A DNA stretch of 44,515 nucleotides from Planctomycetota bacterium (lineage in GTDB: Bacteria; Planctomycetota; Brocadiia; Brocadiales; Brocadiaceae): positions 1-44,515 of the forward strand of contig VGXV01000030.1 of NCBI GenBank assembly GCA_016873165.1. Direction: 5' to 3'. The number at the start of each line of letters is the position of its first letter. Position 1 is the stretch's first letter. A program made the translations under genes and the position numbers. The notes beneath the pieces are model-generated. The model had not been told where the DNA came from, made no database searches, and worked only from the letters and a program-made list of their open reading frames with translations. Shown piece after piece: positions 1-44,515 of the stretch.

Positions 1-227
1 AACAATTAAAACCTTTATTTTATTGCTCAACCCATAATCTCCTTAAAATTATTTTTGATATACCGTCGGAATGACATATTTAAATTTAGTGTTTGTGCCT
101 GCGAGGCTTTCCGAATGGCCAATAAAATTGAAAATTTAATAAGGAAATAGTAAAGATATCTTCAGGATATAACGGTTTATTATTAATTTTCTTGAAAGGT
201 TTGCAGAAATTTGTTTTATTTATCCTT

Positions 228-1967
228 ATGGAAATCAATAAAAATACAGTAATTAAAGATCTGATAGAAACACACCCGGAAACGCTTGCGGTATTCAAAA
301 AATATAATTTGGTTATAGCTGGCGGAGTACGAGGCCCTAATGAGCCGATAGCATTTTTTGCGAAAGCACATGAGGTTGATTATGATACGTTGGTGAGGGA
401 ATTAAACGAAGCTATCGAAAAAGGCGGCGGAGAGCATGTAGAACTTCCTTTATTAGAGGTAGATAAGGTATATGAAAAGTTTGTGAAGTCTGCGATTGTT
501 TTGACTCTTACGGTAGGGGTGACATTTGGTGCAATTATACTTAGTTACATTGCGATTAAACTGGATTTCAGTTCGACGTATTATGCGCTTATTCAGGCAC
601 ATGGCCATGCGCAGTTATTAGGATGGGTAGGGCTTTTTATCATGGGGTTTGCATTATATATTATCCCGAGAGTGAAAAATACCGAACTAAAGCACAAAAG
701 TTGGGTAAATGTATGCTTTGGGCTGATTATTATCAGTATTGTGTTGAGGACTATTGTACAACCTATCCAGTTTAGCTCTATCAGGTTTTTGCTTCCAGTA
801 TCTGCGATATTTGAGATTGTTGCCGTTTTGTTGTTTTCATTTATTCTTTTTCATACGATATCCTCCAGCCAGGAAAAAGTTGGCATATTTGACAAATTTT
901 TTAAGGCTGGCCTCATGTGGTTAGTAATTTCCACTTTCGTTAATCTTGGGATGGTTTTTTACCTCTATAATAAATCACTTTATGAGATACCAAAATCAGT
1001 TTTCAGTCCTTATGTGCACCTTTACCTCTTTGGTTTTGTTTTTATGTTTATTTTTGCAGTTAATATAAGAACGGTGTATGCTTTTCTCGACATTAAACCT
1101 GTCAGAGAAAAGGTGATCAATCTGAGCTTTTGGATTTTTAATGCTTCTGTGCCTATTTATTTTATTAGTAATGTGTTTGCCGGTAAAACTGTTATTGCTT
1201 TGCGATTTTCGCAACTGGTGGTATTCTTTTTGGCATCAGCCATTTTTTTGTTTATTTACGGGTTGCGTGTTTTTGAGAAATCTACAAAAGAGCTCCGTGA
1301 TGTTGTAATGGACAGGAGTTATACAAAAACGATACGTACTGCCTACATCTGGCTTATCGTAAGCACTTTGATACTTATCACAATACCATTGTTGAAGCAT
1401 AAAACTGAAATATCAAGATTATTTCATGGTTCTTTTAATCATGCAGTTACTGTAGGTTTTATCTCAATGATGATTATTGGCTATGCTTCAAAAATGGTTC
1501 CAACGTTTACCGGCATAAATATGTATAGCATTAAACTTTCAAACATTACTTTCATACTTTTAAATGCAGGGTGTTTTATTCGGGTGTTTTCACAAATGTT
1601 GGTAGGTGTAAGCGGTGGAAAACCAGTTTTTTATGGCATTGTAGGAACATCGGGATGGTTTGAGTTGGCTGCGATAGGTTTTTTTGGATACAATCTGTGG
1701 AAAACAATGAATATAGAAGAACATAAGGTTTCTGAAGTAAAAAAATTCACGGTGGTTGACAAAGATACGAAAGTGTTTGATATTGTGGATCAATATCCTG
1801 AGACATTGCAAATTTTTCTTGATTATGGATTTAGTCAAATGGCCAATCCTGTTATGAGGAATACTATGGGGAGAGTGGCAACCATAGAAATGGCTACAAA
1901 AATGCACAATGTAGATAGAGAAAAATTCCTCCAGGCCCTTAACGATAAAATCGCAGATAGAAAATAA
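228..1967 (+). CDS. NnrS-like polytopic membrane protein with N- and C-terminal DUF1858 domains
   Basis: The chain has three parts. Residues ~1-60 resemble a DUF1858 module (HPETLAVFKKYNL). The middle ~80-510 holds about a dozen hydrophobic segments. The C-terminal ~515-579 is a second DUF1858-like module (YPETLQIFLDYGF). The membrane part has paired histidines typical of NnrS-like/heme-copper-like proteins: H125-G-H127 at the start of a helix, then H400 and H405 in a second HGSFNH-type motif. NnrS proteins are haem-copper membrane proteins tied to nitric oxide and nitrosative stress; haem/copper binding here is inferred from family membership. I start at ATG 228; an in-frame TTG at 192 would add 12 residues, and neither start has a strong ribosome site. 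The gene stands alone, with PTS IIA 290 bp downstream. The exact substrate is unknown. Confidence 0.72.
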   Translation: MEINKNTVIKDLIETHPETLAVFKKYNLVIAGGVRGPNEPIAFFAKAHEVDYDTLVRELNEAIEKGGGEHVELPLLEVDKVYEKFVKSAIVLTLTVGVTFGAIILSYIAIKLDFSSTYYALIQAHGHAQLLGWVGLFIMGFALYIIPRVKNTELKHKSWVNVCFGLIIISIVLRTIVQPIQFSSIRFLLPVSAIFEIVAVLLFSFILFHTISSSQEKVGIFDKFFKAGLMWLVISTFVNLGMVFYLYNKSLYEIPKSVFSPYVHLYLFGFVFMFIFAVNIRTVYAFLDIKPVREKVINLSFWIFNASVPIYFISNVFAGKTVIALRFSQLVVFFLASAIFLFIYGLRVFEKSTKELRDVVMDRSYTKTIRTAYIWLIVSTLILITIPLLKHKTEISRLFHGSFNHAVTVGFISMMIIGYASKMVPTFTGINMYSIKLSNITFILLNAGCFIRVFSQMLVGVSGGKPVFYGIVGTSGWFELAAIGFFGYNLWKTMNIEEHKVSEVKKFTVVDKDTKVFDIVDQYPETLQIFLDYGFSQMANPVMRNTMGRVATIEMATKMHNVDREKFLQALNDKIADRK

Positions 1968-2257
1968 CACTCCCATTTTCAAAAAATCTCAAATTTTCAT
2001 TTCATAGCCAAAGTTAAAATAATTGATTTTTTCAAATTAAAAATTAGAATATAAAAGCATTATACTTTTATAAATATTCTTTTTTTAGCGTAGGTGAGAT
2101 TTTTTTACAGTTTTTCCTTGATCACAAGTGGTTTCAGTATGAATGAACAATGATAGTGTCTTATTGCTGAACGAAATGGAGAAGAAAATTTTTTAGTGGA
2201 TGCATCAGCATAGAGCGAAATGCCTTAGAAATTATTTGGGTGAAAGGGGAGGTGGAT

Positions 2258-2716
2258 GTGAAACTTTCTGATGTATTAGCGAAAGAACGTATAATTATTA
2301 ATTTAAATGGAAGGAGCAAGTATGAAGTTTTAGAAAAAATGGTAAAGGTGACAAAGTCTTCGGAGAAAGTTGTGGATGAAGTAGATTTGCTGGAAAAAGT
2401 AATAGAACGGGAAAAGATTAAAAGCACGGGAATTGGTGGTGGGATTGGCATCCCCCATGCGCAAACATTAGGAGTTACAGATTTTATTGCATGCTTGGGA
2501 ATATCAAAGGAGGGCATTGATTTTAATGCCCTGGATGAAAAACCCGTACATTTAGTTTTTTTGATTGCTACGAAGGAACGAACAAATAATATATACCTCG
2601 GTCTTTTAAGCAGGATTGCACGGTTATTTGTCGATGAAGCCTTTAAACAAAAAATAATTAAATCAAGTTCGCCGGACGAGATTATGCGGCTTATAAGTGA
2701 AAAAGAAGAAGATTGA
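2258..2716 (+). CDS. PTS system IIA domain protein, fructose/nitrogen (PtsN-like) type
   Basis: A single-domain EIIA of the fructose/mannitol/Ntr family, 152 residues, close to the usual ~150. The phosphorylated histidine is H67 in the motif GIGIPHAQT, and the LVFLIATKE strand and the following helix match the fold. The start is GTG 2258, because AAAGGGGAGG at 2243-2252 ends 5 nt before it; an upstream in-frame GTG at 2240 has no such site. No EIIB/EIIC, HPr or EI lies nearby. A regulatory (PtsN-type) role is therefore more likely than sugar uptake, but that is inference. Confidence 0.85.
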   Translation: MKLSDVLAKERIIINLNGRSKYEVLEKMVKVTKSSEKVVDEVDLLEKVIEREKIKSTGIGGGIGIPHAQTLGVTDFIACLGISKEGIDFNALDEKPVHLVFLIATKERTNNIYLGLLSRIARLFVDEAFKQKIIKSSSPDEIMRLISEKEED

Positions 2717-2835
2717 TGCAAATTGACTAAGGGGCTGCAATATCCATTAAAGAATACTGACACAATGATATTAAAAGAAGGTAAAAATTAGTTTTAGTAA
2801 TTTGATGAGTTTTTTTGTTCTCATAATCATTTTTC
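2717..2835 (+). other. Start of the 395-bp spacer between PTS IIA and flagellin 1
   Basis: AT-rich non-coding DNA leading into the pentanucleotide repeat. A minus-strand frame across the repeat reads as RGEER repeats and is almost certainly a by-product of the microsatellite. No terminator with a clear T-tract was seen after the PTS IIA gene. Confidence 0.4.
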
Positions 2836-2870
2836 TCCTCTCCTCTCCTCTCCTCTCCTCTCCTCTCCTC
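2836..2870. repeat. Pentanucleotide microsatellite, (TCCTC) x7
   Basis: Seven uninterrupted copies of the 5-bp unit TCCTC. The tract is purine-rich on the minus strand and lies about 240 bp upstream of the first flagellin start, outside any convincing gene. Such tracts vary in length by slippage. Here a change would alter spacing upstream of the flagellin promoter region rather than a reading frame. Confidence 0.9.
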
Positions 2871-3012
2871 GTTATTTCCGCCATTTTCCCTCTTTTCGGA
2901 ATAATTCTCTTCTCCATAAACAAAACACAATTTTTTTAAAAAATATTAAATTCTTTTGAATTTATGTCGATATGAAATTACAGATAACAAGAAATTGTAC
3001 TGTAAGGACACG

Positions 3013-3111
3013 ACTAGTCAGTCCAAAAAGTAAATAAGTGAATTTAATTGTGATAGAGTGGCATCCGTTAAGGGAATACGGGGAAACATTTAAGAACAAG
3101 GAGGTTGGGAT
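3013..3111 (+). promoter_or_regulatory. Flagellin 1 promoter/leader, conserved with copy 2
   Basis: About 100 nt upstream of the first flagellin is almost the same as the region before the second flagellin (4456-4554), with only a handful of substitutions. It is not found before the third flagellin. It holds a possible sigma-28-like promoter: TAAA near 3031, with GATA about 17 nt on, but the spacing is one base short, so this is weak. It also holds a small hairpin, CCGT (3065-3068) with ACGG (3078-3081), whose loop contains GGGA. The strong ribosome site AAGGAGG lies at 3098-3104. A GGA in a hairpin loop plus ACAAGGA over the ribosome site is the arrangement of CsrA-repressed flagellin leaders; CsrA control is inference. 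Confidence 0.5.
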
Positions 3112-4008
3112 ATGTCAAGAATTAATACAAACATTAATGCGTTAAATGCGTTGAGGTCGTTAAACGACATCAACTCACAGCTTTCGGTTTCGCAACTGAG
3201 GTTGGCAACGGGTAAGAGGATCAATAATGCAGCCGACGATGCTGCCGGATACACGATTGCCAAGAAATTTAATGCCAGGTCACAAGGGTTGGGTCAGTCT
3301 TTGGCAAACATAGGATCGGCCAAGAATCTTATGTCTGTTGCGGAAGGACACCTGAATAATATTTTGGACATTTTAACCCAGATGAAGACAAAGGCAACAC
3401 AGGCGGCCGATGATTCGCTGGGTACTTCGGAGCGTAGCGCTATCCAGGCGGAACTGTCGGCGTTGGCAACACAAATTGATCTTGAAGTTACCCAGGCGAC
3501 ATGGAACTCTAATTCGATATTTGGCACGGGAAATTCAACCTCAGGGTCGGCAAGCAGCGTACAGTTTAAATTCCAGATAGGCGCCGGAGCAAGCAGCACG
3601 AATGATGTATTGAAGTTTGATTTATTGAGGAAGGCAAATGTAAGCCTTGAGTCGGGAAATACGAACTTTAAGGCTAGCGGATTGAGAGTAAGTGTTGGTA
3701 CAGCGGGCAGGGCAGTTACTTCTTCGGCATCCGCACAGTCATTGATGGGAAAAATAGACACAGCCATTGCGGATGTATCAGAGGCATTGAGTTATATAGG
3801 TTCCGTGGTAAACAGATTAACGTATCAGGAAACCAGTTTGACGGTAGCAAGGACGAATACAGAGGCAGCAAGGAGCCGCATTGAGGATGCAGATATGGCA
3901 TACGAGCAATTACAGGCGACAAAGTTGCAGATATTGCAACAGACTGCAAGTGCGATGTTGGCGCAGGCGAATGCAGGTCCTCAGTCTATCTTACAGCTCT
4001 TCGGTTAA
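3112..4008 (+). CDS. fliC: Flagellin, tandem copy 1
   Basis: Structural subunit of the flagellar filament, 298 residues. It has the conserved N-terminal D0/D1 helices (MSRINTNINALNALRSL, ATGKRINNAADDAAG) and C-terminal helices (SRIEDADMAYE, QILQQTASAMLAQAN). Only a short variable centre separates them (~150-200), so this is a compact flagellin without large surface domains. The start ATG is fixed by AAGGAGG 7 nt upstream. The protein differs from the second copy at only one position that I can see (Ser/Thr near residue 22). A strong terminator follows, so it can be a one-gene unit. Export is by the flagellar type III system, with FliS (7921-8232) as probable chaperone. Confidence 0.97.
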   Translation: MSRINTNINALNALRSLNDINSQLSVSQLRLATGKRINNAADDAAGYTIAKKFNARSQGLGQSLANIGSAKNLMSVAEGHLNNILDILTQMKTKATQAADDSLGTSERSAIQAELSALATQIDLEVTQATWNSNSIFGTGNSTSGSASSVQFKFQIGAGASSTNDVLKFDLLRKANVSLESGNTNFKASGLRVSVGTAGRAVTSSASAQSLMGKIDTAIADVSEALSYIGSVVNRLTYQETSLTVARTNTEAARSRIEDADMAYEQLQATKLQILQQTASAMLAQANAGPQSILQLFG

Positions 4009-4024
4009 TAAAAGACCTTTCTCG

Positions 4025-4054
4025 GGGATGGGCATTATTGCCCATCCCTTTTTT
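4025..4054 (+). terminator. Rho-independent terminator of flagellin 1
   Basis: A perfect 10-bp GC-rich stem, GGGATGGGCA (4025-4034) with TGCCCATCCC (4039-4048), and a TTAT loop. It is followed by six T (4049-4054), 16 nt after the stop codon. Confidence 0.92.
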
Positions 4055-4455
4055 AATAGGGCATTCTATTCCACGTTGTAAATCCTTCCTTTTAGAAATT
4101 TTCAGCAAAACCATTCATTAGATTGTTTATTCTTTGTAAAGGTTGTTTAATTTTTGTACCTTTTTCTGTTGTTTGAAATTGTTGTAGTCATCGATTGTCT
4201 TCTGTAAATATTTATCAACTATAATGAAGGCGGTTTATTGTTTTCCCGCTGCAAATTATTTAGGAGGTTTTTGTTAATTTCCTATTCAGTAGTGTAACTT
4301 TTATTACAAATAAAAGACAGAAGGCAATATATTTGCTAAATTTTCATCATATAAGTTATTTATTGGTAGGAAATTGTGATGATTTTATGAAGTTTTAATA
4401 TAGTTGATTAAAAAAATATTAAATTTTTTTGCATAACTACCGATACTAAGTTATG
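4055..4455 (+). other. Flagellin intergenic spacer, no gene seen
   Basis: About 400 bp of very AT-rich DNA between the terminator of copy 1 and the duplicated leader of copy 2. No open frame, tRNA or clear structure was seen. It marks the unique segment between the two duplicated units. Confidence 0.5.
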
Positions 4456-4554
4456 ACTAGTCAGTCTAAAAAGTAAAAAAGTGAATTTAATTGTGATAGA
4501 GTGGCATCCGTTAAGGGAATACGGGGAAACATTTAAAAACAAGGAGGTTGGGAT
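4456..4554 (+). promoter_or_regulatory. Flagellin 2 promoter/leader, duplicate of the copy 1 leader
   Basis: Second copy of the ~100-nt leader, offset by 1443 bp from the first. The hairpin (CCGT 4508-4511, ACGG 4521-4524, loop with GGGA) and the AAGGAGG ribosome site (4541-4547) are unchanged. The few substitutions fall in the upstream AT-rich part. Its preservation supports a working leader rather than spacer. Confidence 0.5.
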
Positions 4555-5451
4555 ATGTCAAGGATTAATACAAACATTAATGCGTTAAATGCGTTGAGGT
4601 CATTAAATGACATCAATACGCAGCTTTCGGTCTCACAGTTGAGGCTGGCAACGGGTAAGAGGATCAACAATGCAGCCGACGATGCTGCCGGTTACACGAT
4701 TGCCAAGAAATTTAATGCCAGGTCGCAGGGGTTGGGTCAGTCTTTGGCAAATATAGGATCGGCCAAGAATCTTATGTCTGTTGCGGAAGGACACCTGAAT
4801 AATATTTTGGACATTTTAACCCAGATGAAGACAAAGGCAACGCAGGCGGCCGATGATTCGCTGGGTACTTCGGAGCGTAGCGCTATCCAGGCGGAACTGT
4901 CAGCGTTGGCAACACAAATTGATCTTGAAGTTACCCAGGCGACATGGAACTCTAATTCGATATTTGGCACGGGAAATTCAACCTCAGGGTCGGCAAGCAG
5001 CGTACAGTTTAAATTCCAGATAGGCGCCGGAGCAAGCAGCACGAATGATGTATTGAAGTTTGATTTATTGAGGAAGGCAAATGTAAGCCTTGAGTCGGGA
5101 AATACGAACTTTAAGGCTAGCGGATTGAGAGTAAGTGTTGGTACAGCGGGCAGGGCAGTTACTTCTTCGGCATCCGCACAGTCATTGATGGGAAAAATAG
5201 ACACAGCCATTGCGGATGTATCAGAGGCATTGAGTTATATAGGTTCCGTGGTAAACAGATTAACGTATCAGGAAACCAGTTTGACGGTAGCAAGGACGAA
5301 TACAGAGGCAGCAAGGAGCCGCATTGAGGATGCAGATATGGCATACGAGCAATTACAGGCGACAAAGTTGCAGATATTGCAACAGACTGCAAGTGCGATG
5401 TTGGCGCAGGCGAATGCAGGTCCTCAGTCTATCTTACAGCTCTTCGGTTAA
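4555..5451 (+). CDS. fliC: Flagellin, tandem copy 2
   Basis: 298-residue flagellin, essentially the same protein as copy 1, with the same N- and C-terminal filament helices and short centre. At DNA level the differences from copy 1 are scattered over roughly the first 340 nt and nearly all silent. The remaining ~560 nt of the gene and the terminator stem looked identical when compared line by line. That mosaic suggests recent gene conversion of the 3' two-thirds. The hairpin after it has no T-tract, so transcription may continue into fliD 170 bp downstream. Confidence 0.97.
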   Translation: MSRINTNINALNALRSLNDINTQLSVSQLRLATGKRINNAADDAAGYTIAKKFNARSQGLGQSLANIGSAKNLMSVAEGHLNNILDILTQMKTKATQAADDSLGTSERSAIQAELSALATQIDLEVTQATWNSNSIFGTGNSTSGSASSVQFKFQIGAGASSTNDVLKFDLLRKANVSLESGNTNFKASGLRVSVGTAGRAVTSSASAQSLMGKIDTAIADVSEALSYIGSVVNRLTYQETSLTVARTNTEAARSRIEDADMAYEQLQATKLQILQQTASAMLAQANAGPQSILQLFG

Positions 5452-5466
5452 TAAAAGACCTTTCTC

Positions 5467-5492
5467 GGGGATGGGCATTATTGCCCATCCCC
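5467..5492 (+). terminator. Terminator-like hairpin after flagellin 2, T-tract missing
   Basis: The stem is GGGGATGGGCA (5467-5477) with TGCCCATCCCC (5482-5492), loop TTAT: the same hairpin as after copy 1, extended to 11 bp. The six T of copy 1 are replaced by CGAACTTTC. The structure should pause or protect RNA but terminate poorly, which would link flagellin 2 to fliD. Confidence 0.6.
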
Positions 5493-5623
5493 GAACTTTC
5501 ATTGTCAGAATTATATTTAAAATTTGTATAACATAATGTATAGTCACTTATCTTTAGTAAGTATTTAGGGTTCATATTTAAGACTGCTTGGTTTAAAACG
5601 TTTTTTTATCAGGAAAGCGTAAA

Positions 5624-7414
5624 ATGGCAATATCATCCTCTCTTACATCAGCATATAGTTCGAGTGCCGGGATTAATTCTTTGGTTGCTCAGTTTATGGC
5701 ACTGGAGAAAAAGCCTCTTTATGAATTGCAAAGCCAGCGGACGAAGGTTTATAGCAAAATAGATCTGTATACAGACTTAAATTCGAAAATTTCTGATTTG
5801 CTCACTTTTGCGAAAGATTTGGCAAGCACAGGAAATAGTTCTATTTATAATGCAAGAACATCTGCTACCAGCGAAAGTAAAGAGGTCACGGCTACTGCGA
5901 ATAGTAATGCTGCCACAGGGACTTATCAAATACGCGTGAAACAATTGGCTGCCGGATCGTCCGTACAAAGTTCCGGCGGGTTGATTACAAAGGCAGCCGT
6001 TGTTAGTAGCTCAAAAGTTGCGCCGGGTTCTGGTACGATTGATGTTTCAAAGAGTTTTGCAAATGCAGGATTTGGGACTACTCCAACAGGAACGGTTACG
6101 ATTAATGGGTGGACTTCTTCTAATTTGTCAACATATACGTCTGTTCAGGCATTTATAGATGCTGTAAATGCGAATACTACCGCAAATATCTACTATAATA
6201 GCACAGAGGATAAGTTTTATTTAGAGGATACAACGAATGGTTCTTTGACTTTTACTGAATCAGAAGCTGCGGGTGGCAGTGGATTTTTTACTCAAGTAAA
6301 AATGCGAAATGGTGCGGGAACTTATGACAGTGCTACTGACGCAACGGGCATTCAAACAAATGTGCTCTTATCAAAGGCAAATTTTGATACGGCAGTATCA
6401 GGTTCCGGGAGCTTTAAGATAAATGGGGTGTCAATTTCCTGGAATGCAAGCACGGATACCTTGGATGGCATTATAAATAGCATCAACAATTCAAATGCTA
6501 ACGTAACGGCGTATTATGATACATCTCTCGATAAGGTGGTAATTAATTCCAAGGGAACAGGGAGTGCTGATACGATTACGCTTCAAGATGTAACAGGTAC
6601 ATTCTTAATGAGCACGCTTAAATTTAGCGGTCAAACTGCCAGCGGAGGCGCAGATGCTAAGTTTACTATTAACAGCACAAATTCTAGCGATGAAATAATA
6701 AAAACTTCCAACAATTTTACAACAAATAATATAGCATATAGTTTAAAGAAACCGAATGTTTCTGCTTATACCGATAGTACGTATACAACAATAACCGTAA
6801 GTCAGGATACCAGTGCGATTCAGACAAAAATTAATAATTTCCTTGAAAAATTTAATTCACTGACAAGTCATATAAAAGATAAATCTAATGTAGATACAAA
6901 AAACTATACCAGGGGTCCTCTTGCCGGCAATACAACTTTTATCAATCTAAGGAGACAAGTATTGCAACTGGTGTCTGAACAAGTGACAGGTCTTACAGCA
7001 GGAGATCCTGATTACTTACGTGAAATAGGTATTACCGTTGACAGTAATTTGAAGGTGAGCTTGTCTGATACTGCGGCATTTGAGAGCGCTATCAAATCGA
7101 ATTCTAAAGCGGTTGAAAATCTGTTTAACGCTACAAATGGTGTTGCTAAAAAGATAGAATCCTTGCTGAAACCATTTGTTGAGAGCACATCTTCAGCGAA
7201 AGGTTCCCTTATAGATGAGACGAAAGAAACATTAAATGACCAGATAACAAGCATCAACAGCAGAATTAAAAGTATGGAAACTCGTATGGGGATAAGAGAA
7301 AATCAATATCGTCAACAGTTTTTTAAAATGCAGGAAATATTAAATAATCTGGTGCTTCAGGGTTCCCAGATAACAACGCTTACAAATTCAGCTTTAAACA
7401 TGATGCTCAACTAA
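5624..7414 (+). CDS. fliD: Flagellar filament cap protein FliD (HAP2)
   Basis: FliD forms the cap at the filament tip and helps flagellin fold into place. The 596-residue chain has the typical FliD N-terminus (~15-110: AGINSLVAQFMALEKKPL, then a heptad-rich helix and the TYQIRVKQLA strand). A Ser/Thr/Asn-rich centre (~110-370) follows, and then a C-terminal coiled-coil region (~390-596) ending in NSALNMMLN. The start ATG 5624 is preceded by AGGAAAG at 5611-5617. It leads a compact run with the chaperone-like gene, fliS and flaG (gaps of 24, 29 and 147 nt), the usual filament-assembly grouping. Confidence 0.93.
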   Translation: MAISSSLTSAYSSSAGINSLVAQFMALEKKPLYELQSQRTKVYSKIDLYTDLNSKISDLLTFAKDLASTGNSSIYNARTSATSESKEVTATANSNAATGTYQIRVKQLAAGSSVQSSGGLITKAAVVSSSKVAPGSGTIDVSKSFANAGFGTTPTGTVTINGWTSSNLSTYTSVQAFIDAVNANTTANIYYNSTEDKFYLEDTTNGSLTFTESEAAGGSGFFTQVKMRNGAGTYDSATDATGIQTNVLLSKANFDTAVSGSGSFKINGVSISWNASTDTLDGIINSINNSNANVTAYYDTSLDKVVINSKGTGSADTITLQDVTGTFLMSTLKFSGQTASGGADAKFTINSTNSSDEIIKTSNNFTTNNIAYSLKKPNVSAYTDSTYTTITVSQDTSAIQTKINNFLEKFNSLTSHIKDKSNVDTKNYTRGPLAGNTTFINLRRQVLQLVSEQVTGLTAGDPDYLREIGITVDSNLKVSLSDTAAFESAIKSNSKAVENLFNATNGVAKKIESLLKPFVESTSSAKGSLIDETKETLNDQITSINSRIKSMETRMGIRENQYRQQFFKMQEILNNLVLQGSQITTLTNSALNMMLN

Positions 7415-7438
7415 ATAAAGATAGAATGGAGTTTGGGC

Positions 7439-7891
7439 TTGGTTAATACTAAAAAAAACAAATACGATGAAATAAAAAATCTTCTCGAAACCAGGTTGAA
7501 TGAGTGCGATAGAATATTCCGTAATACGGTGGAATTAAAAGAAATGTTACAGAGAGAAGATGGAGAAGATGTAATAATTAAAAAAATGCAGGAAAGAGGT
7601 GTCTTGATAAACAAAGCTTCTTCTCTTAATAAAGAATATCATGAAATAAATGAATTTATTGCATGTATTGATGATGAGGAAAAGAAATCTTTATTCAAGG
7701 GGTTAATAAAAAATATTCAACGGCTTTTGAGTGAAACTACCGACCTGGATAAAGAAAATAAATTATGTATCGAGAATAAAATGTATGAAATTACATTAAA
7801 CCTTGAAAAAATGCAGGAAGGCAAGCAATTGACGCGTAGTTTAGACAAAAATATTAATGATACCCCTTCATTTATTGACGTGTGTGGATAA
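7439..7891 (+). CDS. Small helical protein, possible FliT/FlgN-like flagellar export chaperone
   Basis: About 150 residues, predicted nearly all helical and highly charged, with heptad-like stretches (~10-60 and 75-130). It has no signal peptide or membrane segment. I do not recognise a definite family signature. Its place between fliD and fliS is where FliT or FlgN-like chaperones usually sit, and the size and composition fit; the function is therefore inferred from context. I start at TTG 7439, because GGAG at 7428-7431 lies 7 nt upstream; the TTG at 7433 is too close to that site, and an ATG at 7426 runs into a stop. Confidence 0.5.
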   Translation: MVNTKKNKYDEIKNLLETRLNECDRIFRNTVELKEMLQREDGEDVIIKKMQERGVLINKASSLNKEYHEINEFIACIDDEEKKSLFKGLIKNIQRLLSETTDLDKENKLCIENKMYEITLNLEKMQEGKQLTRSLDKNINDTPSFIDVCG

Positions 7892-7920
7892 GATAGTACT
7901 TTTTTATGGAGATAAAATTT

Positions 7921-8232
7921 ATGGTAGGCACAAAAAAAGTTGGGTATGCATATCTTGAACAGGGAATAATGACGTTAAATCCTCTCCAATTATTAATAAA
8001 AGCTTATGATGCAGGTATTACTGCGTGTAATCGTAAGGATGAGGAAAAAGCAAGTATTGTGCTGGCAGAATTAATTGATTCTTTAAACTTTGATCAGGCA
8101 GAGATTTCGAACTCACTTTTTAGGTTATACGAATTTTGCATTAGGGAAATAAAAAACGGAAAATTTGATGCTACGTTGAAAATTTTGAAAGAATTAAGGG
8201 GTGCATGGTTGCAAGTGCAGGGAAATTCATGA
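7921..8232 (+). CDS. fliS: Flagellar chaperone FliS
   Basis: FliS binds the C-terminal helix of flagellin in the cytoplasm and keeps it from polymerising before export. The ~103-residue chain has the FliS pattern: an N-terminal Y-L-E-Q segment, then LNPLQLLIKAYDAGI, and a closing ILKELRGAW helix. I start at ATG 7921, 9 nt after GGAG (7908-7911); ATG 7906 would add five residues and is possible. It directly follows the chaperone-like gene and precedes flaG. Confidence 0.8.
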   Translation: MVGTKKVGYAYLEQGIMTLNPLQLLIKAYDAGITACNRKDEEKASIVLAELIDSLNFDQAEISNSLFRLYEFCIREIKNGKFDATLKILKELRGAWLQVQGNS

Positions 8233-8379
8233 CTTATATTTTATATGTAAAGGTGAGAAGTCTTATAAACCCTTGGTTCGGTAGTAAACAAATCTATACA
8301 AAGGAGTAAAATTGTTTATATTACTTTTCTATAAATTTTAATTTAAAAAAATAAACTATAATACCAGGGAGCAAGAATT

Positions 8380-8898
8380 ATGGATGTGGGCAAGATCCAT
8401 AGCACGAGTTCTTATAGCAAGTTGTTTATTGAACTAGATAAGCAAGATATTGCTGGCAAAAAAAAGGGGAATGATACGTTTTCTGATAAAATAACAGAAG
8501 ATTACAAGGTCTCTCCCAGTGCGATTATTGATAAAAAAATTGTACCACAAAATGTTAGCAGCAGTGTGAATGTTAGCAATGTATCTTCTCAGAGTAATGG
8601 CGGCAGCTCTGATGACAATATTATACCTAACGAGGAAGCCTCATCAGAACAATCTTTATCTTCTGTTTTGCGTGATTCATCGTTGTTCCAGATTACACCT
8701 ATCGGCACCAAAATTGAGTTTACTATCGAAAAAGAGTTGAATCTTGTTGTGACTACAGTGAGAGATATAAACAACGATAATATAATTAGACAATTACCAC
8801 CGGAAGATACGATTTCCCGGATGAAATTATTGAAATCGTATTATAAACACAAAGCCCAGGAAAGCTTGGGTAATAAAGTGGATGAAATAGTTAAATAA
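8380..8898 (+). CDS. flaG: FlaG family flagellar protein
   Basis: 172 residues. The first ~95 are low-complexity, Ser/Asn-rich and probably disordered. The C-terminal ~95-172 is the FlaG domain: a strand reading KIEFTIEKELNLVVTTVRD, then the signature IIRQLPPED at ~135-143. FlaG proteins influence filament length and are usually next to fliD/fliS; the mechanism is poorly known. The start has GGGAG 11 nt upstream. A 147-nt AT-rich gap separates it from fliS, so it may also have its own promoter. It ends 33 nt from the convergent glycosyltransferase gene. Confidence 0.8.
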   Translation: MDVGKIHSTSSYSKLFIELDKQDIAGKKKGNDTFSDKITEDYKVSPSAIIDKKIVPQNVSSSVNVSNVSSQSNGGSSDDNIIPNEEASSEQSLSSVLRDSSLFQITPIGTKIEFTIEKELNLVVTTVRDINNDNIIRQLPPEDTISRMKLLKSYYKHKAQESLGNKVDEIVK

Positions 8899-8931
8899 GA
8901 TGTTTAAATATCCGCAGTTTTCTTTACCTAC

Positions 8932-10389
8932 CTAATAACGCATATTAATATTTTCGTAAGTATTTTCTTTTGTCAATTCAGATATCCACTCTTTAGCGAT
9001 TATTTTCCAATCATAGTGCTGTTTACACCTGTCTTGAGCTCCTTTGCTCAGCCGTTCCCATTCAGTGTTGTTTTTAAGAAGATAGATTACCATATTGATA
9101 AAGTTTGTTTTGAATTCGGAAGAATGAGGATCGCCGGGAATCAGACGTCCGCTGACGTTATCAATTATTGTTTCCGGAAGGGCTGCCAGTGTGCTGGCTA
9201 CTACGGGAGTTCCCGTTGCCTGTGATTCAATTGCTGCCATGCAGGATGTTTCTCTAAAGGTACTGGGATACACCATTAGGCGTGATTGAGCGATTTCCTG
9301 TGCTAAATCTTTTTTCGTTAAGCTTCCATAGATAAATATTCCTGGACGTTTTAATTGGTAAAGGAAAGATTCTATGTTTTCGTCTTCGGGGACATGATAG
9401 GTAAAAATGTGAAGTTCCGCATCCGGCACTTCGTTGCGTATATGAGGAAACAGTTCCAGAAGTATATTTAATCCCCGATTTGGACGGCTGAAATAAATGA
9501 GACGGTTTTTATATCGTTTTTCACCGGGAGCAAATATTGTTAAATCAACTCCGTTTCGTGTCAGAAAAAAACGTTCTTTTGGAATGCCAAAATAATTTGA
9601 CCATTCATTTCTCTGCCATTGACTGATAGAAAATATTTTATCAATCGGTAAGGTTGCAGGGTTTTCTTTCTCTAAAAAAGCAACATTTGTGTCGTCATGA
9701 ATCCACAAAATACGCTTGCGTGCTTTTAAATCAAATTTGAAGGGAAGTAGCGAACGCGATGAAATAAGTATCGGGAAAGTATGTAATTTGCGGTATATGT
9801 GAAAATCTGTCAGGTTACTATATTCCACGCCATCGTAATTGCCTGGCTGGTTACAGTTGCAATATACACGAACACGCAATCCATTTGAGGCAATAGACCT
9901 TGCCATATATATAAGGGCGCTTTCGCTGCCTCCGAGCCCTGTTTCTTCCATAGTTTTCCCGTGAAAGGGAAGTCCGCCAGTATAAAATACAATATCTGAT
10001 GAGTCTACTGGAATGGATTTTCCCATTGCGGATAAAGCTTTTTGCAGGCCTTCATAGGCAGGGTTGTATTCTATGTCGCAGGTTATTGCGCTTCGGAAGG
10101 CATTATATGCTTCAGTGTAACAATTATTTTGTAAATATACTGTTCCTAGAAAGTAATGGGCATCAGGAAGTGAAGGAGCTATTTGGGTACAATGTTGCAA
10201 GAGAGCTAATGCCTTATTTTTTTCTCCCAATGTATTAAATATCAAGGCGGCATTAATAAGTGCGCGGGGTTCATGGGGATGTGTTTGCAATATTCCTTTG
10301 AATAACGCAAGCGCTTTGTGCAACATCCCTTGTTTAGCAAGAAGTATTCCGTGTTGTATAGCTTCTTCTGTATCCACTCTTCTATTCAT
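8932..10389 (-). CDS. TPR-glycosyltransferase fusion, GT4 family
   Basis: 485 residues: about three tetratricopeptide repeats at ~8-115, then a GT-B fold glycosyltransferase at ~130-475. The C-terminal Rossmann half shows the retaining GT4 E-x7-E pattern in ETSCMAAIES, followed by GTPVVAS; an N-terminal GLGGSESAL loop matches the nucleotide-sugar side. It overlaps the upstream glycosyltransferase by 4 nt (ATGA, 10386-10389), so the two are translationally coupled. It lies between the fliD-flaG operon and the third flagellin, so flagellin O-glycosylation is the best guess. That is context only; surface polysaccharide synthesis is the alternative. Confidence 0.85.
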   Translation of the reverse strand: MNRRVDTEEAIQHGILLAKQGMLHKALALFKGILQTHPHEPRALINAALIFNTLGEKNKALALLQHCTQIAPSLPDAHYFLGTVYLQNNCYTEAYNAFRSAITCDIEYNPAYEGLQKALSAMGKSIPVDSSDIVFYTGGLPFHGKTMEETGLGGSESALIYMARSIASNGLRVRVYCNCNQPGNYDGVEYSNLTDFHIYRKLHTFPILISSRSLLPFKFDLKARKRILWIHDDTNVAFLEKENPATLPIDKIFSISQWQRNEWSNYFGIPKERFFLTRNGVDLTIFAPGEKRYKNRLIYFSRPNRGLNILLELFPHIRNEVPDAELHIFTYHVPEDENIESFLYQLKRPGIFIYGSLTKKDLAQEIAQSRLMVYPSTFRETSCMAAIESQATGTPVVASTLAALPETIIDNVSGRLIPGDPHSSEFKTNFINMVIYLLKNNTEWERLSKGAQDRCKQHYDWKIIAKEWISELTKENTYENINMRY

Positions 10390-11600
10390 TGAGAAATGGT
10401 TGAATTTGCATTGTTACACAGGGAAAGGCCTCTTTGTGCTTCTTCCAGTTGTGGATTGATATTCAAAGCATGTTCGAACATCTCTTTTGCTCCACGTTTG
10501 TCTCCACGTATAAAACGGGAGTTCCCAATCAGGAGATAGGAGGTTGCGGCAGACGCACCATACTCTATAGAACGTAAAAAATTATTTTCCGCACCAAAGT
10601 AATCGTGGAGAGAGTAACGGCAACTGCCCAACTCGAGATATACTTGTGCCAGATTCAGCTCGACAGAGGGAAAACCCCCTGTTTCTCCTTTTGATATTTT
10701 TATTGCTGTTTCCAAATATTCACTTGCTTTTCGAAATTGTTTTTGTGTCACAGCGATTGTTGCAAGTATATATGCCGGCAAAGGGTTGGCAGGGTCTAAA
10801 TCCAGAGCCTGTTGCGCGTGATATACGGCTTTAGAGATATTATTCATTTCCATGTATATCTTTGACAGGTTTACGTGCGATTGCCCGATAAGCTCGTTTT
10901 TAATGTTGGTTGGTTTTTTGAGCATACTCAGATATGCCTGAATTGCCGAATCATTGATACCGAGTTCCTGGTAGGTCATGCCAAGGTTAAAAAGTATAAA
11001 TGAATCGTTTGGATTTTTTTCAATTTCTTTTAATAAATAATTAAGATTGCGTTCCGCCCGGAGTTTCTTTTTTTCTTTACTGAGAGAATAAGCCCAATGA
11101 TGAATTACTATGTCAGTTCTCAGTATTTTACCTCCGAGTCTTTTAATTGAGGGTAAAATTTGTTCATGAATAGCCCCTTCGAAATGAATTTCAGGAAGCC
11201 GGCGAAAAATCCTACAGTATTCAATGTAAAAAGAAGTTGCTATATTATTGAATTGTTGAGGAATACATTGCCTTACTGTAAGAGCCATAATATCATCTCT
11301 GTTAATCAATGTGCGGATTTTTAATGCGTTAGCATCGTCAATAATTTCATCTGCATCAATGTAAAGTATCCAGTCGCCATTTGCGTTTTGCAATGATTCG
11401 TTGCGGGCGGCGGAGAAATCGTTTCTCCATTGAAAATGATAGATTTTTGCCTTGTAATGCCGTGCAATTTCCACAGTATTATCAGTAGAACCTGTATCTA
11501 CTATGATTATTTCATCTGCCAATGAATGAATGCTTTCCAGGCAACGAGGGAGAGTATGGGCTTCGTTTTTAACTATCAGACAAGCAGAGAGTTTGACCAT
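10386..11600 (-). CDS. GT2 glycosyltransferase with C-terminal TPR repeats
   Basis: 404 residues: a GT-A family 2 domain at ~1-180 (SACLIVKNEAHTLPRCLESI, DTGSTDNT, and the metal-binding D-A-D in YIDADEI), then about five TPR units at ~190-395. The layout resembles SunS-like and other GT2-TPR enzymes, some of which glycosylate peptides, and TPR domains often grip protein acceptors. It is coupled by an ATGA overlap to the GT4 gene and lies downstream of the third flagellin, from which a strong terminator separates it. Modification of flagellin is plausible but unproven. No good ribosome site precedes ATG 11600. Confidence 0.85.
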   Translation of the reverse strand: MVKLSACLIVKNEAHTLPRCLESIHSLADEIIIVDTGSTDNTVEIARHYKAKIYHFQWRNDFSAARNESLQNANGDWILYIDADEIIDDANALKIRTLINRDDIMALTVRQCIPQQFNNIATSFYIEYCRIFRRLPEIHFEGAIHEQILPSIKRLGGKILRTDIVIHHWAYSLSKEKKKLRAERNLNYLLKEIEKNPNDSFILFNLGMTYQELGINDSAIQAYLSMLKKPTNIKNELIGQSHVNLSKIYMEMNNISKAVYHAQQALDLDPANPLPAYILATIAVTQKQFRKASEYLETAIKISKGETGGFPSVELNLAQVYLELGSCRYSLHDYFGAENNFLRSIEYGASAATSYLLIGNSRFIRGDKRGAKEMFEHALNINPQLEEAQRGLSLCNNANSTISQ

Positions 11601-11640
11601 AATATGGATTTATAAAACGTAATGTGTAAATTTTCAAGAT

Positions 11641-11677
11641 AAAAAAAGACCGCTTTATATACATAAAACGGTCTTTT
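11641..11677 (-). terminator. Terminator of flagellin 3
   Basis: The stem is AAAAGACCG (11644-11652 on the plus strand) with CGGTCTTTT (11669-11677) and a 16-nt loop. Read on the minus strand the 3' arm ends in a run of T. It begins 27 nt beyond the flagellin 3 stop. The A and T flanks make it potentially bidirectional. Confidence 0.85.
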
Positions 11678-11703
11678 CCATTTTTCTCTAATAAATATTT
11701 CAC

Positions 11704-12600
11704 TTATTGAAAGAGTTGCATGATTATCTGAGGGCTGGCATTTGCCTGGGCAAGCATAGCGCTGGCTGTTTGTTGTAATATCTGCAGCTTGGTTGCCTCT
11801 AATTGTTCATATGCCATATCTGCATCCTCAATTCTGCTTCTTGCTGAGTCTGTATTCGTCCTCGCTACCGTCAAACTGGTTTCCTGATACGTTAATCTGT
11901 TTACCACCGAACCAATATAGCTCAATGCTTCTGATACATCCGCAATGGCGGTGTCTATATTGCTCATTAATGCACGGGCTGATGCGTTTGAACTAACTGC
12001 CCTGCCTGCTGTTCCAATGCTTACTCTCAATCCATTAGCCTTAAAGTTCGTATTTCCCGACTCAAGGCTTACATTTGCCTTCCTTAATAAATCAAATTTC
12101 AATACATCATTTGTGCTGCTGCTTCCCGATCCTATTTGGAAGCGGAACATCACACTACTTGCCGATCCTGTTGTAGAATTTCCCGTGCCGAATATTGAAT
12201 TTGAATTCCATGTGGCCTGATTAACTTCCAGATCAATTTGTGATCCTAATTGTTCTAATTCTGCTTTTATGGCATTACGTTCCTGGGTACCAAGCGAATC
12301 GTCTGCCGCTTGTGTGACCTTTGTTTTCATCTGTGTTAAAATGTCAAGAATGTTGTTCAGATGGCCTTCTGCAACAGCCATAAGGTTCTTTGCAGAACCT
12401 ATATTCGCAAGGGCTTGTCCAAGACCCTGTGAACGTGCATTAAATTTTTTGGCGATAGAAAATCCTGCTGCATCGTCTGCGGCAGAGTTAATTCTTTTAC
12501 CGGTGGCCAGTCTCAATTGACCTACAGATAAGCGACCGTTAATATCATTTAATGATTTTAATGCATTTAAAGCGCCGATATTTGTATTAATTCTACTCAT
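11704..12600 (-). CDS. fliC: Flagellin, third and diverged copy
   Basis: 298 residues, the same length and plan as the tandem flagellins, but with many substitutions (for example KSLNDINGRLSVGQ, QERNAIKAELEQLG, and ASPQIIMQLFQ at the end). The terminal helices are conserved, so it should co-polymerise. The ribosome site AACAAGGAGG lies 8 nt upstream of ATG 12600 and keeps the ACAAGGA motif, but the rest of the leader shared by copies 1 and 2 is absent. It starts 44 nt after the HD-GYP gene, so it may be read from that gene's sigma-54 promoter. This would give it different control from the other two. Confidence 0.96.
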   Translation of the reverse strand: MSRINTNIGALNALKSLNDINGRLSVGQLRLATGKRINSAADDAAGFSIAKKFNARSQGLGQALANIGSAKNLMAVAEGHLNNILDILTQMKTKVTQAADDSLGTQERNAIKAELEQLGSQIDLEVNQATWNSNSIFGTGNSTTGSASSVMFRFQIGSGSSSTNDVLKFDLLRKANVSLESGNTNFKANGLRVSIGTAGRAVSSNASARALMSNIDTAIADVSEALSYIGSVVNRLTYQETSLTVARTNTDSARSRIEDADMAYEQLEATKLQILQQTASAMLAQANASPQIIMQLFQ

Positions 12601-12644
12601 TTTAAAACCTCCTTGTTAAATGTAATAAACTAATTATGTATTGT

Positions 12645-14354
12645 TTATAGAGAAGTTCCATTTGTAAATGTATTAAGAAAACTTATGAATTTTTTTAATA
12701 GATCATTATCAAAACTCCCATCCATTTTTCCTACCATATGTTGTAATACCTTAAACGCTGAGTTTTGTTCATAGAGCGAATCTTTGGACATTTGCAACTC
12801 GTATTCGTCAAGTATGCGAGTTATGCGGCTGTAAGGGTGAATTTCTTTTCCGCTCATTCCTTCCGGATACCCTTTTCCATCAAATTGCTCATGATGTTGT
12901 TTTGCGATAAGACACGCTTCTTTAGGAACACTATTGTTTTTGGATAAAAGCATGAATCCTAATTCTGCATGTTTCTTAAAGGTTTCTTTTTCGTGTTTTG
13001 ATAACTTTTCCTGGTTTTCTTCCGTGATGGTATTGGTATTCAGACATGTGATGCCTATATCGTGAAGCAATATACCAGTGCCTATTGCAGCAAGCTCTTT
13101 CTTTGAATATCCTAAGTAATAGCCAAATAATATGCCGAGAATGGCCATATTTGCGGAATGGTTAAATATTTTTCCGTTGTATTTTAATGCCTTAATTAAA
13201 TACGAGTGCTTTCTCTGATTCATTAATACAAAATCCGATATTGCCGTTGTCCAATCCCGTACTCTTTCAATGATGACATTAATGTTGGCGTTTTTGTGCG
13301 TGTCTTTTATTATGTTTGATGCAATATCGTACAGAATATGCGCCCTTTCGTGTAATTCTACCGTTTCGTCATGAACAAACTGTTCCATATTTGTTTCCAT
13401 ATATCGCAGGTATTGTTCGGTGCCGTTTTTTGCGACATATATTCTGTTAATGTTTTTCCTTACGAAAGACTCTTTCCGTTCGTCTTCCAGTAATTTAAAA
13501 CCTTTGCAGTAGAGTAAATGTTTGATTTCATTGTTCACAACTGTTTGTAAATATAAATCACATCCGGCAAAAGCCCCTGCTTTAATACTTCTTAACGTTG
13601 CGGGAAGATATTTGTTGTTTTCGTCATAATAATTTAACGTAAGTTGTTCTAACGTGTTTCCCTTTTTTAAGCTTTCTGATAAATGGGAATGTCCAATAGC
13701 GATAGACGTATAAGCTGCTATGGTTTCCAAAAATCTCACATCATCAGTTTCGTAAAAATCTCCGGATTTTTTATTGCTCACACTTATAATTCCTACAACT
13801 TTCCCTTGTGTTTTAATAGGGACGCAAAGAATTGTTTTGCCGAGAATCCAGTCCGAATGATTCTGTTTAAAACGGGGGTCTTTGTTAATGTCATTGATAA
13901 TAAGGGAATTCCCATATTGTATTACCCATTTGAAAATGTTGTCATTGATCTTGAATGATGTGTTGCTGGCAATGTGGTTTGCAATCCCTTCCGAAGCTTT
14001 TAATACGAGTTCATCATTATTATTGAGTAAAACTATAATGCCTGTTGAGCTACCAGTTCCATTTATTGTAAGATTGTTAATAAGAGGGAAAAGCCTTTCT
14101 ACTTCTATTTGTGAAATTAATGCATGACCGACTTCTTTCATGCTTAAGTCTTTAATGTTTTCAATAGAATCATTGTTTCTTATTCCCAAGGCGTGAGGAC
14201 GGCGCAGTAAATGATATAAACTGGTAAGTCTTTTTATATCAGACAATGAATCTTGTACTTTTTGAAGATCTTCCCGAATCTCTGGGGTTAAATCCCTCGT
14301 AGATTCTAAATATCTCTTGCTATAAACAGGCATTTTTAATGTATTCGTTGTCAT
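12645..14354 (-). CDS. GAF plus HD-GYP protein, probable cyclic-di-GMP phosphodiesterase (divergent)
   Basis: 569 residues. There is a short helical start, a GAF domain at ~65-215 (IIVLLNNNDELVLKASEG to RFLETIAAYTSIAIG), a linker module at ~240-370, and an HD-GYP domain at ~385-560. HD-GYP metal ligands are present: H398 in HSANMA, HD near 431 in LLHDIG, and HHEQFDGKGYPEG near 490. The lysine that normally follows HDxG is isoleucine, and the late VDxYDAL-type motif is degenerate (ILDEYELQ). Activity is therefore uncertain. The linker module is shared with the HD-GYP at 34261-35304. The start ATG 14354 has GAGGAA upstream, and a sigma-54 promoter lies ~74 nt upstream. It is probably co-transcribed with flagellin 3. 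Confidence 0.85.
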   Translation of the reverse strand: MTTNTLKMPVYSKRYLESTRDLTPEIREDLQKVQDSLSDIKRLTSLYHLLRRPHALGIRNNDSIENIKDLSMKEVGHALISQIEVERLFPLINNLTINGTGSSTGIIVLLNNNDELVLKASEGIANHIASNTSFKINDNIFKWVIQYGNSLIINDINKDPRFKQNHSDWILGKTILCVPIKTQGKVVGIISVSNKKSGDFYETDDVRFLETIAAYTSIAIGHSHLSESLKKGNTLEQLTLNYYDENNKYLPATLRSIKAGAFAGCDLYLQTVVNNEIKHLLYCKGFKLLEDERKESFVRKNINRIYVAKNGTEQYLRYMETNMEQFVHDETVELHERAHILYDIASNIIKDTHKNANINVIIERVRDWTTAISDFVLMNQRKHSYLIKALKYNGKIFNHSANMAILGILFGYYLGYSKKELAAIGTGILLHDIGITCLNTNTITEENQEKLSKHEKETFKKHAELGFMLLSKNNSVPKEACLIAKQHHEQFDGKGYPEGMSGKEIHPYSRITRILDEYELQMSKDSLYEQNSAFKVLQHMVGKMDGSFDNDLLKKFISFLNTFTNGTSL

Positions 14355-14427
14355 CTTAGGTTTCCTCGCTGGTCAGAATTTAAATTCGGTAATTCTTGGG
14401 AGAATAATTTCATCTGACTGGTTATCT

Positions 14428-14443
14428 CGCAAGGTTTGTGCCA
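14428..14443 (-). promoter_or_regulatory. Sigma-54 (-24/-12) promoter of HD-GYP gene and flagellin 3
   Basis: On the minus strand the sequence reads TGGCAC-AAACC-TTGCG, an exact -24 element, correct spacing, and an invariant GC at -12. It lies 74 nt before the HD-GYP start codon. It is the best consensus match among the three sigma-54 sites found. Confidence 0.75.
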
Positions 14444-14476
14444 AAGGTGTTTTTGGCAGATTTGGTGAATGGGTAT

Positions 14477-14503
14477 AATTGCATAACATGTTGTTGTGCA
14501 ATT
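14477..14503. promoter_or_regulatory. Imperfect inverted repeat upstream of the sigma-54 promoter
   Basis: The outer arms AATTGCA (14477-14483) and TGCAATT (14497-14503) are perfect, and the match extends inward to 10 of 11 positions (AATTGCAtAAC / GTTgTGCAATT). It lies 34-60 bp upstream of the -24 element. It could be an activator or repressor site. The rest of the ~315-bp gap between the ribBA stop and the HD-GYP start (14504-14669) shows nothing definite. Confidence 0.45.
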
Positions 14504-14669
14504 AGATATGAAGATTTATAATAATGAAGAAATTATTTTGAAATGTTAATAATTTCCACACTCAATAAGGAAGGATGTAAATTTTTCCGATTTTCAGGAA
14601 ATATATTCTGGGTCTTTTTTAAAACTGCAGGAATTGTTTTTTTGATGTGAAACCACTACTTATGCATGC

Positions 14670-15902
14670 TCATGATAGAGTTTCTATCATATGTCCGAGT
14701 TTTTCTTTTTTTGTGCGCAGGTAATTCTGATTTTCTGCTTTTGGCTCTGTAACAATAGGTATACGTTCAACTATTTCCAGGCCATATCCTGCGAGTGCGG
14801 CAAATTTTTTTGGATTGTTAGAAAGTAAACGCATTTTTGTAATGCCCAAATCTCTTAAAATTTGGGCGCCGATTCCATAATCTCTTTTGTCCACAGGGAG
14901 TCCGAGTTTTTCATTTGCCTCTACGGTATCCAATCCTTTATCTTGTAAATGGTACGCATGCAATTTGTTTTCTAAACCGATTCCGCGTCCTTCCTGTCTC
15001 ATATAGAGCAGCACACCCCTGCCATGTTCTTTTATAACTTTGAGGGCATTATGGAGTTGATCTCCGCAGTCACAACGCAGTGAACCGAAAATATCGCCGG
15101 TTAGGCATTCATCGTGCACCCTTACAAGAACCGGTTCATTTTGTAACGGGGATGGGGTGTTGATGTCGTTGCTGCCTACTCCCAAACATAAAGCAAGGTG
15201 GAGATATTCATCTACAAAAGAACGATAGAGATGGAGGATAAATTCTCCGTACATTGTGGGGAGTTTTACTGTTACGCGTTTTTCAATCAATCTCTCTTGT
15301 TCGTGACGGTACTTGATAATATCGGCAATAGTACAGATTTTAAGATTATTTTTTTCGGCGAATTTTTTGAGGTCCGGGAGTTTTGCCATGTTTCCGTCTT
15401 CTCTCATGATTTCACAAATGACTGCTGCATTTTTGAGACCGGCAATGCGGGTTAAATCAACAGCTCCTTCTGTATGACCGGCCCTGACAAGAACACCTCC
15501 GTTATGTGCCTTCAGAGGGAATATATGGCCTGGTCTGACAAAGTCTTCCGCAGTGGCATTATCATCAATGGCCGTTAATATTGTTGTTGCCCTGTCCTTG
15601 GAGGATACCCCCGTTGTGATTCCTTTTGATGCATCAACAGAAACGGTAAAAGGAGTCTGGAAGCAAGATGTGTTATGAGAAACCATCGGATAAAAATCCA
15701 GTTTTTCAGCTCTTTTGGCATTTATTGCAAGACAAAGAATGCCTCTTGCGTGTGTTAGTATAAAATTAATAGCTTCAGGAGTAACTTTTTCAGCGGCAAG
15801 GATGATGTCCCCTTCGTTTTCACGACTTTCATCGTCGATCAATATTATCATTTTCCCTTTTTTCAGGTCTTCTACCACTTCTTGTATTGAGTTGAATTGC
15901 AT
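14670..15902 (-). CDS. ribBA: Bifunctional 3,4-dihydroxy-2-butanone-4-phosphate synthase / GTP cyclohydrolase II
   Basis: RibBA makes both precursors of riboflavin. The N-terminal RibB half (~1-205) has DDESRENEGDII and the HTEGAVDL loop. The C-terminal RibA half (~215-400) has the zinc cysteines C266, C277 and C279 (C-x10-C-x-C, in ECLTGDIFGSLRCDC) and RQEGRGIGL. Length is 410 residues, normal for the fusion. I start at ATG 15902, which has GGAG 6 nt upstream; an in-frame ATG at 15989 would add 29 unrelated residues. No FMN riboswitch was seen upstream. A short palindrome (ATGATAGA/TCTATCAT) overlaps the last codons. Confidence 0.95.
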   Translation of the reverse strand: MQFNSIQEVVEDLKKGKMIILIDDESRENEGDIILAAEKVTPEAINFILTHARGILCLAINAKRAEKLDFYPMVSHNTSCFQTPFTVSVDASKGITTGVSSKDRATTILTAIDDNATAEDFVRPGHIFPLKAHNGGVLVRAGHTEGAVDLTRIAGLKNAAVICEIMREDGNMAKLPDLKKFAEKNNLKICTIADIIKYRHEQERLIEKRVTVKLPTMYGEFILHLYRSFVDEYLHLALCLGVGSNDINTPSPLQNEPVLVRVHDECLTGDIFGSLRCDCGDQLHNALKVIKEHGRGVLLYMRQEGRGIGLENKLHAYHLQDKGLDTVEANEKLGLPVDKRDYGIGAQILRDLGITKMRLLSNNPKKFAALAGYGLEIVERIPIVTEPKAENQNYLRTKKEKLGHMIETLS

Positions 15903-16077
15903 TGAACACTCCACAATCGTTTGTTTAAGATCATTGCCCATATTGATATCTTTATAATATAGGCCGATATCTGAGCATAAAAACAACATTATATATCATC
16001 ACATATTGATTTTAATGGTAGTAAAAAAACATAATATTGTAAAGAATTTTGTTAAAATGAACGATAATTGAGGAGAA

Positions 16078-16641
16078 CTATAAACGCTTAATAGCGAGAT
16101 ATGCATATAGAATTCCGGAAACAAGCGTAAAAATTATAGTCATTTTCCAAATAACAAGGAGAATTGATGCGGGGACATGGTTGCCAATGAGTACAGATAT
16201 AACAGCGGTAATTTGTAAAAATGTTGTTATCTTGCCTATTGTGGTGGGCTGGAAATGTATTTCACCTGTTATAATGAGAAAAATAACTGACCCAAATATG
16301 AGTAAGATGTCTTTGCAGATAATAATGGTTGGCAACCAATAAGGAAATCTCGGTTCCGGCCAGATGTTATTGGAAGAAAGTATTAGACAAGAAATCGCAA
16401 TGACCAATTTATCTGCTATAGGGTCTAAACATTTCCCCAAAAACGTCATTTCGTTTCTTTTGCGTGCAATGTGCCCGTCAAGTACATCACTCAGCCCGAT
16501 TAAGAGTATAATAAAGAGACAAATATAGCGATAAAAAGAATAGTGTTGTACCTGAATCATGCAGAGAAAGAGTGGAATAATAAAGCATACTCTGATAAGG
16601 CTGATTTTATTTGAAATTGTCAGTGCCGGAAATGGTCTCAT
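16078..16641 (-). CDS. pgsA: CDP-alcohol phosphatidyltransferase, probable phosphatidylglycerophosphate synthase
   Basis: Integral membrane enzyme that moves a phosphatidyl group from CDP-diacylglycerol to an alcohol, most likely glycerol-3-phosphate. The whole active-site signature is present: D52, D55-G56, A59-R60, then G69, D73 and D77, matching D-x2-DG-x2-AR-x8-G-x3-D-x3-D. About five to six hydrophobic segments fill the 187-residue chain. The acceptor cannot be settled from sequence alone; phosphatidylglycerophosphate synthesis is the commonest role for this length. It lies upstream of ribBA on the same strand with a 175-nt gap. Confidence 0.8.
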   Translation of the reverse strand: MRPFPALTISNKISLIRVCFIIPLFLCMIQVQHYSFYRYICLFIILLIGLSDVLDGHIARKRNEMTFLGKCLDPIADKLVIAISCLILSSNNIWPEPRFPYWLPTIIICKDILLIFGSVIFLIITGEIHFQPTTIGKITTFLQITAVISVLIGNHVPASILLVIWKMTIIFTLVSGILYAYLAIKRL

Positions 16642-16838
16642 GTCTTATAAATCTTTAGAAGATAATCGCGAAAACATACGGAACGGATGATAAGTTCGAA
16701 AATAGATTTCAATTGTTTAATTTGTTTTAACCTCTTTGAAATCAAAGTGGTTATGACTAAAGATAGTGTTTTTAAATATAACAGGGACGGCTCGGCAGTC
16801 AAGCAAAAAGCGGATTTGACAACCATTTTTTATTTGCC

Positions 16839-16867
16839 TTGACACATTTCTTTTTTAGTTGTACGAT
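16839..16867 (+). promoter_or_regulatory. Sigma-70-type promoter of carA
   Basis: TTGACA (16839-16844), a 17-nt spacer, then TACGAT (16862-16867). This is a perfect -35 box and a 4-of-6 -10 box at ideal spacing, ~92 nt before the carA start. Confidence 0.55.
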
Positions 16868-16959
16868 TTGAGGTTCTAAAAATTAGTATACTATTGAATT
16901 AAATGTATGCTAAGATTTTATATTAAAAGGATATATGTCTTTTATTGGACTCTTATAAT

Positions 16960-18078
16960 ATGAATGCAAAAAAGGCAGTATTAGTATTGGAAGATGGGAT
17001 GTATTTTTGCGGATATTCCTTAGGGGCTGCTGGAGAGACCGTAGGGGAACTTGTCTTCAACACGAGTATGACGGGCTATCAGGAGATTCTGACAGATCCA
17101 TCATATGCTGGCCAGATAGTTACTTTAACGTATCCATTAGTAGGTAATTATGGCATCAATGAAGAGGACGATGAATCGTATAAACTTTTTCTGGAAGGAT
17201 TTATTGTAAAAGAATGTTCTCCGTTTCCCAGTAATTGGCGGTCAAAAATAAACTTATCAGAATTTCTTCAGGAGAAAGGAATTGTTGGCATTCAAGGTAT
17301 AGACACCAGATTGCTTACAAGACATATCCGCGATTTTGGATCGCAGCAAGGCATTATTTCAACTGAGGATTTTGACATACCACGATTGCAAGGAAGGGCA
17401 AAAACAGCCCCTAGACTTGTTGGAACGGATTTGGTTGCTAAAGTGGCATGTAAAAAACCTTACGAATGGGAGAATAAAAAGAGCGGGCTGCGTTTGCTAA
17501 AATACAAAGTTGTTGTTTACGATTGTGGGGTAAAATACAATATTTTGAGAAAATTGGATTGTTCCGGTTGTTCTGTGCATGTGGTTCCTGCAAATACCTC
17601 ATTTAAAACGATATTGGAAATGAATCCGGATGGTGTTGTTCTTTCCAACGGGCCGGGTGATCCTTCAGTTGTTTCCTATATGATTGAGAATATTAAAGGC
17701 ATATTAGGGAAAAAACCGATATTTGGGATTTGTTTGGGGCATCAATTATTAGCCCTTGCATTGGGATTAAAGACATACAAACTTAAGTTTGGACACCATG
17801 GCGGGAACCAGCCGGTGATGGATTTGTTGACGAAAAAGGTGGAAATTACCGCACAAAATCATTGTTTTGCAGTAGAAATCCCGCCGCAAGGAATGATCCA
17901 TAAAAGTAGTTTTGGGGATGTGGAAATTACTCATCTGAATTTAAATGATAAATCCGTGGAGGGACTGAAGTGCCATTCTGTGCCGGCCTTTTCCGTTCAA
18001 TATCATCCGGAAGCATCTCCCGGCCCTCACGATGCTGATTATTTGTTTAATAGATTTTTGCAGTCGATGGGAAGTTGA
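16960..18078 (+). CDS. carA: Carbamoyl-phosphate synthase small (glutaminase) subunit
   Basis: Hydrolyses glutamine and channels ammonia to CarB to make carbamoyl phosphate for pyrimidine and arginine synthesis. The N-terminal CarA domain (~1-150) has LVFNTSMTGYQEIL. The class I amidotransferase domain (~180-370) has the nucleophile C258 in GICLGHQ, and H349 and E351 in QYHPEASPGPHD. Length is 372 residues, normal. I start at ATG 16960; a TTG at 16945 would add five residues. carB follows 126 nt downstream on the same strand. Confidence 0.96.
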   Translation: MNAKKAVLVLEDGMYFCGYSLGAAGETVGELVFNTSMTGYQEILTDPSYAGQIVTLTYPLVGNYGINEEDDESYKLFLEGFIVKECSPFPSNWRSKINLSEFLQEKGIVGIQGIDTRLLTRHIRDFGSQQGIISTEDFDIPRLQGRAKTAPRLVGTDLVAKVACKKPYEWENKKSGLRLLKYKVVVYDCGVKYNILRKLDCSGCSVHVVPANTSFKTILEMNPDGVVLSNGPGDPSVVSYMIENIKGILGKKPIFGICLGHQLLALALGLKTYKLKFGHHGGNQPVMDLLTKKVEITAQNHCFAVEIPPQGMIHKSSFGDVEITHLNLNDKSVEGLKCHSVPAFSVQYHPEASPGPHDADYLFNRFLQSMGS

Positions 18079-18204
18079 TGTTTTAAAGAAATAATTTTTC
18101 CGTTGGTAAATAATATTTCAAAGAGACTGGTACATTTTATTAAAAAGTTTCGTGTGAATTTACATTCATAGTTCTTTTTTTGAATAGCGCAGTAAGAATA
18201 TAAT

Positions 18205-21200
18205 ATGCCCAAGCGAGTTGATATTGAAAAGATTTTGATTATTGGTTCCGGCCCTATTGTTATTGGCCAGGCGTGTGAATTTGATTATTCCGGCACTCAG
18301 GCCTGCCGGGCATTGAGAGAAGAAGGATATAAGGTTGTTTTGGTAAACAGCAATCCGGCAACGATTATGACGGATCCTGAAATTGCTGACAAAACGTATA
18401 TCGAGCCGATCACTACGGAAATGATTGCAAAAATAATTGAAAAAGAACGCCCTCAGGCGATATTGCCGACACTTGGAGGGCAAACAGGGCTAAATGCCGC
18501 TGTAAACCTTGCTGAAAAAGGGATACTGGATAAGTTTGATGTAGAGCTGATAGGGGCGAAATTAAAGGCAATAAAAATGGCAGAAGACCGGTCGCAGTTT
18601 AAGGCGGCAATGGGGCGTATCGGTGTCCAGGTGCCCGAAAGTTTTTATGTCAATTCTTTAGAAGATGCATTGAAGATTATAGATACCATAGGTTTTCCTG
18701 CTATTATTCGCGCATCTTTTACACTTGGCGGATCGGGCGGTAATACTGCGTATAATCTTGAGGAATATAAAGAGTATGTAAATACAGGTCTGGAGACGAG
18801 TCCTATCCATGAAGTTTTGGTAGAACGTTCGGTTCTTGGCTGGAAAGAGTATGAACTGGAAGTTATGCGCGATTTAAAAGATAATGTTGTCATTATATGC
18901 TCTATTGAAAATTTTGATCCGATGGGAGTTCACACGGGAGACAGCATCACAGTAGCTCCTGCACAGACGCTTACAGACAGGGAATATCAGAAGATGCGGA
19001 ATGCCGCGATCAGAATAATCAGAGAAATAGGAGTTGAGACGGGAGGCTCAAATATTCAGTTTGCTGTTAATCCTGAAAATGGCGAGATGCTGGCGATTGA
19101 AATGAATCCAAGGGTTTCAAGGAGTTCTGCATTGGCATCAAAAGCTACGGGATTTCCCATCGCAAAAATCGCGGCAAAACTTGCAATCGGCTACACCCTT
19201 GATGAAATCCCTAATGACATCACCCGCTATACCCCTGCTTGCTTCGAACCATCCATAGATTATTGTGTTGTAAAAATACCACGGTTCAATTTTGACAAAT
19301 TTCCCGATACTACCCAGGATCTTACTATCCATATGAAATCAGTGGGTGAGGTTATGGCGATTGGCCGCACTTTTAAGGAAGCTGTCGGCAAAGCGATTCG
19401 TTCGCTGGAAACCGGGAGGAATGGTTTTGAAACCCTCCTGCCTTCAGGAATCAATGAGTGGATGCCTGAACAAAAAATAGAATATTTACAAACGAAGCTG
19501 ATAACGCCAACTCCCGATAGATTATGGTATATTGCGGAAGCTTTGCGTGCCGGTATGAGCATTGATGAGATTTATAACCATTCCCGTGTGGATAAATGGT
19601 TTCTTTATAACATCAAACAAATAACAGATCTGGAAGAAGAGATTAAACAAAAATATCCAGGTGCTGATGACGCATTACTAAAAAGCAGGAAGTTTGAAAT
19701 GGATACCGAACTGCTTACAAAAGCGAAACAGTATGGTTTTTCTGATAAATTTTTAGCCCGGTTGTGCAATTCCGGTGAAAAGGCAATAAGGGAATACCGG
19801 TGGCAGAAATCTGTGTCGCCTGTATTTAAACGTATTGATACATGCGCCGCTGAGTTTGAGGCATTTACCCCGTACTTATATTCAACGTATGAGACTTCCT
19901 GTGAAGCGGAACCCACTTCGAAGAAAAAGATGGTTATTTTGGGAAGCGGCCCGAATCGTATTGGACAAGGGATTGAGTTTGATTATTGTTGTGTGCATGG
20001 CGTTTATGCCCTAAAAGAGTTAGGTTATGAAACCATAATGGTGAATTGTAACCCGGAAACGGTAAGCACGGATTATGACACTTCTGACAGACTCTATTTT
20101 GAACCACTGACACTGGAAGATGTTTTGGAAATTATTCGTAAGGAAAAACCCGAAGGAATAATTGTTCAATTCGGAGGGCAGACTCCGTTAAAACTTGCGG
20201 TTCCGCTGGAAAGAGAAGGGGTGAAAATTCTTGGGACTTCTCCTGAGAATATTGATGTTGCCGAAAATCGTGAACGTTTTGCATCGCTTATGAACCGTTT
20301 GGCGCTAAGGCAGCCGGAAAATGGCTGTGCATATTCTGCTGAAGATGCAAAGAATATCGCAAAAAGAATAGGATATCCGGTATTGCTGCGTCCGTCCTAT
20401 GTTTTGGGCGGAAGCGCAATGCGAATTGTTTACGATGAACAGGGTTTGGATAATTATATTTCTCAGGCAGTGCAAGTATCTCCGGAACATCCCGTTCTGA
20501 TAGACTGTTTTTTGCAGGATGCTATAGAAATTGATGTCGATGCCATCAGTGACGGAGAGGATGTATTTATCGGGGGAGTGATGGAGCACATAGAGGAAGC
20601 GGGGATACACTCCGGCGACAGCGCTTGTTCGCTCCCGCCCTATTCAATAAATAATGAAACCATCGAAGAATTAAAAAGACAAACGAAGATTATAGCGCTT
20701 GCGCTGAACGTTATCGGGCTTATTAACATTCAATACGCAGTGAAGGATAAAGTTGTGTACGTATTGGAGGTAAATCCCCGTGCTTCAAGAACAATACCTT
20801 TTGTAAGTAAGGCGATTGGTGTTCCAATGGCTAAAATTGCGGCGAAGGTAATTGCAGGGAAAAAACTCCGTGAGTTGAATATGCCGGCAAATATTGTATT
20901 AAGACAAACTGCCGTGAAAGAGGCGGTGTTTCCCTTTATAAAGTTTAAAGGGGTCGATACGTTATTGGGACCCGAAATGAAATCAACAGGAGAGGTTATG
21001 GGGTTGGATAAAGATTTTGGACGCGCATACGCAAAGGCACAAATGTCTGCCAATTGTTTCCTCCCCTTTTCCGGAACCGTCTTTATAAGTGTAAGGGATA
21101 AAGATAAGAAACCGATAATACAAATAGCGAAAAAACTTCTGCAGATGGGATTTAAAATTATGGCAACAAAGGGAACAGCAGCGGCGCTCGCCGGGGAAAA

Positions 21201-21468
21201 TGTGTCAGTTGCATCCGTCTTAAAAGTAGTGGAAGGACGCCCTAATATTGTTGATCATATAAAAAATGATGAAGTGCAGCTTGTAATTAACACTGCTGAA
21301 GGAAAAGCAGCGCAGGAAGCTTCTTTTTCAATAAGAAGAACTGCCCTTGTGCATCATATTCCTTATTTTACAACGGTTGCAGGAGCTGTGGCGGCCACAA
21401 GAGCTATAGAAGCGTTAAAAAGCGGATCTCTTGATGTCATGGCAATTCAGGAGTGCTGTCAACGGTAA
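18205..21468 (+). CDS. carB: Carbamoyl-phosphate synthase large subunit
   Basis: 1087 residues, full length. Two ATP-grasp halves (~1-400 and ~555-935) flank an oligomerisation region, and an MGS-like regulatory domain closes the chain (~940-1085). Each half has its nucleotide-binding hallmarks: [20 protein letters not shown] near the start and [20 protein letters not shown] near 575, with [18 protein letters not shown] and [18 protein letters not shown] in the metal-binding loops. With CarA it makes carbamoyl phosphate. It sits in a carA-carB-gcvPA run on the plus strand. No frameshift or missing motif was seen. Confidence 0.97.
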
Positions 21469-21566
21469 CCCCCTGCATTTCGATTTTTCAATCGTAGATC
21501 GTAAATCTCTAATCGTAATTTCCGGCTGGTTGTCTTTTCTGGTTTATTCAGGTCTGGATAAAGCTT

Positions 21567-22910
21567 ATGGATTACATTCCCAATACGGAAGCCGATAAAA
21601 AAAAGATGTTTGAGGCTATGGGGATATCTTCCCTGGAAGACCTTCTTAAAGAAATTCCTGAGACATTAAGAAAATTTTCTCTGACATTGCCTCAGGGTTT
21701 GTCGGAACCACAAGTATTGCAAGCCCTGAAAGATTTAAGCAAAAAGAATAAAACCACAGAGGAGTATAATTCGTTTTTAGGCGCCGGCGCTTATGAGCAT
21801 TTTGTTCCTTCCGTTGTAAATCATCTTGCATCCCGCAGCGAGTTTTATACCTGTTACACGCCTTACCAGCCGGAAGTCAGCCAGGGCACGCTTCAGGCGA
21901 TTTATGAGTTTCAAACCCTCATGTGTGAATTGACTGCAATGGATGTGGCAAATGCTTCGATGTACGATGGTTCTACCGCGTTGGCTGAGGCGGCATTATT
22001 ATCTATACGGCATAAGGGGAAAAATAAAATTGTCTGTTCCCGGGCGATTCACCCTGAATATCGTCAGGTGTTAAAAACGTATTTAGGGGGTTTTAATACG
22101 GAAATTGTTGAAATTGATTCTCCTGAAGGAACGACTGATATACGCCAGTTAGAAGAATCACTTGCCGATACCACTGCTGCAGTATTGGTGCAAAGTCCTA
22201 ATTTTTTTGGCTGTATTGAAGATATGCAGGAAATTTCTGAAATAGTTCATAAACATGACGCACTTTTTGTCGCCTGTGTGAATCCTTTATCTTTAGGTAT
22301 TCTTATTCCTCCCGGAGAGTATAATGCTGATATTGCAGTAGGAGAGGGACAGGTTTTAGGAAACTATTTGAATTATGGAGGGCCCTATTTGGGTTTTTTT
22401 ACGGTAAAGGATGAACTGCTGAGAAAACTGCCGGGGAGAATTGCAGGAGAGACGATTGATAAGGCGGGGAGAAGGTGCTTCGTGTTAACGTTGCAACCAA
22501 GAGAACAACATATCCGGAGGGAAAAAGCCACCTCGAACATCTGCACCAATCAGGCGCTGCTTGCTCTTAGGGCGTGTATTTATCTTTGCGCATTGGGGAA
22601 AAAGGGAATCGCAGAAATTGGTAATTTAAATATACAGAAAAGTCATTATGCATACGAAAGCCTCTGTAATTTGGATATTTTCACACCTGTTTTTCACAGA
22701 CCTTTTTTCAATGAATTTGTTTTAAAAACAAAAAATGGTGTTAGTGTTGATGCCATTATTAAACATATGCAGCAAAAAGGTATTAATTGCGGGATAGATA
22801 TTTCACACTATTATACGGAACTGAAAAATTGCATGCTTTTGTGTGTAACAGAGACAAAAACAAAAGAATCTATTGATCGTTTGGTGAGCGAGTTTGCAAA
22901 AGGTATCTGA
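21567..22910 (+). CDS. gcvPA: Glycine dehydrogenase (decarboxylating) subunit 1
   Basis: N-terminal half of the split P-protein of the glycine cleavage system, 447 residues, the usual size. It carries YIPNTEADKKKMFEAMG at the start, then FLGAGAYEHFVPSVV, FYTCYTPYQPEVSQGTLQ and a conserved LGNYLNYGGPYLGFF loop. The PLP lysine belongs to the partner GcvPB, which is not in this window, nor are gcvT or gcvH. The 98-nt gap after carB holds an AATCG-rich stretch. The next gene starts within 32 nt of the stop. Functional assignment is secure; the unlinked partner is unusual but known in other genomes. Confidence 0.94.
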   Translation: MDYIPNTEADKKKMFEAMGISSLEDLLKEIPETLRKFSLTLPQGLSEPQVLQALKDLSKKNKTTEEYNSFLGAGAYEHFVPSVVNHLASRSEFYTCYTPYQPEVSQGTLQAIYEFQTLMCELTAMDVANASMYDGSTALAEAALLSIRHKGKNKIVCSRAIHPEYRQVLKTYLGGFNTEIVEIDSPEGTTDIRQLEESLADTTAAVLVQSPNFFGCIEDMQEISEIVHKHDALFVACVNPLSLGILIPPGEYNADIAVGEGQVLGNYLNYGGPYLGFFTVKDELLRKLPGRIAGETIDKAGRRCFVLTLQPREQHIRREKATSNICTNQALLALRACIYLCALGKKGIAEIGNLNIQKSHYAYESLCNLDIFTPVFHRPFFNEFVLKTKNGVSVDAIIKHMQQKGINCGIDISHYYTELKNCMLLCVTETKTKESIDRLVSEFAKGI

Positions 22911-22941
22911 GTATATAAAAGATAACAAGTCTGAAAAACAT

Positions 22942-23994
22942 ATGGACAATCGTATCGAAGAAGAATTGCGAATAGCATTGGACCAAAGAGACAGGAATAT
23001 CAAAGAACTAAGTTATCTTATGTACTTTTCCTGCTTAATGAATGATGAAATGCAGGAGGATAGTTTATATAAACGGATGAGTTGGGCGCTGAAAGAACAT
23101 TTCGAACCGGATATCCTCGCAATCGCAACAATCGATATGGAAAAAAACCGGCTCGATGTTCCGTTAATTGATCCTCCTATGCCGGTGAGTGAGCTTATAA
23201 GCGAAGATATATTGACAAATCCATCCCACTGCGACATATTGCGGACGGGAAAAGAACATATTGTAACTGACATTAGATATGAGCCGGTTTGTAAATGTGT
23301 GGCGCACATGTTGCAAGAAGGAGGGTATGCGTGCATTCCATTAATGGTGGGTGGTATTCCTATCGGGATGATATTATTAATAAAAAAGCAAGGTTGCTGC
23401 TGGGAAGAGAAGCAGATGCAAAAACTGCTGATGGTTTGCGTTGGGTTGGCATCTTCGGCGCTCTATAGGGTGCGGCTGTTGGAGTATAGCAAACATGCCG
23501 CAATAACGGATGCGCTCACCGGTATCTATAACAGAAGGTTTTTTGATGAGATGCTTGGGAAACAGATCGCTCTGTCGGGCAGAAATAAAGAGCCTCTGAG
23601 TATTGTTATTGCCGATATCGATAATTTTAAAAAATTGAATGATGTATATGGCCATATAATTGGCGACCGGGCGTTGCAATATGTTGCACAGATGATGGAA
23701 AACTGTATAAGATCGTCAGACATCCTTGCCAGATATGGCGGCGAGGAATTTGTGATTATAATGCCGGCAACAAATACAATAAACGCTATGGAAAAAGCGG
23801 AACAAATCCGTCAATGTGTAGAGTCGATAAAACTTGAAACAGAAAGCGGCGTGGAGACGCTTTCATTGACAATTAGTGCAGGTATTGCGACATTTCCTGC
23901 GCATGGCATTGATGGTAACATGGTGGTCATGGCTGCGGACAAAGCATTATTATTGGCAAAAGAAAGAGGAAAAAATACCGTAATGACTTCCTGA
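22942..23994 (+). CDS. GAF-GGDEF diguanylate cyclase
   Basis: About 350 residues: a short helical start, a GAF-like sensor at ~25-175 (EHFEPDILAIATIDMEKN, YACIPLMVGGIPIGMILL), and a GGDEF domain at ~180-350 with the catalytic GGEEF at 266-270. The product-inhibition I-site RSSD at 257-260 lies exactly five residues before it. It should make cyclic-di-GMP and be feedback-inhibited. I start at ATG 22942; an in-frame TTG at 22894 would overlap gcvPA by 17 nt. Neither has a clear ribosome site, so translation may depend on coupling. The next gene is convergent. Confidence 0.9.
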   Translation: MDNRIEEELRIALDQRDRNIKELSYLMYFSCLMNDEMQEDSLYKRMSWALKEHFEPDILAIATIDMEKNRLDVPLIDPPMPVSELISEDILTNPSHCDILRTGKEHIVTDIRYEPVCKCVAHMLQEGGYACIPLMVGGIPIGMILLIKKQGCCWEEKQMQKLLMVCVGLASSALYRVRLLEYSKHAAITDALTGIYNRRFFDEMLGKQIALSGRNKEPLSIVIADIDNFKKLNDVYGHIIGDRALQYVAQMMENCIRSSDILARYGGEEFVIIMPATNTINAMEKAEQIRQCVESIKLETESGVETLSLTISAGIATFPAHGIDGNMVVMAADKALLLAKERGKNTVMTS

Positions 23995-24059
23995 TAATAT
24001 GGTTATTTTCTCTCTTTAGGTATGTTTCCTGATAATGTTCCTTACTAATTCAGATAAAA

Positions 24060-24764
24060 TTATTTTGCTTTGTCTTTGGTGGTATAAATGATTCCTAAGG
24101 CAAAATGGGCTTTCGGGTCTTTCGGATTGATTTCCAAAGCTTTTTTAAGGAATTGAATTGCTTCGTCAAGCTGATTTTTCTTTGAATAAGCAACCCCTAA
24201 ATTATAGTAAGCGTCTGAATATTGAGGATTAATTTCTATTGCCCGTTTAAATGCGGAAATAGATTCGTCTGTAGCATCAATCGCTGCACATGCAACGCCT
24301 AAATTGTAAAAACCCCTATCAAACTTCGGATTTAATTTTACGGCGTCTTTGAAAGTATTTATTGCTTCATTGTATTGTGTTTTCTCATAATAATAAATTC
24401 CAAGGTTATAGAGCGCTTCCAGGTAATTTGGGGATATGGCAAGGGCTCTCTTTGTGATTTCAATCGCCTCGTCAAACTGTTTCTGTTTGTAATAAATTAC
24501 ACTGAGATTGTTATAAGCCTTTACAAAATTTGCATCTATTTCGATTGCCGTAGTATATTCACTGATAGCTTCCGCAGTCATTCCTTTTTCATCATAAAGA
24601 ACTCCAAGGTTGTAATGTGCTTCTACAAATTTGGGATTCGCTTCTATTGCCTGCTTGAAGGCATTAATGGACGCATCTGCGGACTCCCCCTGTTCTTTAT
24701 TCTGACAATAACCGGCTGTTGTTAAAGCAAGAATAATAATCATTGTAACAATAGTTGTTTTCAT
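24060..24764 (-). CDS. Secreted TPR protein, six repeats
   Basis: 234 residues: a signal peptide (MKTTIVTMIIILALTTAGYC) followed by six back-to-back 34-residue tetratricopeptide repeats that fill the chain to the end. Each has the W/Y-G-A pattern (EAHYNLGVLY, KAYNNLSVIY, EALYNLGIYY, GFYNLGVAC, DAYYNLGVAY, AHFALGIIY). A cysteine near the end of the signal peptide (GYC-Q) could be a lipoprotein site, although tyrosine before it is atypical. It should act as a protein-protein scaffold outside the cytoplasm; no partner is known. GAAAGGAA precedes the start. It lies 34 nt downstream of the three-helix membrane protein and probably shares its transcript. Confidence 0.85.
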   Translation of the reverse strand: MKTTIVTMIIILALTTAGYCQNKEQGESADASINAFKQAIEANPKFVEAHYNLGVLYDEKGMTAEAISEYTTAIEIDANFVKAYNNLSVIYYKQKQFDEAIEITKRALAISPNYLEALYNLGIYYYEKTQYNEAINTFKDAVKLNPKFDRGFYNLGVACAAIDATDESISAFKRAIEINPQYSDAYYNLGVAYSKKNQLDEAIQFLKKALEINPKDPKAHFALGIIYTTKDKAK

Positions 24765-24798
24765 AATTTGTTCCTTTCAATAGGTATGGTTTACCCGA

Positions 24799-25623
24799 TC
24801 AATCGACCGGTATGCGGTTTTCCACGATAGGGTTGCATAGTTTTAGTTCATGAATTATGCCGATCCCTTCAGATATAACAGGTAACTGAATTGTATGAAT
24901 ATCTGATGCAGTAAGGAGGTTTTCCTTAATACACGGGGAAAGGGATAAATATAAAAACTCATTTTTGTCAATGTATTCATACATATGATGGCCGCTTTCC
25001 ATTGCAGCAGAAGGAATACCGGGGATGCCGGATGGCTTCTCGGATGATGATGTTCCTTCCCTGATAACAGGAGAAAGAAGGGTGATATATTCTGATTGGA
25101 ACCGGGATGAGACAGGGCTGGATATGGTCATTGTTAGTTGTTCCATGGATGGTATTGTTAAAGGCGCTTTGCCCTCAGGAACGGGGGCCTGTTCAGAAAC
25201 TTTGTCTTTCATGGCGATGGAGACGGGTTTTTTCTTAAACGTTTGTGTAATTTTATGAACCAACAAATCTCCCACCAATAATTCTTCAAGGGATGCATCT
25301 TTTTTTTCCACTTTTAAGAAATGATAGTTTATACAGACTAAAGAGACCGCAAATCCGATTACAAGCAGGGAGGTGATAATTTTAGAAATGAGAGGAAAAA
25401 ACTTCATGACGAGATGAAACAAGATGCAGAATATGAAAGAGGAGACCCCAATTTCTAAAAGACCTGCCTGCGGCTTGCCGGTATAGCTGAAGTACACCAT
25501 GGTGAGTGTTATTATCAGGAAAAAAATACAAAAATTGGCAACCATTCGGTGCCATGATTTTGTGTGTGTATGAGAAGGATAGTGCTTTGGAGATTCTAAA
25601 GGAAGGTTATTTTTTACTGTCAT
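24799..25623 (-). CDS. Unknown membrane protein, three transmembrane helices
   Basis: 274 residues that I do not recognise. A polar, His-rich N-terminus precedes three hydrophobic segments (~30-50, ~55-75 and ~80-102). The remainder (~105-274) is a soluble tail rich in Pro, Ser and Glu with no known motif, probably outside the cytoplasm. The only context clue is the secreted TPR gene just downstream, which may be a partner. It reads away from the Uma2 gene, so the two share a 210-bp divergent promoter region. No function is proposed. Confidence 0.65.
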   Translation of the reverse strand: MTVKNNLPLESPKHYPSHTHTKSWHRMVANFCIFFLIITLTMVYFSYTGKPQAGLLEIGVSSFIFCILFHLVMKFFPLISKIITSLLVIGFAVSLVCINYHFLKVEKKDASLEELLVGDLLVHKITQTFKKKPVSIAMKDKVSEQAPVPEGKAPLTIPSMEQLTMTISSPVSSRFQSEYITLLSPVIREGTSSSEKPSGIPGIPSAAMESGHHMYEYIDKNEFLYLSLSPCIKENLLTASDIHTIQLPVISEGIGIIHELKLCNPIVENRIPVD

Positions 25624-25833
25624 CGGTTTTTTTATCCGGAATACGTGTTCTATTGTTATTCAGGGAAAATAAATAATACAATCAGTTTATCATTTAAACA
25701 ACTACTAATTATCTTTTCACATGGATTATATAAATTCGGTTAACTATAATAACTTCTAATAGTTTATGATATGAAAATTCGCCAGGTTTCGTTTTTCATC
25801 CCGACACATATTAACTATTCGGAGGAAACGGTA

Positions 25834-26418
25834 ATGACGCAAATACTCGTAGAAGAAAAAAGGTGGACGTACGACGACTATCTGAATCTCGAAGATGAAA
25901 AAAGGTATGAAATTATTGGAGGGAAATTGATTATGATGTCCCCGTCGCTGGAAACAAATCATCAGTTTATATCCGCACGACTGGAGTTTTTATTTATGAG
26001 ATTTGTTGAATCTAATGATCTCGGTTATGTTTTAGATGCCCCTGCCGATGTGATATTAGATGCAGAAAATATTGTTCAGCCGGACATTTTATTCATTGCA
26101 AAAGACAACAGACATATTATTAAAAAAAGGGGAGTGTTTGGCACTCCTGACCTCGTTGTGGAAATCTTATCGCCGTCAACTCAGTACAAAGATGTCTTTG
26201 AAAAAAAGAATCTCTATGAACGGTTCAAGGTTAAAGAATACTGGATAGTGAATCCGTATATGAAAAGCATTGAAGTGCTGTCTTTGAATGAAAATGGCAT
26301 TTATACTCTATTTTCCGAAGGGTACATGGACGAAGGTGGAAACAGAGTTATTCTGTCAAAGTTTTTAAAGGATTTTTCCATAGATTTGTGTGAAGTGTTC
26401 AAAGAAGATTTTATGTAA
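25834..26418 (+). CDS. Uma2 family (DUF820) PD-(D/E)XK endonuclease-like protein
   Basis: 194 residues, typical for Uma2. Conserved features are in order: YLNLEDEKRYEIIGGKLIMM at ~15-35, the catalytic-type aspartate in VQPDILFI (~88), VVEILSPST (~107-115) with the acidic residue of the active site, and the KNLYERFKVKEYWIVNP helix and strand. The fold is that of restriction-like nucleases; family members are abundant in cyanobacteria and planctomycetes and often linked to transposons, but their job is unknown. The start ATG 25834 has GGAGGA (25821-25826) 7 nt upstream; an earlier in-frame ATG at 25771 lacks a site. Confidence 0.88.
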   Translation: MTQILVEEKRWTYDDYLNLEDEKRYEIIGGKLIMMSPSLETNHQFISARLEFLFMRFVESNDLGYVLDAPADVILDAENIVQPDILFIAKDNRHIIKKRGVFGTPDLVVEILSPSTQYKDVFEKKNLYERFKVKEYWIVNPYMKSIEVLSLNENGIYTLFSEGYMDEGGNRVILSKFLKDFSIDLCEVFKEDFM

Positions 26419-26753
26419 CATTTTAGTTTTTTGAAAAATTTACCACCCATATGATCGTGTAGTAAAAAATCTGCTTCTTTCTTTGTTTGGCAACATCATC
26501 CTTCATTTGTCAGGTATCAGTATCCTTTCCAGATTTTTAAACCGAACGGTAAGAATCACTCCATTCACCGGCAATCTGACTGGCAAAATCATACCAAAAG
26601 AATAACCATTGATTTGTAGCCAATAGACCCTAAAGAGTATATCCAAATTAAGCTGTCCGTTATAGGGTATTTACTTGTTGATATAAGCATATAAAATACG
26701 GAGAAATAATGTTTATTTGCTTCTTTGTGGGTTTATATGGAGGGAAGGATTTA
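26419..26753. other. 335-bp non-coding gap after the Uma2 gene
   Basis: No convincing gene, terminator or RNA. A minus-strand frame of about 49 codons without a good start crosses 26505-26655; it could be a gene remnant but is within what chance allows. Confidence 0.4.
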
Positions 26754-26990
26754 ATGATAAGGAAAGAGAAAATTACTTTAATACAATTTAAATTCATTGT
26801 GGTAATAGTAGTTTTGGTTTTATGTGGATATGCAGGAGTTGCGTATGCCGGATATGAAAATGGTGAGAGAGGATTTGCCGATTCAGATATTGCAAAATGT
26901 TTGTATTTTTTCATGGCGGGAATGGCAATAGTCATTGTGCGCCGGTTAAAGAAAAAAAGGAGTCACATCGGGAATAAAGTGTCATTTTAA
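26754..26990 (+). CDS. Small secreted or membrane protein with C-terminal hydrophobic-basic tail
   Basis: 78 residues: a signal-peptide-like N-terminus (hydrophobic ~11-27, ending VAYA), a short acidic and glycine-rich mature part, then a second hydrophobic segment (~54-66) followed directly by RRLKKKR. A short secreted protein ending in a hydrophobic helix plus a basic cluster resembles sorting-signal tails of the PEP-CTERM type, but the PEP motif itself is missing, so this is only a resemblance. ATG 26754 is preceded by GGAGGGAAGG, a very strong ribosome site. The REC-GGDEF-EAL gene begins 2 nt after its stop, implying co-translation. Confidence 0.55.
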   Translation: MIRKEKITLIQFKFIVVIVVLVLCGYAGVAYAGYENGERGFADSDIAKCLYFFMAGMAIVIVRRLKKKRSHIGNKVSF

Positions 26991-26992
26991 AA

Positions 26993-29689
26993 ATGAAAAT
27001 ACTCATAGTGGATGATTCAGAAGATGACTTGCGAATGCTGGAGCGTATTCTGAAAAAACATGGTTGTGAAGTCATTTCTGCCACAAATGGCTTGGTGGCA
27101 TTGGACGCATTGCAGAATACCCGCTTCGATTTAATTGTTTCTGATATTCTTATGCCCTTTATGGATGGTCTTCAATTGTGCAGGAAATGTAAAACCAATA
27201 AAAAATTGAGTGATATTCCTTTTATATTTTACACTGCGACATTTACTATAGGAAAAGCCAGGGAATATGCCATGAGTTTGGGGGCGGATAAGTTATTAGT
27301 GAAACCGATGAATCCTGAAATTTTTTTTGATGAGGCAATGGATACGTTAAGAGATTATAAAAAAAAGGCGCCCACTTTATTGAATGCATCAATAGAAAAA
27401 GACGAAACGGAAAATTATAGGAATTATACCGAGTACTTAATAAATAAACTTGAAAAACAATTATTAGATTTTGAAGAAGAAACTAGAGAATTAAGGGAAA
27501 AAGAAGAAGATGCAAGGAAAAAACAGGCTATTTTGCAATTAATTAACGAAATGTTTGATACAGCGCACGATTTATTAACAGTTAAAAGCGCTATGAGGTT
27601 ATATCTGAAAAAAATTTGCCGGTATTTGGGGTGGTCGGGAGGGCATATTTATAAAACGGTAGATACGGTAAATGGCACAAAATGGCTGAAGTCGGCAGGA
27701 ATATGGTATTCCGGGAACGCCAGGCAGTTCGGTTTGTTGAAACGGATATGTGAGAATACTATTTTAAAACCGGGAGAAGATTTGCCGGGAAAGGTATTCC
27801 TTAGTGGCAAAATGGAATGGGTACCTGATGTTACAAAAGATATAAATTTTATCAGGGCGCAACATGCCGATGTTAAAAATACAGATATTGGAGTAAAGGG
27901 AGCATTTGCGTTTCCCATAAAAGAAGGCAATAAGATCGTGTATATTTTCGAGTTTTTCTCGATAAAAGAAGAAAAACCACAGGTAATGTTATTTGAGGTA
28001 GTGGACAATCTTGCGATACAACTGGGGCGTGTAATAGAACGCAAACGCGCAGAAGAAAAAATCAGAAAATTGTCACAGGTGGTGGAACAAAGCCAGACGT
28101 CAATTATTATAACCGATAAAGAGGGGATTATTGAATATGTAAATCCGAAATTTACGGATATGACAGGGTATTCCAACAGGGAAATTGTTGGCTTTACCCC
28201 GAGAATCTTAAAATCAGGAAAAACGCCGCACGAAACATATAGAAATTTATGGAATACCATTATTTCAGGAAAAGAATGGCAAGGTGAACTATTGAACAAA
28301 AAGAAAAATGGAGAATTGTATTGGGAGCACGTGCACATTTCTCCGATAAGAAATCCCAAGGGGCATGTGACTCATTATCTTGCAATCAAAGAAGATGTTA
28401 CGGAGCATAAGAGATTCGAAACGCAGCTTATGAATATGGCAACCCGCGATCCCTTGACAAATCTCTTTAATCGCAGGCGTTTTCAGGAGGAATTGGAATA
28501 TTGGATTGCCCAGTCCCTGCGATATGGGGCAAAAGGGGTATTGCTGTTTCTTGATCTTGATAATTTCAAGTACGTAAACGATACCCTTGGCCACCAGGCG
28601 GGAGACGAACTTCTCATCCGTTTGGCGGAGATGCTTCGTTCGCGGTTGCGCGACACCGATATTTTTGCCCGCTTTGGCGGGGATGAATTTGCCATAATAC
28701 TGCCTTATACCGATATTGATAAGGCCAGATTCATTGCAAAGGAAATTCTTGAATTGACAAGAGAACATACCTTTGAACATTCTAAAGTAACGTTTAGTAT
28801 TGGCATTGTTACATTTCCCGAACACGGACGTGATGCGGAAACATTGCTTACCCATGCGGACCTGGCGATGTATAGCGCAAAGGAAAAAGGGCGCAATCGT
28901 TTTTGTGTGTTTTCCTATGAGCAAAAAACACATATTGAATCGCAAATAAACTGGGAAAAGAGTATTAGAAACGCGTTGGACAACGATCGTTTCGTATTAC
29001 ATTTACAACCTGTTATCGATATATCCAATAAAAAAATTATCGGGTATGAGGCATTATTACGCATGATTGGCGATAAAAACGAATTGATTCTCCCTGCGGA
29101 ATTTATGGATATTGCCGAGCGTTTCGGGCTTATCCGTGATGTTGACCGCTGGGTCGTGCGCAATGCTATCCGTCTCGCCACGGAGTGGCAGTTTTATAAC
29201 AGAGGAATATTTCTTGATATTAACCTTTCCGGCAAGGCATTTACAGACCCTGAATTGCTGGAAATAATAAAGCAGCAGTTTAATACAACTAATATTAATC
29301 CGGGGAGCATCATCTTTGAGATAACCGAAACGGCAACGATAGAAAATATGATTGAAGCTCAGGACTTTCTTGCGGCGCTAAAGAATATGGAGTGCAGATT
29401 TTCCCTGGATGATTTTGGCAGCGGATTTTCTTCGTTCAATTACCTTAAGCATTTATCCGTTGACTATTTAAAAATTGACGGCAGCTTTATTCATGATTTG
29501 AAAAACAATTCGGTGGATCAACACCTGGTCAAAGCTATGGTTGAGGTGGCACATGGGTTAGAAAAAAGAACCGTTGCTGAATTTGTTGACTCAGAGGAAA
29601 CGCTGAATTTGTTGCGGGAATTAGGGGTAAATTACGCTCAAGGGAATTACATCGGCAAACCTCGTTCGGTTACTGAAATATTTAATTAG
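26993..29689 (+). CDS. REC-GAF-PAS-GGDEF-EAL response regulator for cyclic-di-GMP
   Basis: 898 residues with five modules. A receiver domain (~1-120) has phospho-acceptor D51 in SDILMP. A coiled coil (~135-180) leads to a GAF-like domain (~190-355). PAS (~363-475) holds IIITDKEGIIEYVNPKF. GGDEF (~480-645) has an intact GGDEF at 562-566 and an RDTD I-site five residues before it. EAL (~655-895) has E686 in YEALLR and the metal and catalytic set in DINLSG, FEITET, LDDFGSGF and YLKIDGSF. Both cyclase and phosphodiesterase parts look competent, so it may switch direction with its signals. A small variation is AEFVDSEE where AEGVE is usual. No sensor kinase lies beside it. It is coupled to the small secreted protein gene 2 nt upstream. 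Confidence 0.94.
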   Translation: MKILIVDDSEDDLRMLERILKKHGCEVISATNGLVALDALQNTRFDLIVSDILMPFMDGLQLCRKCKTNKKLSDIPFIFYTATFTIGKAREYAMSLGADKLLVKPMNPEIFFDEAMDTLRDYKKKAPTLLNASIEKDETENYRNYTEYLINKLEKQLLDFEEETRELREKEEDARKKQAILQLINEMFDTAHDLLTVKSAMRLYLKKICRYLGWSGGHIYKTVDTVNGTKWLKSAGIWYSGNARQFGLLKRICENTILKPGEDLPGKVFLSGKMEWVPDVTKDINFIRAQHADVKNTDIGVKGAFAFPIKEGNKIVYIFEFFSIKEEKPQVMLFEVVDNLAIQLGRVIERKRAEEKIRKLSQVVEQSQTSIIITDKEGIIEYVNPKFTDMTGYSNREIVGFTPRILKSGKTPHETYRNLWNTIISGKEWQGELLNKKKNGELYWEHVHISPIRNPKGHVTHYLAIKEDVTEHKRFETQLMNMATRDPLTNLFNRRRFQEELEYWIAQSLRYGAKGVLLFLDLDNFKYVNDTLGHQAGDELLIRLAEMLRSRLRDTDIFARFGGDEFAIILPYTDIDKARFIAKEILELTREHTFEHSKVTFSIGIVTFPEHGRDAETLLTHADLAMYSAKEKGRNRFCVFSYEQKTHIESQINWEKSIRNALDNDRFVLHLQPVIDISNKKIIGYEALLRMIGDKNELILPAEFMDIAERFGLIRDVDRWVVRNAIRLATEWQFYNRGIFLDINLSGKAFTDPELLEIIKQQFNTTNINPGSIIFEITETATIENMIEAQDFLAALKNMECRFSLDDFGSGFSSFNYLKHLSVDYLKIDGSFIHDLKNNSVDQHLVKAMVEVAHGLEKRTVAEFVDSEETLNLLRELGVNYAQGNYIGKPRSVTEIFN

Positions 29690-29806
29690 ATGTTCAGCGA
29701 TTCCCTTCGAAAATGTAACACTTCAGCTTTTTGAAAAAGACTTCGATTTCTCTTGTTATAACGCACCTCTAATATTGGCGCATGGAACAAATTTCACATC
29801 CATTAA

Positions 29807-29977
29807 CTCTGCACTTTAGTGCGGAGATCCCTGCAATAAATACACCTTTGCCTGTCGGCAGACAGGAGCTTTAGCAATGACCTTCTGGCACAATAAAAGA
29901 TATTAGGATAACTTTGCCTCAGGGCTGAAGCCCATGATTATTTCCCCCATTAACCCCACGCTAAAGCATGGGGTTAA
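29807..29977. repeat. Run of four small palindromes in a non-coding region
   Basis: Within the 717-bp gap 29690-30406 lie four hairpins: CTCTGCAC/GTGCGGAG (29807-29826, one mismatch), CCTGTC-GGCA-GACAGG (29851-29866), GGGCT-GA-AGCCC (29922-29933), and TTAACCCC/GGGGTTAA around GCTAAAGC (29950-29977). None has a T-tract. They look like REP-type dispersed palindromes; copy number elsewhere cannot be seen here. Confidence 0.6.
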
Positions 29978-30026
29978 GACATGGACAATTTTTTCAAACC
30001 TTTTTGTGGGCAACAACTTTTCAATA

Positions 30027-30187
30027 GGGAGCATTCCCGATTTTTTGTAAAAAAACTTATTATTTATGTAGGATGGGTCAAGCGAAGCAGACCCATCAAT
30101 CACAGTTTCATTTATTTTGATGGGTGCGCTGGCGCTTCACCCATCCTACTTTGAAATGATGTGTTACAAAAAATCGGGAATGCACCC
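30027..30187. repeat. Nested inverted-repeat element, MITE-like
   Basis: The outer arms are 24 bp (30027-30050 and 30164-30187) and match at 23 of 24 positions; they begin GGGAGCATTCCCG and end, inverted, CGGGAATGCACCC. Inside lies a second palindrome (30068-30149) with 11-bp perfect ends GTAGGATGGGT/ACCCATCCTAC and internal GACCCATCA/TGATGGGTG arms. Part of the outer arm recurs once more, inverted, near 30213-30232. There is no coding capacity. It looks like one miniature element inserted in another. Confidence 0.7.
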
Positions 30188-30278
30188 GTTACAAGAATGA
30201 TGGATTTGCAAAAATTTGGGAATGCTCTCCTCTTTCAGGTGTTGTTTTGTTTTTTTGTAGAAAGATTGAAAATAAAAT

Positions 30279-30348
30279 GTGCGCTGCCATATTTATGGTA
30301 AGAAACCACTTTTTTATAGGGGAGATAAAGTGATTTGCGGCAGCGCAC
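30279..30348 (-). ncRNA. Structured RNA-like element downstream of the PilZ gene
   Basis: A perfect GC-rich 10-bp outer stem, GTGCGCTGCC (30279-30288) with GGCAGCGCAC (30339-30348), encloses ~50 nt. The interior can form two inner hairpins (TGGT/ACCA and CACTTT/AAAGTG), giving a three-way junction. On the minus strand it starts ~58 nt after the PilZ stop and is followed by ATTTTATTTTC, so it could be an elaborate terminator, a small RNA or another mobile palindrome. The strand is chosen from context. Confidence 0.35.
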
Positions 30349-30406
30349 TCAATTTGTTTCTGGTATATTTTGTATCCTTGTAAATGATGGAAAGACTGGA
30401 TTAAAA

Positions 30407-30790
30407 TTAATTTCCCCCTGTATAGCTGTTAATGGAAGCATTCCCGTTATTAATATCTTCCGCAAGAATATATTGTTTAATGATTTTTTTATCCTCTGCA
30501 TTTATTAATCCATTAAAAAAAATTGCTGCATAACAAATCCCTGTGGAGTACGTTTCTCTTACGATTAATCCATATGACTTTATTAAATGGAAATCTTTAT
30601 TTTTTGGAATAGGAATGACCAAATTAAGTATTTTATCGGGTAGGTACTTATAACGAGCTATTGCTTTGCAATATACCCCACTCAGGCTGAGATTTATTGT
30701 TTCCGCTTTAAAGACAGTATCGTCAAAATAAAGTTCTATCTGAATAGCTGTGTCGATTCTTTTATATTTTCTTTTTTCTAACAATATCAT
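30407..30790 (-). CDS. PilZ domain protein, probable cyclic-di-GMP receptor
   Basis: 127 residues, almost entirely a PilZ domain: the RxxxR motif at the N-terminus (RKYKR, ~7-11) and the NLSLSG motif (~33-38), the two halves of the c-di-GMP binding site. The order and spacing fit the family. It has no fused output, so it should act by binding a partner protein. It is the last gene of a minus-strand run: GAF-GGDEF-PilZ, methyltransferase, then this gene after 51 nt. No clear ribosome site precedes ATG 30790. A large hairpin lies downstream. Confidence 0.82.
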   Translation of the reverse strand: MILLEKRKYKRIDTAIQIELYFDDTVFKAETINLSLSGVYCKAIARYKYLPDKILNLVIPIPKNKDFHLIKSYGLIVRETYSTGICYAAIFFNGLINAEDKKIIKQYILAEDINNGNASINSYTGGN

Positions 30791-30841
30791 TTTTGAACAT
30801 TCAGTAAATACCCTCTTTTGGGTGATTCACGTCCGGTTAGA

Positions 30842-32026
30842 TCATACAGTAACAAGATCGGTAAATAATCCGATTTTGTACAATTCTTGTCGTATTTCGC
30901 TGATATACATAGGATTCACTATAATGATGGCATCGGGTTTGTATTTTTGCAAAAAATCAGGGTTCACTATTTTTTGTCCGGTGCCTGCCATATACATCCC
31001 TTGTTTGTAAGGGTTTGTATCTACTACAAATTCAATTTCATCCTGAATAGCGAGTGATGTGAGGAATGCAACGCTTTCAGAGTCCGATCCCCAGATAACT
31101 ACTTTACGGTTATCCTGTTTCATTTGCTGCAATTTGTTCTTCCAGTAATTGATTTTCTTTTTATACGTATTCAGAAAATGAACTACGGAATTTAGCGCAT
31201 CTTCCGGATATTCTTCAATATCCAAAACAGTTGTATTTTGGCATTTGCCTGGTTTTGCTTCCAGCATTATGTATTGATTATTGTAATCCTTCCATATATT
31301 GCACACATCAAAACCGCATTTTCTGAAAAGACGGGCAAGAGATCCCGGGCTGAAATACGAACAGTGTTCGTAATAAATATTCCAGAATGCCTGTTTGTGT
31401 AAAGTATGCATAATATCGTGAACCTGAAAAAAAATAATGGTGTCTTTTCGGTTTCCTAGTGTGTTTCGGATAGTATGCAGGAATTTTGATGTGGAATAAA
31501 TATGTTCCAGTGTCATCCTGCAGCAAATTAAATCACTCTGGTAATGGGCATATTTTTCAGAATAGAAATCATTGATAAAAGTAATTGTCGTATCTTTTTT
31601 CTCAGAATTTTGGCCGTTCATATAATCCGGATCGAAACCAATACCGTAATTTCTGCCGGTATTGCAGAGAATGGAAAGAAATTCACCTCTTCCGCAACCG
31701 ATTTCGATGATTTTTTTGTTGTGCAAATCATATCGTTCAATTAAATAATGTGCCATGTGTTTCTCGAAAACATTACATGTCCGGAAAAATTCATGGCTTT
31801 CTTCGTATGCAGGAAACGATTCTTGTTTATCCGGCTCATACTCTATGTTTGAGATAAATCCGCATGTTTTGCAAAATCCCAAAGATATGCTTCCTTTTTG
31901 ATCGTTTATTGCGATTTCCCGGGTGGGTATGAGCGGCAGGCGGTGTGTGGGAACATGGTGTATTTCATAAAAAACCTGTATATCAAATGAATCGCAGCCT
32001 GGACATTTATTATTATTAATCTTCAT
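30842..32026 (-). CDS. SAM-dependent sugar C-methyltransferase-like protein
   Basis: 394 residues with the three-part layout of NDP-hexose C-methyltransferases. There is an N-terminal zinc motif (CPGC at ~9-12 and CKTC at ~53-56). A Rossmann SAM-binding domain (~95-260) has IIEIGCGRGEFL. A C-terminal nucleotide-sugar-type domain (~285-390) has VVIWGSDSESVAFL. The family methylates a carbon of a nucleotide-linked deoxysugar. Here it lies between two PilZ-containing genes in one strand run, with gaps of 82 and 51 nt. A link to surface or flagellar sugars is suggested by the nearby polysaccharide genes but not shown. Confidence 0.82.
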   Translation of the reverse strand: MKINNNKCPGCDSFDIQVFYEIHHVPTHRLPLIPTREIAINDQKGSISLGFCKTCGFISNIEYEPDKQESFPAYEESHEFFRTCNVFEKHMAHYLIERYDLHNKKIIEIGCGRGEFLSILCNTGRNYGIGFDPDYMNGQNSEKKDTTITFINDFYSEKYAHYQSDLICCRMTLEHIYSTSKFLHTIRNTLGNRKDTIIFFQVHDIMHTLHKQAFWNIYYEHCSYFSPGSLARLFRKCGFDVCNIWKDYNNQYIMLEAKPGKCQNTTVLDIEEYPEDALNSVVHFLNTYKKKINYWKNKLQQMKQDNRKVVIWGSDSESVAFLTSLAIQDEIEFVVDTNPYKQGMYMAGTGQKIVNPDFLQKYKPDAIIIVNPMYISEIRQELYKIGLFTDLVTV

Positions 32027-32108
32027 GGCAAGACAGTAATGGTATTATGAAAATAAGTAATAAATAAACGAATATTGTTATTCATACATAAATACGGGAA
32101 AAAAACGT

Positions 32109-33644
32109 TTATACAGGAGATTCCTTTGTGGTATTCATTAACAAGCAGAAGAGTTGTTTCCAATTATTATGCCCATCTACTATCTCGGCGCCAATTTCAT
32201 ATCTGTTTTTATGGATTATTCTGTTATGGGCAATTCTGACGGAAAAGGTCGCAGGCATGTAAACTCCAGAATCAACCACTGCCCGGCAGGTGTATATTTC
32301 GTCCAATTCCGGTTTGAAATTGAGCTCTCCTTTAAATCCCCCCTGGCTGATATCTCCGATTGCGCAGATTCTCCAGTCATCCTCCGTTATTTTGATCTCG
32401 AAAAATTGTATATTATTAATGCCTTTATCAACTTTTAGTAATGTTTTGAATCGGGTAATCTGCCGGTTTACATTTTTGTAAAGCAGTAAATTAATCTCTT
32501 CTCTGTTTAACAATGAAGTATATTTTGCTTTCTTTTCATTCTGTTGGACAGGTTGATCATCTAATGTTGTATTGACGACTCTGTTTCGTCCGCATGATTT
32601 GCCGATGTAGAGGTATTTATCAGCAGCGGACAATATCTGTTTTACCGAATCCCCATCCTCCGGATAGCAGGCTATCCCGGCAGTTATTGTCACGCACTCG
32701 ATTTTCCCTTCAGTGATCTCCAGGGATAAAATTCTTTTTACTGTCTCTCTGAGTTTGTCAATGACGAGAGTCGCGTTGTTTTTATCCATGCCCGGGAGGA
32801 GTATCGCAAATTCTTCGCCGCCATATCTGCTCACAATATCACTGTACCGAACATTGGATTTCAGGATGTATGCCAATTTTTTTAAAATTTCATCCCCAAA
32901 CAGATGCCCATAGGTATCGTTGTAATATTTAAAATAGTCTATATCAATCATAGCAATTGAAAAATTCATGCTGTGGCGTTTTGCTTTACTATGCTCGTGA
33001 TGGCAACTGTCGAAAAAATATTTTCTCTGGTAAAGCATGGTGAGGTCGTCGTACATTGCGCCTTTTTCAGCTTTTTCGTAGAGTTCGATCCTTTCAATGG
33101 TATTCGCAATATTCAATGCTATGATAGCAAGTAAATCCTTATCTTCTTCCGTAAATGCATTTACTTCCTTTTTATGTATGTTTAATAAACCCAAAATTCG
33201 GTGATTTTTTGTTTGTAAAGGCAAAGACAAAAATGATCCGGTATTTTCCAGCTTGCCTTTATAGAACAGTTGCTTGTTTTCTTTGCTTATGTCATTTAAT
33301 AAAAAAGGTTCCCCCGTCTGAGCGGCAATACAGGAATATTCCTCGCCTTTTTTGAAGGAGATGTCTTTCACTGTTTCAAATGTGTCGCCCCCTGTTTTTA
33401 ATATGGTTAATTCATCATTATTTCCATTACTCAACATGAAACAAAATTCATTAATATCAAGATTGTTTTTCAAAAAGGTTGTTGTGTATTCAAATAACTG
33501 GTCAATTTTTGTTGATAAATTCAGGTTTTCGTTTAACAAGTAAAGCAGATAAAGAGGAAACGGTCCTTCGATGGTTTTGTTTGTCACATTCATATCAGTA
33601 ATTAATTCCCTGTAATGGTGATTGATGTGGTTATTTAATATCAT
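32109..33644 (-). CDS. GAF-GGDEF-PilZ fusion protein
   Basis: 511 residues. A GAF domain (~35-190) has SCIAAQTGEPFLLNDI. A GGDEF domain (~205-370) has GGEEF at ~275-279 and an RYSD I-site five residues before it. After a linker comes a PilZ-like domain (~385-505) with RxxxR (RQITR, ~391) and DISQGG (~429-434), followed by an IAHN/EIGAEIVD pattern. One chain thus makes c-di-GMP and can bind it twice, at the I-site and the PilZ site. It heads the strand run with the methyltransferase and stand-alone PilZ. ATG 33644 has no clear ribosome site; an in-frame ATG 17 codons on is possible. Confidence 0.85.
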   Translation of the reverse strand: MILNNHINHHYRELITDMNVTNKTIEGPFPLYLLYLLNENLNLSTKIDQLFEYTTTFLKNNLDINEFCFMLSNGNNDELTILKTGGDTFETVKDISFKKGEEYSCIAAQTGEPFLLNDISKENKQLFYKGKLENTGSFLSLPLQTKNHRILGLLNIHKKEVNAFTEEDKDLLAIIALNIANTIERIELYEKAEKGAMYDDLTMLYQRKYFFDSCHHEHSKAKRHSMNFSIAMIDIDYFKYYNDTYGHLFGDEILKKLAYILKSNVRYSDIVSRYGGEEFAILLPGMDKNNATLVIDKLRETVKRILSLEITEGKIECVTITAGIACYPEDGDSVKQILSAADKYLYIGKSCGRNRVVNTTLDDQPVQQNEKKAKYTSLLNREEINLLLYKNVNRQITRFKTLLKVDKGINNIQFFEIKITEDDWRICAIGDISQGGFKGELNFKPELDEIYTCRAVVDSGVYMPATFSVRIAHNRIIHKNRYEIGAEIVDGHNNWKQLFCLLMNTTKESPV

Positions 33645-33844
33645 TGTTATAACGTATAAAAAATGTCAGTACTCACAGAAGATATAATAACTGAGAATAA
33701 AATTTTTTTGTATTTCTCAGGACAGTTAAAGTCGCAAATTCCATACCTGGTCAAAATACTTTCAGAAAAGCCCATCCAGTCCGCTTAAAATGCGGCAAGA
33801 GGAATTGCCTTCCTATACATTGGAAAAAATATGGCTGCCAATTA

Positions 33845-34040
33845 ATTGCAAATTTTGCGATAGATAATATTTTTCAAAAAATCCTTGTGAACCCTTCTAT
33901 TGCTGGAAAAACAATGCATAGGAAGAAAATGGCAAGGTATACGAGAGGTGCAAAGCGCTTTGCGTCAAAACGTAAAAAGTACATAACAGTTTGGCAGATA
34001 CTGAATTACTGTAAAACATTTTTATGATTGCAAATTTTGC
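33845..34040. promoter_or_regulatory. Divergent regulatory region: direct repeats and a 14-bp palindrome
   Basis: This lies in the 616-bp gap between the divergent GGDEF-PilZ and HD-GYP genes. ATTGCAAATTTTGC occurs twice in the same orientation (33845-33858 and 34027-34040). A perfect 14-bp palindrome GCAAAGCGCTTTGC (33950-33963) lies between them, ~200 bp upstream of a sigma-54 promoter, where an activator site would be expected. No gene is seen in the gap; a minus-strand frame of 109 codons has no family resemblance. Confidence 0.45.
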
Positions 34041-34164
34041 ATAAATTATATTTCCCTTCATGCATGTTCTTCTTTGCATAAACAGGAAAAGAAATAATTT
34101 TATTTTTCTAGTTCTCTTTAATACAGCATTTAAGTCACGTTGGGCGCTAATATAAAATTTTCTT

Positions 34165-34180
34165 TGGCACGTTAATTGTA
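34165..34180 (+). promoter_or_regulatory. Sigma-54 (-24/-12) promoter of HD-GYP gene
   Basis: Reads TGGCAC-GTTAA-TTGTA: an exact -24 element and correct spacing, with GT instead of GC at -12. It lies 80 nt before the GTG start of the HD-GYP gene. Confidence 0.6.
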
Positions 34181-34260
34181 TCCATGCACATACAGATGAT
34201 ATTTGATGTATTAAGCAGTGTGTCATAATGAGGAACTTTGTTTTATAAAGTTTAATTGAG

Positions 34261-35304
34261 GTGGCAAGGGCTATTTGTTTCAGGGCGAGAGTTGAGAAAT
34301 TGGTAATGATACAGAAACAGCAAAGCTCAATTCAAAAAATGAATATTATTGTTAACAGTTTTATCCCTGTCACGTTGAATACGATCCGGGAAAATTCAAA
34401 TATTGGATGTGACATGTTTTTAGAAAGAAACGATAAGCATAATACGTATTACGTATTGTATGGAGACAGGAAAGCAATTATCAAAGCAAACAACATAGAA
34501 CAGTTGAAAAAACGGGGCATTGATACCCTGTTTATCCGTAAGAAAGATCAAACAAATTATTTCAGATATATTGAAGCGAACATAACCGGATTTATCAATG
34601 ATGAACGGATAAGCGCCAAGGTTAAAGCGCAAACCATATATAACGTTGCCAAAGTGATTGCAATGGATTTGTTTGAGAGCAGGCATATCAGCAACGAAGT
34701 GAAAAGGTCTAAAAACTGGGCATTGCACACTGTTGAATTTCTTTTAAGAAAACGTGAGGCTTCTTCAATGATGCTGCATATGATATCGCATAATTATAGC
34801 ACTTTTACGCATTCTGTGGATGTTGCGGTACTGGGGCTGTTATTCTCAAAATATTTAGGATTTTATGATGAAGAAATACATGACCTTGTTGTTGGATTGT
34901 TGCTCCATGATATTGGAAAAACGAAGATTAACAAAAAGATAATTAACAAAACCGATGCATTGACAGATATGGAGTATGCGTCGATGAGAAAGCATGTGGA
35001 AGAAGGCGTAAAAATGCTTAACGAGACCGGCGGGCTCACCACAGAGTCGTTATATCCTGTAGCATTGCATCATGAAAGAGAAGATGGCATGGGATATCCG
35101 AAAGGATTAAAAGGAGGTGATATTCATAAATATGGCAAAATCGCAAGAATTATTGATGTATACAATGCATTGACGACACAACGGTCGTATTCTATGGCCA
35201 AAAGCCCGTTTTCGGCATTAGAAATAATGGGGCGAAAGATGGGAGAAGGATTTGATAAAAACTATTTCAGAGAATACGTCCTGTTTCTGGGAAAAACAGG
35301 ATAA
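34261..35304 (+). CDS. HD-GYP domain cyclic-di-GMP phosphodiesterase
   Basis: 347 residues: a ~130-residue N-terminal module (~35-165) without a named family, then a complete HD-GYP domain (~170-340). Signature residues are all present: HSVDVA, LLHDIGK, HVEEGV, HHEREDGMGYPKGL and RIIDVYNALTTQRSY. It should hydrolyse c-di-GMP. The N-terminal module (CDMFLERN, IRKKDQTNYFRYIEANI) is clearly related to the linker of the HD-GYP at 12645-14354. The start is uncertain: GTG 34261 is taken, but ATG 34306 would fit as well. It is divergent from the GGDEF-PilZ gene, so opposite activities share one regulatory gap. Confidence 0.88.
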   Translation: MARAICFRARVEKLVMIQKQQSSIQKMNIIVNSFIPVTLNTIRENSNIGCDMFLERNDKHNTYYVLYGDRKAIIKANNIEQLKKRGIDTLFIRKKDQTNYFRYIEANITGFINDERISAKVKAQTIYNVAKVIAMDLFESRHISNEVKRSKNWALHTVEFLLRKREASSMMLHMISHNYSTFTHSVDVAVLGLLFSKYLGFYDEEIHDLVVGLLLHDIGKTKINKKIINKTDALTDMEYASMRKHVEEGVKMLNETGGLTTESLYPVALHHEREDGMGYPKGLKGGDIHKYGKIARIIDVYNALTTQRSYSMAKSPFSALEIMGRKMGEGFDKNYFREYVLFLGKTG

Positions 35305-35384
35305 GAATGGTAACGGGTTAATATCTGCAAGAGAGATTTATTTAAACCTAAGCAACGATATCGATGATTAAAGGGGAAAACAAT

Positions 35385-35732
35385 ATGACGATATCAGATG
35401 AATTGTATGACATGATTAAGCTGTTCAGAACCACAAGCTATAAGGAGAGGGGGATAAATGATCTGCATAATCCGGCAAATTTGTGGTGTATGTGGATAAG
35501 AAAGGATTCCCGGACATGGAAGAAATTTGTTGTGTGGTACCTTGAGGACTCCCTTGAAATATTGGGAAAAAGGGATTGCAACTTTTGGGATTACTTTGCC
35601 TCCCAAAAAAGTAATATAAAAGAATTTGCAAAGGATTGGGTGGCGGATGAAGAAAGGAATGATTTTTATAAATTCTGCATACGTAAGATGAAAAGCCATG
35701 ATTTACAATCAAAAATTCATACCTGTGTATAG
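35385..35732 (+). CDS. Unknown small soluble protein
   Basis: 115 residues, no recognised family. It is rich in aromatic and charged residues with several tryptophans (LWCMWIRKDSRTWKKFVVWY) and no signal peptide or membrane helix. ATG 35385 follows AAAGGGGA by ~9 nt; an in-frame ATG at 35364 lacks a site. It lies 80 nt after the HD-GYP gene and 49 nt before the broken glycosyltransferase, so it may belong to either unit. No function is proposed. Confidence 0.6.
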   Translation: MTISDELYDMIKLFRTTSYKERGINDLHNPANLWCMWIRKDSRTWKKFVVWYLEDSLEILGKRDCNFWDYFASQKSNIKEFAKDWVADEERNDFYKFCIRKMKSHDLQSKIHTCV

Positions 35733-35781
35733 AGTGCGGCATGACACAACTGAATAGAAGCGCAAACAACAAGGAAACACT

Positions 35782-37232
35782 ATGCTAAAAGAATATCATG
35801 TATTTTTTAGAAGACTGATGATTTGCTTCGATTTGTTTATCGTTGCAATAACTTTTTTGCTGACGTCGTTTTTAACCGGCAATTACGATGAAGTTATTAA
35901 ACAATTTGGCAGCTATCTCATAATTTTACCCGCGCTGTTCAGTGTATGGGGAATATTTCTGCATAATTTTGGCATGTATGAATCTTTCAGAACAAAGAGT
36001 ATCACCGAAGTGCTGTTTCCCGTAATAGAGACTGCTTTGGTTGGAGGAGGGCTTCTCGGTAGTTTTGTGTTTATTGCAAAAATTCAAACAATAACCAGTG
36101 AGCAGTTGTTTTACTCTTTTTCTTTGACAGCGATAGTATTATGCAGTGAAAAGGTATTGCTCTTGCTTTTTCTGCACTACCAGCGAAAAAAAGGATTCAA
36201 TACGAAAAATGTTTTAATCGTCGGAACCGGCAAAAGGGCGCAGCATTTTATAAATACAATCAATAAGAATATAGAATGGGGCATTAAAATTATAGGCCTT
36301 GTGGATAACGATACTGCAAAAGTAAATAGTGTGGTATGTGGCGCAAAAGTAATAGGCATTGTAAAAGACATTCCCGCGATAATTCACAATAATGTTGTTG
36401 ACGAGGTTATGTTTGTCGTGCCCCGGCTGTGGTTAAATAAGGTTGAAGAGATGATTCGATACTTATGTGATATAGAAGGATTAAAAGTGAGCGTTGCCGT
36501 GGATTTATTTACATTGAATCTGGCAAGGACAAAATACAGCCACATTACTCCGGATACCATCGGCAAGACAAACAGTTATCTGTCGGAGTTCCCTTTGCTT
36601 ATTTTTGAAAGCGCTCCTGACAAGTTATTGCAACTGTTTATTAAGCGTGTTATAGACATAATCTTTTCCGGAATAGCGCTTGTCTGTTTGCTTCCCGTGT
36701 TTGCCATTACGCGGCAATCGCAATTAAAACAACGTCGGAAGGCCCTTTGTTTTTCACCCAGGAAAGGAGCAGTCTGAACGGAAGAATATTCAAATTATAC
36801 AAGTTCAGAACGATGATCGTTGATGCAGAGAAAAAGCTGGCGGAATTACTGAAAAACAATGAAATGCGCGGCCCTGTCTTTAAAATGGAAAATGATCCGA
36901 GGGTGACAAAAATCGGAAGAATTCTGCGCAAATATAGTATTGATGAGTTTCCTCAATTTTGGAATGTATTTAAGGGTGATATGAGTTTGGTCGGACCTCG
37001 GCCTCCCATTCCGATGGAAGTGGATAAATACGAACCCTGGCATAGAAGAAGGCTGAGCATGCGGCCAGGCTTAACCTGCATATGGCAAATGTCAGGAAGA
37101 AATAAAATTACTGATTTTGACGAATGGATGCGGCTGGATCTGGAATATATTGACAATTGGTCGCTCCGGCTGGATTTTAAAATACTTTTCGGAACAGTGC
37201 CTGCGGTATTGGCAGGATCAGGAGCAAAATAA
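35782..37232 (+). pseudogene. Polyprenyl glycosylphosphotransferase (WbaP/WcaJ-like), frameshifted
   Basis: This enzyme starts exopolysaccharide synthesis by placing a sugar-phosphate on undecaprenyl phosphate. The first frame (35782-36777) gives four N-terminal membrane helices, a CoA-binding-like Rossmann domain (NVLIVGTGKRAQHFI) and the helix before the catalytic domain, then runs into unrelated residues and a stop. The second frame (from ~36714 to 37232) continues as IKTTSEGPLFFTQERSSLNG, FKLYKFRTM, the SIDEFPQFWNV and GPRPP motifs, to the end. The join is at 36709-36714 (ATTACGCGGCA), where an extra CG dinucleotide would explain the shift. Repaired, the protein would be ~482 residues, normal. 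It could be a real mutation, a sequencing error, or less likely programmed frameshifting. Confidence 0.85.
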
Positions 37233-37270
37233 CTGTACATTGGAATTTGTGATTTAAGAGGGGGGATAAA

Positions 37271-38440
37271 ATGGCAAACAAAATAGTATTCGTTTTGATG
37301 TTGTTTTTTTGTTTTGGAATATTGATGGCAAATGGGTTTGCAAATGGTGTGGATGAGCAGCCGCATATTGCTGAAAAGGCAAATAATTTGCCTGAGGCGA
37401 ATATCCCGGCAATTGAAGGGGAGAAGCAATATAAGGTAAACGCGGATGATTTACTTAGTATAAGCGTCCTCGGTTATGATGATTTGAAAACGAATGTGCC
37501 CGTGGCAGCAGATGGGACAATATCCTTTCCTTATGTCGGTAATGTAAATGTTCAGGGGATGAGTTTGTCTGAAATTGAAAAGGAACTATCGAAAAGACTC
37601 GAAGGATATATAAAATACCCTGTTGTTTCCGTGTCCCTGTCCGAATGGAAAAGTTACAATTACTTTGTTGCAGGCGAGGTGAAAAATCCCGGGAGGTTTC
37701 CTTTTGATGAGGGTGTTACTGTACTAAAGGCAATTATTGCCGCCGGCGGTATAATGCCGGCCGGACTTTATGGCGATGTGAAAGTGAAAAGAAAAGAGGG
37801 CCGTGATCAGGGATATAAGGAAATTCTCATCGATCTGAGAAACAGACAACAAGGGGAAGCGTCTAAAGGTGATATGCCGGTTGAAGTAGATGACATAATA
37901 ATAGTGGAACAGAACAAAAGCTTTTTTGTGTACGGAGAGGCAGCGAATCCCGGCAAATTTACCCTTGAGGACAATATGACCGTCCTTAAAGCAATTTCTC
38001 TTGCCGGCGGGATAAAGCGGGAAGGTATTTTTGGCAATGTAAAGCTTAAAAGAAAACAAGACGGTAACGAAAATTACAAAGAAATTCTTATTGACCTTAA
38101 AAACAGAGGAGATGACGCTGTGACCGGTGATATGCCGGTTGAGGCGGATGACGTAATCATCGTGGAACATAATAGAGATTTTTTTGTATACGGAGAAGTG
38201 GAAAATCCCGGTAAATTTACCCTTGAAGACAACATGACCGTTCTCAGGGCAATATCTTTTGCCGGCGGATTTACAAAATATGGCTCACCCGGCAGGGTGA
38301 AAATACTTCGCCCGCTATCGGAAGAAAACGGATATGAAAGCATTAATGTCAATCTTAAAGACACTGTGCGGGGTAAAACGTATAGAGATGTATATATTCA
38401 GCCGAATGATATTGTGATTGCCCTGGAAGGGGTGTTTTAA
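37271..38440 (+). CDS. Polysaccharide export protein, Wza-like, with three SLBB repeats
   Basis: 389 residues: a signal peptide (~1-24), a Poly_export domain (~50-130: YKVNADDLLSISVLGYDDL, AADGTISFPYVGNV), then three SLBB domains (~135-215, 220-300 and 305-385). The second and third are close copies (YGEAANPGKFTLEDNMTVL and YGEVENPGKFTLEDNMTVL), which shows recent internal duplication. Outer-membrane export channels for exopolysaccharide have this plan. GGGGGG lies 6 nt upstream of ATG 37271, and the gene follows the broken glycosylphosphotransferase by 38 nt. I see no lipobox cysteine, unlike classical Wza. Confidence 0.9.
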   Translation: MANKIVFVLMLFFCFGILMANGFANGVDEQPHIAEKANNLPEANIPAIEGEKQYKVNADDLLSISVLGYDDLKTNVPVAADGTISFPYVGNVNVQGMSLSEIEKELSKRLEGYIKYPVVSVSLSEWKSYNYFVAGEVKNPGRFPFDEGVTVLKAIIAAGGIMPAGLYGDVKVKRKEGRDQGYKEILIDLRNRQQGEASKGDMPVEVDDIIIVEQNKSFFVYGEAANPGKFTLEDNMTVLKAISLAGGIKREGIFGNVKLKRKQDGNENYKEILIDLKNRGDDAVTGDMPVEADDVIIVEHNRDFFVYGEVENPGKFTLEDNMTVLRAISFAGGFTKYGSPGRVKILRPLSEENGYESINVNLKDTVRGKTYRDVYIQPNDIVIALEGVF

Positions 38441-38541
38441 CAAATCTTTACTCTGCACATACATGATTATGATTATGGCAGAAAAAAGAAATTGCAGTGT
38501 TGCCCTTTAAATAAATATTTATTATCTGTCAGGAAACCATT

Positions 38542-40134
38542 ATGAAAATAACTTTTACCGGAAATACGCTACGAGATTATTTAACGCCGATATTCAGATA
38601 CAAATACATAATTCTTACTACCTTTATTGTTATTATGGTAAGCGTTATAGTCGGTTTGGAATTTAAGACCCCTGTCTATAACGCATCCACCAAGATACTC
38701 ATTTCCGCTCAGAAACAGACCGCGTCTCCCTATTACACGGAGCTGGTTTCTTACCGGAATGCTCAAATTGCTCTTACACAGAGTGAGATTGTCAATTCTA
38801 CTCATGTGTTAGAGCGTGCGGTTAAAGTATTGCAACTTGACGAACGTTCCTATGATTATGAAAAACAATTCTGTTCTCCCCTTAAGGCATGGTTTATAGA
38901 ATTAAAGCATAAAATGTCTCAATCGAAGGTAGAGACTGTTGTGCTTACACCGGAGGAGGAACAAGCCTATTGTGTGCGGATAGCAGTGGAAAATTTGAGA
39001 TCGGTTTTAAGTGTGGCGCCGATACCGGACACGGATTTAATTGCCATTTACGCAAGTGATTTTGATCCGAAGGTTGCCGCAATGATTGCCAATGTGGTTA
39101 GCCGTTCGTATATTATCTTCGACCTTGAACAGCAGTTGGCGGAATTGCAGATAAAATACGGGGAAAAATATCAAACAGTCATACAACTTCAGGATACTAT
39201 CAATAAAATGATACATAAATTGACAGTGCAACCTATTTCCTCATTGGAGGCAATTGGTCCTGCAAGCGTTAAAATCGTTGAACAGGCACAAATCCCTTTT
39301 ATTCCAACAGGAGGCAATAAAGGTGTTGTCATTGCAGTCGCTTTTGTAATGAGCATTTTCCTTGGAATCCTGCTTACTTACGGCTTTGAATATATGGATC
39401 AAACTTTTAAGACGCCAAAAGAAGTGGAAGATTTTTTTGATCTGCCGCTTCTGGGATCGATACCGAAAGGCACGAATCACAATGGAAATTTAATAAAAGA
39501 CATGAAAAACAATAATATGAAAGCCCCTCCCTACCATCGGTTGTCAGAACAGCTTTACCTCCTGATGAATGATAGAAACATGAAATCTGTTTTGATTACG
39601 GCTTCATCGTATAATGATGGCAGCACCTCTGTCGTTGCCAATACGAGTGTTTATCTTGCAAAAAAAGGGCATAAAGTGCTTCTTATCGATGCTAATTTAA
39701 GGGCGCCTGCAATTCATGAAAAATTTAAGATTCCCAATAGTCCGGGTCTTGCAGATATTTTTGAAAACAGAATTTCTTTTGGAGAAACAACTCACGATAT
39801 TGATCATAATTTAACCGTTCTTCCGGCAGGAAAAACCACAATGAATCCCATGACAATTTTAGGATCACACAAATTGCCGGAGATTATCAGTGCGGCAAAA
39901 GAAAAATACGAGATAATCTTTGTTGATTATCCTAACTTGAAAAATATCAAAGATGTTGCATTGCTTTCATCGTATTTGGACGGCATTGTTCTGGTGGTAA
40001 ATGAAGGAAAAACCCGCAGACATACCATAAAGGCATTGATATCTCCACTGGAACAGAAAAATTCAAATATAATCGGAGTTGTTCTTAACAATCGTAAGTA
40101 TGTGATTCCACAGATGATTTACGAAAGAGTATAG
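38542..40134 (+). CDS. Wzz/Wzc-like chain-length protein with degenerate ATPase domain
   Basis: 530 residues: a Wzz domain with two membrane helices (~22-42 and ~258-278) around a periplasmic coiled-coil part, then a cytoplasmic BY-kinase-like domain (~345-520). The P-loop that should read GxxxxGKS/T is SSYNDGSTS, without the lysine. The Walker A' is LLIDANLR, with the second aspartate replaced by asparagine, and the Walker B is IIFVDYPN. No tyrosine cluster ends the chain. It therefore keeps the fold but probably not kinase activity, and may act only in polymer length control or as a partner of Wza. It follows the Wza-like gene by 101 nt. Confidence 0.88.
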   Translation: MKITFTGNTLRDYLTPIFRYKYIILTTFIVIMVSVIVGLEFKTPVYNASTKILISAQKQTASPYYTELVSYRNAQIALTQSEIVNSTHVLERAVKVLQLDERSYDYEKQFCSPLKAWFIELKHKMSQSKVETVVLTPEEEQAYCVRIAVENLRSVLSVAPIPDTDLIAIYASDFDPKVAAMIANVVSRSYIIFDLEQQLAELQIKYGEKYQTVIQLQDTINKMIHKLTVQPISSLEAIGPASVKIVEQAQIPFIPTGGNKGVVIAVAFVMSIFLGILLTYGFEYMDQTFKTPKEVEDFFDLPLLGSIPKGTNHNGNLIKDMKNNNMKAPPYHRLSEQLYLLMNDRNMKSVLITASSYNDGSTSVVANTSVYLAKKGHKVLLIDANLRAPAIHEKFKIPNSPGLADIFENRISFGETTHDIDHNLTVLPAGKTTMNPMTILGSHKLPEIISAAKEKYEIIFVDYPNLKNIKDVALLSSYLDGIVLVVNEGKTRRHTIKALISPLEQKNSNIIGVVLNNRKYVIPQMIYERV

Positions 40135-40179
40135 TTTGCAGAGAATATTTTTTATAAGATTTTTATAGGGGAAATACGT

Positions 40180-40806
40180 ATGAACAGATCAAATAATTAT
40201 GATTTTCAGGAAGTAATAAATGACGCGGCGTTTATCTTTTATCGTCCGGAAAATGGAAAGGTTTCCTCGAATGTATTCTATAGCCCGGCGGCGATGGATA
40301 TTATCATGAGGGCGGAACCGTCCAGGAAGAAGGGGAAAGAAATTTCTCCTGACATATCGTTATTTTGTGATAAATGGAAAAAACTAATGGATAAGAAATG
40401 TGAGGAAATCGGGAGCGAATTGGATGGAAATGGAGAACAGTCTTGTTTTATTGATGTAATAAAGAGCCAGAAAAGGCTATATGCAGTGCGGGGAACAGTG
40501 CTTTCAGATTCGTCGGAGAATGCAACCCGGAATGAATGGCCGCATTTGTTCATATTGGACAGGACGTATTCGGATCAGGCAAACATTGCCAAAAGTTTCC
40601 GCAAATGGCACCTGAACAAACGGGAGCAGGAAATTGTCCAGTTGCTTCTTGATGATCACAGCAACAAGGAGATCGCTCAGGGTCTTAATTTAAGCTGCAA
40701 TACGATCAAAGGATACTTGAAACTTCTTATGCGAAAGCTTGATGTTAACAGCAGGGCAGGGATTATATCAAAGCTTCTGTATCTTAACAATCTTAGCGTT
40801 AATTAA
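40180..40806 (+). CDS. LuxR-type transcription regulator, tandem copy 1
   Basis: 208 residues: an N-terminal PAS-like sensor part (~15-135: DAAFIFYRPENGKVSSN, CFIDVIKSQKRLYAV, LFILDRTY) and a C-terminal LuxR/GerE helix-turn-helix (~143-202: LNKREQEIVQLLL, NKEIAQGLNLSCNTIKGYL). No receiver domain is present, so the input is probably a ligand or protein bound by the PAS-like part. It follows the Wzc-like gene by 45 nt, so it may regulate the exopolysaccharide genes; that is inference. The next gene is a close paralogue 8 nt away. AGGGGAAA lies 7 nt upstream of ATG 40180. Confidence 0.85.
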   Translation: MNRSNNYDFQEVINDAAFIFYRPENGKVSSNVFYSPAAMDIIMRAEPSRKKGKEISPDISLFCDKWKKLMDKKCEEIGSELDGNGEQSCFIDVIKSQKRLYAVRGTVLSDSSENATRNEWPHLFILDRTYSDQANIAKSFRKWHLNKREQEIVQLLLDDHSNKEIAQGLNLSCNTIKGYLKLLMRKLDVNSRAGIISKLLYLNNLSVN

Positions 40807-40814
40807 TCGTAACC

Positions 40815-41423
40815 ATGAATAGTACATTTAATTATTGCCCTCAGGGCATGGCAAAAAGTGCGGCATTTATATTCTATCGTCCGGGAAATGGAAAGGTTTC
40901 CTCAAATGTATTCTATAGCCCGGCGGCGATGGATATTATCATGAGGGCGAAACCGTCCGGGAAGAAAGAGAAGGAAGCTTTTCCAGATATATCGTTGTTT
41001 TGTGATAAATGGAAAAAACTAATGGATAAGAAATGTGAGGAAATCGGGAGCGAATCGGAAGGGAATGCAGGGCGGTCTTGTTTTATCGACATAATAAAGA
41101 GCCAGAAAAGGCTGTATGCAGTGCGGGGAACGGTGCTTTCAGATTCACCGGAGAATGTAAACCGGGATGAATGGCCGCATTTATTCATATTGAACAGGAC
41201 GTATTCGGATCAGGCAAATATTGCCAAAAGTTTCCGCAAATGGCACCTGAACAAACGGGAGCAGGAAATTGTCCAGTTGCTTCTTGACGACTACAGCAAC
41301 AAGGAAATCGCTCAACATCTTAATTTGAGCTGTAACACAATCAAGGGATATTTAAAACTTCTCATGCGAAAGCTCGATGTTAACAGCAGGGCGGGAATCA
41401 TATCAAAGCTCCTCACGGGGTAG
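40815..41423 (+). CDS. LuxR-type transcription regulator, tandem copy 2
   Basis: 202 residues, the same PAS-like plus LuxR helix-turn-helix layout as the preceding gene, and highly similar from ~residue 15 to the end. The recognition helix region differs little (NKEIAQHLNLSCNTIKGYL). The first ~14 residues are unrelated between the copies, and there is no clear ribosome site before ATG 40815, so translation probably depends on coupling across the 8-nt gap. The pair likely arose by tandem duplication and may form heterodimers. Confidence 0.85.
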   Translation: MNSTFNYCPQGMAKSAAFIFYRPGNGKVSSNVFYSPAAMDIIMRAKPSGKKEKEAFPDISLFCDKWKKLMDKKCEEIGSESEGNAGRSCFIDIIKSQKRLYAVRGTVLSDSPENVNRDEWPHLFILNRTYSDQANIAKSFRKWHLNKREQEIVQLLLDDYSNKEIAQHLNLSCNTIKGYLKLLMRKLDVNSRAGIISKLLTG

Positions 41424-41432
41424 ATATTCACC

Positions 41433-41808
41433 GATAAAGAAATACGAACAAGAAAGTATTTTACAATCATTCAAAATATTAGTTGCCAATTTCTCATTTT
41501 TAGCCGCCCACTATATGTTCAGTACCACAACCCGAATACACAAAACCTGAGAGAGAAATAAAGACAAATTACAGAAGTCAGAACTTCTGGATCGCCTTGC
41601 CACAAAAGACCAGGTAATAGGAAAACTTTCCACTGACCTTCACAGTGCCGCGTCTGAGATCAAAACCCTTAAAAAAGACATAGGGAAACTCAGTGAAATT
41701 GATTTACAGATGGAAGAAAAAAAGAAGGAGGCGGACAATCTCAGTATCACGGTAAATCCAGCAGCGGATCTGCTTCCCGGGTCTACACTCAATATGACAG
41801 GCATGTAG
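41433..41808 (+). pseudogene. Remnant of a coiled-coil protein gene
   Basis: A frame from 41551 to the TAG at 41806-41808 has no usable start codon but reads as a convincing coiled coil: KLQKSELLDRLATKDQ, TLKKDIGKLSEIDLQMEEKK, ending in LLPGSTLNMTGM. Just upstream a second frame ending at ~41559 (NPNTQNLREK) leads into it if a frameshift is assumed near 41555. Together they suggest the decayed C-terminal part of a longer gene. The parent family is not recognised. The region covers most of the gap between the LuxR pair and the sigma-54 activator. Confidence 0.4.
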
Positions 41809-41848
41809 GCAGGGTAGTCTATCAATGATTCATAAATAATAATAAGGT

Positions 41849-43222
41849 ATGTCAAACGAAAATATACTGATTATAGATGACGATGCGAACATATTGGAAG
41901 TCCTGCGAATGCGTCTGAAAGCATTGGGATATTATGTGTCAATTGCCAAAGACGGGGATGAGGCAAAAAAGGCATTATCTTTGAACAATATTAATCTTGC
42001 TATCATTGACCTGAGACTATTTGGAGAAAATGGAATAGAATTAATGGAGGATATCATAAAAAATTATCCGAAACTTCCCATTATAATATTAACGGCGCAT
42101 GGGAGTATTGAAAGCGCTGTGGAGGCCATGAAAAAAGGGGCATATAGTTATATCACCAAGCCTTTTAGAAGCGATGACCTTGCAATACAAATTAAAAATG
42201 CACTCGAAAAACAACTACTTACAAAAGAAATAGAATATCTCAGGAGTCAGCTTGATGCCCATGGTAATTTTAATCATATTATCGGGGAAAATAAAAAAAT
42301 GCTGGAGATATTTGAACTGGTTTCAAAGATATCAGGAACGGATTGTACTGTTATCATCTATGGAGAGAGCGGCACCGGTAAGGAATTGATAGCGAGGGCA
42401 ATTCACCAAAATAGTAATCGTGCCAACGGTCCTTTTATTGCCACAAACTGCGGCGCTATACCGGAAGGATTGTTGGAAAACGAACTCTTTGGGCACGTAC
42501 GCGGGGCATATACCGACGCCCATGAGTCAAAAGAAGGTCTTTTTGCTCAGGCTGATAAAGGATCGATCTTTCTCGACGAAATTAGCAATACTTCAATGAC
42601 ATTTCAGATAAAACTCCTGAGAGTTTTGCAGGAAAGAGAAATCAAACCTGTCGGCGGCACAAAGAACATAAAAATTAATGTCAGGATTATTGCCGCCTCG
42701 AATACTGACTTGCAAAAAGCGGTAAGCGAAGGGACTTTTCGTAAGGATTTATTTTACAGGATACATGTTATGCCTGTCTATCTCCCCCCATTAAGAGAAA
42801 GGAAAGATGATATTCCGCTATTGGCAACATATTTTATGTCTGAATTTTGCAAAGCGTTAAAGAAAGACGTCCTTGAATTTTCCCCTGTTGCCCTGCAAAG
42901 GATGCTTGTATACGACTGGCCCGGCAATATTCGCGAATTGAGGAATAAAATCGAACACGCGGTCATAGTGGCAAACAAAAACATTATTGAACCGGGAGAT
43001 ATTTTCTCAGAAAAAAATACCATTGCTAATGTTTTTAATTCATACAAAGATGCGAAAGAAAGATTTGAAAGAGAATATATCGAAAATCTCTTGAAGGTAA
43101 ACAAAGGGAACATTACTAACGCATCAAAAATGGCAAAACGTTACCGGGCAGACATATATAAATTGATAAGAAAATACAATATCAATCCTGAGGAGTATAA
43201 AATGCATTTTAGTAAATGGTAA
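41849..43222 (+). CDS. NtrC-type sigma-54-dependent response regulator
   Basis: 457 residues: a receiver domain (~1-125) with D54 in AIIDLRLF, an AAA+ domain (~140-375) with Walker A GESGTGKE (172-179) and Walker B IFLDE (D243), and a Fis-type helix-turn-helix (~415-450: NASKMAKRYRADIYKLIRK). The sigma-54-contacting loop, normally GAFTGA, is GAYTDA (219-224). Tyr for Phe is a mild change, but Asp at the fifth position is less usual and may affect the contact. No sensor kinase is adjacent. An inverted repeat and a sigma-54 promoter lie just downstream, before a small secreted protein gene. Confidence 0.94.
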   Translation: MSNENILIIDDDANILEVLRMRLKALGYYVSIAKDGDEAKKALSLNNINLAIIDLRLFGENGIELMEDIIKNYPKLPIIILTAHGSIESAVEAMKKGAYSYITKPFRSDDLAIQIKNALEKQLLTKEIEYLRSQLDAHGNFNHIIGENKKMLEIFELVSKISGTDCTVIIYGESGTGKELIARAIHQNSNRANGPFIATNCGAIPEGLLENELFGHVRGAYTDAHESKEGLFAQADKGSIFLDEISNTSMTFQIKLLRVLQEREIKPVGGTKNIKINVRIIAASNTDLQKAVSEGTFRKDLFYRIHVMPVYLPPLRERKDDIPLLATYFMSEFCKALKKDVLEFSPVALQRMLVYDWPGNIRELRNKIEHAVIVANKNIIEPGDIFSEKNTIANVFNSYKDAKERFEREYIENLLKVNKGNITNASKMAKRYRADIYKLIRKYNINPEEYKMHFSKW

Positions 43223-43510
43223 ATTGAACATCCGTGCGATTGCCTGATAAGATGCCTTTTTTGGCTTATTTTTCATCTTTATTCATATCTTTTTTCCTAA
43301 ACATATAAAGTAACATACTCTTCATTTTCCCACCATCTCTCATACAAAATATTCTTTCCGAAACATTTTTGCAAAATGTATGAGTTGTACATATAACCAT
43401 GGCAAATATTGAATTAAATAAGATACTTTGCTGTATTTGTTTTAATACAATTTTAAAAATATCATAACGACCATTATTATAGATAGTTAATAAAATATAC
43501 GTTGCGTTGT
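43223..43510. other. AT-rich non-coding region after the sigma-54 activator
   Basis: No gene is seen in the first ~290 bp of the 555-bp gap to the next start. A TGGCAAATATTG stretch at 43399 resembles a -24 element but has no -12 element. No clear terminator follows the activator gene. Confidence 0.4.
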
Positions 43511-43526
43511 GTATGTATTTACATAC
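43511..43526. promoter_or_regulatory. Inverted repeat, candidate activator site
   Basis: GTATGT-ATTT-ACATAC, perfect 6-bp arms, 145 bp upstream of the -24 element of the sigma-54 promoter. This is the usual distance for an NtrC-type upstream activating sequence. The T-run that follows would also allow a weak terminator. Confidence 0.45.
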
Positions 43527-43670
43527 GTTTTTTGATACTCATTGCACGTTATCTTTTATTATCTCCTCAAATTAAATTATCAATGAGATAGCATGTAAAT
43601 TATGTTATTGAAGATAGTTACGATTTAATTGTCCTATTTAAAATACAAATGTAATCTCATAAATTTCCAA

Positions 43671-43686
43671 TGGCAAATGTATTGCG
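43671..43686 (+). promoter_or_regulatory. Sigma-54 (-24/-12) promoter of the small Cys-rich protein
   Basis: Reads TGGCAA-ATGTA-TTGCG, with the invariant GG and GC exactly 10 nt apart. It lies ~92 nt before the start codon at 43778 and directly downstream of the only sigma-54 activator gene in the window. Confidence 0.65.
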
Positions 43687-43777
43687 ATAATAGCGCGTAG
43701 AAAAAACTTTTTACGAGAGTGTTCTCGGAAGATTGTTAAAGAATGATAAAATGATAATAAGAATGGAGGGAGTCAAA

Positions 43778-43993
43778 ATGTTTAAGAAATTGAGTGTGGG
43801 CATCATTATTTCAGGAGCATTAATGTTTGGATATTGTGCAATAAACACAGCATTTGTTAACCCTGCAGTGGCCGATGAGTTGATGAGTAGTTATCGGGCA
43901 AGAAGTGCTGCAATTGTCAGCGCTATCGTTTCAAACGAGGATGTATGCGGAAAATGCGGAAAAAAGAAAGAAGAATGTACGTGTGAGAAATAA
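43778..43993 (+). CDS. Small secreted Cys-rich protein
   Basis: 71 residues: a signal peptide (~1-32, ending AVADE), a short helical mature part (SSYRARSAAIVSAIVS), and a tail with four cysteines in CGKCGKKKEECTC (C-x2-C-x6-C-x-C), which could bind a metal or form disulfides. ATG 43778 is chosen because GGAGGGAG lies ~8 nt upstream; an in-frame ATG at 43733 would only extend the N-terminus. I know no family for it. The adjacent sigma-54 activator and promoter suggest it is strongly regulated. A hairpin terminator follows ~113 nt after the stop. Confidence 0.7.
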   Translation: MFKKLSVGIIISGALMFGYCAINTAFVNPAVADELMSSYRARSAAIVSAIVSNEDVCGKCGKKKEECTCEK

Positions 43994-44106
43994 TCAATAA
44001 ACAAAATAGTATGCTTGAAGTTCTATAATTTCTTTTGATTCCTGAGTACCTTTAGTATTATGGGAAGCCATATCTGTCTATGATTTGTTTGTAGTATAGG
44101 CATGTA

Positions 44107-44146
44107 AAAGAAATAGGGCAAACCTTTATGGTTGCCCTATTTCTTT
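44107..44146 (+). terminator. Strong hairpin, probable (bidirectional) terminator
   Basis: A perfect 15-bp stem, AAAGAAATAGGGCAA (44107-44121) with TTGCCCTATTTCTTT (44132-44146), and a 10-nt loop that can add two more pairs. The 3' arm ends TTTCTTT. It closes the small Cys-rich protein unit. The rest of the gap 43994-44363 shows no gene. Confidence 0.75.
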
Positions 44147-44363
44147 GATAAAGATCACAGCACTTAAAAAATTTATAATAAGTCATCATGTTGCATTAAC
44201 AACGCTCAGAAACGATGAAAATTGGATTTCTAGCTATATAACGTTGCTGTGCCTGTACTTATGCTATTTTTCTTGGTCTTATTTTCGAACCAGGAGTTAC
44301 GAATAAGTCCGCATTATTATTTTTATTATAAAAGCATGATAGAGAGATGGGGAGAATATCTAA

Positions 44364-44515
44364 ATGAAAGTTTTTACAAAGTGTGCGGTACTGGTCATAT
44401 TTTTATTTTCACAAATACATTTTGTAAAGGAGGTGGGTGCACAGTCGGGCGGGGCAGGAAGCCAATGGGAAGCAGTGCCATTGAGGACGTCAGCGCAATA
44501 CGAAGCGGGGCATGA
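44364..44515 (+). CDS. N-terminal part of a secreted protein, cut by the window end
   Basis: 50 codons are visible: a signal peptide (MKVFTKCAVLVIFLFSQIHF), then AQSGGAGSQWEAVPLRTSAQ and the first residues of a mature domain. GGGGAG lies ~10 nt upstream of ATG 44364. A different frame starting at 44249 is longer to the window end but lacks coding character, whereas this frame has a clean signal peptide and ribosome site. The family cannot be named from so little. Being downstream of the terminator, it is probably a separate unit. Confidence 0.6.
   Translation, partial: MKVFTKCAVLVIFLFSQIHFVKEVGAQSGGAGSQWEAVPLRTSAQYEAGH

Follow-up and report, generated by a model that had tools for sequence, protein, structure and literature searches.

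A predicted GAF-GGDEF-PilZ diguanylate cyclase of a planctomycete with a putative, lineage-specific PilZ subtype missed by Pfam

Introduction

In BcsA-type enzymes, a PilZ domain is fused C-terminal to an enzyme domain that does not make the PilZ ligand, and for BcsA the gating of the enzyme in cis by PilZ is established. PilZ domains acting as scaffolds that do not bind c-di-GMP are also on record (PMC10333796). With respect to single chains that combine PilZ with a GGDEF domain, one account describes PilZ-GGDEF proteins in saprophytic Leptospira, one per species in four saprophytes (PMC5932348), and with respect to GAF-GGDEF chains, the GAF loop of Dcsbis is described as blocking the I-site of the same protein (PMC4937426). 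A search of the open literature, with subscription journals outside its coverage, returned, among the papers listed, no title or abstract on a GAF-GGDEF-PilZ protein, and among those listed for anammox bacteria none was devoted to their cyclases or PilZ proteins.

We analysed a 44,515-nucleotide stretch of planctomycete DNA (the window), which encodes a protein of this kind. Because many enzymes share c-di-GMP, as exemplified by the 40 GGDEF matches in the genome to which the window belongs, it is a question how one synthase reaches one target. Our analysis supports the assignment of the window protein as a GAF-GGDEF-PilZ cyclase, predicted to be active, with a PilZ subtype that is missed by Pfam and is specific to its lineage.

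Results

The features of the locus are listed in Table 1. The linker between GGDEF and PilZ in the window protein includes some 25 consecutive residues with no counterpart in 8 of the other 11 fusions aligned.

Table 1. Position, strand and assignment of the fusion gene, its domains and its neighbours in the window.
Feature	Position	Strand	Basis or remark
GAF-GGDEF-PilZ protein, 511 aa	32109..33644	-	predicted to be a diguanylate cyclase; divergent PilZ at the C-terminus
GAF domain, residues 47-184	33093..33506	-	Pfam GAF_2 E 8e-10, GAF 9.9e-8
GGDEF domain, residues 196-355	32580..33059	-	Pfam E 9.6e-45; GGEEF 275-279, RxxD I-site 266-269
GGDEF-to-PilZ linker, residues 357-393	32466..32576	-	alignment of fusions
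Divergent PilZ domain (probable), residues 394-503	32136..32465	-	RxxxR 394-398, DISQGG 431-436, YxIG 482-485
Stand-alone PilZ, 127 aa	30407..30790	-	RxxxR (RKYKR) and NxSxxG (NLSLSG) intact
Class I methyltransferase	30842..32026	-	Methyltransf_23 and Methyltransf_14
HD-GYP protein, predicted c-di-GMP phosphodiesterase	34261..35304	+	divergent to fusion; HD_5 E 6.5e-21
Sugar-transferase-like gene, two overlapping frames	35782-36777 and 36747-37232	+	exopolysaccharide locus
Two adjacent LuxR-type (GerE) regulators	40180-40806 and 40815-41423	+	

The fusion passes the cut-offs of both GAF families (39.5 versus 28.6 bits for PF13185 and 33 versus 22.4 bits for PF01590) and scores 152.7 bits against the GGDEF family PF00990, for which the cut-off is 23.8 bits. 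The first-pass annotation had read a GGEEF cyclase with an RxxD I-site from the sequence, and both motifs were located, GGEEF starting at residue 275 and RYSD at residue 266; R266 and D269 of the I-site are kept in 15 of the 15 aligned GGDEF rows of the clade described below. The DxD, FKxxND and GD positions are likewise filled (D234, D236, F238, K239, N242, D243 and D251), with substrate and metal roles that we presume from PleD. The solved structures closest to it in sequence are those of GGDEF proteins, with 6zxm (named DgcR in Foldseek) in first place, and Foldseek matched the full-length AlphaFold model best to 4zmu, the GAF-GGDEF cyclase Dcsbis. With these residues intact, the GGDEF domain is predicted to synthesise c-di-GMP from GTP.

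The PilZ family PF07238 gave no match to the window fusion at E <= 1, an NCBIfam scan of the protein did not find PilZ, and a PDB profile search with the C-terminal domain gave no match. Among the 12 aligned fusion rows, five others had sub-threshold Pfam PilZ matches, the best with an E of 0.0018 (19 versus 22.5 bits), and the motif register was correct in the three of these that were inspected. The tail of the window protein carries RQITR (R394-R398), DISQGG from residue 431 and YEIG; a PilZ-like module had been proposed earlier from such motifs, and the proposal is now backed by profile-profile homology and by motifs that stay invariant across the 12 aligned fusions. In the hhalign comparison with 33 planctomycete PilZ domains, the match extended over 87 columns with P = 1.7e-4, and RxxxR, DxSxxG and YxIG were all co-linear in it. 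The score was 29.19, compared with a maximum of 18.96 among 200 column shuffles (0 of 200 as good) and with 10.97 for the reversed profile. The 33 domains comprised seven PilZ proteins of the same genome and 26 domains cut from longer frames (25 from the phylum and one from the same genome), with three stretches shorter than 90 aa omitted; an earlier hhalign run against just the seven own-genome proteins was insignificant (probability 0.4%). Alignments that combined the domain and two bona fide PilZ proteins were discarded, the DISQGG motif being misaligned in them. As a side observation on the PilZ proteins of this genome, one at L162 (810-2246, minus strand, G000:C12) carries PilZ ahead of two apparent receiver-like domains.

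The C-terminal regions of the 11 other fusions are 34 to 86% identical to that of the window protein, and the domain columns average 55% identity. All 12 rows, with the window protein among them, retain RxxxR, D431, G436 and both fixed residues of YxxG, and 10 retain S433, its exchanges being G in L037 and N in L018. The string RxxxR...(D/N)xSxxG...YxxG, a pattern composed after the tail had been seen, occurred in 9 of 200,000 tail shuffles. In a codon comparison within the genus, dN/dS was 0.066 and 0.109 for the PilZ segment versus 0.09 for GAF and 0.05 for GGDEF, values that are rough because synonymous differences amount to about one per site; the PilZ segment evolves under purifying selection. 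Taken together, we consider the C-terminal domain very probably a divergent PilZ, which would mean that a PilZ subtype bearing the full binding motif escapes Pfam.

Structure prediction, which the first-pass annotation had put forward as a check, was of low confidence in this region and spoke neither for nor against PilZ. AlphaFold of the C-terminal fragment alone gave a pLDDT of 39; the full-length model, for which eight relatives without the C-terminal domain were used, had a mean pLDDT of 68, with the C-terminal domain mostly below 50. Seven strands predicted from residue 414 to 503, where pLDDT was mostly below 50, are compatible with a beta barrel. Foldseek with the low-confidence fragment model gave no match at E <= 0.001 and no PilZ among the best 50 rows, and what it returned were lipocalin-like barrels with E of at least 0.3.

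The domain profile located 15 places in 10 of the 62 genomes of the order, all within the family of the window, and its search across the phylum gave matches in 8 of 392 genomes, again in that family alone. At 13 of the 15 places the domain is full length without stops, and 12 of these were aligned, L016 (G016:C112) being excluded from the fusion alignments for a run of N in its DNA. In all 12, the domain comes in-frame after the GGDEF of one clade (L018 starts within GAF, near a contig end). Of the two places left, one at L128 (1500-1760, G009:C35) is a decayed PilZ frame with four stops directly after a GAF-GGDEF gene, a fusion in the course of PilZ loss, and the one in G015:C72 is a 27-residue remnant. 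A search of genome contigs for related loci gave 80 GGDEF-protein loci, none with the PilZ subtype of the window, and no relative was found in the viral contigs searched.

In the tree, which omitted three long-branch GGDEF rows of the same genome (L203-L205) and four further matches from it (C9:31275, C52 twice and C4:100120), 15 GGDEF domains from fusions and their relatives form one clade with support of 100/100. Three clade members, namely L015, L029 and L034, are without PilZ and were kept out of two of the three fusion alignments; because the 15 domains form one clade, PilZ has probably been lost in these three, and since they lack it, PilZ is dispensable there. Their GGDEF residues look intact in L015 and L029. 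The first Asp of DxD (D234) is replaced in L034 by S (G010) and in two fusions of G004 by N (L014) and G (L033), both of which retain the I-site and PilZ despite the replacement. When one origin was imposed on all GGDEF-PilZ chains, lnL was 13.5 lower and p-AU was 0.07, so that the test does not reject it; a common origin of every such chain is nevertheless not the favoured history.

The first-pass annotation had further held that the GGDEF-PilZ order is much rarer than GGDEF-EAL, and its rarity was borne out in the same genome, in which 10 of the 11 EAL matches lie in a GGDEF frame, compared with a single GGDEF-PilZ chain. Across the phylum, GGDEF precedes PilZ in 4 of 27 frames of at least 350 aa (28 listed minus G081:C68), belonging to two families, among the matches listed, which cover 149 genomes.

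On the minus strand, the methyltransferase gene comes 82 bp after the fusion, and the stand-alone PilZ gene a further 51 bp after the methyltransferase. The stand-alone PilZ, a separate protein said earlier to end the same-strand run, was recovered by Pfam with 36.5 bits (cut-off, 22.5). All three genomes of the genus (G000, G001 and G002) have an orthologous stand-alone PilZ after the fusion on the same strand, and the copies in G001 and G002 are 73 and 66% identical to that of the window. The methyltransferase lies between the two in G000 and G002 and is not there in G001; a functional operon of three genes was therefore dismissed and the methyltransferase treated as incidental. Promoter-like and terminator-like sites around the locus were no more frequent than expected by chance. 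The fusions L031 and L036 of another genus have a divergent PilZ gene and a LuxR-type gene ahead of them, with the PilZ genes within 1.4 kb.

HHExxDGxGYP is the motif of HD-GYP proteins, and the translation of the gene on the other flank contains HHEREDGMGYP, which fits it. An HD-GYP gene is beside the fusion in L038, where it is 74% identical to that of the window and also divergent, and in L014, where it is 45% identical, codirectional and 22 bp upstream; none was seen near the fusion in L037, and as flank lengths vary among the loci, these are counts and not rates. Past the HD-GYP gene are exopolysaccharide-type genes including one for a Wzz-domain protein, the two LuxR-type regulators and a sigma-54 response regulator. 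The first-pass annotation had named neither the methyltransferase nor the HD-GYP gene and the exopolysaccharide-type genes. The family of the gene at 35782-37232 is presumably that of exopolysaccharide sugar transferases; it has probably undergone a frameshift or contains a sequencing error, since in both L037 (2149-3597) and L038 (9510-10958) the homologue is one continuous ORF of 482 aa. Exopolysaccharide genes were not seen at every fusion locus, L030 and L035 being examples.

Two further observations concern the rest of the window. The GerE domain of the 40180-41423 pair recurs in the genes immediately preceding the fusion in L031 and L036. Three ORFs (3112-4008, 4555-5451 and 11704-12600), of which one is on the minus strand and the others are on the plus strand, are each exactly 298 aa long and are probably copies of one mobile element; an antisense ORF of 157 aa overlaps each of the first two.

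Discussion

On balance, we lean towards the view that the window encodes a diguanylate cyclase that is gated by GAF and carries a divergent PilZ at its C-terminus, and that two PilZ domains would read its product on the spot, at an exopolysaccharide locus. The GAF domain may sense a ligand, dimerise the chain or do both, and GGDEF, judged from its intact residues, would make c-di-GMP under the restraint of the RxxD I-site. The PilZ of the same chain, with its conserved RxxxR/DxSxxG residues, would bind this product and change its shape or partner. The product might therewith be bound at two places on its own synthase, as the first-pass annotation had suggested, and the synthase would double as a receptor. 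With linkage as the guide, the adjoining stand-alone PilZ may read the product locally as well, the HD-GYP protein on the other flank may be the matching hydrolase, and from their position the adjoining exopolysaccharide genes are probably the output.

A different role for the domain would be that of a second product-feedback brake, or an activator, acting in cis on GGDEF beside the I-site and having no partner of its own. In 8 of the 12 fusions the linker is short and places PilZ directly behind GGDEF, the I-site is retained in every one of the 15 rows, and BcsA offers a precedent for PilZ gating in cis. We regard such a role as rather unlikely to be the main one, however, given that PilZ is gone from two copies with intact GGDEF residues and persists in the two G004 fusions without the DxD Asp. 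We favour a local read-out function for PilZ over that of a second brake only because those G004 fusions lost the Asp and yet keep both the I-site and PilZ.

It is a good deal less probable that the PilZ fold has ceased to bind c-di-GMP and acts instead as a module for protein-protein docking or as a scaffold. The domain has diverged past Pfam recognition, 2 of 12 fusions have another residue in place of S433, and non-binding PilZ scaffolds have a precedent (PMC10333796), but RxxxR, D431 and G436 stand invariant in a domain of which the columns average 55% identity. That the domain is not PilZ at all and the motifs are a coincidence in some other beta domain is very improbable, for although sequence databases gave no match over cut-off and the low-confidence models look lipocalin-like, the co-linear profile match beats its shuffled controls, the motif string is rare among tail shuffles and the motifs are conserved in 12 of 12 rows.

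Returning to the local read-out of the product by PilZ, a broader scheme can be offered tentatively, being in our estimate rather improbable as a whole: that this anammox-type family has its own self-reading c-di-GMP synthases with a built-in PilZ as the output, some of which became receptors by cyclase loss (G004) and others cyclases by PilZ loss (L015 and L029). If this is true, the conversion of a synthase to a receptor could be followed across related genomes. A chain that makes and reads its signal, together with a second reader, a hydrolase gene and exopolysaccharide-type genes, represents a compact candidate for local signalling, and the locus may bear on the aggregation of anammox bacteria.

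Several known systems share parts of this plan. BcsA-type fusions also have PilZ C-terminal to the enzyme (PMC10333796), and the window protein is unlike them in that its enzyme is predicted to make the PilZ ligand. Dcsbis (PA2771) of Pseudomonas aeruginosa has an N-terminal GAF, GGEEF and an RxxD I-site in common with the fusion, and differs in being described without PilZ (PMC4937426). The Leptospira proteins likewise join PilZ and GGDEF in one chain; no GAF is named for them, the likeness is one of description, and the chain order is indicated by the name alone (PMC5932348). The planctomycete protein L152 (2058-3494, minus strand, G157:C3) follows the same plan of sensor, enzyme and PilZ as GAF-HD-GYP-PilZ, although its enzyme is a hydrolase and not a cyclase, and its GAF and HD-GYP were assigned by eye. 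In other Planctomycetota, L143, L145, L156 and L166 have GGDEF and then a close C-terminal PilZ with RxxxR and N/DxSxxG, as in the window protein; in contrast to it, their PilZ is over the Pfam cut-off and their GGDEF falls outside its clade, although one shared origin is not rejected (p-AU 0.07). The GGDEF-PilZ architecture is therefore already known, and the window fusion is a lineage-specific version of an uncommon design.
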